Shown: positions 1 to 38,799 of the stretch, in pieces | How positions within the stretch are numbered: position 1 is the stretch's first letter | Layout of the letters: the number at the start of each line of letters is the position of its first letter | Assembly (NCBI GenBank): GCA_018883755.1 | Contig: JAHLFR010000013.1 | Coordinates: 1 to 38,799 of the forward strand | Direction: 5' to 3' | From: Candidatus Methanocorpusculum faecipullorum | Lineage (GTDB): Archaea; Halobacteriota; Methanomicrobia; Methanomicrobiales; Methanocorpusculaceae | Length of the DNA stretch: 38,799 bases | Notes under the pieces: generated by a model | What the model was told of the DNA's origin: nothing | The model's database searches: none | Seen by the model: only the letters and a program-made list of their open reading frames with translations | Position numbers and translations under genes: made by a program

Positions 1-2
1 GG

Positions 3-129
3 GGGATTCTGCGGCCATAGCAGAGAGGTTCCACCCGGACCCATTCCGAACCCGGCAGTTAAGCTCTCTTACGTCGGATATTGTACTGAGATACGCGAGT
101 TCTCGGGAACTATTCAACGCTGCAACCCC
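3..129 (+). rRNA. rrf: 5S ribosomal RNA
   Basis: The stretch holds the universal 5S core (positions 33-64: cccggacccattccgaaccc followed by ggcagttaagc). Helix I can be drawn between TGCGGC at 10-15 and GCTGCA at 119-124, with one G-U pair. A flanking G5/C-run pairing (1-5 with 126-130) probably extends the precursor stem. The exact mature ends are uncertain by several bases. It is presumably the last gene of an rRNA operon whose 23S lies left of the window. A pyrimidine-rich stretch (cccccccttcttctt) follows and is a likely archaeal terminator. Confidence 0.93.
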
Positions 130-280
130 CCCTTCTTCTTATTCTTGATTCGATTAATTGAATGATTTCTTTTCTTCGGTTGAGGTAATCGTTTTCCCAG
201 AACTATAGCTTTCTTCTAAATGTGAATCATCTGCTACCCTGATACCTAGCTTTATCAGACCAGAAACCAACATACTCAGT

Positions 281-592
281 ATGCCGGAATTTGGAAACCC
301 ATTCGCAGGCCAGATGTCTGATCGGAAACTTACCGACAAAGAACTTGTTCGTGCCATCCGCTTTATGATCGCAGCAGAGTACGAAGCAATCCAGCTGTAT
401 CAGCAGCTTGCAGAGTCTACGGACAACAAACTTGCCATTGAAGTACTTCAGGACATTGCCGACGAAGAACGTGTCCATGCAGGTGAGTTCCTCCGTCTTC
501 TTCACGAACTTGCCCCTGATGAGGAGAAGTTCTACAAAGAGGGAGCAGAAGAGGTTGAGGAAGAGATCGAAAAGATGCAAAAACAAAAATAA
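281..592 (+). CDS. ferritin-like domain protein (encapsulated-ferritin / rubrerythrin-like family)
   Basis: A 103-residue protein of two predicted antiparallel helices. It carries E33 in AAEYEAIQLY and the D-E-E-R-V-H motif (E62/E63, H66), which match the metal-binding E and ExxH of ferritin-like two-helix proteins. It resembles the ferritin-like domain fused to encapsulin in Pyrococcus (recalled family knowledge). Such proteins oligomerise to build a di-iron ferroxidase site. The acidic and basic tail (E-rich, then KMQKQK) could be a targeting tail, but no encapsulin gene is visible in the window. The start ATG at 281 has no clear Shine-Dalgarno, so the gene may be leaderless or share the rRNA read-through transcript. 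An iron or oxidative-stress role is inferred. Confidence 0.85.
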   Translation: MPEFGNPFAGQMSDRKLTDKELVRAIRFMIAAEYEAIQLYQQLAESTDNKLAIEVLQDIADEERVHAGEFLRLLHELAPDEEKFYKEGAEEVEEEIEKMQKQK

Positions 593-599
593 CTCATCA

Positions 600-845
600 T
601 CACTCTTTTTTCCGATACTTTCCGCAGAGCGTGCCGGTATCATATCCCAGGGTTGCATCGGTGTAGTAGGCACAGACATCTGAGGTCATGGAGCAGACAA
701 AACCTTTCCTGGAGAAGAATTCCGCGTCAGGAAGCGACGGATCTTTCTTGAAGAATTTACAGCCGGTTACAACACGTCTGGTGGTGTCATAGAAGTGCTT
801 TTGCTTAGGGGTGAGGTTGGCAAAGTCAATCATCTGTATCTGCAT
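600..845 (-). CDS. small hypothetical protein with four cysteines
   Basis: An 81-residue ORF (69-77 residues if an internal ATG such as 833 is used), not recognised as a known family. It contains GCKFF, GFVCSMTSDVCAYY and TLCGKYRKK, so four Cys in a C-x20ish-C-x5-C-x14-C arrangement that could bind zinc or an Fe-S cluster, or form disulfides. There is no membrane segment. Composition looks coding, with a charged, lysine-rich N-terminal helix. It faces the ferritin-like gene convergently, with only 7 bases between stop codons. No Shine-Dalgarno is evident before either ATG, so the start is unresolved. Function unknown. Confidence 0.55.
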   Translation of the reverse strand: MQIQMIDFANLTPKQKHFYDTTRRVVTGCKFFKKDPSLPDAEFFSRKGFVCSMTSDVCAYYTDATLGYDTGTLCGKYRKKE

Positions 846-919
846 ATGTCAACCCCATGAGATAAATGCGGTGTTCGGGTACCTTTTCCCGGAGATATTC
901 TACTGCTGGAAAAAAACGT

Positions 920-933
920 AAACTATTATTAGA
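920..933 (+). promoter_or_regulatory. possible TATA box of tRNA-Thr
   Basis: The A/T-rich element aaactattattag ends about 29 bases before the mature tRNA start, so transcription would begin a few bases upstream of the tRNA. This spacing suits archaeal tRNA promoters. A second TATA-like stretch (actataatc, about 949-957) lies too close to the tRNA to serve it. Confidence 0.35.
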
Positions 934-961
934 GAGAAGGCGAATTACTATAATCACTTTT

Positions 962-1035
962 GCTTCAGTGGCCTAGCCCGGCATAGCGGCTGATTTGTAA
1001 TCAGCAGGTCGGGGGTTCAAATCCCCCCTGAAGCT
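962..1035 (+). tRNA. tRNA-Thr (anticodon TGT)
   Basis: A full cloverleaf can be drawn. The acceptor stem GCTTCAG (962-968) pairs with CTGAAGC (1028-1034), discriminator base T1035. The anticodon stem GCTGA/TCAGC (989-993/1001-1005) encloses the loop TTTGTAA with anticodon TGT at 996-998. The T arm is GGGGG-TTCAAAT-CCCCC. No intron and no encoded CCA. It reads ACA (and by wobble other ACN) threonine codons. Confidence 0.96.
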
Positions 1036-1260
1036 CTTAACTGTACTGTAGCTGGATTCTATTTTCGTGACTTATTTCATCCGTCGGTAGTTCCCGTCTC
1101 TAAAAAAGATTTGATGGACATTTGGTACCTGTTTTTGTGGTCAACTCCTTCCCTCGATCTATTCCGCGGCATTTATCACGCCCTCCAACCATCTATACTA
1201 TAACGACGACCTCCTCGCATGGTCGTCACCAGATACCTCCCAGCGGGTGAATCACAAACC

Positions 1261-2928
1261 ATGCTTTCCGACATTGAAATCGCACAGCAAGCCGACATGC
1301 AGAAGATTACCGCAGTCGCTGCAAAACTCGGCATCCAGCCTGACGAACTGGAACCCTACGGACAGTATAAAGCAAAACTTTCCGACACACTCGAAAAGCG
1401 AGTCGCTGCCAACCCGACCGGAAAACTCATTCTCGTAACCGCTATCAATCCGACCCCTGCCGGCGAAGGAAAGACCACCACCACCGTCGGTATCGGAGAA
1501 GCCATGGCAAAGATAGGCAAAAACGCCATCATTGCACTTCGCGAACCATCGCTTGGCCCCGTCTTTGGCGTCAAAGGCGGAGCTGCCGGAGGAGGATATG
1601 CACAGGTTATTCCGATGGAGGACATTAACCTCCACTTCACCGGTGACATTCACGCAATCACCGCCGCCAACAACCTGCTCTGCGCCATGATCGACAACCA
1701 TATCCAGCAGGGAAATGCCCTTGACATCGACACGCGCCGCATCATCTTCAAACGCTGCCTCGACATGAACGACCGTGCCCTGCGGAATCTGGTCGTCGGT
1801 ATGGGAGGACCAACCAACGGAGTCCCCCGTGAAGACCACTTCATGATCACCGTCGCCTCTGAGGTCATGGCCATCCTCTGTCTTGCAACCGACATCACCG
1901 ACCTCAAAAACCGGCTCGGCAAAATCATCATCGGCTACAGCCGCAGCGGAAAAATTCTCTACGCAAGCGACCTTAAGGCACAGGGTGCAATGGCCGCCCT
2001 TCTCAAAGATGCCATCAAACCGAACCTTGTCCAGACCCTTGAAAACACTCCCTGTCTCATTCACGGCGGACCGTTTGCCAACATCGCCCACGGCTGCAAC
2101 TCCGTTCGTGCTACACGGCTTGCCTTGAAACTTGCAGACTACGTTATTACGGAGGCGGGTTTCGGATCCGATCTCGGTGCAGAAAAGTTCCTGGACATTA
2201 AATGCCGCTATGCAGGCCTCACACCGAACGCCATTGTTCTTGTCGCAACCATCCGTGCTCTCAAGTACAATGGCGGTATCCCCAAAGACAAATGCAGTGA
2301 ACCAAACCTTGCCGCAATGAAAGCAGGTATGGTCAACCTTGAGGCACACATCGAAAATCTCCAGATGTTCGGTGTCCCGGTTGTTGTTGCCATCAACCGT
2401 TTCGCAGCGGACACTGATGAGGAGATTGCCGCACTCGAAGAGTTCTGCAAAGAAAAAGGAGCAGACTTTGCCCTCTCCGAGGTCTTCGCCAAAGGCGGAG
2501 AGGGAGGCCGTGACCTTGCCGCAAAGGTTGTCGCTGCCTGTGAAAAGCCGAACAGCTTCCACTTCCTCTATGATCTCGACAAACCTGTCAAGGAAAAGAT
2601 CGAAACGATCACCTCAAAAATCTACGGTGCAGCAAAGGTTTCCTACTCCGCAAATGCCGAGGCAACCATCAAAGAGATCGAGGCAACAGGTTCTGGCAAC
2701 CTTCCGATCTGTATTGCAAAAACCCAGTACTCCTTATCCGATGATCCGAACAAACTTGGCCGCCCGACCGGATTCACCGTTACTGCCGCAACTGTGCGCC
2801 TGCTGAACGGTGCTGGATTTATCGTCGTTGAAACCGGCGAAATTATGACGATGCCGGGTCTTCCCGCAAAGCCCGCCGCATGCCAGATCGATGTCGATGC
2901 AGACGGCAACATCTCCGGCCTCTTCTGA
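1261..2928 (+). CDS. fhs: formate-tetrahydrofolate ligase (10-formyl-THF synthetase)
   Basis: Catalyses ATP-dependent formylation of tetrahydrofolate with formate. Full length at 555 residues. Family landmarks are SDIEIAQ at the N-terminus, the P-loop-like [62 protein letters not shown] and the C-terminal [13 protein letters not shown]. The upstream in-frame GTG/ATG at 1219 is rejected in favour of ATG 1261, because GGTGA at 1246-1250 is well placed as a Shine-Dalgarno and homologues begin with SDIEIAQ. A TATA-like tctatactataac lies at about 1191-1203. The gene is monocistronic and ends in a T-run shared with the convergent methylase gene. Most methanogens carry C1 units on methanopterin, so a folate enzyme suggests acquisition from bacteria, probably feeding purine synthesis. 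Confidence 0.96.
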
Positions 2929-2935
2929 GGTCATC

Positions 2936-2945
2936 TCTTTTTTTG
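2936..2945 (+). terminator. T-run terminator after fhs
   Basis: Seven T residues (2938-2944) follow the fhs stop by about ten bases. This is typical of archaeal poly-T termination. No stable hairpin precedes it. Confidence 0.4.
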
Positions 2946-2973
2946 ATGATATGTAAAAACAGTCCGGTTCCCG

Positions 2974-3825
2974 TCAGTAATTCCGTACAATAATCTCTTC
3001 AGCCCCGCGGCGTCCAGAGACCTTTGCATTGATGTACCGCATAACTTGCACCCGTTCTATTGTATATTCGTCATACATCTCCAGAATCTCCGGGGCAACC
3101 GAGTTTGACAGCATCACCAGCGCACCACGCCGGTCTGCCTCCTGAAACATTTCAAACAGCTGTTCCTGCTCTGCAATGCCGAACGCTCCTGTTGTATATG
3201 AGGTGAAGTTTGCTGTTTTGGATACCGGCAGGTACGGAGGATCAAAGTACACAAAATCCCCTTTCGCAATCTTTGGCAGGAGACCTGAAAAATCTCCTTC
3301 CAAGAGAACTGCCGGCTTCAGAGCAGCTGCAAACGCATGCAGTGTCTTCTCATCCCAAAACCTTGGCGGCTTTGTGTGTCGTCCAAACGGAATATTATAC
3401 TCGCCTTTCTGGTTCACCCGCCAGAGTCCGTTGTATCCGTGATGATTCAGATACAAAAACAGTGCCGCCCGTTCAACACACTCCTCTGTCCCCCGAATAG
3501 CATTAAACCGTTTCCTGCAGGCAAGATAAGCCTCCCGTGTGTTTACAAATGCCGGATTCCGCATTGCATCCTCAAGTTCTGCGGTTCTGTCCCGGATCAT
3601 ACGGTACAAGTTGATCAGTTCGGGGTTTGCATCATTGAGGAATGCCTTTCCCTGTATGGCACCTGTTCGCCAGAGATGCAGATACAATGCCCCTCCTCCG
3701 AAAAACGGTTCAAAGTAATTCTCAAAATCCCCCGGACACCGCTCGGCAAGCTCTCCAAGCAGCTGCCTCTTGCCCCCCGCCCATTTCACCACTGGGCGTG
3801 GAAGGGAGGATTTTGTCACAAACAT
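2974..3825 (-). CDS. dam: Dam-type DNA adenine-N6 methyltransferase (orphan)
   Basis: 283 residues, the usual length of the D12/Dam class. Motifs in order: PVVKWAGGKRQLL (residues 11-23, AdoMet-binding motif X), FEPFFGGGALYLHL (38-51, motif I), NHHGYNGLWRVNQKGEYNIPFG (starting near 127, the Dam/DpnM target-recognition hallmark) and the catalytic DPPY (195-198). By family similarity the target is probably GATC; this is inference. No restriction endonuclease gene lies nearby, so it looks like an orphan methylase for strand marking, regulation or protection. It is divergent from the surface-protein gene, with only 33 bases between starts. Confidence 0.92.
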   Translation of the reverse strand: MFVTKSSLPRPVVKWAGGKRQLLGELAERCPGDFENYFEPFFGGGALYLHLWRTGAIQGKAFLNDANPELINLYRMIRDRTAELEDAMRNPAFVNTREAYLACRKRFNAIRGTEECVERAALFLYLNHHGYNGLWRVNQKGEYNIPFGRHTKPPRFWDEKTLHAFAAALKPAVLLEGDFSGLLPKIAKGDFVYFDPPYLPVSKTANFTSYTTGAFGIAEQEQLFEMFQEADRRGALVMLSNSVAPEILEMYDEYTIERVQVMRYINAKVSGRRGAEEIIVRNY

Positions 3826-3858
3826 TATAATTAATGGGAAGGCGGGAGGACATATACC

Positions 3859-4872
3859 TTGTCTATGATGAAAAAATCTCCATCCCTCATGACCCGTACT
3901 GTTCTTGGTCTCTGTGCCCTTCTGTTTCTTGCAGTACTCGTGATTCCGGTCTCTGCGGGAGTTTCCCAGAGTACAATTGCTCAGGGAGACACGTTTTATG
4001 TAAGCGGTCAGGCACCCGGTTCCCAGCAGGTTGCCTTGTACTTCTTCGGTCCTAACTACTTCAAATATGATACTGTTCAGGTAAATGACGGATCATATAC
4101 CTATCAGCTCACAACCACGAGCGATATGTCCCCTTCCCAGTATTACTGTGTTGTTCAGAGTCCAGGTACCGGAAGCAGGTTTAGTGTTGGTCCACTGACC
4201 GTAGGTCAAACCACTTACATTACGGTCAACCCGAGAAGCGGGGTTCCTGCCGACGGCAGCAGTTTTGTTGTGAAGGGTCCCAACGCACTTCAGGGTTCAC
4301 AGGCAGCATATGCTCTGGAGCAGATGATCCAAAGCCCGAACATTCCGGATCTTTCCCAGACATTCACCTTTACGATTGCCTATCCGACGATAACCATCAA
4401 CCCGATAGGAACTCAGTACATGGGAGTACCTTTCACGGTTTCCGGAACCACCAACCTTGCAGCAGGTGATACACTTCTTGTCAGCGTTCAGATTGCCACG
4501 TTCTGGCCTATGGGAAAAGAGGAAGCTAATGCAGAGGATGCTGAATCCTGGTCCCAGGGAGATTCCGGAAGTGTAACCGTTCAGCAGGGAGCCTCAAGCG
4601 GCCAGAACTACTGGAGCTTCTCCGTCAACCCGCTGCACTCATCACAGTATGATGTCACGGTAACCGGCATTAAAACCGGTGCGACCGCATCGCAGGAGTT
4701 TTCGGTTTCCAACCAGAGTAAACCAACCACTGTTCCGACAACCGCGGTAACGACTGCTGTAACCACGGCTGCGACCACTGTCCCGACCCCAACCCAGTCA
4801 CCGGGATTTGGTCTTGCTGCCGCAGCAGGGGCACTTGGTGCTGTTGTTTTCCTCACATACAGAAGACACTAA
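3859..4872 (+). CDS. secreted PGF-CTERM surface protein
   Basis: 337 residues if the TTG at 3859 is used. The N-terminus has a basic stretch and a hydrophobic signal (residues about 14-32) ending VSAG. The ectodomain has repeated beta-type segments, possibly Ig-like (TITINPIGTQYMGVPFTVSG). A Thr/Pro/Ala-rich stalk follows (near 292-313). The protein then ends PGF (315-317), a short hydrophobic helix and TYRRH, which is the PGF-CTERM signal processed by archaeosortase A for lipid anchoring. GGGAGG at 3844-3849 sits 9 bases before TTG 3859 but 15 before ATG 3865, so the rare TTG start is favoured by spacing. Likely S-layer associated; exact role unknown. Confidence 0.85.
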   Translation: MSMMKKSPSLMTRTVLGLCALLFLAVLVIPVSAGVSQSTIAQGDTFYVSGQAPGSQQVALYFFGPNYFKYDTVQVNDGSYTYQLTTTSDMSPSQYYCVVQSPGTGSRFSVGPLTVGQTTYITVNPRSGVPADGSSFVVKGPNALQGSQAAYALEQMIQSPNIPDLSQTFTFTIAYPTITINPIGTQYMGVPFTVSGTTNLAAGDTLLVSVQIATFWPMGKEEANAEDAESWSQGDSGSVTVQQGASSGQNYWSFSVNPLHSSQYDVTVTGIKTGATASQEFSVSNQSKPTTVPTTAVTTAVTTAATTVPTPTQSPGFGLAAAAGALGAVVFLTYRRH

Positions 4873-4906
4873 CTCCTTTTTTCAGGGTCGTTCCCAAACG
4901 GGTCTT

Positions 4907-6001
4907 TCATTGTATGTGGTGTACATAACAGGGACAGCGGACGACCAGCAGCCCGACCGCTGCATTCAGTACTGCAACAATCAGAAACACCGCGACGTAC
5001 CCGATCGGCAGGACCAGCAGCCCTGCGGCAAACGGCAGTGCAGCCATCCCCGCATACTGTGTCATGTTGAACATCCCGTTCATCACTCCCTGCGGTTTTT
5101 TTGTCTCCGCAAGATAGTTTAAAATTGCAGCAGTAATCACACCAAATGCTGCTCCCACAAAGATCATTCCGGCCGGGTGTACCAATACTATCGGAACGGA
5201 CACCCCAAGAAAAATGCCTGCGCCTCTCACTACGGAAAGGGAGTCTGCGGTTCGCATTCGGGATGCGGCATACACAAACACCGCCGTTGCAACACTCATC
5301 AGTGCTGTAATAACTCCGTTCATCTCGGCTGATGATCCGGAGAGTTCCGGATAGGCGGAGATGACCACGCCGGTTGTTCCGCAGAACACAAAGAGTGCTG
5401 CCCACAGCCACTTGTGATACACGGCAATCTCCGTTACCTCTGCAACCGGCAGACCCGTCTGAAGTGCCGGGCTCTCGTCAGCAGGTCCCAAGCTCAGCAG
5501 TACCGAAACACCCGTCAGTATGCCAAACACCAGAACACCTGCATAGGCCTGCCACGCTGCAAGCCAGCCGCTCACGACGAGTCCTGCAACCATCCCAATG
5601 TTCATCAGTGCAACAAACCCGCCGGCGAGTTTCCGGTGATCCGCTGCCGAGTTCACGAACGCCATTGCAGCAGAAACAAACATCCCGGTAAACAGACCTT
5701 CCGCAAACCGGAGTAAAACTGCCGCCGTCGGATCCGGATAGGAGAGCCACAGGACGGCCGCGGCTATCAGTGTTCCACAGAGACCTGCCCGTACCAGCGG
5801 TGTCCTTCCAACTCTGTCCGACATCCATCCTGCGGGAAACACCATGAGAAATGCACCGAGGAAGTATGCCGAGTACACCGCACCTTGGATTGCAGGATCA
5901 GATGCAATGCTGTTTAAAACCGGCACTACCGCGTTGGAGAGTGCCATCGTTGCAAACGCACCCAGAAACAGTGATATGCGGAAGATGATCTGCAGTTTCA
6001 T
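4907..6001 (-). CDS. major facilitator superfamily transporter
   Basis: 364 residues, nearly all hydrophobic, with about twelve predicted helices, so a short MFS protein. The loop 2-3 signature appears as AGWMSDRVGRTPLVR, matching G-x3-D-R-x-G-R-(K/R). A conserved GFVALMNIGMVAGLV segment follows in the fifth helix. The substrate cannot be told from sequence. The start overlaps neither neighbour but lies 3 bases after the stop of the preceding minus-strand gene, so the two are probably cotranscribed. Some homologues are annotated as drug or sugar efflux pumps, but nothing here decides that. Confidence 0.88.
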   Translation of the reverse strand: MKLQIIFRISLFLGAFATMALSNAVVPVLNSIASDPAIQGAVYSAYFLGAFLMVFPAGWMSDRVGRTPLVRAGLCGTLIAAAVLWLSYPDPTAAVLLRFAEGLFTGMFVSAAMAFVNSAADHRKLAGGFVALMNIGMVAGLVVSGWLAAWQAYAGVLVFGILTGVSVLLSLGPADESPALQTGLPVAEVTEIAVYHKWLWAALFVFCGTTGVVISAYPELSGSSAEMNGVITALMSVATAVFVYAASRMRTADSLSVVRGAGIFLGVSVPIVLVHPAGMIFVGAAFGVITAAILNYLAETKKPQGVMNGMFNMTQYAGMAALPFAAGLLVLPIGYVAVFLIVAVLNAAVGLLVVRCPCYVHHIQ

Positions 6002-6004
6002 GAA

Positions 6005-6481
6005 TCAGAGAAGGGCTGCATCTTTTTTGATCTCATACTTCTGCAAAACCGTTCTGGGGAGATTGGGGACCGCTTCTGCAAGCGGGACGGTGAACAGAAA
6101 TTTTGGTTCGTCTGCAAACCCGTGCAGACCGAATATGACATAACAGGGATTTCTTTCTGTTTCTGCGTAGGACAGGTATGCGGTATAGGTCTCCGGAGTA
6201 ACCCACGGCAGATAGGCTTCTCCGTCCTCGCCGACGAACATTCTGCTTCGAAAACAGGTGATGATATCAAACCGCATATCATCTGCATTGCGTACACAGA
6301 CAACATCAGGTTCACCTACGGCACGCTCTTCACGATCGGCAACAGAGTATGCCGAACCCAGCCGGTTCATAACATATTCGCGGAATGCTACGGACACGAC
6401 AGGATTTGTGTCGTCCGGATCCGCATCGGGATCAGGGTACCAGACACCAAGTGCCCGTTCAAGCTGGCCTAAAATGCCCAT
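6005..6481 (-). CDS. hypothetical protein cotranscribed with the MFS carrier
   Basis: 158 residues from ATG 6481 (MGILGQLERALGVW). A longer in-frame start at 6556 adds 25 atypical residues (a Cys and Phe-rich stretch) and is not favoured. It is soluble and acidic, with a D/P-rich segment (YPDPDADPDD, near residue 15-24), a central FDIITCFRSRMFVGEDG and a C-terminal YVIFGLHGFADEPKFLF. The alternating beta-alpha pattern faintly recalls the restriction-endonuclease-like (PD-(D/E)xK) fold, but the catalytic E-x-K is not present. No confident family assignment. It lies 3 bases upstream of the MFS gene, suggesting a shared transcript. Confidence 0.7.
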   Translation of the reverse strand: MGILGQLERALGVWYPDPDADPDDTNPVVSVAFREYVMNRLGSAYSVADREERAVGEPDVVCVRNADDMRFDIITCFRSRMFVGEDGEAYLPWVTPETYTAYLSYAETERNPCYVIFGLHGFADEPKFLFTVPLAEAVPNLPRTVLQKYEIKKDAALL

Positions 6482-6584
6482 ACTTACTTCTTGAACCTCT
6501 GCCCTCTTAAAAAAGCAGTACGTCAGCGTGCCAATTATCTTATAAGAAAACTGCATAATAGTATTCTAAGAGAGATCAGCGAGC

Positions 6585-7490
6585 ATGGAACACGCAGAGA
6601 TCATCACGAATGCCTATAATTTCACGAAAAATGCTTTCTTCAGCATTGCGCAGTTTCCACGGTGGCTGGTACTGTTCTTCTATATCATCGGCCCGGTTAT
6701 TGTGGGATTCATTCTCGCAACAATTGTACTGCAGCTGATTGTTCTGCCGATTCTGGTGAGCCTCCTTGTTGGTCCTGACTTCGGATTTACCCAGGAGGTC
6801 CTTTCGGGTCTTCTGCAGTTCCTTGCTCTGCTGATAGGTATTTCCTGTATTTTCTTTGTGCCGCTAATGCAGGGATACTGTTACCGGCTGTTCCGTTCCG
6901 ATGATACTATGCCGGACACCGGCAACCTCTGGGTTCTGTTCTTCAACGGCTGGCGGATCAACATCACGGTTCTTATCTATGCGATTCCGCTGATGCTGAT
7001 ATCAATCATCTACATGCTGGTGTTTATGTACCTGTTCCCGGATACGGGAATGTACTCAACTGCTGACGTCCTTGACATGGAGGGAATGATGTATGTGGGG
7101 ACGGTCTTTTCCTATGCTGCCATTCAGTTTGTTACTACACTGGTTGTCCTCTTGTTTGCTTTTATCGGTGTTACGCATCTGTGCCGAACAGGTTCTATCC
7201 GTGAAGCGGTGAGCCTGCGGACGATCACCGGAATTATCAGCAGAATCGGCTGGTATGACTACATTCTCTCACTGGTGGTGATGAGTATCCTCTACCTGAT
7301 GGTGACGTTTGTAGTAGTGTCGCTGTCGCAGCTGTTTTCAAACAACCTGGTGATTATGACGGTACTGTATGTTCTCTACATCTTTGCGTTAGTGCCAATT
7401 ACCGTCTTTTTCATCAAGTACCTCTCGGAGGTTTACGACACTGCATTCCTTCCCGACGAGAGGGATGATGAGGAGTTCGACTTCTTCTAA
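6585..7490 (+). CDS. polytopic membrane protein, DUF4013-like
   Basis: 301 residues with about six hydrophobic helices. The layout fits archaeal DUF4013 proteins: an N-terminal cytoplasmic amphipathic stretch (NFTKNAFFSIAQFPRW), paired helices, and an acidic C-terminus (DERDDEEFDFF). Function of the family is unknown. The gene is divergent from the 6005-6481/MFS pair across about 100 bases, which contain TATA-like stretches (ttataaga about 6539-6546). A perfect hairpin and T-run follow the stop. Confidence 0.75.
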   Translation: MEHAEIITNAYNFTKNAFFSIAQFPRWLVLFFYIIGPVIVGFILATIVLQLIVLPILVSLLVGPDFGFTQEVLSGLLQFLALLIGISCIFFVPLMQGYCYRLFRSDDTMPDTGNLWVLFFNGWRINITVLIYAIPLMLISIIYMLVFMYLFPDTGMYSTADVLDMEGMMYVGTVFSYAAIQFVTTLVVLLFAFIGVTHLCRTGSIREAVSLRTITGIISRIGWYDYILSLVVMSILYLMVTFVVVSLSQLFSNNLVIMTVLYVLYIFALVPITVFFIKYLSEVYDTAFLPDERDDEEFDFF

Positions 7491-7501
7491 CGCCAATTTT
7501 T

Positions 7502-7542
7502 CCGTTCACATCTGAACGGTGACCGATCACCTCCCTTTTTTT
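7502..7542 (+). terminator. hairpin plus T-run terminator
   Basis: A perfect 7-bp inverted repeat, CCGTTCA (7502-7508) and TGAACGG (7513-7519) around CATC, is followed by a run of seven T at 7536-7542. It sits 12 bases after the DUF4013-like stop. The gap between stem and T-run is longer than in a bacterial terminator. Confidence 0.5.
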
Positions 7543-7594
7543 CCAGAACCAACCCCAGAGTAGAAATAGCATCCCTGCCCAATACTTTCTCATT

Positions 7595-10351
7595 GTGCCG
7601 CACGAATACAAGAAATATCCGCATCAGCGAAAAAAGCCGTCCGTAAAAAAGCTGCAGGCCAAAAAACCCGCAGAAAAACCTCCGCGAAAGGAGATAAAGC
7701 CCGGTTATTATGTTGCCGCTGACAGTGATGATTATCTTACCAAATATCTGTACTGGTGTCCGCACTGCAATGTCCCGCTTGTTGCAAAAACCTGCTCGTG
7801 CAAGACTGAGACCAAAAAAATACCGCTTCAGCAGCCCTATGATATTCGTCCCGTACTTAAAGCGGATCATGATCTCCTGCTCTCTCTGATCCGTGACCGT
7901 TTTGGTCCCCGTGTTACCCTTCCGCATGTGATGATCTTCAACAAGGCAGGCGGCCTTGACCGGAATGATCTCGTCATTGCAAACGGTGTCAGGTTTGCCT
8001 GGCTCTGGTTTGATCCGGTTACCCACCGGTTCCGGCTTGATATTGAGGCAGAGGCTTTGCCGTATCTCGTCGGAAAAGCCGATAAGAACATCATCGATCT
8101 TGAAGCCTCTGCCTCCTCCTTACCTTCAGGCAGACTTGGCGGCAAAAAAATTGCAGTCACAGCACCTGATGCAACGGACGGAGTTGTTATCCTCAAATAC
8201 AAATCCAAGTACGGCACTGGTATCCTGAAGGACGGGTCCGTCCGCATCAAAGAGCTTGTTAGTGTGCAGCCGCTGCTTGGCATGGCAAATCCCACCTGGG
8301 AGGATGTGGTGGAGAAGAATGCCTTCCATCTCAAAAACATGGAACGTACCGCGGTCCGTGAGATCAAGCAGAACCTCGGTCTTGCACCTGCGGCAAACTG
8401 TTCCTTTTCCGGCGGCAAGGACAGTACCGCTGTCTGGCATATTGCACAGAAGGCCGGAGTTACCGATGCGTTTTTCATCGATACCGGTCTTGAGTTTCCG
8501 GAAACCATCGAGTTTGTTCAAAGTCAGAATGTCCGTCTTATTCAGAAAGCCGGTGACTTCTGGCAGGCTGTTGAGAAAGCAGGACCTCCCGGAAAGGATC
8601 ACCGCTGGTGCTGTAAACTTCTCAAACTCAATCCGCTGAAGGTACATCTTGCCGAGACCGGTCCCTGTGTCACTGTTCAGGGAAACCGCTGGTATGAGTC
8701 ATGGAGTCGCGCCTCCCTTGATGCCGTCTCCCGAAACCCGAACAACCCGCTGCAGATCAATCTCTCGCCACTTCGTTCCTGGCGTGCCCTTGATGTCTTC
8801 CTTTACCTCTGGCTGCGTGAGGTTCCGTACAATCCGCTGTATGAACGCGGGTATGAACGCATCGGCTGCTATCTCTGCCCTGCAATGCTGGAGTCTGAGC
8901 TTGCAACGATGCATGAAACCCATCCGGCAATGGCAGCACGATGGGATGAGTTCCTCAACCGCTGGGCAGCCGACAGAGGACTTCCGCCAGAGTTTATCAG
9001 CTGGGGTTTGTGGCGGTGGAAGGAGCTTCCTCCCAAAATGAAGGAGCTGGTCCGTGAAGCAGGCCTCGATCTCTCCGAAAAACCGGTGAAACGCAGCACA
9101 CCCTCGTCTGTTGCCCATCTCATGCCGGAGGGCAAGGCCGGAGACATTGTGGATGTTGAAAGTCCTGTTCCTGTTCCAGACTGGGAAGCTCTGCGCAGTC
9201 AGTTCCCGATGATTGGTGATCTGATTTATCTTGACAATGCCGCAACGTCCTTTGTTCCTGAACGTGTCCTTGCTGCCATGGATCAGTTTGAGCGGACGTA
9301 CCGGGCAAATGTCGGCAGGGGTGTTCACCGGCTGACGCGGATTGCAAGCCAGAAGTACTGGCATTCCCATGAGAAGGTTTCCGCCTTCATCCACGGGGAA
9401 GGGGGTACCACGGTGTTTGTGAAAAACACCACCGAAGCGGTCACTATGATCGCCCGCGGACTTTCGTGGAAACCCGGGGATGTCATTGTTACCACAGTAC
9501 TTGAGCATCACTCAAACCTCCTTCCCTGGCGTGCGCTGGAGAAGTTCGGTGTTACGCTGCGGGTGGTTGGTCTCCGGCCGGATCTTACGCTTGATATGGA
9601 TGCGTTTGCAGCAGCAATGGATGCCTCCGTCCGGCTGGTTGCCGTAACACAGGCATCGAATGTGACCGGTACCATTGTCCCGGTTGCGGAGATTGCAGAG
9701 CTGTGCCGGAGGTATGGTGCACTTCTTGCTGTTGATGCCGCACAGTCTGCTCCCCACATGCAGATTGACGTTCGAAAGCTTGGTGTGGATTTTCTCTCCT
9801 TCTCCGGTCACAAAATGTGCGGCCCGACCGGAACCGGTGTACTCTGGATGAAGGAACCTATCCTGGAACCGCTGTTTCTTGGAGGTGGGATGGTTGAGCA
9901 TGTCACTGATGATGGTTTCACACCGGCGGAGGGTTTCCACCGGTACGAGGCGGGAACACCAAACATCGCGGGCGGCATTGGTCTTGGAGAGGCTGCCGAA
10001 TTCTTGCAGGAGATTGGTATGCCGCAGATCGAGGCGCGGGAACGGGAACTCTCCTGCAGGCTGATCGAAAAACTCTCTGCAATTCCCGGCGTCCGGGTCT
10101 ATGCACCGTCAGATCCTGTCATGCGCATAGGTGTTGTCTCCTTTACCATTGACGGCATATCCCCGCATGAAGCCGCACAGTATTTGGATGACGAAGGCGG
10201 CATTCTGGTGCGGTCCGGAATGCACTGTGCTGAACCGCTGATGCGGTATCTCGGCTGTCCGGAAGGAACCCTCCGTGCAAGTCTTGCTTTCTACAACACT
10301 GAAAGTGAGATTGACACCCTTGCGGCAACTGTTCGGGAGATGGTTTCATGA
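7595..10351 (+). CDS. PP-loop (PAPS-reductase-like) domain fused to a class-V cysteine desulfurase
   Basis: 918 residues in one uninterrupted frame. Residues 1-36 are a Lys/Pro-rich tail. Residues 55-69 are a zinc-ribbon-like C-x2-C ... C-x-C. Residues about 100-225 form a PUA-like region common in archaeal PAPS-reductase relatives. The PP-loop SGGKDS is at 272-277, WCCKLL at 338-343 and GCYLCPA at 424-430. After a linker (about 490-535) comes a SufS/Csd-type desulfurase: YLDNAATSF (545-553), LEHHSNLLPW, DAAQS (714-718), the PLP lysine K740 in SFSGHKMCG, and the persulfide Cys C878 in RSGMHCAEP. A desulfurase joined to an ATP-pyrophosphatase resembles IscS with ThiI/MnmA, so sulfur transfer to tRNA or a cofactor is inferred. 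Sulfate reduction is less likely. The start is a GTG without Shine-Dalgarno. Confidence 0.9.
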   Translation: MPHEYKKYPHQRKKPSVKKLQAKKPAEKPPRKEIKPGYYVAADSDDYLTKYLYWCPHCNVPLVAKTCSCKTETKKIPLQQPYDIRPVLKADHDLLLSLIRDRFGPRVTLPHVMIFNKAGGLDRNDLVIANGVRFAWLWFDPVTHRFRLDIEAEALPYLVGKADKNIIDLEASASSLPSGRLGGKKIAVTAPDATDGVVILKYKSKYGTGILKDGSVRIKELVSVQPLLGMANPTWEDVVEKNAFHLKNMERTAVREIKQNLGLAPAANCSFSGGKDSTAVWHIAQKAGVTDAFFIDTGLEFPETIEFVQSQNVRLIQKAGDFWQAVEKAGPPGKDHRWCCKLLKLNPLKVHLAETGPCVTVQGNRWYESWSRASLDAVSRNPNNPLQINLSPLRSWRALDVFLYLWLREVPYNPLYERGYERIGCYLCPAMLESELATMHETHPAMAARWDEFLNRWAADRGLPPEFISWGLWRWKELPPKMKELVREAGLDLSEKPVKRSTPSSVAHLMPEGKAGDIVDVESPVPVPDWEALRSQFPMIGDLIYLDNAATSFVPERVLAAMDQFERTYRANVGRGVHRLTRIASQKYWHSHEKVSAFIHGEGGTTVFVKNTTEAVTMIARGLSWKPGDVIVTTVLEHHSNLLPWRALEKFGVTLRVVGLRPDLTLDMDAFAAAMDASVRLVAVTQASNVTGTIVPVAEIAELCRRYGALLAVDAAQSAPHMQIDVRKLGVDFLSFSGHKMCGPTGTGVLWMKEPILEPLFLGGGMVEHVTDDGFTPAEGFHRYEAGTPNIAGGIGLGEAAEFLQEIGMPQIEARERELSCRLIEKLSAIPGVRVYAPSDPVMRIGVVSFTIDGISPHEAAQYLDDEGGILVRSGMHCAEPLMRYLGCPEGTLRASLAFYNTESEIDTLAATVREMVS

Positions 10352-11061
10352 AAACCGTCCTGACCCTTCTTGTGGACTGTGCCGGTGTGTTTGAGGGCAG
10401 CAGAACCGCCGCTGCAAACATGCCGGTGAAAAAATTCATCGGATGCCTCCCTCCCTCCCTGCCGGTCCGTATCCTCCGTTACTCGGACACTGCCATGTGG
10501 CACATCGGTCCTGAGCCGGTTCTAGCTGGGGATCTGGAGTGGACGGACATCCCGTCAGGAGGATATCTCTCTTCCCTTGCCCATGCGGCAAATCTTGCGG
10601 GACAGAGTCTTCAGATAGCGCCTGATGTACAAAATATTGTTCTTCTCATCTCTGACGGCGCCCTCTCCGATCCTGAGGAGATTTTGCAGGCTGTGCTTGC
10701 GAAACGCTTTGATCCATCCGTCATTCGCGCAGCAGTACCCCTTACCACGGATGTGGACAGTGCCGTCCTCCGTATGTTTGCGGGAGACAACGTCTATGAT
10801 CCGTCAGTTCTTCTTGACCCGCGTCCCTTCCTCTCCTCATTTGGAGAGTCCCCGGCTCCGTCGGTTTCACACCCGGCTACAGGGCAGATTGTTCTTTCCT
10901 GTACTATTGCGCTTGACGGCGGAGACTCGTTTTCCCTTTCTGTTGCCGGGACGGATATTGATCAGGTCAAGGAGGAGATGAAGACATCTCTTGCAGGCTT
11001 TGGTACCCGTGACGTTCAGATCAGACAGAAAATCGCGGAGTACATCTCGCGGGTACTGTAA
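10348..11061 (+). CDS. von Willebrand factor A-like protein with degenerate metal site
   Basis: 237 residues starting in an ATGA overlap with the fusion enzyme, so translationally coupled. The fold pattern is vWA: an N-terminal strand [12 protein letters not shown] where MIDAS DxSxS would sit, [14 protein letters not shown] in the Thr position, and [15 protein letters not shown], the typical second-Asp strand. The MIDAS serines are missing (D10-C-A-G-V), so metal binding is doubtful. About 50 residues at the C-terminus form an extra alpha-beta unit. It recalls TerY-type vWA proteins. A scaffolding or regulatory role for the upstream sulfur enzyme is inferred from coupling only. Confidence 0.65.
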
Positions 11062-11064
11062 CCT

Positions 11065-11090
11065 TTCCCCTTTTTGTTTTCACTTTTTTG
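11065..11090 (+). terminator. pyrimidine/T-rich terminator
   Basis: Two T-runs (11071-11075 and 11084-11089) within ttccccttttt and cactttttt lie just after the stop at 11061 and before the pyrG promoter. Confidence 0.4.
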
Positions 11091-11168
11091 GGTGCCTGTA
11101 TCTTGTGTAAATCCTGTATTACTCCTGCCCAAAGAACACTCAACCCCTCAGTTTCAATACCTCTGCCC

Positions 11169-11180
11169 TCCAATATAACA
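11169..11180 (+). promoter_or_regulatory. probable pyrG promoter TATA box
   Basis: ctccaatataac at 11169-11180 places a transcription start near 11197-11205, giving a very short leader before ATG 11214. A second A/T element (ttatttaattt, 11184 onward) is close to the start and less likely. Confidence 0.35.
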
Positions 11181-11213
11181 GCATTATTTAATTTGAAACA
11201 GCGGGGACACAAG

Positions 11214-12800
11214 ATGAAGTATGTAGTTGTAACCGGCGGTGTGATGAGCGGCCTTGGAAAAGGCATTACCGCTGCGTCCATTGGACGAATTCTCATCAAC
11301 AGAGGCTACCACGTAACCTCCGTCAAGATCGACCCGTACTTAAACATTGACGCGGGTCTCATGAACCCGGCCCAGCACGGAGAAGTCTTTGTGTTAAAGG
11401 ATGGTGGTGAGGCTGATCTTGATCTGGGAAACTATGAGCGGTTCCTTGACATCGAGCTTACTCGGGATCACAATCTGACCACCGGAAAGATCTACTCCTC
11501 TGTTATTCAGAAAGAGCGTCACGGCGATTATCTTGGAGCGACCGTCCAGATCATCCCGCACATCACCGACGAGATCAAAGACAGAATCAAACATGCCGCA
11601 GAAAGCTGGACCGACAAGGACGGCAACCACGCGGAGATCTGTATTGTCGAGGTCGGCGGTACAGTTGGTGATATTGAAAGCATGCCGTTCCTTGAGGCGG
11701 TTCGTCAGATGCACTGGGAGTACGGCAACGGCGATTTTGTTCTTGTTCACGTAACCCTTCTTCCGGCAGACACGATGGGTGACCTCAAGACGAAACCGAC
11801 GCAGCACTCCGTGAAAGCACTGCGTGAACTCGGCCTCGAAGCTGATCTGATCGTCGGCAGAAGCACGCTGCCGGTCTCGCTTTCCACCAAGCGCAAGATC
11901 TCCTCCTTCTGTGATGTCGATGTCTCCGCTGTCATCAGTGCCACAACCGCTCCTGACACCTACCTTGTTCCCATGGAACTGGAAAAGGAGGGAATGGCAG
12001 ACATTCTCCTGCCGCTTCTCAAGCTCTCGCCCGGCAAACCGGACAACAGCTGGTACTCCATCGTCTCCCGCGAGTACACCAACCGTGTCAGAATCGGCAT
12101 CATCACCAAATATGGTGTTGAGGATGTGTACATCTCCATTAAAGAGGCACTCAAGCATGCCGGTCGTCAGCTCTCGACCGAGGTCGTCATCGAGTGGCTG
12201 GACGCAGAGAAGTACACAACCCAGGACCTTGCTGATCTTGACGGTATTCTGATCCCGGGAGGTTTCGGCAACCGCGGTATTGAGGGTATGATCGGTGCAA
12301 TCACCTATGCCCGTGAACACAAGAAACCCCTGCTTGGTCTGTGCCTTGGATTCCAGCTCTCCGTCATTGAGTTTGCCAGAAACGTTGTAGGCTACCGCGA
12401 TGCAACCAGTGCCGAGATGGGTGAGGGAACTCCGGTCATCGCTCTTCTGCCTGAGCAGGAGGGTGTTGATGACCTTGGCGGAACAATGCGGCTTGGTGAT
12501 TACCCGGTGCAGCTTGCCGCAGACTCGCGGCTTGCAAAACTTTACGGTGCAACCGAAGTTGTTGAACGCCACCGCCACCGCTATGAGGTCAACCCCGAAT
12601 ACATCGAGGAGATCGAGGCGAAAGGTCTGCGGTTTGTGGGAAAGAACGGGCGCCGCATGGAGGCTCTGGAGCTGCCGGACCACCCGTACTTTGTTGCAAC
12701 CCAGTTCCACCCCGAGTTCCGGTCCCGTCCGACCCGCCCCTCGGCACCGTTCATCGGCTTTGTCGAAGCATGCCTTGCAAACCACACCAAAAAAGAGTAA
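11214..12800 (+). CDS. pyrG: CTP synthase
   Basis: 528 residues, family length. It converts UTP to CTP using glutamine and ATP. The N-terminal synthetase domain begins [16 protein letters not shown] (P-loop) and contains [11 protein letters not shown] and [18 protein letters not shown]. The C-terminal class-I glutamine amidotransferase has IPGGFGNRG, the nucleophile in LGLCLGFQ and the H-x-E in QFHPEF. A longer in-frame start at 11088 adds a non-conserved Cys-rich stretch and is rejected. First gene of a tight cluster: guaA begins 3 bases after its stop. Confidence 0.97.
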
Positions 12801-12803
12801 ATC

Positions 12804-14339
12804 ATGGAATCGATTCTTGTCCTTGACTTCGGCGGTCAGTACAACCAGCTGATTGCCCGCCGCGTCCGCGAAGCGAACGTCTACTGTGATGTAAAGCCCT
12901 GTACGATTTCGCTTGATGAGATCACCGCCGGAAACTACATGGGTATCATCTTTACCGGCGGTCCGGCCTCTGTGTATGCGGACGGTGCTCCCCGTGTGGA
13001 TCCGGGAGTGTTTTCGCTTGGCCTTCCGATTCTCGGTATCTGTTACGGTGCACAGCTGACCGCGTTCACGCTCGGCGGTAAAGTTTCCTCCGGGGCAACC
13101 GCTCTGACCCGCGAGTACGGAAAAACACCGCTTTCTCTTAAGGAAAGCAAACTTTTTGCAGGCATTCCAAAAGAGACCTCCTGCTGGATGAGTCACGGCG
13201 ACTATATCAGCGAACTTCCCGCAGGGTTCTCTGCTACCGCAACCACGCCGGGCTGTCCGTTTGCCGCACTGGAAAACCCTGACAAAAAGATCTATGCGGT
13301 TCAGTTCCACCCTGAGGTTCTGCACACCCCTGAAGGAATGGCTATGATCCGAAACTTCCTGTACGGTGTCTGCGGCTGTACCGGAACCTGGCACATGTCC
13401 TCGTTTGTGGACAACATGGTTGCCCATCTGCGGGAAAAGATCGGCGACAAAAAAGTGCTCTGTGCTCTCTCCGGCGGCGTGGACTCATCGGTTGCCGCAG
13501 TCCTTGTGCACAAGGCTGTCGGCAAACAGCTGACCTGTATCTTTGTGGATCACGGTCTGCTGCGCAAAAACGAGGGAGACGAGGTTGAAGAGGTCTTCAG
13601 AAACCAGTACGACATCAATCTGATCCGCGTAAATGCCGAGGATCGGTTCCTTGCAAAGCTTGCAGGAGTTTCCGATCCGGAACAGAAACGGAAGATCATC
13701 GGTGCGGAGTTCATTCATGTCTTTGAGGAGGAGGCAAAAAAGATCGGAACGGTTGATTTCCTTGTGCAGGGTACCATTTACCCGGATGTCATCGAGTCCG
13801 GTCCCGGAAATGCCGCAGTCATCAAGAGCCATCACAACGTCGGCGGTCTGCCGGATCATGTGGACTTCAAAGAAATCATCGAACCGCTTCGCATTCTCTT
13901 CAAGGATGAGGTGCGTGCTGCGGGTGTTGAACTCGGCATTCCGGAACATCTTGTGTGGCGCCAGCCGTTCCCGGGTCCGGGTCTTGCCATCCGCGTCATC
14001 GGTGACATCACCAAGGAGAAGCTCGACATTCTCCGTGATGCGGATGCTATCTTCCGTGAGGAGGTTGCAGCCGCAGGTCTTGGCCGTGCGATCAATCAGT
14101 ACTTTGCGGCCTTAACCAATATGCGCAGTGTCGGTGTCATGGGCGATGAACGTACGTACGATTATGCCATTGCACTGCGTGCGGTGACGACGACCGACTT
14201 CATGACAGCCGACTGGGCACAGATTCCCTATCCGGTACTGGAAAAAATATCCAGCAGAATCATCAATGAGGTTCGCCACGTGAATCGTGTTCTGTATGAT
14301 ATCACGAGCAAACCCCCTGCAACCATTGAATATGAGTGA
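12804..14339 (+). CDS. guaA: GMP synthase (glutamine-hydrolysing), single-chain form
   Basis: 511 residues. It amidates XMP to GMP. The N-terminal class-I amidotransferase has nucleophile C80 in LGICYGAQL and FHPEV at 168-172. The ATP-pyrophosphatase domain has LSGGVDSS (222-229), and the C-terminal dimerisation domain ends KPPATIEYE. Many archaea split this enzyme into separate GuaAa and GuaAb subunits, so the fused form is notable. It lies 3 bases after pyrG, and its stop overlaps or abuts the next start, indicating one nucleotide-biosynthesis transcript. Confidence 0.97.
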
Positions 14340-14344
14340 TACGT

Positions 14345-15472
14345 ATGCTAACCTCCAAAGAACTTGATGAAAAATACTATATGCCCGCCTTCGGACGGGA
14401 CATGGAGATCGTCCTGGGGAAAGACTGCCACGTCTGGGACAGTACCGGGAAAAAATATCTTGATCTGGTCGCAGGTATTGCGGTGTGCAGTACCGGGCAC
14501 TGTCATCCGGCGGTAACCACTGCTATCTGCAAACAGGCGCAGACGCTGATCCACTGCTCTAATCTCTACTATGTGCCGGGTCAGGCAGAGCTTGCTGAAA
14601 AACTCTCGAAGGCTTCCGGTCTTGGAAAGGTCTTCTTCGGAAACTCCGGTGCCGAGGCAAATGATGCGGCGATGAAACTTGCCATCCGTGCAACCGGCCG
14701 CCACGAGTTCGTCTCCTTTGAGCATGACTTCCACGGAAGAACCGTGGGTTCTCTTGCCTGTACCCACAAGCCTGCAATCCGCGAGCCGTTTGAGCCGCTT
14801 GGTATTCCCTGCAAGTTCAGTCCCTACGGGGATATTGAGGCACTGAAAGAATTTGTGACAAAGAAGACCGCCGCGGTTATCCTTGAACCGATTCAGGGTG
14901 AGACCGGTGTCATTATTCCGCCCGATGATTTCCTGCCTGGCGTCCGCGACATCTGTGATGATGCAGGAGCTTTGATGATCTGTGATGAGGTACAGACCGG
15001 TATGGGCAGAACCGGTAAATGGTTTGCTTTCCAGCATTCATCCATCCAGCCGGATATCATCAGTCTTGCCAAGGGTGTTGCATCCGGTATTCCGATGGGT
15101 GCAATCATCGCACGCGAGGGTCTGGAGTTTACGAGAGGCGAGCACGGCAGTACCTTTGCAGGAGGTCCGATTGCCTGTGCCGCCGGAAATGCGACGTTTG
15201 ATGTGCTGAAGCCGCTTGTGCCAAAGGTTACTGCAAAGGGCGAGCGGTTCAGAAAAGGTCTGGAAAAACTGAACCCGCGTGTGCGGGGTCTGATGGTCGG
15301 ATTCACTGCGGGTGAGAAAGCTCCGGCAATTGCAGAGTACTGCCGTGAGCATGGTGTTCTGATCAACGTTGCCGGCGGAGAAAACATCCGGATTGTTCCG
15401 CCGCTCGTAATTGAGAACCGCGAGATCGATTACGCTATTGGCATCATCAATGAAGCAGCAGAGTCCGTCTAA
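14345..15472 (+). CDS. argD: acetylornithine / class-III aminotransferase
   Basis: 375 residues from ATG 14345; a GTG at 14336 overlapping the guaA stop is an alternative. It is a PLP fold-type I class-III enzyme: YLDLVAGIAVCSTGHCHP near the N-terminus, NSGAEANDAAMKLA, DEVQTGMGRTG, and the PLP lysine in SLAKGVASGIPMGA. This set and length match acetylornithine aminotransferase (arginine biosynthesis: N-acetylglutamate semialdehyde to N-acetylornithine). A related omega-aminotransferase cannot be fully excluded. Its last 23 bases overlap hisC. Confidence 0.92.
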   Translation: MLTSKELDEKYYMPAFGRDMEIVLGKDCHVWDSTGKKYLDLVAGIAVCSTGHCHPAVTTAICKQAQTLIHCSNLYYVPGQAELAEKLSKASGLGKVFFGNSGAEANDAAMKLAIRATGRHEFVSFEHDFHGRTVGSLACTHKPAIREPFEPLGIPCKFSPYGDIEALKEFVTKKTAAVILEPIQGETGVIIPPDDFLPGVRDICDDAGALMICDEVQTGMGRTGKWFAFQHSSIQPDIISLAKGVASGIPMGAIIAREGLEFTRGEHGSTFAGGPIACAAGNATFDVLKPLVPKVTAKGERFRKGLEKLNPRVRGLMVGFTAGEKAPAIAEYCREHGVLINVAGGENIRIVPPLVIENREIDYAIGIINEAAESV

Positions 15473-16529
15473 GGAGACTCTCTGCCGTGAACTTTACACA
15501 AAGACCGGTTATGTCTTTGCAAAGTCCCCGGCTGAGATCGCGGCGGCGTCGGGATTTGCCGAGGTCGCCATGCTTGGCAGTAATGAAAATCCCTATCCGC
15601 CGTCTCCGGCGGTTCTCAAGGCTGCGGAGGCTGCGCTTGCTGCAGCGAACCGGTATCCTGATCCTAAAACAGAGGAGTTTATCGCTGCACTGCGCCGGTA
15701 TGTGTATGATCATCCGGTGGTGACCTCGGGTCTTGGTATGGACGGCGTGATTGAAACGGTTATCAGAACCCTTGTCTCTCCCGGAGAGAAGATTGTGGTT
15801 TCCACGCCGACCTTTTCCGTGTATGGGCTTGATGCAGCGGCAGCGTCCGCACGTCTTGTGAATGTGCCGCGGGCTGCGGATTTTTCCGTGGATGTGGATG
15901 CGTTCATTGCGGAGGCTGCGGATGCGAAGCTTTCGTTTCTGTGTACTCCAAACAACCCGACAGGAACAGTCACCGGCACTGCGGATATTGAGCGGATATT
16001 ATCCGAGATCTCCGGTGTTCTCTTCCTTGATAATGCGTATGTGGAGTTCTGTGATGTGGATTATCTGCCGCTTCTGAAGAAGTACGATAATCTTGTCATC
16101 GGCAGAACGCTTTCGAAGGTGTACGGTCTTGCAGGTCTGCGGGTTGGATACGGTTTTGTTCCTGCATGGCTGGAGGGTCCGTACCGTTCGGCTGCAACTC
16201 CGTTTACCCTGAACCGCGTGTCCGAGGCGGCGGCAATTGCTGCGGTTTCAGATACCGCGTACCGTGACAACTTCATTGCCCATGTGCGGAAGTGGCGTGA
16301 GACGTTTGTCCGTGAGATTCCGTTCCCGGTTCTTGCGAGCGGTGCAAACTTCGTGCTGTTTGATGTTGCTCCGATGGCGAGCAATGAGGCGATGGAGGCG
16401 TTTGCAAAAGCAGGTGTTCTTGTCCGTTCGTGTGCGAGCTTCCCGGGTCTTGGGGAGACGTTTGTCCGCGTCTCTGTCGGGGATGTGTGGGAGAATGAAC
16501 GGTTCCTTGCGGCGGTGAAGCAGCTGTGA
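15450..16529 (+). CDS. hisC: histidinol-phosphate aminotransferase
   Basis: 359 residues, class-I/II PLP enzyme. Landmarks are GSNENPYPPSP, the CTPNNPTGTVTG segment, LDNAYVEF, the PLP lysine in GRTLSKVYGLAGLRVGY and the C-terminal VRVSVG. It transaminates imidazole-acetol phosphate in histidine synthesis. ATG 15450 lies inside the end of argD, a 23-base overlap. The track-level start 13 codons earlier is less likely. No other his genes are nearby, so it belongs to a mixed amino-acid/nucleotide cluster. Confidence 0.92.
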   Translation: MKQQSPSKETLCRELYTKTGYVFAKSPAEIAAASGFAEVAMLGSNENPYPPSPAVLKAAEAALAAANRYPDPKTEEFIAALRRYVYDHPVVTSGLGMDGVIETVIRTLVSPGEKIVVSTPTFSVYGLDAAAASARLVNVPRAADFSVDVDAFIAEAADAKLSFLCTPNNPTGTVTGTADIERILSEISGVLFLDNAYVEFCDVDYLPLLKKYDNLVIGRTLSKVYGLAGLRVGYGFVPAWLEGPYRSAATPFTLNRVSEAAAIAAVSDTAYRDNFIAHVRKWRETFVREIPFPVLASGANFVLFDVAPMASNEAMEAFAKAGVLVRSCASFPGLGETFVRVSVGDVWENERFLAAVKQL

Positions 16530-17038
16530 TGATCGGGATTACCGGAACGCCGGGTACGGGTAAGTCTGCGGTAGCGGATGAGCTGCGCAGGCGTGGTCTT
16601 CCGGTGACCGATCTGAAGACAACCGTTTCTCCCTACATTGTGGAGCACGACTCGGTCCGCGATGCGGATGAGGTGGATGTTGATGCGTGGGCTGACGCTT
16701 TTCCCTACCAGGATGGGTACGTGGAAGGGGCGATTGCCCATTTTCTTGCGTGCGATAAGATCATTGTTCTCCGGTGCAGGCCGGATGTGCTGAAGGACAG
16801 GCTTTCCCGGCGCGGATACTCTGCTGGGAAGATTGCGGAGAACTGCCAGGCTGAGGCGCTGGATGTGATTTTGTCGGAGACTGCGGACATGTTCGCTTCG
16901 GAACAAGTATATGAGATAGATACGACAAATAGAGATGTAATTTCTGTTGCCGATCTGATTGTCTCGTTTGCGGCGGATGAGATCCCTGCTTCGTTTGGGA
17001 CAATCGACTGGTCAGAGTTTCTGGACCCGATGTTATGA
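16529..17038 (+). CDS. AK6/Fap7-type adenylate kinase family protein
   Basis: 169 residues with the P-loop GTPGTGKS at residues 5-12, and an RxxxR-type element (CRPDVLKDRLSRRGYS) followed by KIAENCQAEALDV, which are hallmarks of AK6 (Fap7). Family members have adenylate kinase activity and help mature the small ribosomal subunit with uS11. ATG 16529 overlaps the hisC stop (TGATG); GTG 16526 is an alternative. The next gene begins in an ATGA overlap at its stop. Confidence 0.9.
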   Translation: MIGITGTPGTGKSAVADELRRRGLPVTDLKTTVSPYIVEHDSVRDADEVDVDAWADAFPYQDGYVEGAIAHFLACDKIIVLRCRPDVLKDRLSRRGYSAGKIAENCQAEALDVILSETADMFASEQVYEIDTTNRDVISVADLIVSFAADEIPASFGTIDWSEFLDPML

Positions 17039-17670
17039 CGCTTGATTCGTACCGTTCGAAAGTTGCCTTTATTGTGACGCCGTTTGCCAAGGCTGTTGCC
17101 GCACTGCATCTGACGCCAAATGCCTGTACTGTGCTGGCACTTCTTGCGGCTGCGGCTTCGGGTATCTTCTTTGGTCTGGGGGAGACGCTGATTGCGGTTG
17201 TTCTTGTGCTGGTTAGTGCGTTTTTTGATGCCATTGACGGTGCTGTGGCGCGGCTGACTGGTATTGCCAGTCCTGCGGGTGATTATCTGGATCATGTGTT
17301 TGACCGGTATGCGGATATTTTCATTATTACGGGTATTTTCGCATGGGGTACGTTTACCTGGACCTGCGAGGTTCCGGCATGGGCGATTGGTGTGTTTGCG
17401 ATGACGGGTGTTCTGATGTCGTCATATCTTGGGACGCAGGCCCAGGCGGTTGGTCTGAAGCGGAATTACGGCGGTATTCTCGGCAGGGCTGATCGGCTGG
17501 TGCTTCTGATGGTGTTTGGTGCGGTTGAGGTTGTGGTTCCGTCTCCACTGTTCCTGGGTCTTCCGGCGCTCGGGTGGCTGCTGGTGATCTTTGGTGTGTT
17601 CGGTCATGTGACGGCGGTTCAGCGGTTTGTGAGCGGCTGGCGTGAGCTGAATGCTCCAAGGAAGGAGTAA
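17035..17670 (+). CDS. CDP-alcohol phosphatidyltransferase, probable archaetidylinositol-phosphate synthase
   Basis: 211 residues with about six membrane helices. The complete catalytic motif D-x2-D-G-x2-A-R-x8-G-x3-D-x3-D is present: D65, D68, G69, A72, R73, G82, D86, D90. It joins CDP-archaeol to a polar alcohol at the membrane. The N-terminus MTLDSYRSKV resembles archaetidylinositol-phosphate synthases, so inositol phosphate is the favoured acceptor. Archaetidylglycerol or serine alternatives remain open. The gene overlaps the AK6 stop by 4 bases and ends the cluster; T-runs follow. Confidence 0.85.
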   Translation: MTLDSYRSKVAFIVTPFAKAVAALHLTPNACTVLALLAAAASGIFFGLGETLIAVVLVLVSAFFDAIDGAVARLTGIASPAGDYLDHVFDRYADIFIITGIFAWGTFTWTCEVPAWAIGVFAMTGVLMSSYLGTQAQAVGLKRNYGGILGRADRLVLLMVFGAVEVVVPSPLFLGLPALGWLLVIFGVFGHVTAVQRFVSGWRELNAPRKE

Positions 17671-17686
17671 CTTTTTTTTGGTTTTT
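17671..17686 (+). terminator. T-run terminator ending the pyrG-to-transferase cluster
   Basis: Eight T (17672-17679) and five T (17682-17686) directly follow the stop codon. Confidence 0.5.
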
Positions 17687-17705
17687 GCGGTAATATCTAA
17701 CAGGT

Positions 17706-18113
17706 ATGCCTGTTTCTGTACAAACGAAAAGTCAGATCACGGATCTTCTCGAGCAGTATCAGTCCGCCTATAATGATCATAATGCTGATGGTCTTGCTGA
17801 TCTTCTTGCAGCAGATGTTGTTATGTACGGCTGCCGGACCGAGGAGGTTATCATTGGGCGGGAGAGTTTTCTTTCTGCGATGCGGAAAAATTTTGAGCGT
17901 TACAAGACGGGAGGTATCCGGTTTGCGGATGCGGAGATCAAAAGCGAGGGTGTGATCGCCTGGGTTTCGGCTTCCTGTATGCTGCTGAGTACTGCGGGGT
18001 CCGGTGCGGTGCATGAGACTCCCTGCCGGTTTACGGCGGTTCTCCGCGGGACCGGTCATGCGTGGGAGTTTGCACAGATTCATATGTCGCTTGGTTATCC
18101 GTATCACGCATGA
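17706..18113 (+). CDS. NTF2-like / SnoaL-DUF4440 family protein
   Basis: 135 residues. It has the cone-shaped NTF2 pattern: an N-terminal helix (ITDLLEQYQSAYNDHNADGLADLLA), then strands with VVMYGC, VIIGRESFLSAM and IAWVSASCML, then the repeated beta sheet ending HETPCRFTAVL and EFAQIHMSLG. Such proteins bind small hydrophobic ligands or act as isomerases or chaperones. Nothing here fixes the substrate. It converges on the first membrane regulator, with 13 bases between the stops. Confidence 0.8.
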   Translation: MPVSVQTKSQITDLLEQYQSAYNDHNADGLADLLAADVVMYGCRTEEVIIGRESFLSAMRKNFERYKTGGIRFADAEIKSEGVIAWVSASCMLLSTAGSGAVHETPCRFTAVLRGTGHAWEFAQIHMSLGYPYHA

Positions 18114-18126
18114 GAGGGATCTCCTG

Positions 18127-18996
18127 TCATGACACAGTGGTGTCAGGGTCTTCGGTTTCCGCTTGATCGGTGAGGATCGTTTTGTATGCGGCTTCTGCTT
18201 CACTGGTCAGCCGGTAGTGGTTGTGTACTCCGTCAAAGATGATCATGATTACACCGTCGTCGCGAAAACGCCGGAGATACCAGTTGCAGGAGGACGGGTT
18301 GATCCGAAGTTTTCCGGCGAGTTCCTGTTTGGTGATCCCCGGGTGTTCGCGGATGATCCTGATTACCTGTCTCGCTTTTTCCTGTGAGCGGATGATGTAC
18401 ATCAGCCGTTCGGTTTCGGATATACCGCTTCCTCCGGCAAAGTAGTGGGTATGTCCGCGGTATCTGGTTGCAGACAACATGTTACTTTTCTCCATACTTC
18501 TGAGGTAGTGACGTGCGGTGCTGCGGTTTATGGCAAGTGCATCTGTGATCTGCTGAAGGGAGTGACCTGGATTTTTGCTGAGGTAGGCGAGTATCTGTTC
18601 CGGTCTTTCGTTTTCCAGTTGTTTGTCTTTGCGGCGGTAGAGAACGAGAAAGGCAAGGCCAAGTGAGGAGACAAAAAGGGTGATGAGGTGGGAGGTGATT
18701 GGCGGGATATATGCCATCGGTGATGTAATGAGTGTTTCAAGAATGTCCTTTGGAGGTAATTGCCATAAATCAACGGAGATGATTTTTTTATCGTCATAAA
18801 TTGGTATGATTTCCTTATCTGTAGGGATAAATACAATATTTCCGCGAACAAGTTGATTTTCAGGGGGATTTTTTGGATCATGATTGAACCCATAAATTTC
18901 CCCACCTTCTGCGAAGAAAAGAACAACTGCTGCGCTGAACAAAATAAGTACCACGAGTATGACAATACCGATCTCCCGCAGCAGTTCTCTATCCAT
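18127..18996 (-). CDS. transmembrane winged-helix transcriptional regulator, copy 1
   Basis: 289 residues from ATG 18996; an ATG 8 codons earlier (19020) is an alternative. Layout: TM1 (residues about 9-29), an extracytoplasmic loop of about 60 residues, TM2 (about 100-120), a basic hinge (RRKDK), then two winged helix-turn-helix domains (about 131-190 and 205-262; the first reads SLQQITDALAINRSTARHYL, the second TKQELAGKLRINPSSCNWYL). This is a one-component sensor acting from the membrane onto DNA. It is a paralogue of the gene at 20043-20909 and is divergent from the 19450 gene. Its own promoter has the shared TTTGGTCA element. Confidence 0.85.
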   Translation of the reverse strand: MDRELLREIGIVILVVLILFSAAVVLFFAEGGEIYGFNHDPKNPPENQLVRGNIVFIPTDKEIIPIYDDKKIISVDLWQLPPKDILETLITSPMAYIPPITSHLITLFVSSLGLAFLVLYRRKDKQLENERPEQILAYLSKNPGHSLQQITDALAINRSTARHYLRSMEKSNMLSATRYRGHTHYFAGGSGISETERLMYIIRSQEKARQVIRIIREHPGITKQELAGKLRINPSSCNWYLRRFRDDGVIMIIFDGVHNHYRLTSEAEAAYKTILTDQAETEDPDTTVS

Positions 18997-19216
18997 ACTT
19001 ATTCCCAGCTCATGATCCAAGTATCCGGCTGTGTGCCTGAAACTATGCCCCGGCTATCTCAAATGATTTTATGTTTCTTTTCCATTTGCAGACATCTCTG
19101 CATGGTTCATCAGGTGAGTCTTCAGTGTTGTACCGGTTTTGTGGTCTCCCGACAGCTCTCAAATGAGAGGAAGACCTTTTTCCGGGACCTCATGAACGAA
19201 TGTTTTCTCGTGTTTT

Positions 19217-19240
19217 GTTATAGATGTATTGACCAAAGTG
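19217..19240 (-). promoter_or_regulatory. promoter and operator of regulator copy 1
   Basis: Read on the minus strand: CACTTTGGTCAAT followed by acatctataac, an A/T-rich TATA-like box. The same block recurs at 21022-21045. CACTTTGGTCA is also identical to the element before the 26840 gene. Transcription would start near 19190, giving a leader of about 190 bases. Confidence 0.6.
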
Positions 19241-19308
19241 TTATACCCTGCCAACCAATGCAGATTTTATTTCTCCGTTTTGTCCCGCAACATGAACGGG
19301 TGTAACTG

Positions 19309-19333
19309 TTTGGCCAATCTATTCATATATTAT
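19309..19333 (+). promoter_or_regulatory. promoter and operator of the 19450 gene
   Basis: TTTGGCCAAT (19309-19318, containing the palindrome TTGGCCAA) abuts the TATA box attcatatattat. It is the same arrangement as 21114-21136 and 26771-26793. The site occupies the BRE or activator position directly upstream of TATA. Confidence 0.6.
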
Positions 19334-19449
19334 CCCGCTGATAGGATCTCATGTGTATGCTGTTCTCAGCATTGAAAAAACACAAGGGTATCCTCCCTCT
19401 TGAGTGACGAAATTACTGATATCCGCACTAATAAGGAAACCGATTTAAC

Positions 19450-20004
19450 ATGTCCCGCAGTGAAACCCTTAGACTCATTGCAGTATTCGCCATAGTCATC
19501 CTCATCGGATGCCTTCTGGCGTTTTGCCTCATTCAGTACGGGAATACTTTATCCTCTGCAAACAGTACTACCTCACCGTCACCTCTGAGCTGGATTCCAG
19601 AAAAGGACGGTCTCAGTATTGTCTCGCACGGCGTGGAAATGTCCGCGGAAAATGATACTGCGGTCATCGAACTGATCGAACAGTTTGTTGAAGGGAATTA
19701 TGGCAATTATTATGCTCTTACCTCAATAAACACACGGGATGCTGTCCTTCATGGGGTTGCACTGGCAATACAGTATCCCGAGCCTCGTGAACTTCTCTGG
19801 GAAGATTATGGAAGAGGTTATCTGGTAGTTACACCGGTTCAGGTTCACAGGATCGTGGTAACAATTCCGGATGAACCTGATTGGGATGATGGACTGGCCA
19901 ACTTTGTGGCGGTCTATGGTGAGGACAAACGGTTCTGCCACGCAATTCTCCTGCCGGATGAAGAAGCGAACAAAATCCTAACCCTTTTGGGTGTGGAAAA
20001 ATGA
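19450..20004 (+). CDS. membrane-anchored module protein, copy 1
   Basis: 184 residues. One N-terminal helix (residues about 9-29), then a Ser/Thr-rich spacer and an exported domain. No known family recognised. The paralogue at 21243 shares KDGLSIVSHG, TAVIELIEQFV and the pattern RIVVTIPD versus RIYVTIPD, plus a C-terminal HAILLPDEEANKIL versus HTILLPIETANELL. The shared core indicates a domain of mixed alpha/beta type, outside the cell. AAGGA about 13 bases before ATG 19450 is a weak Shine-Dalgarno. It is divergent from regulator copy 1 and is therefore its likely target or co-sensor. Confidence 0.75.
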   Translation: MSRSETLRLIAVFAIVILIGCLLAFCLIQYGNTLSSANSTTSPSPLSWIPEKDGLSIVSHGVEMSAENDTAVIELIEQFVEGNYGNYYALTSINTRDAVLHGVALAIQYPEPRELLWEDYGRGYLVVTPVQVHRIVVTIPDEPDWDDGLANFVAVYGEDKRFCHAILLPDEEANKILTLLGVEK

Positions 20005-20005
20005 T

Positions 20006-20040
20006 CGGGATCATAAATCCCGGTTCATTTCATTTCTCTG
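20006..20040 (+). terminator. short hairpin after the 19450 gene
   Basis: CGGGAT (20006-20011) and ATCCCG (20017-20022) form a 6-bp stem directly after the stop codon, followed by a T-rich tract (gttcatttcatttctct). It separates two convergent genes. Confidence 0.4.
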
Positions 20041-20042
20041 TG

Positions 20043-20909
20043 TCATGATACAGTGATTTCAGGGTCTTCGGTTTCCGCTTGATCGGTGAGGATCGTTTTG
20101 TATGCGGCTTCTGCTTCACTGGTCAGCCGGTAGTGGTTGTGTACTCCGTCAAAGCTGATCATGATTACACCGTCATCACGAAAACGCCGGAGATACCAGT
20201 TGCAGGAGGAAGGGCTTATCCGGAGTTCTCCGGCGAGTTCCTGTTTGGTGATCCCCGGGTGTTCGCGGATGATCCTGATTACCTGTTTCTCTTTTTCCTG
20301 TGAGAGGATGATGTACATCAGCCGTTCGGTTTCGGATATCCCGCTTCCTCCGGCAAAGTAGTGGGTGTGTCCGCGGTATCTGGTTGCAGACAGCGTTTTG
20401 CTTTTCTCCATACTTCTGAGGTAGTGACGTGCGGTGCTGCGGTTTATGGCAAGTGCATCTGTAATCTGCTGAAGGGAGTGACCGGGATTTTTGCTGAGGT
20501 AGGCGAGTATCTGTTCCGGTCTTTCGTTTTCCAGTAGTTTGTCTTTGCGGCGGTAGAGGACGAGAAAGGCAAGGCCAAGTGAGGTGATAAAAAGGGTGAT
20601 GAGGTGTGAGGTTATTGGCGGGATATATGCCATCGGTGAGATAATTAGCTGCCGGATAATTTCCTTTGGTGGTAGTTCCCACAGTTCGACGGTTTTAATT
20701 TCCGTTCCGTCGTAGATGGGAACAATTTCCTCATCTATCACTTCAATTACAAATTCAGGGTGTTCGAGACTAATAACTGGGTTGGTTGGATCATGATTAA
20801 CTCCATAAACCTCCCCGCCTTCTGCGAAGAAAAGAACAACTGCTGCGCTGAACAAAACAAGTACCACGAGTATGACAATGCCGATCTCCCGCAGCAGTTC
20901 TCTCTCCAT
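20043..20909 (-). CDS. transmembrane winged-helix transcriptional regulator, copy 2
   Basis: 288 residues from ATG 20909 (MERELLREIG). An in-frame start 17 codons upstream at 20960 would add a stretch that is leader sequence in copy 1, so it is not favoured. Same architecture as copy 1: two membrane helices around an extracytoplasmic loop, then two winged helix-turn-helix domains. The DNA-binding half differs from copy 1 at only scattered positions. The loop (GVNHDPTNPVISLEHPEF...) is clearly diverged, so the two likely sense different inputs while recognising similar DNA. Confidence 0.85.
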   Translation of the reverse strand: MERELLREIGIVILVVLVLFSAAVVLFFAEGGEVYGVNHDPTNPVISLEHPEFVIEVIDEEIVPIYDGTEIKTVELWELPPKEIIRQLIISPMAYIPPITSHLITLFITSLGLAFLVLYRRKDKLLENERPEQILAYLSKNPGHSLQQITDALAINRSTARHYLRSMEKSKTLSATRYRGHTHYFAGGSGISETERLMYIILSQEKEKQVIRIIREHPGITKQELAGELRISPSSCNWYLRRFRDDGVIMISFDGVHNHYRLTSEAEAAYKTILTDQAETEDPEITVS

Positions 20910-21021
20910 ATTTATCAGTTGGGTCTTCAGTGTTGTACCGGTTTTGTGATCTCCCGACAACTCTCAAATGAGATGAACACCTTTTTCCGGGACCTCATGA
21001 ACGAATGTTTTCTCGTGTTTT

Positions 21022-21045
21022 GTTATAGATGTATTGACCAAAGTG
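21022..21045 (-). promoter_or_regulatory. promoter and operator of regulator copy 2
   Basis: Minus-strand CACTTTGGTCAAT then acatctataac, a duplicate of 19217-19240. The expected transcript start is near 21000, about 90 bases before ATG 20909. Confidence 0.6.
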
Positions 21046-21113
21046 TTATACCCTGCCAACCGATGCAGATTTTATTTCACCGTTTTGTTACGAAACATGA
21101 ACGGGTGTAACAG

Positions 21114-21136
21114 TTTGGCCAATCTATTCATATATG
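21114..21136 (+). promoter_or_regulatory. promoter and operator of the 21243 gene
   Basis: TTTGGCCAAT (21114-21123) followed by ctattcatatatgat, matching copy 1 except for two or three bases. The leader to ATG 21243 is about 85 bases and, unlike the promoter, is not conserved with copy 1. Confidence 0.6.
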
Positions 21137-21242
21137 ATACCATTGATAGATATGGATATGAACCGTGGGCTCCCTCATCTCATAAATTAGCAGATATGAT
21201 CTCAGTTTATTTCATTGGAGTCTCACGAGGAGACGATCTCAC

Positions 21243-21815
21243 ATGTCCAACCGCGAAACCCCCAACCTCATTGCATTCTTCGCAGTTCTGATTGCTATCG
21301 GTGTCTGCATCGTCTTTTTCTGTGTAGCATGGGACCAGAACGAAAGAAGTACACTCCCTGATGATCCCACTCTGTCACGTCTGGGAATCCCGGACAAGGA
21401 CGGCCTCTCCATTGTATCCCACGGCAACGAAATCACTGTGGACAATGAAACCGCCGTCATTGAACTGATAGAACAGTTCGTTCAGGAAAATTATGATTAT
21501 TGGTTTGCCATGGGCAGCATACAAGTACGGGAAGCAGCCCAAAACGGAGTTGCAATACAGATTCATTACAACCCGGCACGCGAACTAATCTGCCCTCCGG
21601 CATACGATCGGCCAAACGCCACCGTTCTGATCGACCGGATCTACGTAACCATTCCGGATCAGCCGGATAAAAAGAATAAGCTGTACTACTATGTCTCCCC
21701 GGTTCGCGATGGCGATTTGGATCACACCATTCTTCTGCCGATAGAAACAGCCAATGAACTTCTGAAGCTGATCGGAGAAGACCCCATTCCGCAAAACCCT
21801 CTGTTCGGGCTGTAA
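21243..21815 (+). CDS. membrane-anchored module protein, copy 2
   Basis: 190 residues, paralogue of the 19450 product. N-terminal helix (residues about 8-29), an exported domain with KDGLSIVSHG, TAVIELIEQFV, VAIQIHYNPARELI and RIYVTIPDQPD. No known family. GAGGAGAC about 8-15 bases before ATG 21243 is a good Shine-Dalgarno. The last codons (LFGL) and the stop codon lie in the stem and loop of the terminator hairpin. Divergence from copy 1 is much greater here than in the regulators. Confidence 0.75.
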   Translation: MSNRETPNLIAFFAVLIAIGVCIVFFCVAWDQNERSTLPDDPTLSRLGIPDKDGLSIVSHGNEITVDNETAVIELIEQFVQENYDYWFAMGSIQVREAAQNGVAIQIHYNPARELICPPAYDRPNATVLIDRIYVTIPDQPDKKNKLYYYVSPVRDGDLDHTILLPIETANELLKLIGEDPIPQNPLFGL

Positions 21816-21841
21816 TCCCGAACAGAGAGACACTCATTTTT
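21799..21841 (+). terminator. strong hairpin terminator overlapping the stop codon
   Basis: CTCTGTTCGGG (21799-21809) pairs perfectly over 11 bp with CCCGAACAGAG (21817-21827). The 7-base loop holds the TAA stop. A T5 run follows at 21837-21841. This looks like a bacterial-style intrinsic terminator, unusual in archaea. Confidence 0.65.
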
Positions 21842-21860
21842 CACAATGATGTCCTTTTCG

Positions 21861-22358
21861 TTACTCCAGCACATCAATCGTTGCGGAAAACTCCCCGCTT
21901 ACTGCGGCAAGACTCTCCAGACCGGATACAACATGTCCGAGCGGAACAAGCCCGGAGGCATACGGGGAATCACGATAGAAGACTGCAATGTTTCCCCAGG
22001 GAGCATACAGTGCAACATCTCCCGCTTCCGGATCGTATCCTGCCGGAGCATTCGCTGTATCCAGTGTTTCTGGGGGATAAGCAATCTTCTCTGCTCCGTT
22101 GTAGTCCCGAAACGTCAGCGTCAGCGGAAGCATTGATCGCAGATCGTTTGCGGCTGCATTATCATACAGCTCCACAATGGCTTCCTGATCAGCGAAGCTT
22201 ATCCGTATCAGCACTGATGACCCTTCCTCTGAACCTGGGGACACCGTCATCTCCGTCGTCGGGTACTGGGTATCACCCGGCTGTTCTGGACCGATGCATC
22301 CGGCAGTGATCAGGATGATAATCACGAACACAAGTAGAAGAGGACGGAAGAAGTTCAT
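21861..22358 (-). CDS. lipoprotein with cyclophilin-like domain
   Basis: 165 residues. Hydrophobic signal ending in a lipobox (LITAGC, Cys21), then a Ser/Thr/Pro-rich linker, then a domain with IRISFADQEAIVELYDNAAANDLRSMLP, LTFRDYNGAEKIAYPP, GDVALYAPWGNIAVFY and the Gly/Leu turn of a small beta barrel. This is the cyclophilin-like fold family seen in many methanogens. Classical prolyl-isomerase residues are not evident, so a binding role is more likely. Exported and lipid-anchored by inference. It is 8 bases after the flavoprotein stop on the same strand and probably cotranscribed. Confidence 0.82.
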   Translation of the reverse strand: MNFFRPLLLVFVIIILITAGCIGPEQPGDTQYPTTEMTVSPGSEEGSSVLIRISFADQEAIVELYDNAAANDLRSMLPLTLTFRDYNGAEKIAYPPETLDTANAPAGYDPEAGDVALYAPWGNIAVFYRDSPYASGLVPLGHVVSGLESLAAVSGEFSATIDVLE

Positions 22359-22366
22359 TGTCTTAC

Positions 22367-22903
22367 TCAGACGGATTTACCCATCTCATACGCCTGCTGC
22401 ATTGCCGGAAGTGTTTTGATATCTCCCTTTGCCCATGCACCGGTACCATAGATGACACCCTTCTCTTTCGCATCCGGCAGACAGTCCGCAAAACCCCGGA
22501 AACACTCAACCGTTCTCTGCATATTGGCAACCGACGTATCTGCCGCGGTCAGGATGTAATACATCTCTTTACCGGAGATCTCAGTATACCTCGCATAAAC
22601 ACGATCGATCACCGTCTTCATCTGGGCATTCACCGAGTAAAAGTACACCGGAGTTGCCAGAACAAGCACATCGCATGCAAGTATCTTCTCAAGAATCTCC
22701 GTCATATCATCATCCTGAATACACTCGCCGCCGTTCGCCTGGCAGTAATCACACGCAGTACAATAGCCGATCTTCTTCTCCGAGATTGTGATCTTTTCTG
22801 CGGTGTTTCCTGCATCAACCGCCCCGCGGATAAACTCATCACAAAGAATATCCGAGTTACCGCCTTTTCTTGGGCTTCCTGAAAGTACTACAATATGTTT
22901 CAT
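22367..22903 (-). CDS. iron-sulfur flavoprotein / NAD(P)H-dependent FMN reductase family
   Basis: 178 residues from ATG 22903; a longer frame to 23074 lacks homology-like sequence and is rejected. Flavodoxin-like fold: SGSPRKGGNSDIL (residues 8-20) binds FMN phosphate, TPVYFYSVNAQMK (84-96) the isoalloxazine side. A compact cysteine motif C48-x2-C51-x2-C54-x6-C61 (CTACDYCQANGGEC) fits the 4Fe-4S site of methanogen iron-sulfur flavoproteins. These transfer electrons from ferredoxin to acceptors such as O2 or peroxide. Soluble. Weak Shine-Dalgarno. Confidence 0.87.
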   Translation of the reverse strand: MKHIVVLSGSPRKGGNSDILCDEFIRGAVDAGNTAEKITISEKKIGYCTACDYCQANGGECIQDDDMTEILEKILACDVLVLATPVYFYSVNAQMKTVIDRVYARYTEISGKEMYYILTAADTSVANMQRTVECFRGFADCLPDAKEKGVIYGTGAWAKGDIKTLPAMQQAYEMGKSV

Positions 22904-23163
22904 AACTTCTGTTTTTGTGCAAAAGTATCCACCTAAACTTTGAACCTGTGCCTGTATGGGGATACTGGCAAAAAATGGTTCTCTTATCCGGTGTACTGCT
23001 GCACCCTCCTTTTCTCCTGGTATTTTTGTATTCTGCCAAAATATAATCCACAGAAACAGATCTGTTCCATGCACACAGCAATGATACCAGCTGCATGCCG
23101 TACCTGACGTGTAAGGAAAAAAGATAATTTTTTTGTTGTCTCTTCGATTGGTTTTACCAAACT

Positions 23164-24288
23164 CTACTTCTCAAAATGTTTTGCAACGTCTTTGAGGTAC
23201 TGGATAATCGGCAGCTGCTGCGGACAGATCTGCTCACACTGGCCGCACTCAATACAGTCGCTTGCTTTTCCGAACGTCTTGGCAAGGCGGGCGTAGTACT
23301 GATTCTGCGGCAGCCAGATCTTCTCTTTCGTCTCCTGAAGGTCCGCATTGTACAAAGAGAAGTACTTGGGGATGGGAATATTTTCCGGACATCCTCCTGT
23401 ACAGTAGGAACAACCGGTGCAGGCAACCGTAATGTTCGCATTTATGAGATCAACCGCTTTTTCCACGATCGCGATCTCCTTCTCAGTCATCGGCGTGAAC
23501 TCAGCCATGTAACCGGTGTTGTCAAGCATCTGATCCAGCGAACTCATGCCGCTCAGGACCACCTTTACATGCTCCAAACTTGCCGCAAAACGAATGCCCC
23601 AGGAAGGAACCGACCAGTCGGGATGACACTCTTTGAACATCCTCTCAACCTCTTCCGGAACCCTTGCAAGAGTACCGCCTTTCACCGGCTCCATCACGAT
23701 CACATCCTTCCCGTGCTTTACCGCAGTCTCATAACATTTACGCGACTGGATTCCGTCATTCTCCCAGTCAAGATAGTTGATCTGCAGCAGTACAAACTCC
23801 ATCTCCGGATGTTCGGTAAAGACGCGGTCAACCATCTCCGCATTGTCGTGACAGGAGAATCCGATGTGTTTTATCAGACCCTGCTCCTTCTTCTCCGCAA
23901 GCCACCGGAAACAGTCCATCTCCGTGTAAATCTTGTAAAGATCGCGCCCCGCATCATGCAGAAGATAGTAATCAAAGTACTGTGCACCGGTCTTTTCCAG
24001 CTGCTGGTAAAATATTGCATCCCGGTCTTCCTTGCTTTTCAGAAAATCCGCGTGCAGTTTCGTTGCAATCGTGTATCTGTCCCGCGGATACCGGTCGGTA
24101 AGTGCCTCTTTTATCGCATTTTCGCTGCGGAACCCGCAGTACATCCATGCCGTATCAAAGTAGGTAAATCCCCGTTCGAGGAAAACATCAACCATTTTCT
24201 TTGTCTGCTCAATGTCAATACTCGCCTCATCGTTTTCGTCCAGAAGAGGCAGACGCATAAATCCGAATCCTAATTTCTTCTCGTTCAT
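23164..24288 (-). CDS. aldo/keto reductase with C-terminal two-[4Fe-4S] domain
   Basis: 374 residues. TIM-barrel AKR with the full catalytic tetrad visible: D45 (YFDTAWMY), Y50, K77 (IATKLH) and H111 (YLLHD). The C-terminal ferredoxin-like part has C290, C293, C296, C300 (with CPENIP) and C345, C348, C351, C355. Such proteins may use ferredoxin or an electron carrier in place of NADPH. The start overlaps the acetyltransferase stop by 4 bases (ATGA), so the two form one transcription unit. Substrate unknown. Confidence 0.9.
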
Positions 24289-24869
24289 TTCTGTTCTCCT
24301 GCGGTTACGGAATTTTTGATAACCTTTGCCGGAACCCCGCCGACAACCGTTCCCGGCGGAACATCCTTCGTTACCACCGCACCGGCCGCAACAATCGCAC
24401 CGTCGCCAACGGTCACTCCCGGCAGAATCGTTGCATGAGATCCAACCCAGACGTTCTTTCCCAGAACGATCGGTTTTGTGTGCATGCTTGCCCGTATCGT
24501 TGGCTCTGCCTCATGGTTAATAGTGGCAAGAACAACCGAATGGCCGATAAGTGTTCCATCCCCTATGTAGATCCCGCCCTGATCCTGAAAATGACATCCT
24601 GAGTTGATGAACACATCTTTTCCCACATGGATGTTTTTTCCGCAGTCCGTATAAAACGGCGGGAAGAGTGAAAATGACTCATCAACAGTCTGTCCGGTCA
24701 GTACGGAGAAGAGATGCCGAATCTCTGCCGGCTCGTGGTAGCCCTGGTTGAGAACAGCGGTGATCTTCATCGCCGCAAAGGCAAGCTCTGTCATCATCTG
24801 ATGCACCTCCGTTCCGGCCGTGATCACCTTTCCGGAGTTCATATATGCCAAAAATTCATGCAGTTCCAT
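24285..24869 (-). CDS. hexapeptide-repeat O-acetyltransferase (maltose/galactoside acetyltransferase-like)
   Basis: 194 residues. An N-terminal helical part, then left-handed beta-helix repeats ([44 protein letters not shown]) and the closing [14 protein letters not shown]. The catalytic His is in TINHEAEP. It transfers acetyl from acetyl-CoA to a sugar or similar hydroxyl. The first 70 residues differ from the standard Mac domain, so the acceptor is uncertain. Upstream gene of the operon with the aldo/keto reductase, divergent from the HxlR regulator. Confidence 0.87.
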
Positions 24870-25102
24870 ACATATCCTCTCCCCATTTCAGCGGGCGGTA
24901 TTCATCCCGGTCCGATACCGTTTGTTTGCGAATACTGCCCTCCATTTCTTAAGATATCTTTTGCCCCGTTTTCTCATATAGACATTGGTAACATGGATGT
25001 TCCTTGCACACATGCATGATACCTGGAAAACTCTGTTTATCTCCTTTATTCCTCCGGTTTTTCTCCACAATCTATTTCCTTCGCTCCTGCAAACATATAC
25101 TC

Positions 25103-25486
25103 ATGGACGGTTCTGCAGGGCAAAAAAACAAACCGAAGTACATGACGGGTATTGATGCGGCGGTGAGTATCATCAGCGGAAAATGGAAAGCCCTGATCCT
25201 CTACCAGCTGGAGGACGGAGCCCTGCGGTACAGCCAGATTCTCAATGGTATGGAGTATGGCATCACTCAGCGTATGCTCACCAAAGAGCTTCGCGAGATG
25301 GAAGAGAGCGGGCTTATCTCCCGGACCGTCTATCCGGAAACTCCGCCAAAGGTGGAGTATGCAATTACTGAGAAAGGCCGATCCCTCATGCCCATTCTCG
25401 ATCAGTTATGCCACTGGGGCTGTCAGCACATGGCGGATCAGCTGGAATACAACTGTGCGGAAGAGTGTGAAAATACAGCAGAGTAA
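25103..25486 (+). CDS. HxlR-family winged-helix transcriptional regulator
   Basis: 127 residues from ATG 25103; a longer frame from 25004 is an unlikely hydrophobic extension. HxlR signature: DAAVSIISGKWKALILYQL, LRYSQILNGMEYGITQRMLTKELREMEESGLISR and PPKVEYAITEKGRSLMPIL. These often respond to redox or electrophile stress through Cys; here C-terminal cysteines occur in CHWGCQHM and NCAEEC. It is divergent from the acetyltransferase/aldo-keto operon, which it probably controls, and convergent with the second aldo/keto gene (2 bases between stops). Confidence 0.9.
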   Translation: MDGSAGQKNKPKYMTGIDAAVSIISGKWKALILYQLEDGALRYSQILNGMEYGITQRMLTKELREMEESGLISRTVYPETPPKVEYAITEKGRSLMPILDQLCHWGCQHMADQLEYNCAEECENTAE

Positions 25487-25488
25487 CT

Positions 25489-26640
25489 CTACCGTATCCC
25501 GCTAAACAGATCCTTTGCTTTTTCCATCCGCTCCACAACATGAACCCCGAACGGACACCGTTCCTCACAGCTTCCGCATGCGATACAGTCCTCAGCCGAT
25601 GCGGAAAGTGTTCTGTAATGATCCCGCACAGACTCTGGGACACCCTCCTGCATCACCGCAAGATCATAGAGTTTGTGCACCATTGCAACATCGATGCCGG
25701 ACGGGCACGGGGCACAGTGGCCGCAGTAGGTACACTGTCCAAAATAGGCATGATGAGGAGCACCTGCCAGTACGGTTGCGTAATCCCGCTCCTCCTCAGA
25801 TGCCGTCTCATATGCAACAGCCGCTTTCAGCTCCTCCGAAGTACCGCATCCTGCCATGATGCTTGCAACTGCGGGCCTGGTTAACGCATAGTGGATACAC
25901 TGAACCGGTGTGAGTGCCACGCCAAAGGGCGAGGTCTTCGGGGAAAAAAGCCGTCCGCCGCCAAAACCTTTCATCACGGTGAGAGCAACACCGCACTGCT
26001 CGCACAGCCGGTACAGTTCCTCGCGTTCCGGTGCAATGCCGCCGAGGGACTCATCGTAGGTCTCTGCAAAGTAGGTGTTGACGTCCTCGGTTGCAGGGAG
26101 AAGATCAAAGGCAGGATTGATGCTGAACAAAATCACCTCGATCTCGCCGGATTGTGCGGCCATCTTTGCAACAGCAGGATTGTGCGTACTCATCCCCAGA
26201 TGGCGGATAACACCTGCTTTTTTCAGACTGCGGGCGTAGGCAATAAACTCCCCTTCCATGACACTGCGGTAATCCGCCGCCTCATCCACGTAATGAATCA
26301 TACCGAGATCGATGTGATCGGTCTGCATCCGCACCAGCAGATCGTCAAAAGCCTCCCGGACCTTCTCCATATCCCGGCTGCGGACATACTGACCATCCTG
26401 CCAGGTTGAACCGAGATGTCCCTGAATGATCCAGTCCGCTCTCCTGCCGGATATCGCAGCACCGAGATTACTGCGGACGTTTGGTTCTGACATCCAGCAG
26501 TCCACAATGTTGATCCCGCAGTCAGCCGCAAGATCCACAACTGCTTTCACCTCATCTGCACTGCGTCCCTGCAGCCATTCTGCTCCAAGGCCTATCTCGC
26601 TTACCAAAAGGCCGGTTTTTCCAAGATGCCGATACCTCAT
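25489..26640 (-). CDS. aldo/keto reductase-like protein with two [4Fe-4S] motifs, tetrad incomplete
   Basis: 383 residues. TIM-barrel AKR scaffold (MRYRHLGKTGLLVSEIGLGA). D47 of the tetrad is kept (NIVDCWM) and His is present (MIHYVD, H116), but the expected Tyr position reads S/E and the Lys segment is IIQGHLG, with no lysine. C-terminal CTYCGHCAPC and CIACGSCEERC give two 4Fe-4S sites. Classical hydride transfer with tetrad Lys/Tyr is therefore doubtful; an electron-transfer or altered reaction is possible. Convergent with the HxlR gene. Confidence 0.87.
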   Translation of the reverse strand: MRYRHLGKTGLLVSEIGLGAEWLQGRSADEVKAVVDLAADCGINIVDCWMSEPNVRSNLGAAISGRRADWIIQGHLGSTWQDGQYVRSRDMEKVREAFDDLLVRMQTDHIDLGMIHYVDEAADYRSVMEGEFIAYARSLKKAGVIRHLGMSTHNPAVAKMAAQSGEIEVILFSINPAFDLLPATEDVNTYFAETYDESLGGIAPEREELYRLCEQCGVALTVMKGFGGGRLFSPKTSPFGVALTPVQCIHYALTRPAVASIMAGCGTSEELKAAVAYETASEEERDYATVLAGAPHHAYFGQCTYCGHCAPCPSGIDVAMVHKLYDLAVMQEGVPESVRDHYRTLSASAEDCIACGSCEERCPFGVHVVERMEKAKDLFSGIR

Positions 26641-26767
26641 ATTTTCTCACACAGGATCCGTTTGTTTGCTCACCTATACGTTTGCGGATACAGCTAATAT
26701 AGGATGCAGGAACAGAATGCTGCCCTCCCTACAGCACCTACATCATCTCTTCCCGTGGACCCGACGA

Positions 26768-26793
26768 CACTTTGGTCACAATTCATATATAAT
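26768..26793 (+). promoter_or_regulatory. promoter and operator shared with the duplicated module
   Basis: cacTTTGGTCAca followed directly by attcatatataat. The 11-mer CACTTTGGTCA is identical to the regulator promoters, and ATTCATATAT is identical to the plus-strand module promoters. Expected transcript start near 26810, short leader to ATG 26840. Confidence 0.6.
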
Positions 26794-26839
26794 GTTCCCG
26801 TCGATACTCAGATATCGGCTTACGGAGTGGAACAATCTC

Positions 26840-27238
26840 ATGGAAAGAAAAAGCATCCTCATACCTCTTGCGGTTGTCCTCATCCTTCTCAGCTGCTTTG
26901 TCGGTGGTCAGTATTTCTTTGCACACTCCAATTCAGCGATGATCGACAACTCATGGTACTTCTCAATACACCAGACCAACTATACCGATCAAAATCCTCC
27001 GCCCCAAGCTCTCCCTGTTGTACGCCTAACCGAAGAGGACTTTGCCAAACATCCAGTCCTCCATGATCTCTTTGAACAGCGGCAGCTGGTCCTGATCACT
27101 GATGATCCCTTTCTCATTATGCAGATCTCCGGACCGCATATCAGCCATGCAGAGGCAGAAGAACTGATAGCCGCCTACGATCTGGGATACATCGACTGGA
27201 ACGGCAGCTACTACTCACTCACACAAATATTCACGTGA
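26840..27238 (+). CDS. small membrane-anchored hypothetical protein
   Basis: 132 residues from ATG 26840. One N-terminal hydrophobic helix (about residues 7-27), then an exported domain with LTEEDFAKHPVLHDLFEQ, LVLITDDPFLIM and HAEAEELIAAYDLGYIDWNGSYY. No known family. GGAG at 26824-26827 gives a possible Shine-Dalgarno. A longer frame from 26426 runs through the antisense of the aldo/keto gene and is rejected. It shares promoter architecture with the duplicated regulator module, and its tail overlaps the next gene. Confidence 0.7.
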   Translation: MERKSILIPLAVVLILLSCFVGGQYFFAHSNSAMIDNSWYFSIHQTNYTDQNPPPQALPVVRLTEEDFAKHPVLHDLFEQRQLVLITDDPFLIMQISGPHISHAEAEELIAAYDLGYIDWNGSYYSLTQIFT

Positions 27239-27243
27239 TAACT

Positions 27244-27855
27244 ATGGACCAAACACAAACAGCCCGGCTCAGCGTCGTCTTTATCTCCCTCCTGTACTTC
27301 CCGTCGCTCATCGTACTCAGCTTGATGATCACACACCTTCAGCCGCTTTCAAATCCCGTACTTACCTGTCTCCTCTACGCAGTTACCCTCCTCTTCCTCC
27401 TCTTGCCTGCCGCCGGCTGCTGGATATACCGCGAAATCCGCAGTCTGCCCAGATATTACCTCCTCCTCAGCATCATTCCGATCATTATTTGTGCGACAGT
27501 TCTCTTCTTCACCCCCATACTTGGCAGCGGTATTTCCTCCATCTTCTCTGCAATCTATCTCTTAGTTATTTTCCTCAACCCGTTCATTCAGCTCCTCTAT
27601 CTTCCTGTATGGCTGACCATCCCTTCCACCACCCGCCCATACTACATCCCCCTCCTCCTTGCGATCATCTCCCCGGCATTGCAGATCCTCATCAACGTCC
27701 TGTGGGTCCTGGAGATCTTATCAGTCAGAGATGCAGTGCCCGTTCTTCTCTGCATCTCCTTTGTCGTAAGCATCCTTGCCGGAATCACTCTCCTCATCCT
27801 GGGAATAACCCACCCGGAAATTCCCACATCCTCCTCGTCAGGGAGCACATCTTAA
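27244..27855 (+). CDS. polytopic membrane protein of unknown function
   Basis: 203 residues from ATG 27244 (a GTG at 27235 overlapping the previous stop is an alternative). Four to six hydrophobic helices (LSVVFISLLYFPSLIVLSLM, then several Leu/Ile-rich segments), and a Ser/Thr-rich C-tail. No family recognised. Cotranscribed with the 26840 gene by overlap or close spacing. Confidence 0.65.
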   Translation: MDQTQTARLSVVFISLLYFPSLIVLSLMITHLQPLSNPVLTCLLYAVTLLFLLLPAAGCWIYREIRSLPRYYLLLSIIPIIICATVLFFTPILGSGISSIFSAIYLLVIFLNPFIQLLYLPVWLTIPSTTRPYYIPLLLAIISPALQILINVLWVLEILSVRDAVPVLLCISFVVSILAGITLLILGITHPEIPTSSSSGSTS

Positions 27856-27868
27856 TTGCTCATACGCA

Positions 27869-27880
27869 CCATTATAATAG
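27869..27880 (+). promoter_or_regulatory. mbh operon TATA box
   Basis: ccattataatag, a good archaeal TATA element, lies about 145 bases before mbhA. By usual spacing the start would be near 27898-27903, inside or just after the first hairpin of the leader. A weaker element (cttaattgc, about 27851) would allow an earlier start. Confidence 0.55.
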
Positions 27881-27881
27881 A

Positions 27882-27976
27882 TGCAGGTCCGGAGGTGACC
27901 CGCAACCGTTCTTCCGACGGGAAGAACCTGGCACGACCGATGGTGGCGTGCAATACCCTACTGCCGTAGGGAGGTG
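27882..27976 (+). ncRNA. hairpin-rich leader of the mbh operon, candidate cis-regulatory RNA
   Basis: Four successive hairpins can be drawn. H1: GGTC (27886-27889)/GACC (27897-27900), loop with GGAGGT. H2: GTTCTTCC (27908-27915)/GGAAGAAC (27920-27927), 8 bp perfect. H3: GCACGACC (27931-27938)/GGT...CGTGC (27942-27951), with a GG bulge. H4: CCCTAC (27956-27961)/GTAGGG (27966-27971), loop TGCC. H4 overlaps the Shine-Dalgarno GGGAGGTG at 27969-27976. An alternative long-range pairing joins TGCAGG (27882-27887) with CCTGGCA (27927-27933), and CGG in the H1 loop can pair with CCG at 27906-27908. This resembles a riboswitch with a translational expression platform; no class is confirmed. Confidence 0.5.
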
Positions 27977-27979
27977 TGT

Positions 27980-28027
27980 ATGAACAAACAGATGAACACA
28001 ACAACAGGGGGACTGCTCTGCCCATGA
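27980..28027 (+). CDS. 15-residue upstream ORF (leader peptide) coupled to mbhA
   Basis: ATG 27980 follows the strong Shine-Dalgarno GGGAGGTG (27969-27976) at close spacing and encodes MNKQMNTTTGGLLCP. Its stop overlaps the mbhA ATG as ATGA (28024-28027), the same coupling used between most genes of this operon. The Shine-Dalgarno is partly held in hairpin H4. Peptide production is not proven; the alternative GTG 27976, in frame with mbhA, lies too close to the Shine-Dalgarno. Confidence 0.45.
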   Translation: MNKQMNTTTGGLLCP

Positions 28028-28563
28028 AAAGCATCGTCCCGTTTATCTCAGCAACCGTTGCTGCATTTATCATTTATCTGGTATTATCCGTTGGAAGTGC
28101 CGGAGAAACCAACTCGATTCTTCTCTGGTCAGTACCCGAACTCATCATTGGACTAATCCTTTCGATTATTACCGGGCTGCTATGCCGCAAGCTCTGGCAG
28201 GGAAAACGCTACACCATGGCCAACCCTCTCCGCTGGCTTCTGCTTGCCGTCTATATCATTCCGTTTGTAATCGAACTGATTATTGCAAACCTGACAGTTT
28301 CGTGGAAGATCATCACCGGCAAAAACATCCGTCCGGGTATCGTCAAACTCACACCCGGCCTGAAAACGGATGCCGGAGCACTCCTGCTCTCGGCCTCCAT
28401 CACCTTCCAGCCCGGAACCGCAACCGTTGATATCAACGAAAAAACCCGCGAGATGTACATCCACTGTATCGATGTCGGCGAGGCACCGGTCAAGTGTATG
28501 GAGCCCGGCAAAATCTTTGCCAAGCTCGATCTCGTCAAATGGATCCGGAGGATTACCGAATGA
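28024..28563 (+). CDS. mbhA: Mbh hydrogenase subunit A (MrpE/MnhE-like)
   Basis: 179 residues from ATG 28024 (MKSIVPFISATVAAF). Two or three N-terminal helices, then the MnhE signature: NPLRWLLLAVYIIPFVIELIIAN, KIITGKNIRPGIVKL and TFQPGTATVD, and CIDVGEA near the C-terminus. MrpE-type subunits help assemble the Na+/H+ antiporter part. First gene of fourteen in the same order as the Pyrococcus furiosus mbh operon. It overlaps mbhB by 4 bases. Confidence 0.9.
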   Translation: MKSIVPFISATVAAFIIYLVLSVGSAGETNSILLWSVPELIIGLILSIITGLLCRKLWQGKRYTMANPLRWLLLAVYIIPFVIELIIANLTVSWKIITGKNIRPGIVKLTPGLKTDAGALLLSASITFQPGTATVDINEKTREMYIHCIDVGEAPVKCMEPGKIFAKLDLVKWIRRITE

Positions 28564-28820
28564 TTGACATCTTCATGATAGCCGCCATCATCTTCGTCCT
28601 CCTCATCTTTGCATGCGGAGTCCGGATGTGGCTTGGCCCGACCACCGCCGATCGGATGCTCGCACTTGATGTCATCAACGCTCTTGTTGTCATCATCATG
28701 ATCATCCTTTCCATCCGCTTTGAGCAGCCCGGCTTCATCGATGTTGCCATCGTGTATGCCCTGCTCTCCTTTGTCGGCACACTCTACGTCGCAAAACTCA
28801 TCAGAGGTGATCTCGAATGA
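28560..28820 (+). CDS. mbhB: Mbh subunit B (MrpF/MnhF-like)
   Basis: 86 residues, three helices. MrpF pattern: GPTTADRMLALDVINALVVIIM (starting near residue 33), with the conserved P-T-x-A-D-R-x-x-A-x-D. Small membrane subunit thought to form part of the Na+ path in Mrp. ATG 28560 overlaps mbhA; an earlier frame start is rejected. Confidence 0.92.
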   Translation: MIDIFMIAAIIFVLLIFACGVRMWLGPTTADRMLALDVINALVVIIMIILSIRFEQPGFIDVAIVYALLSFVGTLYVAKLIRGDLE

Positions 28821-29197
28821 TTGAAACAGCAATCATCATCCTTGTTGTGCTGTCGCTGTTCTTCAGTATCCTCGGCGTGATTGGTCTCTTCCGGTTCCCG
28901 GACTTCTACACCAGAATCCATGCCGCAGGACTCGTCGGAAGTTTCGGTGTACTGTTTGCCGGATTCGCCGTACTGCTGTATGCCTACACGCTCTGGGCCG
29001 CAGGAGAGGAAGCCTGGTTCAACTACGGAGCCCATGTTCTTCTGGCACTCGTCGTCGTGGTCGTAACCGCAACCACCTCAACCCATGCCATCGCCCGCAG
29101 TGCATACCGGAGCGGAAACACCCCGAAAGTACATGTAATCGACGCCCTCGAAGAGGACGAACCAAAGATGATGGCACAGGAGGCCGCACGCAAATGA
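28817..29197 (+). CDS. mbhC: Mbh subunit C (MrpG/MnhG-like)
   Basis: 126 residues. Three helices with the MrpG signature GVIGLFRFPDFYTRIHAAGLVGSFGV (from about residue 20), and TTSTHAIARSAYRSG following the third helix. The C-terminal 25 residues are a charged cytoplasmic tail. Overlaps both neighbours by 4 bases. Confidence 0.92.
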   Translation: MIETAIIILVVLSLFFSILGVIGLFRFPDFYTRIHAAGLVGSFGVLFAGFAVLLYAYTLWAAGEEAWFNYGAHVLLALVVVVVTATTSTHAIARSAYRSGNTPKVHVIDALEEDEPKMMAQEAARK

Positions 29198-29460
29198 TCG
29201 AGCTTTTCCCATCCTACTACTCGATACTGCACGTTCTCTTCCTTGCTGCCATGATCCTCTCGGCGGTCGCCGTCTTCTACTTAAAAGACCTCATCGCCGC
29301 AGCAATCGGATTTGCCGCGTTCAGCTTCCTTCTGGCGCTTGAGTTCTTCATCCTGCAGGCCCCTGATGTTGCAATAGCGGAGGCTGCAATCGGAGCCGGA
29401 ATCTCCACCGCCATTCTCATCATCGCCATCCGCGGAACAACCCGCGAGGAGAGTGAGTAA
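29194..29460 (+). CDS. mbhD: Mbh subunit D (DUF4040, MrpA C-terminal-like)
   Basis: 88 residues, three helices. DUF4040 signature FYLKDLIAAAIGFAAFSFLLALEF and APDVAIAEAAIGAGISTAIL, which corresponds to the C-terminal part of MrpA/MnhA. The Asp/Glu in these helices are candidates for ion coupling. 4-base overlap with mbhC. Confidence 0.9.
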   Translation: MIELFPSYYSILHVLFLAAMILSAVAVFYLKDLIAAAIGFAAFSFLLALEFFILQAPDVAIAEAAIGAGISTAILIIAIRGTTREESE

Positions 29461-29461
29461 G

Positions 29462-29737
29462 ATGGCACGTTGTTCCGTTCCCCCAAAGCTTGCGATCTTT
29501 TTGATCATTGCAGTCACCCTTATCCTGCTTCTGCCGGCGTTCGGCCTCACCTTCGGCCATCCGCTGGAGTCAAGCACCGATCAATACTATATCGACCACT
29601 CGCAGGAACAGACCGGTTCCAACAACGTTGTAACCGCAATCGTGTTCGACTTCCGCGGCTTTGACACGCTCGGAGAAGCAACCGTGCTGTTCATCGCCGT
29701 TCTTGGCGTTGCAATGTTTTTCAGGAGGAGACACTAA
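29462..29737 (+). CDS. mbhE: Mbh subunit E (MrpA C-terminal-like)
   Basis: 91 residues from ATG 29462 (a GTG at 29453 inside mbhD is an alternative). Two helices around a loop containing DHSQEQTGSNNVVTAIVFDFRGFDTLGEATVLF; the N-N-V-V-T-A-I-x-x-D-F-R-x-x-D-T-x-G-E motif is diagnostic for the end of MrpA. One-base gap after mbhD and 1-base overlap with mbhF. Confidence 0.9.
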   Translation: MARCSVPPKLAIFLIIAVTLILLLPAFGLTFGHPLESSTDQYYIDHSQEQTGSNNVVTAIVFDFRGFDTLGEATVLFIAVLGVAMFFRRRH

Positions 29738-30258
29738 TGGTTACCGGACTTATCGGACGGGCCGCAGGACGTCTGCTTGTTCCGTTCATCTTCATCTTCG
29801 GCTTCTACATCGTAGCACACGGTCACCTCTCGCCAGGAGGAGGATTCCAGGGCGGAGCAGTGATAGCCACCGGTGTAGCCCTTGTCCTCGTCTGCTACTA
29901 TTATAAGGAGTGCATGGAGCGGTTCATCGAGGCAAAAGACTTCAAGCTCATTGAGTCTGCAGGTCTTATCCTCTTCATCTGTACTGCACTTGCAGGACTC
30001 GTCCTTGCATCCTCGTTCTTCTTCAACTGGCTCAACGCAAGCGGCGGGCTCTTCGGCAATCCCGTTGAGTACGGCGTAAACGCAGGCGATCTCTTCACCG
30101 CAGGAATCATTCCGGTTCTGAACTTTGCTGTTGGAATCGAGGTCTTCGGCGGTCTGTCGGTTGTTCTGCTCTACATGTTTGCCGGTCTGAAAGAGACCAC
30201 CAAAGAAGAGGATGAAGCAGAACCGCAGAACTTTGCCCAGACGGAGGAGTTGCCATGA
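29737..30258 (+). CDS. mbhF: Mbh subunit F (MrpB/MnhB-like)
   Basis: 173 residues with four helices. MnhB signature IVAHGHLSPGGGFQGGAVIATG, and NFAVGIEVFGGLSVVLLYMF near the end. The C-terminus is acidic. GGAGGAGA before ATG 29737 is a strong Shine-Dalgarno. 4-base overlap with mbhG. Confidence 0.92.
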   Translation: MVTGLIGRAAGRLLVPFIFIFGFYIVAHGHLSPGGGFQGGAVIATGVALVLVCYYYKECMERFIEAKDFKLIESAGLILFICTALAGLVLASSFFFNWLNASGGLFGNPVEYGVNAGDLFTAGIIPVLNFAVGIEVFGGLSVVLLYMFAGLKETTKEEDEAEPQNFAQTEELP

Positions 30259-30602
30259 TCGCAAACCTTCCGTTCATTGCGGTCGCCCTTCTGATCGGCA
30301 TTGCCTTTGCCATGATCCTCCTGAAACGCAACATGATCAAGATGGTCATGGGACTTGGTATCCTTGAAGGAGCAGTCAACCTGTTCCTGGTCTCGCTCGG
30401 TTACCGTGAGGACGGTATTGCACCGATCTTTACCAGTGCTCCGGCCGACCCGACCATGGTTATGCCGACCGTTCAGGCACTGACCTTAACGAACATCGTT
30501 ATCGGCGTTGCAACAACGGCTCTGATGCTTGCTTTTGTGATGCTCATCTACAAGAAGTACGGTACCGTGAACGCCAATGAAATCAGGAGGCTCAAGGAAT
30601 GA
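30255..30602 (+). CDS. mbhG: Mbh subunit G (MrpC/MnhC, NuoK-like)
   Basis: 115 residues, three helices. NuoK/MnhC features: LLKRNMIKMVMGLGILEGAVNLFLV, with the conserved Glu of the second helix, and PTVQALTLTNIVIGVATTALMLAFV. It couples conformational change to proton or sodium movement in complex I relatives. Overlaps by 4 bases on both sides. Confidence 0.93.
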   Translation: MIANLPFIAVALLIGIAFAMILLKRNMIKMVMGLGILEGAVNLFLVSLGYREDGIAPIFTSAPADPTMVMPTVQALTLTNIVIGVATTALMLAFVMLIYKKYGTVNANEIRRLKE

Positions 30603-32176
30603 ACGCTGATGTTCTTCTTGCAAATCTTCCGGCACTGCTGATCGCAGTCCCGCTGTTTGGGGCATTCCTGACACCGGTCTTTGGACGATTCCTCCCGAAG
30701 ATCCGTGACGCATGGGTGATTCTTGCCTCCTTTGTCTCATCAGCGGTTGCACTGCTCCTTGCAGCACAGGTGTATGCACACGGTGCAGTCGTCTATGTCT
30801 TTGGAGCTGCTCCCGGAACCGGTGCAGTACCGGTTGACTCCGGCGGAATTCCCGTTCGCATTCTCTTCAACATCGACGGGTTTGGTGCCTTCATGCTCGT
30901 CTCCGCAGCGATCGTATCGTTTGCGGTGATCCTCTATCTCACCGTTTCCCAGAGCAAACGCAGCTCCCGTTCTGAGTTTTATGCCCTCTATCTCCTGCTT
31001 GTTGCAGGTATTTTCGGCATGGTCTCAACCGGAGACATGTTCAACTTCTTCGTCTTCCTTGAGATCAACTCGCTTGCTGCATCCGCGTTAATCGCCTATC
31101 ACAGAAACGGCGGCCTCGCAGCAGAAGGCGCACTGAAGTATTTAATCGTCAACACCGTTGGCGGTCTGATGATTCTGTTTGCGATCGGCCTGCTGTATGC
31201 GCAGTACAACTCGCTCAACATGGCGGTCATCGCCTGCAATCTGTCTCTAACCACACTGAACCTTCTTGCACTCATCCTCTTCATTGCAGGACTTGCAACC
31301 AAGGCGGGAGCAGTACCGTTCCACTTTGCAACGCCTGATGCCTACTCGGTTGCACCGTCCGGGGTAACTGCTCTGATGATCGTTGCAAGCCAGGCAGGTC
31401 TATACGGAATGTTCCGTATTCTGTTCTCGGTGTACGGCGGTGTCTTCACCTCTGCGACCGTCGGATGGATTGTCATCATCCTTGGTGTCCTCTCCATGTT
31501 CATCGGCGTTACCATGGCAATCCCGCAGAAAGACATCAAACGGCTACTGTCGTACCATGCGGTTTCGCAGACCGGTTACATGCTGCTTGGTGTCGGTGTT
31601 GCCCTTGCAGTGCTCGGCGACGTAACTCTTACCAATGCGTTCGGCCAGATGGCAATGGAAGGAGGTCTTTTCCATATCATTAACCACGCGATGTACAAGG
31701 GACTGTTGTTCCTTGCGGTTGGTGCGGTCATTTACCGTACGGGCGTCTGGAACTTAAACGAGATGGGAGGTCTCGGTCATAAGATGAAGTGGACGATGAT
31801 CTTCTTCCTGATAGGTGCTCTTGCAATTGCAGGTATCCCGCCGTTCAATGGATTTGCCTCAAAACTGATGATCTACGAGTCAACGTTTGCGTTCAATCCG
31901 GCAATTGCCATTATCGCAATGGTTGTGAGCATCCTCACGCTTGCCTCCTTCATGAAGGTGTTCCACTCGGTCTTCATGGGTCCGGAACTCCCCGAGTATG
32001 CGGGCGTGCGTGAGGTCCCGAAGCGGATGCTTGCCGGTATGGCAATTCTTGCCGTGTTTGTGATCATCTTCGGTATTGTCCCGGATCTTGTGGTTGATAC
32101 ACTGATTACACCTGCCGCAGATGCCCTGCTGCATCAGTGGCAGTATATTCTCTCGGTTCTTGGAGGCGGATTATGA
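30599..32176 (+). CDS. mbhH: Mbh subunit H (MrpD/MnhD, NuoN/L/M-like antiporter subunit)
   Basis: 525 residues, about fourteen helices. Proton-conducting antiporter family: the conserved helix MFNFFVFLEINSLAASALIAY contains the essential Glu, IAGLATKAGAVPFHFATPDAY the key Lys and His, and IPQKDIKRLLSYHAVSQTGYMLLG the helix 9-10 signature. Probably the main cation-pumping subunit. 4-base overlaps on both sides. Confidence 0.95.
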   Translation: MNADVLLANLPALLIAVPLFGAFLTPVFGRFLPKIRDAWVILASFVSSAVALLLAAQVYAHGAVVYVFGAAPGTGAVPVDSGGIPVRILFNIDGFGAFMLVSAAIVSFAVILYLTVSQSKRSSRSEFYALYLLLVAGIFGMVSTGDMFNFFVFLEINSLAASALIAYHRNGGLAAEGALKYLIVNTVGGLMILFAIGLLYAQYNSLNMAVIACNLSLTTLNLLALILFIAGLATKAGAVPFHFATPDAYSVAPSGVTALMIVASQAGLYGMFRILFSVYGGVFTSATVGWIVIILGVLSMFIGVTMAIPQKDIKRLLSYHAVSQTGYMLLGVGVALAVLGDVTLTNAFGQMAMEGGLFHIINHAMYKGLLFLAVGAVIYRTGVWNLNEMGGLGHKMKWTMIFFLIGALAIAGIPPFNGFASKLMIYESTFAFNPAIAIIAMVVSILTLASFMKVFHSVFMGPELPEYAGVREVPKRMLAGMAILAVFVIIFGIVPDLVVDTLITPAADALLHQWQYILSVLGGGL

Positions 32177-32511
32177 TTGGTACACTTGTGACAGGATTTG
32201 GGGTTTGGAACCCGCTGATCTGGATTGTCGTAATTGCGGTTGCGCTCCTCTTCTCCTGGCTGATCTGGAGATGCGGCGAGGTGGATTATGAAGAGGATGC
32301 TGAGACCACCGCCCCGTATCTGTCCGGAAACGCCGAACCGGAGAAAGGTGCGGTCCACATCCGTGCCGGCAACATGTACTGGGGATTTACCAAGGCACTG
32401 TCGGCCTACTATGACCGCCTGATTCCGCTGCACTCAGGAATTGTGAACGATTACGTCTCCTGGTTCCTGATCGGCGTTGTAATACTCTTTGTGGTGGTGA
32501 TCCTCGTATGA
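32173..32511 (+). CDS. mbhI: Mbh subunit I
   Basis: 112 residues from ATG 32173. Two helices flank a cytoplasmic segment (EDAETTAPYLSGN, and YWGFTKALSAYYDRLIPLHSGIVNDYVSWFL). In Pyrococcus Mbh this subunit bridges antiporter and hydrogenase modules and corresponds to the lateral helix of NuoL; that role is known from family structures. An earlier in-frame start inside mbhH is not needed. Confidence 0.82.
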   Translation: MIGTLVTGFGVWNPLIWIVVIAVALLFSWLIWRCGEVDYEEDAETTAPYLSGNAEPEKGAVHIRAGNMYWGFTKALSAYYDRLIPLHSGIVNDYVSWFLIGVVILFVVVILV

Positions 32512-32945
32512 AACTGACAACATCGCTGAACCGGTCCCTCTGGGTGTTCCACTTCAACAGCGGGTCGTGCAACGGCTGTGACATTGAGATTGTCGCAACC
32601 CTTACGCCCCGGTATGATCCGGAACGATTCGGGGTCAAACTTGTTGGCTCCCCGCGGCATGCGGATGTCCTGCTGGTAACCGGTCCAGTTACCAACCAGA
32701 TGGCCGACCGTCTGCGGAGGGTGTATGCCCAGATGCCTGGTCCCAAAGTGGTCATGGTGGTAGGTACCTGTGGTCAGTCGGGCGGTGTCTTTAGCACGTC
32801 CTATAACCTTGCAGGACCGGTTGATCAGATCATCCCGGTGGACGTCTATGTGCCCGGCTGTGCCCCGCGGCCGGAGGCTATCATCCAGGGTGTGGTGACC
32901 GCGATTGCAAAACTTGAAAGACTCGAAGGAGGTGCCAAACAATGA
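32508..32945 (+). CDS. mbhJ: Mbh subunit J, NiFe-hydrogenase small subunit (NuoB-like)
   Basis: 145 residues. Coordinates the proximal [4Fe-4S] through C21, C24 (SCNGCDIE), C88 (VGTCGQSGG) and C118 (VPGCAPRPE). It passes electrons between the large-subunit NiFe centre and the MbhN clusters. Lacks a signal peptide, as expected for cytoplasm-facing group 4 hydrogenases. Confidence 0.95.
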   Translation: MKLTTSLNRSLWVFHFNSGSCNGCDIEIVATLTPRYDPERFGVKLVGSPRHADVLLVTGPVTNQMADRLRRVYAQMPGPKVVMVVGTCGQSGGVFSTSYNLAGPVDQIIPVDVYVPGCAPRPEAIIQGVVTAIAKLERLEGGAKQ

Positions 32946-33532
32946 TGGACGAAATTCTTCCGGCGGAAACTGTTGTTGAACGCCTGACAGCAGCGCTTGG
33001 TGATGCGGTGCTGGACTCCCGCATTCAGAAAAGAGCTGAGGGAAAGGAGAAGCGGGAGAACACCAACATCTGGATAACCATCCGGCGAGATGCGGTTCAT
33101 GCCGCGGTTGAAGCACTGATGGATATCTGGTATCCGCACCTCTCCTGTATTGCCGGATATGACAAAGGGGCTGACTCGCCTGATCTGCGTGTGCAGTACA
33201 TCTTCTCCATCTACGGAGGCGTTGCAAGATCAGAGTACATGGTGATCTTCTCACTTGACGTTCCAAAAGACGACGCCCGTCTTCCAACGATCACGGATCT
33301 GCTGGAAGGTACTGCATTTACGGAACGGGAAAAAACCGAGTATCTCGGTATCACCATTGACGGTCTTGCCCCGGCAGCACACAAGTTCTTCCTGCCGCAG
33401 GACTTCCCGGACAATGTGTATCCGCTCCGAAAAGACGACAAAAAGATCCCTGACACAATGGTGAAAGATCTCTGGGCATGTGGCCGCCCAGCAGGCCGCC
33501 CACCGGCACCGCTTGACGGAGGTGAGGAGTAA
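32942..33532 (+). CDS. mbhK: Mbh subunit K (NuoC-like)
   Basis: 196 residues. NuoC/30-kDa fold: IWITIRRDAVHAAVEALMDIWYPHLSCIAGYD, YIFSIYGG, DLLEGTAFTEREKTEYLGI and LPQDFPDNVYPLRKDDKKIP. A Pro-rich end (GRPAGRPPAPL) follows. Structural subunit next to the large subunit. Starts in a 4-base overlap and its stop is directly followed by mbhL. Confidence 0.9.
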   Translation: MMDEILPAETVVERLTAALGDAVLDSRIQKRAEGKEKRENTNIWITIRRDAVHAAVEALMDIWYPHLSCIAGYDKGADSPDLRVQYIFSIYGGVARSEYMVIFSLDVPKDDARLPTITDLLEGTAFTEREKTEYLGITIDGLAPAAHKFFLPQDFPDNVYPLRKDDKKIPDTMVKDLWACGRPAGRPPAPLDGGEE

Positions 33533-34759
33533 ATGGCAAAGAAAGCTCCGTATATTGTACCGGTCGGCCCGATTCATCCGGCACTCAAAGAGCCGGTCCA
33601 TATCGAACTGACCGTGGTCGGAGAAGAGGTCATATCTGCTGACTTCACCCCAGGACAGACGCACCGCGGTATTGAGTGGATGGGACTGTCGCGAAATCCC
33701 GTGCAGATCGTGCATCTGACCGACCGTATCTGCGGTATCTGCGGAGTGACTCACTCACTTGCATTTGCCCGGGCGGTGGAACAGATCGCAGACATCACGG
33801 TTCCGGAACGGGCGGATTATGTCAGAACGATCATTGCAGAGTTCGAGCGTATCCAGTCCCACCTGCTCTGGGCGGGTGTTGCAGCACACGAGCTTGGATT
33901 TGATACGTTGTTCTATCTGGCATGGCGTGTCCGCGAAGAGGCAATGGATGCAATCGAGTGCATCACCGGCAACCGCGTAAACTATGATATCATTCAGATC
34001 GGCGGTGTCCGCCGTGACATCACCGAAGCACAGCATGCAAAGATCCGCAAATGTCTTGACAGTTACAAAGAGCTGTTTGGCAAACTGAAACAGCTGTTCT
34101 TGGAGGATGCGGTGATCAACTCCCGCTGCAAAGGTGTAGGTCTTCTCTCCTTTGAAAAGGCGATGGCTTATTCCACGGTAGGTCCTACGGCACGGGCTTC
34201 GGGCTGTACGGCTGATCTCCGGGTGGACTATCCGTATGCGGCCTACGGCGATCTGGATCTGAAGCCTGTCATGCCCACAGCCTACGGTCCGGATGTGAAC
34301 GGTGATACGTATGACAGAATCGTTGTCCGTATCTTTGAGATCGCCCAGTCGGTGGAGATCATTGAGGAGTGTCTGGCAAATATGCCGACAGGTCCGGTTC
34401 TCTGGGAAGAGAAGGTTGCCAAGATTCTTGCAGCCTGCAAAAAGGCAGAAGGCGAAGCGGTAGGCCGTCATGAGGCTCCCCGCGGCGAGTGTCTGCACTA
34501 CGTTGCGATGGACAAAGCAGAGGCACCTATCGCCTGGAAGGTCAAGGCCTCTTCGTACAGCAATCTGCATGTCTGGCCGCTTATCTTGAAGGGTGCCCAG
34601 CTTGCAGACATTCCAATCATCGTGGCATCGGTTGATCCGTGTCTGTCATGTACGGACCGTGTCGCGGTAACGGATGCGGATGCAGGAAGAACGAAGATCT
34701 TCACCAAAGAAGAGCTGACAAGAATGTCGTATGAAAAGACGCGGAGGATGCAGGCATGA
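33533..34759 (+). CDS. mbhL: Mbh subunit L, NiFe-hydrogenase large subunit (NuoD-like)
   Basis: 408 residues. Both NiFe ligand pairs are intact: C67 and C70 in RICGICGVTHS and C370 and C373 in DPCLSCTDR. So this is a hydrogenase and not the cysteine-less sulfur-reducing Mbs/Mbx homologue. The C-terminal extension after CLSC (35 residues) may mean maturation without, or with, endopeptidase cleavage. It catalyses reversible H2 formation with ferredoxin on the cytoplasmic side. Confidence 0.96.
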   Translation: MAKKAPYIVPVGPIHPALKEPVHIELTVVGEEVISADFTPGQTHRGIEWMGLSRNPVQIVHLTDRICGICGVTHSLAFARAVEQIADITVPERADYVRTIIAEFERIQSHLLWAGVAAHELGFDTLFYLAWRVREEAMDAIECITGNRVNYDIIQIGGVRRDITEAQHAKIRKCLDSYKELFGKLKQLFLEDAVINSRCKGVGLLSFEKAMAYSTVGPTARASGCTADLRVDYPYAAYGDLDLKPVMPTAYGPDVNGDTYDRIVVRIFEIAQSVEIIEECLANMPTGPVLWEEKVAKILAACKKAEGEAVGRHEAPRGECLHYVAMDKAEAPIAWKVKASSYSNLHVWPLILKGAQLADIPIIVASVDPCLSCTDRVAVTDADAGRTKIFTKEELTRMSYEKTRRMQA

Positions 34760-35757
34760 ACCCGATACTTGCGGCGATCGGCGGAACCATTGTTCTTGCG
34801 ATATTTGCCATTGCCTTTGGTCTGATCCTCTCCGGAATCGACCGCAGGGTTGTTGCCCGGATGCAGGCACGGATAGGTCCTCCCCTTCTTCAGCCGCTCA
34901 CAGATGTGCGTAAACTGCTTGCAAAGCAGAATATTATTCCGGCAAATGCCATCCCCTGGCTGTTTAATGCGATGCCGGTCGTTGCGTTAGCATCCGCGAT
35001 TGCCATTCTCCTGTACCTTCCTTTCGGCAGCTTTGCCCCGCTCTTGGGTGAGTTCGGGGACGTGATTCTGGTTCTGTACCTTTTGATCATCCCCTCCCTT
35101 GCTTTGGTCATCGGCGGTTTTGCGTCCGGTTCTCCGTATGCGACCGTGGGTGCCCAGCGTGAAATGGTGTCTATGATCGCCTATGAGCTGCCTCTTGCGG
35201 TTGCGGTGATCGCAATTGCCTGGCGGCTGATGGCTGCAGGCGTATCAAACCCGTTTTCGATGCTGACACTGATGCAGGTCTCTGTCTGGGATGTGGTCGG
35301 CCCGCTTGGTATCCTTGCACTTCTCATCCTTCTTGTGATGATGGCTTGGGTAACACCGGGCGAGCTGTCAAAGATTCCGTTCGATTCACCGGAAGCGGAA
35401 ACGGAGCTTGCCGGTGGTATTCTTGTGGAGTACTCCGGTCGAAACCTCGGTCTTTTCACTCTTTCCCAGGCAGTGAAAACCGTTGCCATGTCTGCGTTCG
35501 GCATCATTCTGCTGCTTCCGTGGAATCTGTCCCCGATCCTTGGACTGTCGGGTCTGTCTGCCGGTGCAGTGGATCTGGTCTTCTTTGTCCTGAAGGTACT
35601 GTTTGTGGTGATCGTTTCTGTAACCGTGGTCAGAACGATGATGGCCCGTTTCAGAATTACGCAGGTTGTCGGCCTGTACTGGCTGGTGCTTGGCGTGCTC
35701 GGTGCTCTGGCAATCATTCTGCTTATGGCGGATGCATTCCTTCTGGGGGTGATCTGA
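34756..35757 (+). CDS. mbhM: Mbh subunit M (NuoH-like membrane anchor)
   Basis: 333 residues, about eight helices. NuoH signatures: the DRRVVARMQARIGPPLLQPLTDV loop (near residue 30), GSPYATVGAQREMVSMIAYELPL and the SPEAETELAGGILVEYSGRNLGLF loop with its conserved acidic residues. It joins hydrogenase and ion-pumping modules. 4-base overlap with mbhL, 1-base gap to mbhN. Confidence 0.95.
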   Translation: MNPILAAIGGTIVLAIFAIAFGLILSGIDRRVVARMQARIGPPLLQPLTDVRKLLAKQNIIPANAIPWLFNAMPVVALASAIAILLYLPFGSFAPLLGEFGDVILVLYLLIIPSLALVIGGFASGSPYATVGAQREMVSMIAYELPLAVAVIAIAWRLMAAGVSNPFSMLTLMQVSVWDVVGPLGILALLILLVMMAWVTPGELSKIPFDSPEAETELAGGILVEYSGRNLGLFTLSQAVKTVAMSAFGIILLLPWNLSPILGLSGLSAGAVDLVFFVLKVLFVVIVSVTVVRTMMARFRITQVVGLYWLVLGVLGALAIILLMADAFLLGVI

Positions 35758-35758
35758 G

Positions 35759-36223
35759 ATGGCTGGGCTTCCGATGGTAAAGGAGATTCTTGCACAGTCG
35801 GTGAAAAAGCCGGTGACCAATCTGTTCCCGGCAGTACGCCTGCCGAAATCGATCACCGGTTTCCTCGGCTCGGTTGCGGAAGGTAAAGCGGAGATTGTAC
35901 CTCCGGTTGAGACACCGCCGGCATTCCGCGGAAAGATTGCGTATGATAGATCTGCCTGTAACGGCTGCGGCCTGTGTTTGAAGGTCTGCCCCGCACATGC
36001 GATCGATCAGGTTGTCTATCCGCCGGTGACCGTACAGGTAACCGATGCGGAGGGCAATGTTACCGAGAAGGTGAAAAAGGAGAAACGTATCCGGATTTAT
36101 GTTTCCAGCTGTATCTTCTGCGGACAGTGTACTGATATCTGCGCAAAGAATGCGTTGTCTCTTCAGAATGAGTTTCTGCTTGCAACTGAGGATCGGTTTG
36201 CCGAGTCCCAGATTGTGGAGTAA
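35759..36223 (+). CDS. mbhN: Mbh subunit N (NuoI-like, two [4Fe-4S])
   Basis: 154 residues. Two clusters: C67, C70, C73, C77 (CNGCGLCLKVC) and C118, C121, C124, C128 (CIFCGQCTDIC), separated by a beta insertion. The N-terminal amphipathic region lies on the membrane. It accepts electrons from ferredoxin. A second ATG five codons in is possible. Last gene of the operon, followed by a T-run. Confidence 0.94.
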   Translation: MAGLPMVKEILAQSVKKPVTNLFPAVRLPKSITGFLGSVAEGKAEIVPPVETPPAFRGKIAYDRSACNGCGLCLKVCPAHAIDQVVYPPVTVQVTDAEGNVTEKVKKEKRIRIYVSSCIFCGQCTDICAKNALSLQNEFLLATEDRFAESQIVE

Positions 36224-36535
36224 CTCATTCTCCTTTTTTGATCTGCTAACCCAGTGTCTGGTTTGTGCCAACCTGATTTCTTGAATAATTCTGTATTTCC
36301 TAATTTTAACGAAAAAATATCGTTTTCTGCTAGCTTGCCAACCTTTGGTGTGATCTGCCTCTATCTCTATGGGCATTCAAAAATTAGCAGTCGGATTTTT
36401 CTGGTAAGGTCCGGGATATCGTTTCAAGCTAGCAGCCTAGCGAAATCAATCTGTCTTTCGTCTTTTTCCAATTTTACAAAAAATATGCGGAATTTCACCT
36501 GGCAGAAGTCTGGCAGATACCTTGCAGAGCTTTTC
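36224..36535. other. A/T-rich intergenic region with an 11-bp inverted repeat
   Basis: No convincing gene: the frames found here have non-coding composition. CTGCTAGCTTG (36327-36337) and its exact complement CAAGCTAGCAG (36425-36435) are 87 bases apart, and each is preceded by atatcgttt. The tract is richer in A/T than its neighbours. It separates two convergent transcription units. It could hold a small RNA or a remnant of an element; nothing decides. Confidence 0.5.
36231..36240 (+). terminator. T-run terminator after mbhN
   Basis: tcctttttt at 36231-36239 lies 8 bases after the mbhN stop. No hairpin seen. Confidence 0.45.
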
Positions 36536-37123
36536 TCAGCCGATGAGTTTTTGTGTTGCCGCATAGACCGGCAGTTTGAACAGTTTCACAAAGATACCCA
36601 CCAGAACTGCGGCTATCACTGTTCCTTCCCGGATGCCATACACTGTGGAAAACATTGCAAGTGACAGAATAATTGAGAGCACCACTAACGTTACATCCAG
36701 AGCGACCTTTATTGTCCCGAACTCCACATGGAACCTGCGGACTGCTGCGGTAAGCATACCTTCGCTTGCCATCATCAGTACGTTTGGTGCCACCTCAAAA
36801 CAGATACCGACACCAAGCAGGGCACAGCTCAGCACAACAAGCAGTATCTGTTCCGGATAACTGACCGGTACCAGCCAGGCAAGACCTGCAAGAACCAGAT
36901 CAATAAACGCCCCAAACACCACCGCAGCTCCCAGCTGAAGCAACTGGATCGGTTCAAACTCCCGCGGCATCAACAGAAACTCAATCAGCAGAAACCCGGC
37001 ATGCAGCAGAATTGTCAGCATCCCAACCGTCAGTGGAACACCAAGACTCACAACATACGGCAAACTGGATATAGGCGTAATCCCCATATCTGCACGAATC
37101 GATAAGGCGATACCGGTAGCCAT
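36536..37123 (-). CDS. YczE/YitT-type membrane protein, 5' end unresolved
   Basis: 195 residues from ATG 37123, five or so helices. The start of the family, a first helix followed by I-R-A-D-M-G-I-T-P, is visible as MATGIALSIRADMG. However, the frame stays open upstream of this ATG and reads KYGVFIFGLFI before it, the expected first half of helix 1, preceded by a basic stretch (KLAR). No ATG, GTG or TTG occurs in that frame back to the PhoU stop. So the true start may be non-standard, or there is a mutation or sequence error. Function of the family is poorly known. Confidence 0.7.
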   Translation of the reverse strand: MATGIALSIRADMGITPISSLPYVVSLGVPLTVGMLTILLHAGFLLIEFLLMPREFEPIQLLQLGAAVVFGAFIDLVLAGLAWLVPVSYPEQILLVVLSCALLGVGICFEVAPNVLMMASEGMLTAAVRRFHVEFGTIKVALDVTLVVLSIILSLAMFSTVYGIREGTVIAAVLVGIFVKLFKLPVYAATQKLIG

Positions 37124-37263
37124 AATGAACAGCCCGAAGATGAAAACACCATATTTTCGGGCTAATTTGAAATATACTGATTTCGGTTGCGTGGATCTAT
37201 ATTTGCGGCGAAAGTATTTGTGAATTTTTCTTGTTGCGTGAGTTCTACTCTTTTGCTGTGTAC

Positions 37264-38274
37264 TCAGGTTCCGTCGGTTCCGACCATCTGATTGATCAGG
37301 ATCTCTGCAATGTCCGAGCTGTACTCACTGATCCGGTGCATACTGTTTGCAATTGTGGTCATTGCAACCGCCTCTTTTACCTTCATCTTCTGGGTCATCG
37401 CAGAGAGTGTGTGATACTCCGGCAGCAGATCATCAGCTGCCTCAATGATTGCGTTTGCCTCAGGGATACTGTTTGCATAAATCGCCTTGATGCTCCTGTT
37501 GAAGATGTCCAAGGATGCTTCACCTGCTTTTGTTATCTTTGCGACAACTGTGTGATCAACCCGCATATCAATTAACACCAGTGCAGCCTCAGAGATTGCC
37601 ACAGCGTGATCTCCCACTCGTTCAATGATTCGTGAAACCTGATAGTAGGTTGCAGCCTTTGCGGGGGCAATCTCCATTCTTCGCGAGAGGGCTGGATTTG
37701 TGACAATCAGCGAAAATTGCCGATGTACCAGCCAGTGCAGGCGATCCACATCCGTGTCACGGGCAGAGACATCCTCGGCGAGCTCACGACGTCCCTGTTC
37801 CAGTGCATACAGAGCGTCCTCGTGCATCGCCTTTACAATTACATACATCCGGCGGATCGTATTCTCAAACGGCATCTCGGAAGGGTTCAGGATATCTTTT
37901 AGGATGATGCTGTTGTCACTCTCCTCGGCAACCTCCTGGCCAATGGTCATCTGTGTAAACTTCCGTACTACCTGCCGCACTTTTGGCGGGATTCTTCCAG
38001 CAGATGTTATGCGAATGGTGGTAAATCCGGAAATATATGCACCGATCAGGGATCTGAGCAGCATGTCTGGAACCGGATAGTCTTTTAGGGAAAACTCCCG
38101 GATCCGTGTCGTACTGTCATAAGTCAGATTTGGTGTGAGAAGCAGTGTCCCGTCCGCCTGGGCAATTACACCGACAGGATCATTCTTCTCGATTTTCTGC
38201 TGGCGTACCCATCCTTTTGGCAGGGAGATCACATATGACGAACCCCCGGTAACCTGCACTTTCCGAATTTCCAT
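37264..38274 (-). CDS. phoU: AbrB-domain PhoU-family phosphate regulator
   Basis: 336 residues. An N-terminal SpoVT/AbrB-like swapped-hairpin domain (residues 1-45; VQVTGGSSYVISLPKGWVRQ) precedes a PhoU helical bundle (about 120-330) with EDALYALEQGRRELAEDV and ISRIIERVGDHAVAISEAALV-type segments carrying the metal-binding E-x3-D. In archaea these fused proteins are taken to regulate phosphate uptake. It is divergent from pstS, as expected for a Pho pair. Confidence 0.92.
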   Translation of the reverse strand: MEIRKVQVTGGSSYVISLPKGWVRQQKIEKNDPVGVIAQADGTLLLTPNLTYDSTTRIREFSLKDYPVPDMLLRSLIGAYISGFTTIRITSAGRIPPKVRQVVRKFTQMTIGQEVAEESDNSIILKDILNPSEMPFENTIRRMYVIVKAMHEDALYALEQGRRELAEDVSARDTDVDRLHWLVHRQFSLIVTNPALSRRMEIAPAKAATYYQVSRIIERVGDHAVAISEAALVLIDMRVDHTVVAKITKAGEASLDIFNRSIKAIYANSIPEANAIIEAADDLLPEYHTLSAMTQKMKVKEAVAMTTIANSMHRISEYSSDIAEILINQMVGTDGT

Positions 38275-38288
38275 AGATCTGCAATACT

Positions 38289-38351
38289 CTATGTCATAGT
38301 AAATATTTATTGATACTTATAGATTCTATATAGTCACAATAGATATATAGG
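38289..38351. promoter_or_regulatory. phoU/pstS divergent promoter, candidate Pho operator
   Basis: The tract is very A/T rich. It contains a dyad CTATG-T-CATAG at 38289-38299 and repeated TATAGA/TATATAG units (tatagattctatatag, then aatagatatatagg). Several TATA boxes for either direction can be drawn. The pstS leader would be over 100 bases. The AbrB part of PhoU or another regulator may bind here; this is inference. Confidence 0.45.
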
Positions 38352-38478
38352 AACTCTGCGGAGGAATTGTCGGGATAGAGAGCACACGAGAGTATGTCGA
38401 TCACCGCTATACTGGATAATTCACAACCAAATGAGCGGAAGCTGACGAACATGTGTCAATCTTCCGGGTGTAAATAGT

Positions 38479-38799
38479 ATGCGTAGCTCAAAACGCTTTA
38501 CCAAAGCCGGTTTCACTGCAGTCCTTGCAGTAGCCGTCCTTGCTCTTGCCGTCTTCTCGGCTGGCTGTATCGGCACCGAGAACCCGGACGAGATCTCCGG
38601 CACCATCTCGGTTGCTGGATCCACGACTGTTCTTCCTGTGGCTCAGGCCGTGGCAGAAGTGTACATGAACGATCACCAGTCCGCTGACATCCAGATCAGC
38701 GGAGGAGGCTCCGGTGTTGGTGTAACCTCGGTCTCTTCCGGAACCGCGGACATCGGTATGCTGTCCCGTGACCTGAAAGATTCTGAGAAAGAAGGACAC
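38479..38799 (+). CDS. pstS: phosphate ABC transporter substrate-binding lipoprotein, 3' end outside window
   Basis: First 107 residues only, cut by the window edge. A basic N-terminus, a hydrophobic signal and the lipobox SAGC (Cys30), then the PstS start GTISVAGSTTVLPVAQAVAE, where the S-T-T holds phosphate, and SGGGSGVGVTSVSSGTADIG. GGGTG about 8 bases before ATG 38479 serves as Shine-Dalgarno. It would capture phosphate outside the cell for PstCAB, whose genes likely follow. Confidence 0.93.
   Translation, partial: MRSSKRFTKAGFTAVLAVAVLALAVFSAGCIGTENPDEISGTISVAGSTTVLPVAQAVAEVYMNDHQSADIQISGGGSGVGVTSVSSGTADIGMLSRDLKDSEKEGH

Follow-up and report, generated by a model that had tools for sequence, protein, structure and literature searches.

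On a 38,799-nucleotide contig of Candidatus Methanocorpusculum faecipullorum, two membrane-bound regulators stand in tandem, each encoded head to head with a membrane-anchored exported protein. Are these pairs copies of a single sensory module, each partner serving its own regulator, or do their parts have separate histories? We call the whole stretch analysed, which is one entire contig, the window; the assembly from which it comes comprises 1.25 Mb in 46 contigs and is 79.9% complete. Tandem near-identical genes may be misassembled, and the window rests on this single incomplete assembly. An ancestral host association has been inferred for the genus (PMC10035134). The main text of the Methanocorpusculum genome paper makes no mention of proteases, peptidases, adhesins or transcriptional regulators, and a plasmid search with the locus as query matched nothing.

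Gene pairs and regulator class

The four genes described in the original prediction, which was made from the DNA letters and their translations, were confirmed as open frames with the following coordinates and strands:

18127–18996, minus strand: R1, a membrane one-component regulator with TM1, an extracytoplasmic loop of ~65 residues, TM2 and two winged-helix domains (open frame, domain search, homologue alignment)
19450–20004, plus strand: P1, a single-TM membrane-anchored exported protein of the KDGLSIVSHG family, P1 subfamily (open frame, alignment, tree)
20043–20909, minus strand: R2, a membrane regulator paralogous to R1 (open frame, domain search, alignment)
21243–21815, plus strand: P2, of the KDGLSIVSHG family, a distinct older subfamily (open frame, alignment, structure model, tree)

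R1 starts with the ATG at 18996, which aligns with the starts of its homologues, and the R1 and R2 genes are 88% identical at the DNA level. HTH_24 matches two stretches in each protein, with E-values of 2.5e-21 and 7.5e-22 for R1 and R2, and in both the first winged helix scores above the curated cut-off of HTH_HVO_0163_N (PF24266). The regulator structure model contains a hydrophobic N-terminal helix (residues 2–29) and a second helix (residues 98–140), the confidence there being moderate, and a hydropathy scan finds two transmembrane segments in most regulator homologues. The sensor loop was modelled at low confidence (residues 29–97 below pLDDT 50). Two winged-helix domains and two hydrophobic helices agree with the transmembrane winged-helix architecture that had been proposed. 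A DNA-binding domain and at least one transmembrane segment are found in the same chain; R1 and R2 belong to the transmembrane transcription regulators (TTRs), one-component proteins of a class that is already known.

P1 and P2 each have one N-terminal transmembrane segment, and a search of Pfam and NCBIfam matched no family to either, as expected from their description as membrane-anchored proteins of unrecognised family. A PDB profile search with the partner family gave a single meaningless match, and Foldseek with the partner model returned nothing below an E-value of 0.2. The P2 model (pLDDT 82.7) consists of a transmembrane helix and an extracytoplasmic alpha/beta domain, whose best structural neighbour, YycH, is a weak one, with a VIA Z-score of 5.6 over 114 residues and an rmsd of 4.5.

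A reduced form of a widespread operon

Alignments show that R1 and R2 are homologous, across the transmembrane segments, the loop and the tandem winged helices, to regulators of Methanomicrobiales that are linked to a small secreted protein. In fuller loci of this kind (a third copy within the window's own genome, G000:C13, and loci of M. petauri G015, G016, G030 and G032), a secreted protein of ~150 residues is encoded immediately upstream of the regulator on the same strand, and the other side often holds a large exported protein and then a partner gene. Profile comparison matches the small protein to the jelly-roll/PPC C-terminal domains of the subtilases KP-43 and SubHal (E 3e-4, or 7e-3 with a broader alignment), and PF04151 is matched by one of nine members (E 0.0098); its identity as a protease-type (PPC-like) jelly-roll is weakly supported by these matches. 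Of the 232 genomes of Methanomicrobiales, 97 have stand-alone PPC-like genes, and so do 21 of the 40 genera of the order. At 19 of the 20 best loci, a membrane regulator with tandem winged helices lies directly downstream, and an automatic linkage test was passed by 17 of another 20 loci, these from other genera. L130, the exception among the best 20, has no regulator within the stretch examined.

Before R1 and R2, the PPC-like gene is absent. What each copy retains is its promoter and the relic of its start:

19122–19193, minus strand: relic of the lost PPC-like gene start, a 23-codon open reading frame, MRSRKKVFLSFESCRETTKPVQH (nucleotide alignment with the promoter and start of PPC genes, L060–L062)
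20927–20998, minus strand: PPC relic, copy 2, MRSRKKVFISFESCREITKPVQH (nucleotide alignment with the promoter and start of PPC genes, L060–L062)

Missing from the window locus, too, are the protease-like genes of related copies. There, the large neighbours are either members of a family in which SHG and Cys motifs are conserved or HExxH proteins, three of which have weak reprolysin-like Pfam (M12) matches. SHG and Cys are invariant in three full-length homologues of the former, all from related loci rather than the window; this protein has no match in Pfam and no useful PDB profile match, and its resemblance to clan CD peptidases is unconfirmed. Taken across the order, the comparisons indicate that it is the secreted PPC-like gene, lost in the window, that has been conserved together with the regulator, and that the window modules are reduced forms of a widespread operon of PPC-like protein and membrane regulator.

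Partners as outputs, co-sensors or inhibitors

The KDGLSIVSHG family occurs in seven Methanocorpusculum genomes, with one marginal match elsewhere among the 232 genomes of the order. The anticipated neighbourhood of regulator and KDGLSIVSHG protein is conserved within Methanocorpusculum, but only there and usually with genes in between. P1 and P2 are 47% identical (dS 1.58). In the partner tree, P1 clusters with genes from M. petauri and G032 (79–80% identity), and P2 falls with a different M. petauri gene (75% identity) and with those of G000:C13 and G016. Since each is closer to genes of other species than to the other, they were not copied along with the regulators; judged from the tree, P1 and P2 are old, separate subfamilies and not products of the regulator duplication.

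The partners might be co-sensors, each binding or stabilising the neighbouring regulator, with the divergent arrangement keeping matched pairs together, as reported for TcpH and TcpP and suggested for ToxS and ToxR. A membrane-anchored partner gene does adjoin each regulator divergently in the window (P1/R1 and P2/R2), and in L070 and L074 the partner is directly divergent from an operon that includes the PPC-like gene. The single-TM topology, a synonymous divergence about as saturated in the loops (dS 1.78) as in the partners, and the structural neighbour YycH, itself a membrane-anchored modulator of a sensor kinase, point the same way. The Z-score for YycH, however, falls in the range of unrelated folds, and the partner family is confined largely to one genus, whereas the regulator family is order-wide. 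Moreover, a P1-type partner adjoins R2-like loops in G032 and M. petauri, and in the latter eight intact family members, at least four of them with the motif described below directly upstream, lie in a run near one regulator. The last two observations speak against a one-to-one pairing of loop and partner and make a co-sensor role unlikely; the role of ligand binder or co-sensor that had been considered for the partners is weakened accordingly, and their other proposed role, that of an output, gives the best model.

A second possibility is that the partners are protease inhibitors or protective factors for exported protease-like proteins and were kept after local loss of the protease. Their positions lend it some appeal, the partner gene following the SHG/Cys secreted protein within ~80 bp in G000:C13, M. 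petauri C11 and G016 and lying near HExxH proteins elsewhere, where the M12 matches are weak. Against it, the clan-CD-like protein is not proven to be a protease, the partner array of M. petauri outnumbers the proteases, and several partners stand alone (L065, L069 and L072), so that we hold this reading to be improbable. We retain the view that the partners are probably, in the main, regulated outputs.

Mosaic structure of the regulators

The DNA-binding halves of R1 and R2 are 92–97% identical as proteins, and the loops have diverged, just as the original prediction had noted. The divergence is concentrated in one segment:

18724–18873, minus strand: R1 divergent loop segment, codons 42–91, with near-identical flanks (44% versus 5% differences; pS 0.68 versus 0.04–0.13)
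20640–20786, minus strand: R2 loop segment, counterpart of the R1 divergent segment (alignment, loop comparison)

Within codons 42–91, the two genes differ at 66 of 150 nucleotides, compared with 37 of 720 outside. The two-breakpoint likelihood ratio for this mosaic is 67.7; a set of 100 codon shuffles gave at most 11.8, and another 60 gave at most 16.6. At synonymous sites, the high pS of the loop corresponds to a dS of ~1.8, and the low values extend over TM1, TM2 and both winged-helix domains, which amounts to a ~13-fold rise at the loop edges. Because the synonymous divergence is sharp-edged, and selection on the protein cannot cause this, recombination is needed for the R1/R2 pattern. From these comparisons we conclude that the mosaic was made by gene conversion or loop exchange and not by selection: either two old paralogues had their flanks evened out by conversion, or another loop was brought into a young duplicate. 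Positive selection on the loop was rejected, with a loop dN/dS of 0.19 and pS raised equally, so that a per-domain dN/dS comparison gives no sign of adaptive change in the loops.

A tree of the winged-helix domains places R1 and R2 as sisters (100/100). In the loop comparison, which is weakly resolved, the R2 loop shares 82–84% protein identity with the loops of the M. petauri C11 and G032 regulators, and the loops nearest to that of R1 are about equidistant from it, at up to 62% identity; no donor for the R1 loop was found among the regulator loops. A comparable mosaic is present in the tandem regulators b and c of G011, which differ at 8 of 408 nucleotides in codons 122–257 and at 112 of 453 elsewhere; the loop of regulator c is 97% identical in protein sequence to the G016 loop. 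These differences indicate an independent conversion tract in a second Methanocorpusculum. As in the window, no PPC gene lies upstream of the tandem regulators in G011.

The window mosaic could conceivably stem from assembly, as a chimera that joins two strains or two paralogues, given that the genome is metagenome-derived and its assembly fragmented, and that near-identical repeats invite chimeras. Yet outside the loop the two genes differ at scattered positions and show no collapse, each loop is an intact family member with its reading frame preserved, and G011 shows the same kind of mosaic; we therefore regard a chimera as very improbable. The original prediction of a tandem duplication of the whole module, with rapid divergence of loops and partners thereafter, would explain the tandem order and the 88–92% identity of regulators and intergenic DNA, but hardly seems credible in view of the synonymous jump at the loop edges and of P1 and P2 each being nearer to genes of other species. 

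A candidate operator

The regulator genes and their promoters are alike, and a region that recurs between the two pairs, reported earlier as duplicated, indeed contains a 250-bp stretch with 92% identity between the copies. It includes the following elements:

19106–19344, no strand: shared promoter segment, copy 1, ~93% identical to 20911–21149 (alignment)
20911–21149, no strand: shared promoter segment, copy 2 (alignment)
19228–19248, plus strand: candidate operator, perfect copy ATTGACCAAAGTGTTATACCC, on the regulator side of divergent promoter 1; toward R1, directly upstream of a TATA-like box (motif search)
19298–19318, minus strand: inverted second site on the P1 side, at a distance of 70 bp, with 4 mismatches (motif search)
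21033–21053, plus strand: candidate operator, perfect copy, R2 side (motif search)
21103–21123, minus strand: second inverted copy, 3 mismatches, P2 side (motif search)

Read toward the gene, the motif is ACTTTGGTCAAT and lies directly upstream of a TATA-like box. The perfect 21-nt sites before R1 and R2 are identical, none of 100 shuffles reached three matches, and inverted pairs of sites ~70 bp apart are present in the divergent promoters of most fuller modules. For ATTGACCAAAGTNNNA, 26 exact matches were found in 7 of the 25 genomes of the genus, and the reversed control gave none. A lone site in G026 has no TATA context and looks like chance. With up to one mismatch allowed, the gene-ward form CTTTGGTCAATNNNTTTAT was matched 30 times: 28 matches fall in six genomes, every one of which has this regulator subfamily, and two in the other 19. 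G024, a seventh genome with the subfamily, has no site; its assembly is fragmented (73% complete, ~280 contigs). By this distribution, the motif is almost confined to genomes with the regulator subfamily, and the earlier suggestion that the paralogous regulators act on common DNA gains from it and from the identity of the perfect sites.

For 19 of the 26 exact sites, an open reading frame of at least 100 residues begins no more than 150 bp away on the side of the TATA-like box, compared with 7 on the other side; by this count, a placement of the motif downstream of TATA was rejected. The genes concerned are mostly the operon of PPC-like protein and regulator, protease-like genes, partner genes and other genes for secreted or membrane proteins. 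Given the anatomy of archaeal promoters, an element placed immediately before BRE/TATA would fit an activator. The window has perfect sites next to the regulators and degraded ones, with 3–4 mismatches, next to the partners, which means that P1 and P2 may be weakly regulated.

Proposed regulation

The mosaicism, the loss of the PPC-like gene, the separate ages of the partners and the motif with its distribution over genomes can be read directly from the sequences. They lead us to a probable model in which two membrane regulators with different loops use one class of operator to control themselves and exported proteins. R1 and R2 would each place a small loop outside the membrane and two winged-helix domains inside, and both would act on the same ACTTTGGTCAAT element upstream of the TATA-like box. 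Most likely each would activate its own gene together with the divergent P1 or P2, and also genes for other exported proteins at distant loci of the genome, although the two may act as repressors instead. Recombination has kept or made the DNA-binding halves, transmembrane segments and promoters near-identical while the loops differ. With DNA-binding halves in common and loops that differ, two outside signals, presumably sensed by the loops, would feed one regulon. The partners would mainly be outputs of this regulon, left directly behind the regulated promoter where the PPC-like and protease-like genes are missing.

More tentatively, Methanocorpusculum might possess a self-mixing sensory system, in which paralogous regulators repeatedly exchange or retain loop cassettes and conversion keeps their DNA-binding halves and operators common. 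This could allow new outside signals to be coupled to a constant regulon, made up of exported proteases and anchored proteins, with the DNA code unchanged.

Comparison with known systems

Membrane one-component regulators abound in archaea, above all in Methanomicrobia, but few of their signals, operators and partners are known. For this group, sequence comparison offers a concrete candidate operator and, for host-associated methanogens, a putative regulon made up of exported proteins, together with the PPC-like protein as a conserved secreted partner of a large regulator family across Methanomicrobiales. R1 and R2 provide an example in which recombination has separated the evolution of the sensor from that of the DNA-binding part. 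In the literature searched, of which coverage was incomplete, we found no description of the PPC–regulator pair, of the operator or of mosaic evolution or gene conversion in such regulators; the regulator class is known and the combination apparently undescribed.

Several known proteins share single features with the locus. The N-terminal HTH family of HVO_0163 (PF24266) matches the first winged helix of R1 and R2, but its model describes the HTH alone, without the loop, transmembrane segments or locus organisation. The PPC/jelly-roll domains of subtilases (KP-43, 1wmd; SubHal, 5fax) give a modest profile match to the PPC-like protein (E 3e-4 to 8e-3), which, unlike the subtilases, is a stand-alone secreted protein without a protease domain. 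YycH, a modulator of WalK, has in common with the partners membrane anchoring and a weak likeness in the extracytoplasmic domain; the partners differ in that they show no sequence similarity to it and no two-component kinase is encoded at the locus, and the Z-score is too low to support kinship, which leaves the likeness as a lead.

ArnR and ArnR1, which control the archaellum, have a domain order different from that of R1 and R2, and we know of no comparable exchange of sensor loops in them. These proteins of Sulfolobus acidocaldarius resemble R1 and R2 as archaeal membrane-bound HTH one-component regulators (PMC6396743). In a census of TTRs, Methanomicrobia are rich in such proteins, and some TTRs have associated proteins such as ToxS and TcpH (PMC10269533). 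Like ToxR, TcpP, CadC and ArnR in that work, R1 and R2 combine a DNA-binding domain and transmembrane segments in one chain, and just as some TTRs come with a membrane or exported partner encoded nearby (ToxS, TcpH), R1 and R2 have P1 and P2. The family of R1 and R2 differs from those TTRs in features for which the literature searched gave no description: tandem winged helices behind two transmembrane helices, an archaeal TATA-linked motif, a secreted PPC-like partner among its wider membership, and mosaicism between loop and DNA-binding parts.

Related loci and probable remnants of the regulator modules

Methanocorpusculum petauri strain MG has a run of genes on one strand (G015:C11:93811-102475; L060) that encodes eight anchored partner proteins of the KDGLSIVSHG family, all of them intact, together with a lipoprotein; several genes of this run carry their own copy of the candidate operator motif. 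The C11 regulator of M. petauri (L076:6001-6870) has an in-frame TGA within its second wHTH, replacing a tryptophan that is invariant among the other aligned regulators; judged from its sequence, the regulator is probably nonsense-truncated. The isolate bearing it is also the one with the largest partner array.

On another M. petauri contig, a decayed fragment of the family that includes the window regulators R1 and R2 (L075:5085-5483, G015:C44; 66% identity) adjoins a SnoaL-like gene. Since the same neighbour occurs in the window, the fragment is likely a syntenic relic. Between two modules on G000:C13, the inverted pair of sites occurs a second time (L059:6880-7320), accompanied by an ORF whose start (MKYLKMKF) resembles that of the PPC-like genes; the two together are probably the remnant of a lost regulator module.

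Another small family of anchored proteins is also represented in the window; it has 13 members in the compared loci and elsewhere sits inside regulator/protease modules:

26426-27238, plus strand: TEEDLxxHPAL-motif member
27235-27855: following ORF, with homologues also near regulator/protease loci

An operon that occurs across Methanomicrobiales, with several copies per genome, pairs the gene for a stand-alone secreted protein of PPC-like type with that for a tandem-wHTH membrane regulator; the stand-alone PPC-like gene is present in 97 of 232 genomes of the order. This operon has apparently not been described so far.

Follow-up and report, generated by a model that had tools for sequence, protein, structure and literature searches.

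Translation of neighbouring genes by termination and reinitiation at an ATGA stop-start overlap is known from both archaea and bacteria; this type of coupling was strict in 13 of 14 gene pairs tested in Haloferax and E. coli, and in Haloferax a Shine-Dalgarno (SD) sequence before the downstream start was not essential for reinitiation (Huber et al. 2019, PMC6728339). The mbh leader described here shares the ATGA overlap but differs from those gene pairs in having a 15-codon leader ORF in place of an annotated gene as its upstream member, and in that the SD of this ORF is partly closed by a hairpin. A structured leader with a short ORF before the main gene is also known from leader-ORF translational regulators in general, for instance in M. 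tuberculosis, where a uORF is coupled to a B12 riboswitch (PMC11260477); compared with that system, the mbh leader comes without an aptamer domain or ligand evidence, and its peptide is not conserved between clades. The Na+ (DUF1646) riboswitch, like the mbh leader, precedes a gene of ion biology (here an MnhE-like antiporter subunit), but this class was described from bacteria and needs P1/P2 and strictly conserved nucleotides for Na+ binding (PMC9337991), whereas the mbh leader has no Rfam match. Finally, Ribo-seq of another methanogen, Methanosarcina mazei, indicated that short unannotated ORFs are translated (PMC11456600), in a report whose abstract is silent on mbh leaders.

The mbh locus and its relatives

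The window, i.e., the whole stretch of 38,799 nucleotides that was analysed, carries 3' of the leader an operon for an Mbh-type energy-converting hydrogenase (Pfam MNHE, MrpF, MnhG, MbhD, MnhB, Proton_antipo_M, Oxidored_q6, and Complex1_49kDa). Mbh was already known to be present in Methanocorpusculum labreanum (PMC2686161), and among named genomes the closest MbhA proteins belong to Methanocorpusculum petauri (G004, whose leader shares the conserved core), an Hm464 MAG, and Candidatus Methanorbis basalitermitum. Between 28024 and 36223, most mbh genes are joined by ATGA or 1-nt overlaps and carry an SD, so that the operon looks translationally chained. The exception at its head is mbhA, which is not preceded by a 4-nt SD match; such a match stands before each of the other mbh genes except mbhI, whose start is uncertain.

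Leaders were gathered from congeners with an mbhA match, and the close clade comprised the window genome plus G004, G007, G021, G017, G019, and G015; a contig scan of the genomes for further close-clade leaders yielded no new one. Background gene sets were taken from the window and one contig each of G019 and G011. The sequence elements (Table 1), their conservation, the compensated pairs, and the background rates are direct observations. All elements named in the preliminary description (four hairpins, an SD, a 15-codon ORF, and its ATGA overlap with mbhA) were confirmed in the sequence, and we regard the leader as a real, lineage-specific translational leader of a general kind already known, belonging to a Methanocorpusculum/Methanorbis-type archaeon.

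Table 1 Features of the mbh leader and the start of the operon, in window positions
Feature	Position	Strand	Remarks
Probable TATA box, TTAATT within CTTAATTGC	27852..27857	+	kept in 7/7 close-clade genomes, G015 included
Near-perfect palindrome CCATTATAATAG, containing the TATA box first proposed (TTATAATA)	27869..27880	+	conserved in 6/7 close-clade genomes
Hairpin A, TGCAGGTC/GACCCGCA, one A.C mismatch	27882..27904	+	predicted 5' end of mRNA; 83% of cells paired in six genomes
Genome-specific insertion of ~50 nt (about 47 net nt), hairpins 1 and 2	27905..27954	+	from alignment with relatives
Hairpin 1, GTTCTTCC-GACG-GGAAGAAC	27908-27927	+	from the sequence
Hairpin 2, GCACG/CGTGC	27931-27951	+	from the sequence
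SD-abutting hairpin, CCCTAC-TGCC-GTAGGG	27956..27971	+	97% of cells paired in six genomes
SD of the micro-ORF, GGAGGTG	27970..27976	+	two bases inside the SD hairpin; identical in six genomes, GGAGA in G015
Micro-ORF, 15 codons, MNKQMNTTTGGLLCP*	27980..28027	+	own SD GGAGGTG; stop overlaps mbhA start (28024) by ATGA
mbhA (MnhE-type antiporter subunit)	28024..28563	+	Pfam PF01899, E 3.7e-28; first large gene of the mbh operon

Promoter and predicted 5' end

Leader alignment of the close clade places TTAATT at a fixed offset, and tRNA genes in related contigs are preceded by TATA-like boxes such as CTTAATAT, GTTAATAA, and TTTTAATG, which makes TTAATT acceptable as a TATA box. At the same alignment place, the second clade (G011, G014, G016, and G020) has TATAAATTAC/GC, with the motif TATAAATT, and G013 has TATAAATTCG. 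From these alignments, the probable TATA box is that at 27852-27857 and not that at 27871. Archaeal TATA boxes are centred about 26 nt upstream of the transcription start, and transcription would probably begin at about 27879-27881, directly before hairpin A; given this TATA box, hairpin A is likely transcribed. The earlier caution that a TATA box at 27871 might put the start near 27900, at the loss of what was then called hairpin 1, is probably wrong: the box at 27852 is conserved even in G015, and two clades retain the base pairs of hairpin A.

The palindrome itself is perfect (CTATTATAATAG) in G004, G007, G021, G017, and G019, and at its position G015 has CTATTGATGG, which is not TATA-like; it is more likely an AT-rich melting/initiator region or an operator than a TATA box. 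One could imagine that the operon is controlled at transcription, with the palindrome as operator or initiator and a mostly passive leader whose hairpins affect only mRNA stability or basal translation. We consider this unlikely. The close clade conserves the palindrome at the predicted start, which speaks for this model, as does a related AT-rich motif in the mbh promoters of other families; but a motif of this kind in porB promoters resembles a core promoter box, and thus the palindrome need not be an operator. Two further points, one on each side, come from the folding of the leader (see below).

A 16-nt motif, ATTATTRATCATGAYA, was seen repeatedly in the mbh promoters of other families, at roughly -108 to -148 relative to mbhA; its loci include mbhA promoters of other Methanomicrobiales (e.g., L109, L111, L115, and L119) and also L120, L123, L124, L128, and L130-L132. 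In the close clade, the motif also lies 32 nt ahead of a gene for a porB-like pyruvate:ferredoxin oxidoreductase subunit, and three genomes have it 36 nt ahead of a porG-like gene, with the por names read from translations. At least 43 listed matches were obtained in 61 genomes, versus a handful for the reversed control. It may represent the site of a shared regulator, or merely the favoured TATA box of leaderless por mRNA. Upstream of mbh lies a 206-aa membrane-like ORF (27235-27855) that had no Pfam match and whose stop codon falls inside the probable mbh TATA box.

Conserved and private hairpins of the leader

Two hairpins of the leader are shared with relatives. Hairpin A has a core of GGTC/GACC (27886-27889/27897-27900) that can be extended to the arms given in Table 1, and it shows one wobble change and no double change among six close-clade genomes. 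An equivalent hairpin at equal offset occurs in the second clade (G011, G013, G014, G016, and G020), where 94% of cells are paired and changes in the 5' arm almost all keep a pair; the invariant 3' arm makes the shuffle control uninformative in this clade. The hairpin A loops differ between relatives. On the loop side, at 27891-27898, the window genome alone has an SD-like GGAGGTGA, with no start codon at a useful distance, where relatives have GGAGCTGA, GGAGCCGA, and GGAGATGA.

The second shared hairpin abuts the SD of the micro-ORF. It contains two compensated pairs (UA->CG and CG->UA) in G017 and G019 relative to the other four of six genomes; this covariation score was reached by 9 of 500 shuffles, and sliding the partners broke most of the pairing. 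The close-clade structure rests on six or seven sequences and two compensations at most, and covariation among so few sequences is supportive, not proof. In G015 the hairpin is weak (about 4 bp, judged by eye). Across the relatives, the loop of the SD hairpin varies (UGCC, CGU, CGC, and GUCUU). Among 217 SD-led starts scanned in the background sets, only 1 has a perfect stem of 6 bp or more that ends inside its SD. The estimated cost of opening GGAGGTG is about 9.0 kcal/mol, which places it at the 94th percentile among 192 SD-led genes; about 10% of shuffled leaders reached that cost. Because the cost is high without being exceptional and such stems are rare, closure of the SD by this hairpin appears to be a real but moderate brake. 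The SD hairpin proposed earlier thus survives comparative testing, as a hairpin that includes two of the SD bases and is conserved with compensatory changes. The rarity of the stem and its compensation would be left unexplained if control were purely transcriptional.

These same properties would suit an RNA thermosensor, or a switch responding to a protein or sRNA, in which temperature or a factor opens the SD hairpin and the micro-ORF relays the signal to the operon: the hairpin is conserved with compensation, uncommon, and costly to open. We nevertheless regard such a switch as distinctly unlikely, for there is no conserved unpaired binding site, the loops of both shared hairpins differing among relatives, the hairpin covers only two SD bases, and no competing conserved conformation of the leader was found. 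For a thermosensor in particular, several of the MAGs come from animal guts, some of which presumably have a fairly constant temperature.

The other two hairpins have a different history. In place of 27905-27954, G004, G007, and G021 have about 3 nt, with flanks 88-95% identical on both sides, and the leaders of G017, G019, and G015 are similarly short there. Hairpins 1 and 2 are therefore an insertion in the lineage of the window, unless the contig, which comes from a single MAG, was misassembled here. No second copy of the insert was found in its own genome assembly (80% complete), nor a copy in 231 other genomes of the class or, searched as an exact 20-nt pattern, in viral contigs. We also considered that the insert might be a diverged tandem copy of the unit of hairpin A and SD hairpin, but rejected this, as three of four alignment settings scored no better than shuffles, with p 0.04 in the remaining one. 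Comparison of the stems across relatives, as proposed in the preliminary description, therefore gave a divided answer: the SD hairpin and hairpin A are kept, the former with its two compensated pairs, and hairpins 1 and 2 are absent. A hairpin chain acting as one unit is not borne out, and the suggested alternative pairing TGCAGG/CCTGGCA is not conserved and depends on the insert, like any pairing that uses the two private hairpins.

Of 200 shuffles, 197 folded less well than the 107-nt leader (z -2.49). This excess comes mostly from the insert, which alone folds with z -2.96, whereas the leader without it has z -1.2. The slight thermodynamic excess of the conserved leaders (z -0.2 to -1.5 in six close relatives) fits the idea of a mostly passive leader under transcriptional control. 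Opening of the SD is barely altered by the insert (9.0 kcal/mol with it, 9.6 without), and the double hairpin, which sits between two conserved modules, is probably tolerated rather than needed. A bolder scheme, in which hairpin A and the SD hairpin form a lineage-specific riboregulator that senses a temperature, protein, or sRNA signal and throttles the ATGA-chained operon through the micro-ORF, with the 50-nt double hairpin as a new element added in the window species, seems to us doubtful at best.

Control of the SD by a metabolite or ion riboswitch (Na+, Li+, Ni, molybdate, or tungstate) is very improbable. What prompts it is the layout, in which hairpins before an occluded SD stand ahead of an ion-pumping hydrogenase, and this had led to the earlier reading as a translational riboswitch or RNA thermosensor and to the guess of Na+ as ligand, as in the DUF1646 class. 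Rfam release 15 was searched with all models, which covers the Na+/DUF1646, nhaA, and MoCo types if present; no match was returned in the window at the gathering threshold, nor on the sense (+) strand of 27700-28130 at E<=10. A covariance model (R1) of the conserved leader gave one strong match in each of seven genomes of a single genus, always before mbh; outside mbh, matches other than that in G001:C9 (E 1e-4) were weak, and none was convincing. No conserved unpaired aptamer core was found in the leader, and relatives have less than 50 nt of leader before the SD and lack two of the four hairpins. The ligand reading is thus unsupported, given the missing Rfam match, a covariance model confined to mbh, and variable loops, as is the Na+ guess.

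The micro-ORF and its probable coupling to mbhA

The coupled micro-ORF proposed earlier survives comparative testing. In each of the 15 congeners with a readable leader, a short ORF stops no more than 8 nt from the start of mbhA. The ORF of the window itself occurs in 7/7 close-clade genomes, with a strong SD in all but G015 (a weaker GGAGA), and the overlap is ATGA in the window genome and G021, GTGA in G017 and G019, and replaced by a TAG 7-8 nt before the start in G004, G007, and G015. The eight other congeners instead have unlike short ORFs that overlap mbhA in this manner, with weaker SD support. Three unrelated peptides were distinguished, namely MNKQMNTTT.. (close clade), MRNKSKLRG.. 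(second clade), and a ..YWTMGDDI* or YWTxGDDI-type (third), of which only the first comes with a strong SD. The amino-acid sequence is not clearly under selection, and unrelated peptides at a conserved position are what would be expected if coupling, and not the peptide, is kept.

How often such an arrangement arises by chance was assessed in 300 genes whose leaders measure 80 nt or more, under several limits on the SD match. Any ATG micro-ORF with an NTGA overlap was found in 12% of these genes, so that loose overlaps of this sort are not rare, one with a 4-nt SD in 3%, and one with a 7-nt SD match in 3 of 300 (1%), two of which are apparently mbh loci. The remaining one, probably the sole non-mbh case in the sample, lies on contig C6 of G011 at about 331579-331626 (L107/L108), where a 16-codon micro-ORF (MTYSAVGSRRSVVFGT*) with a strong SD (GGGAGGTGAG) overlaps the start of a ~330-codon gene.

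Since mbhA has no SD of its own in the window, ribosomes most likely enter at the micro-ORF, which would be coupled to mbhA, and the missing SD suggests that mbhA depends on translation of the leader ORF. An alternative mbhA start at GTG 27976 was rejected, as its SD spacing is too short and no such start exists in G015 or the other clades. In the second clade (G011, G014, G016, and G020), an SD precedes mbhA itself and that of the micro-ORF start is only weak, and coupling may therefore matter less there. Details differ further among congeners: in the second-clade leaders L041, L042, L043, and L045 (G011, G020, G014, and G016, respectively), a small hairpin (TGAT...ATCATG) sits at the start codon of the micro-ORF, with G013 differing, and in L046, L048, and L049 (G008, G024, and G005), the third-type micro-ORF ..YWTxGDDI*, whose peptide end is common to the three genomes, contains the likely mbhA SD.

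Overall, we favour as the probable reading a hairpin-tuned ribosome entry site combined with translational coupling of an ordinary kind. Transcription would start near 27880, yielding an mRNA that begins with hairpin A, a possible protector of the 5' end. Ribosomes would initiate at the micro-ORF, which carries the only strong SD before mbhA, at a rate lowered and set by the SD hairpin, whose 3' arm holds the first two SD bases. They would end the micro-ORF at TGA 28025-28027 and restart at the overlapping mbhA AUG, which has no SD of its own, and stop-start overlaps of like kind would link most of the later mbh genes. In this scheme, the transcription start, real translation of the micro-ORF, its coupling in vivo, and any regulation of the SD hairpin are what we infer from sequence comparison.

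Little is known of natural translational control elements in methanogens. Should the micro-ORF indeed be the entry site for the hydrogenase operon, the mbh leader would offer a compact, testable archaeal case of leader-ORF coupling, in which the micro-ORF stays in place while its peptide changes from clade to clade. It would also account for translation of the first Mbh subunit in the absence of an SD.
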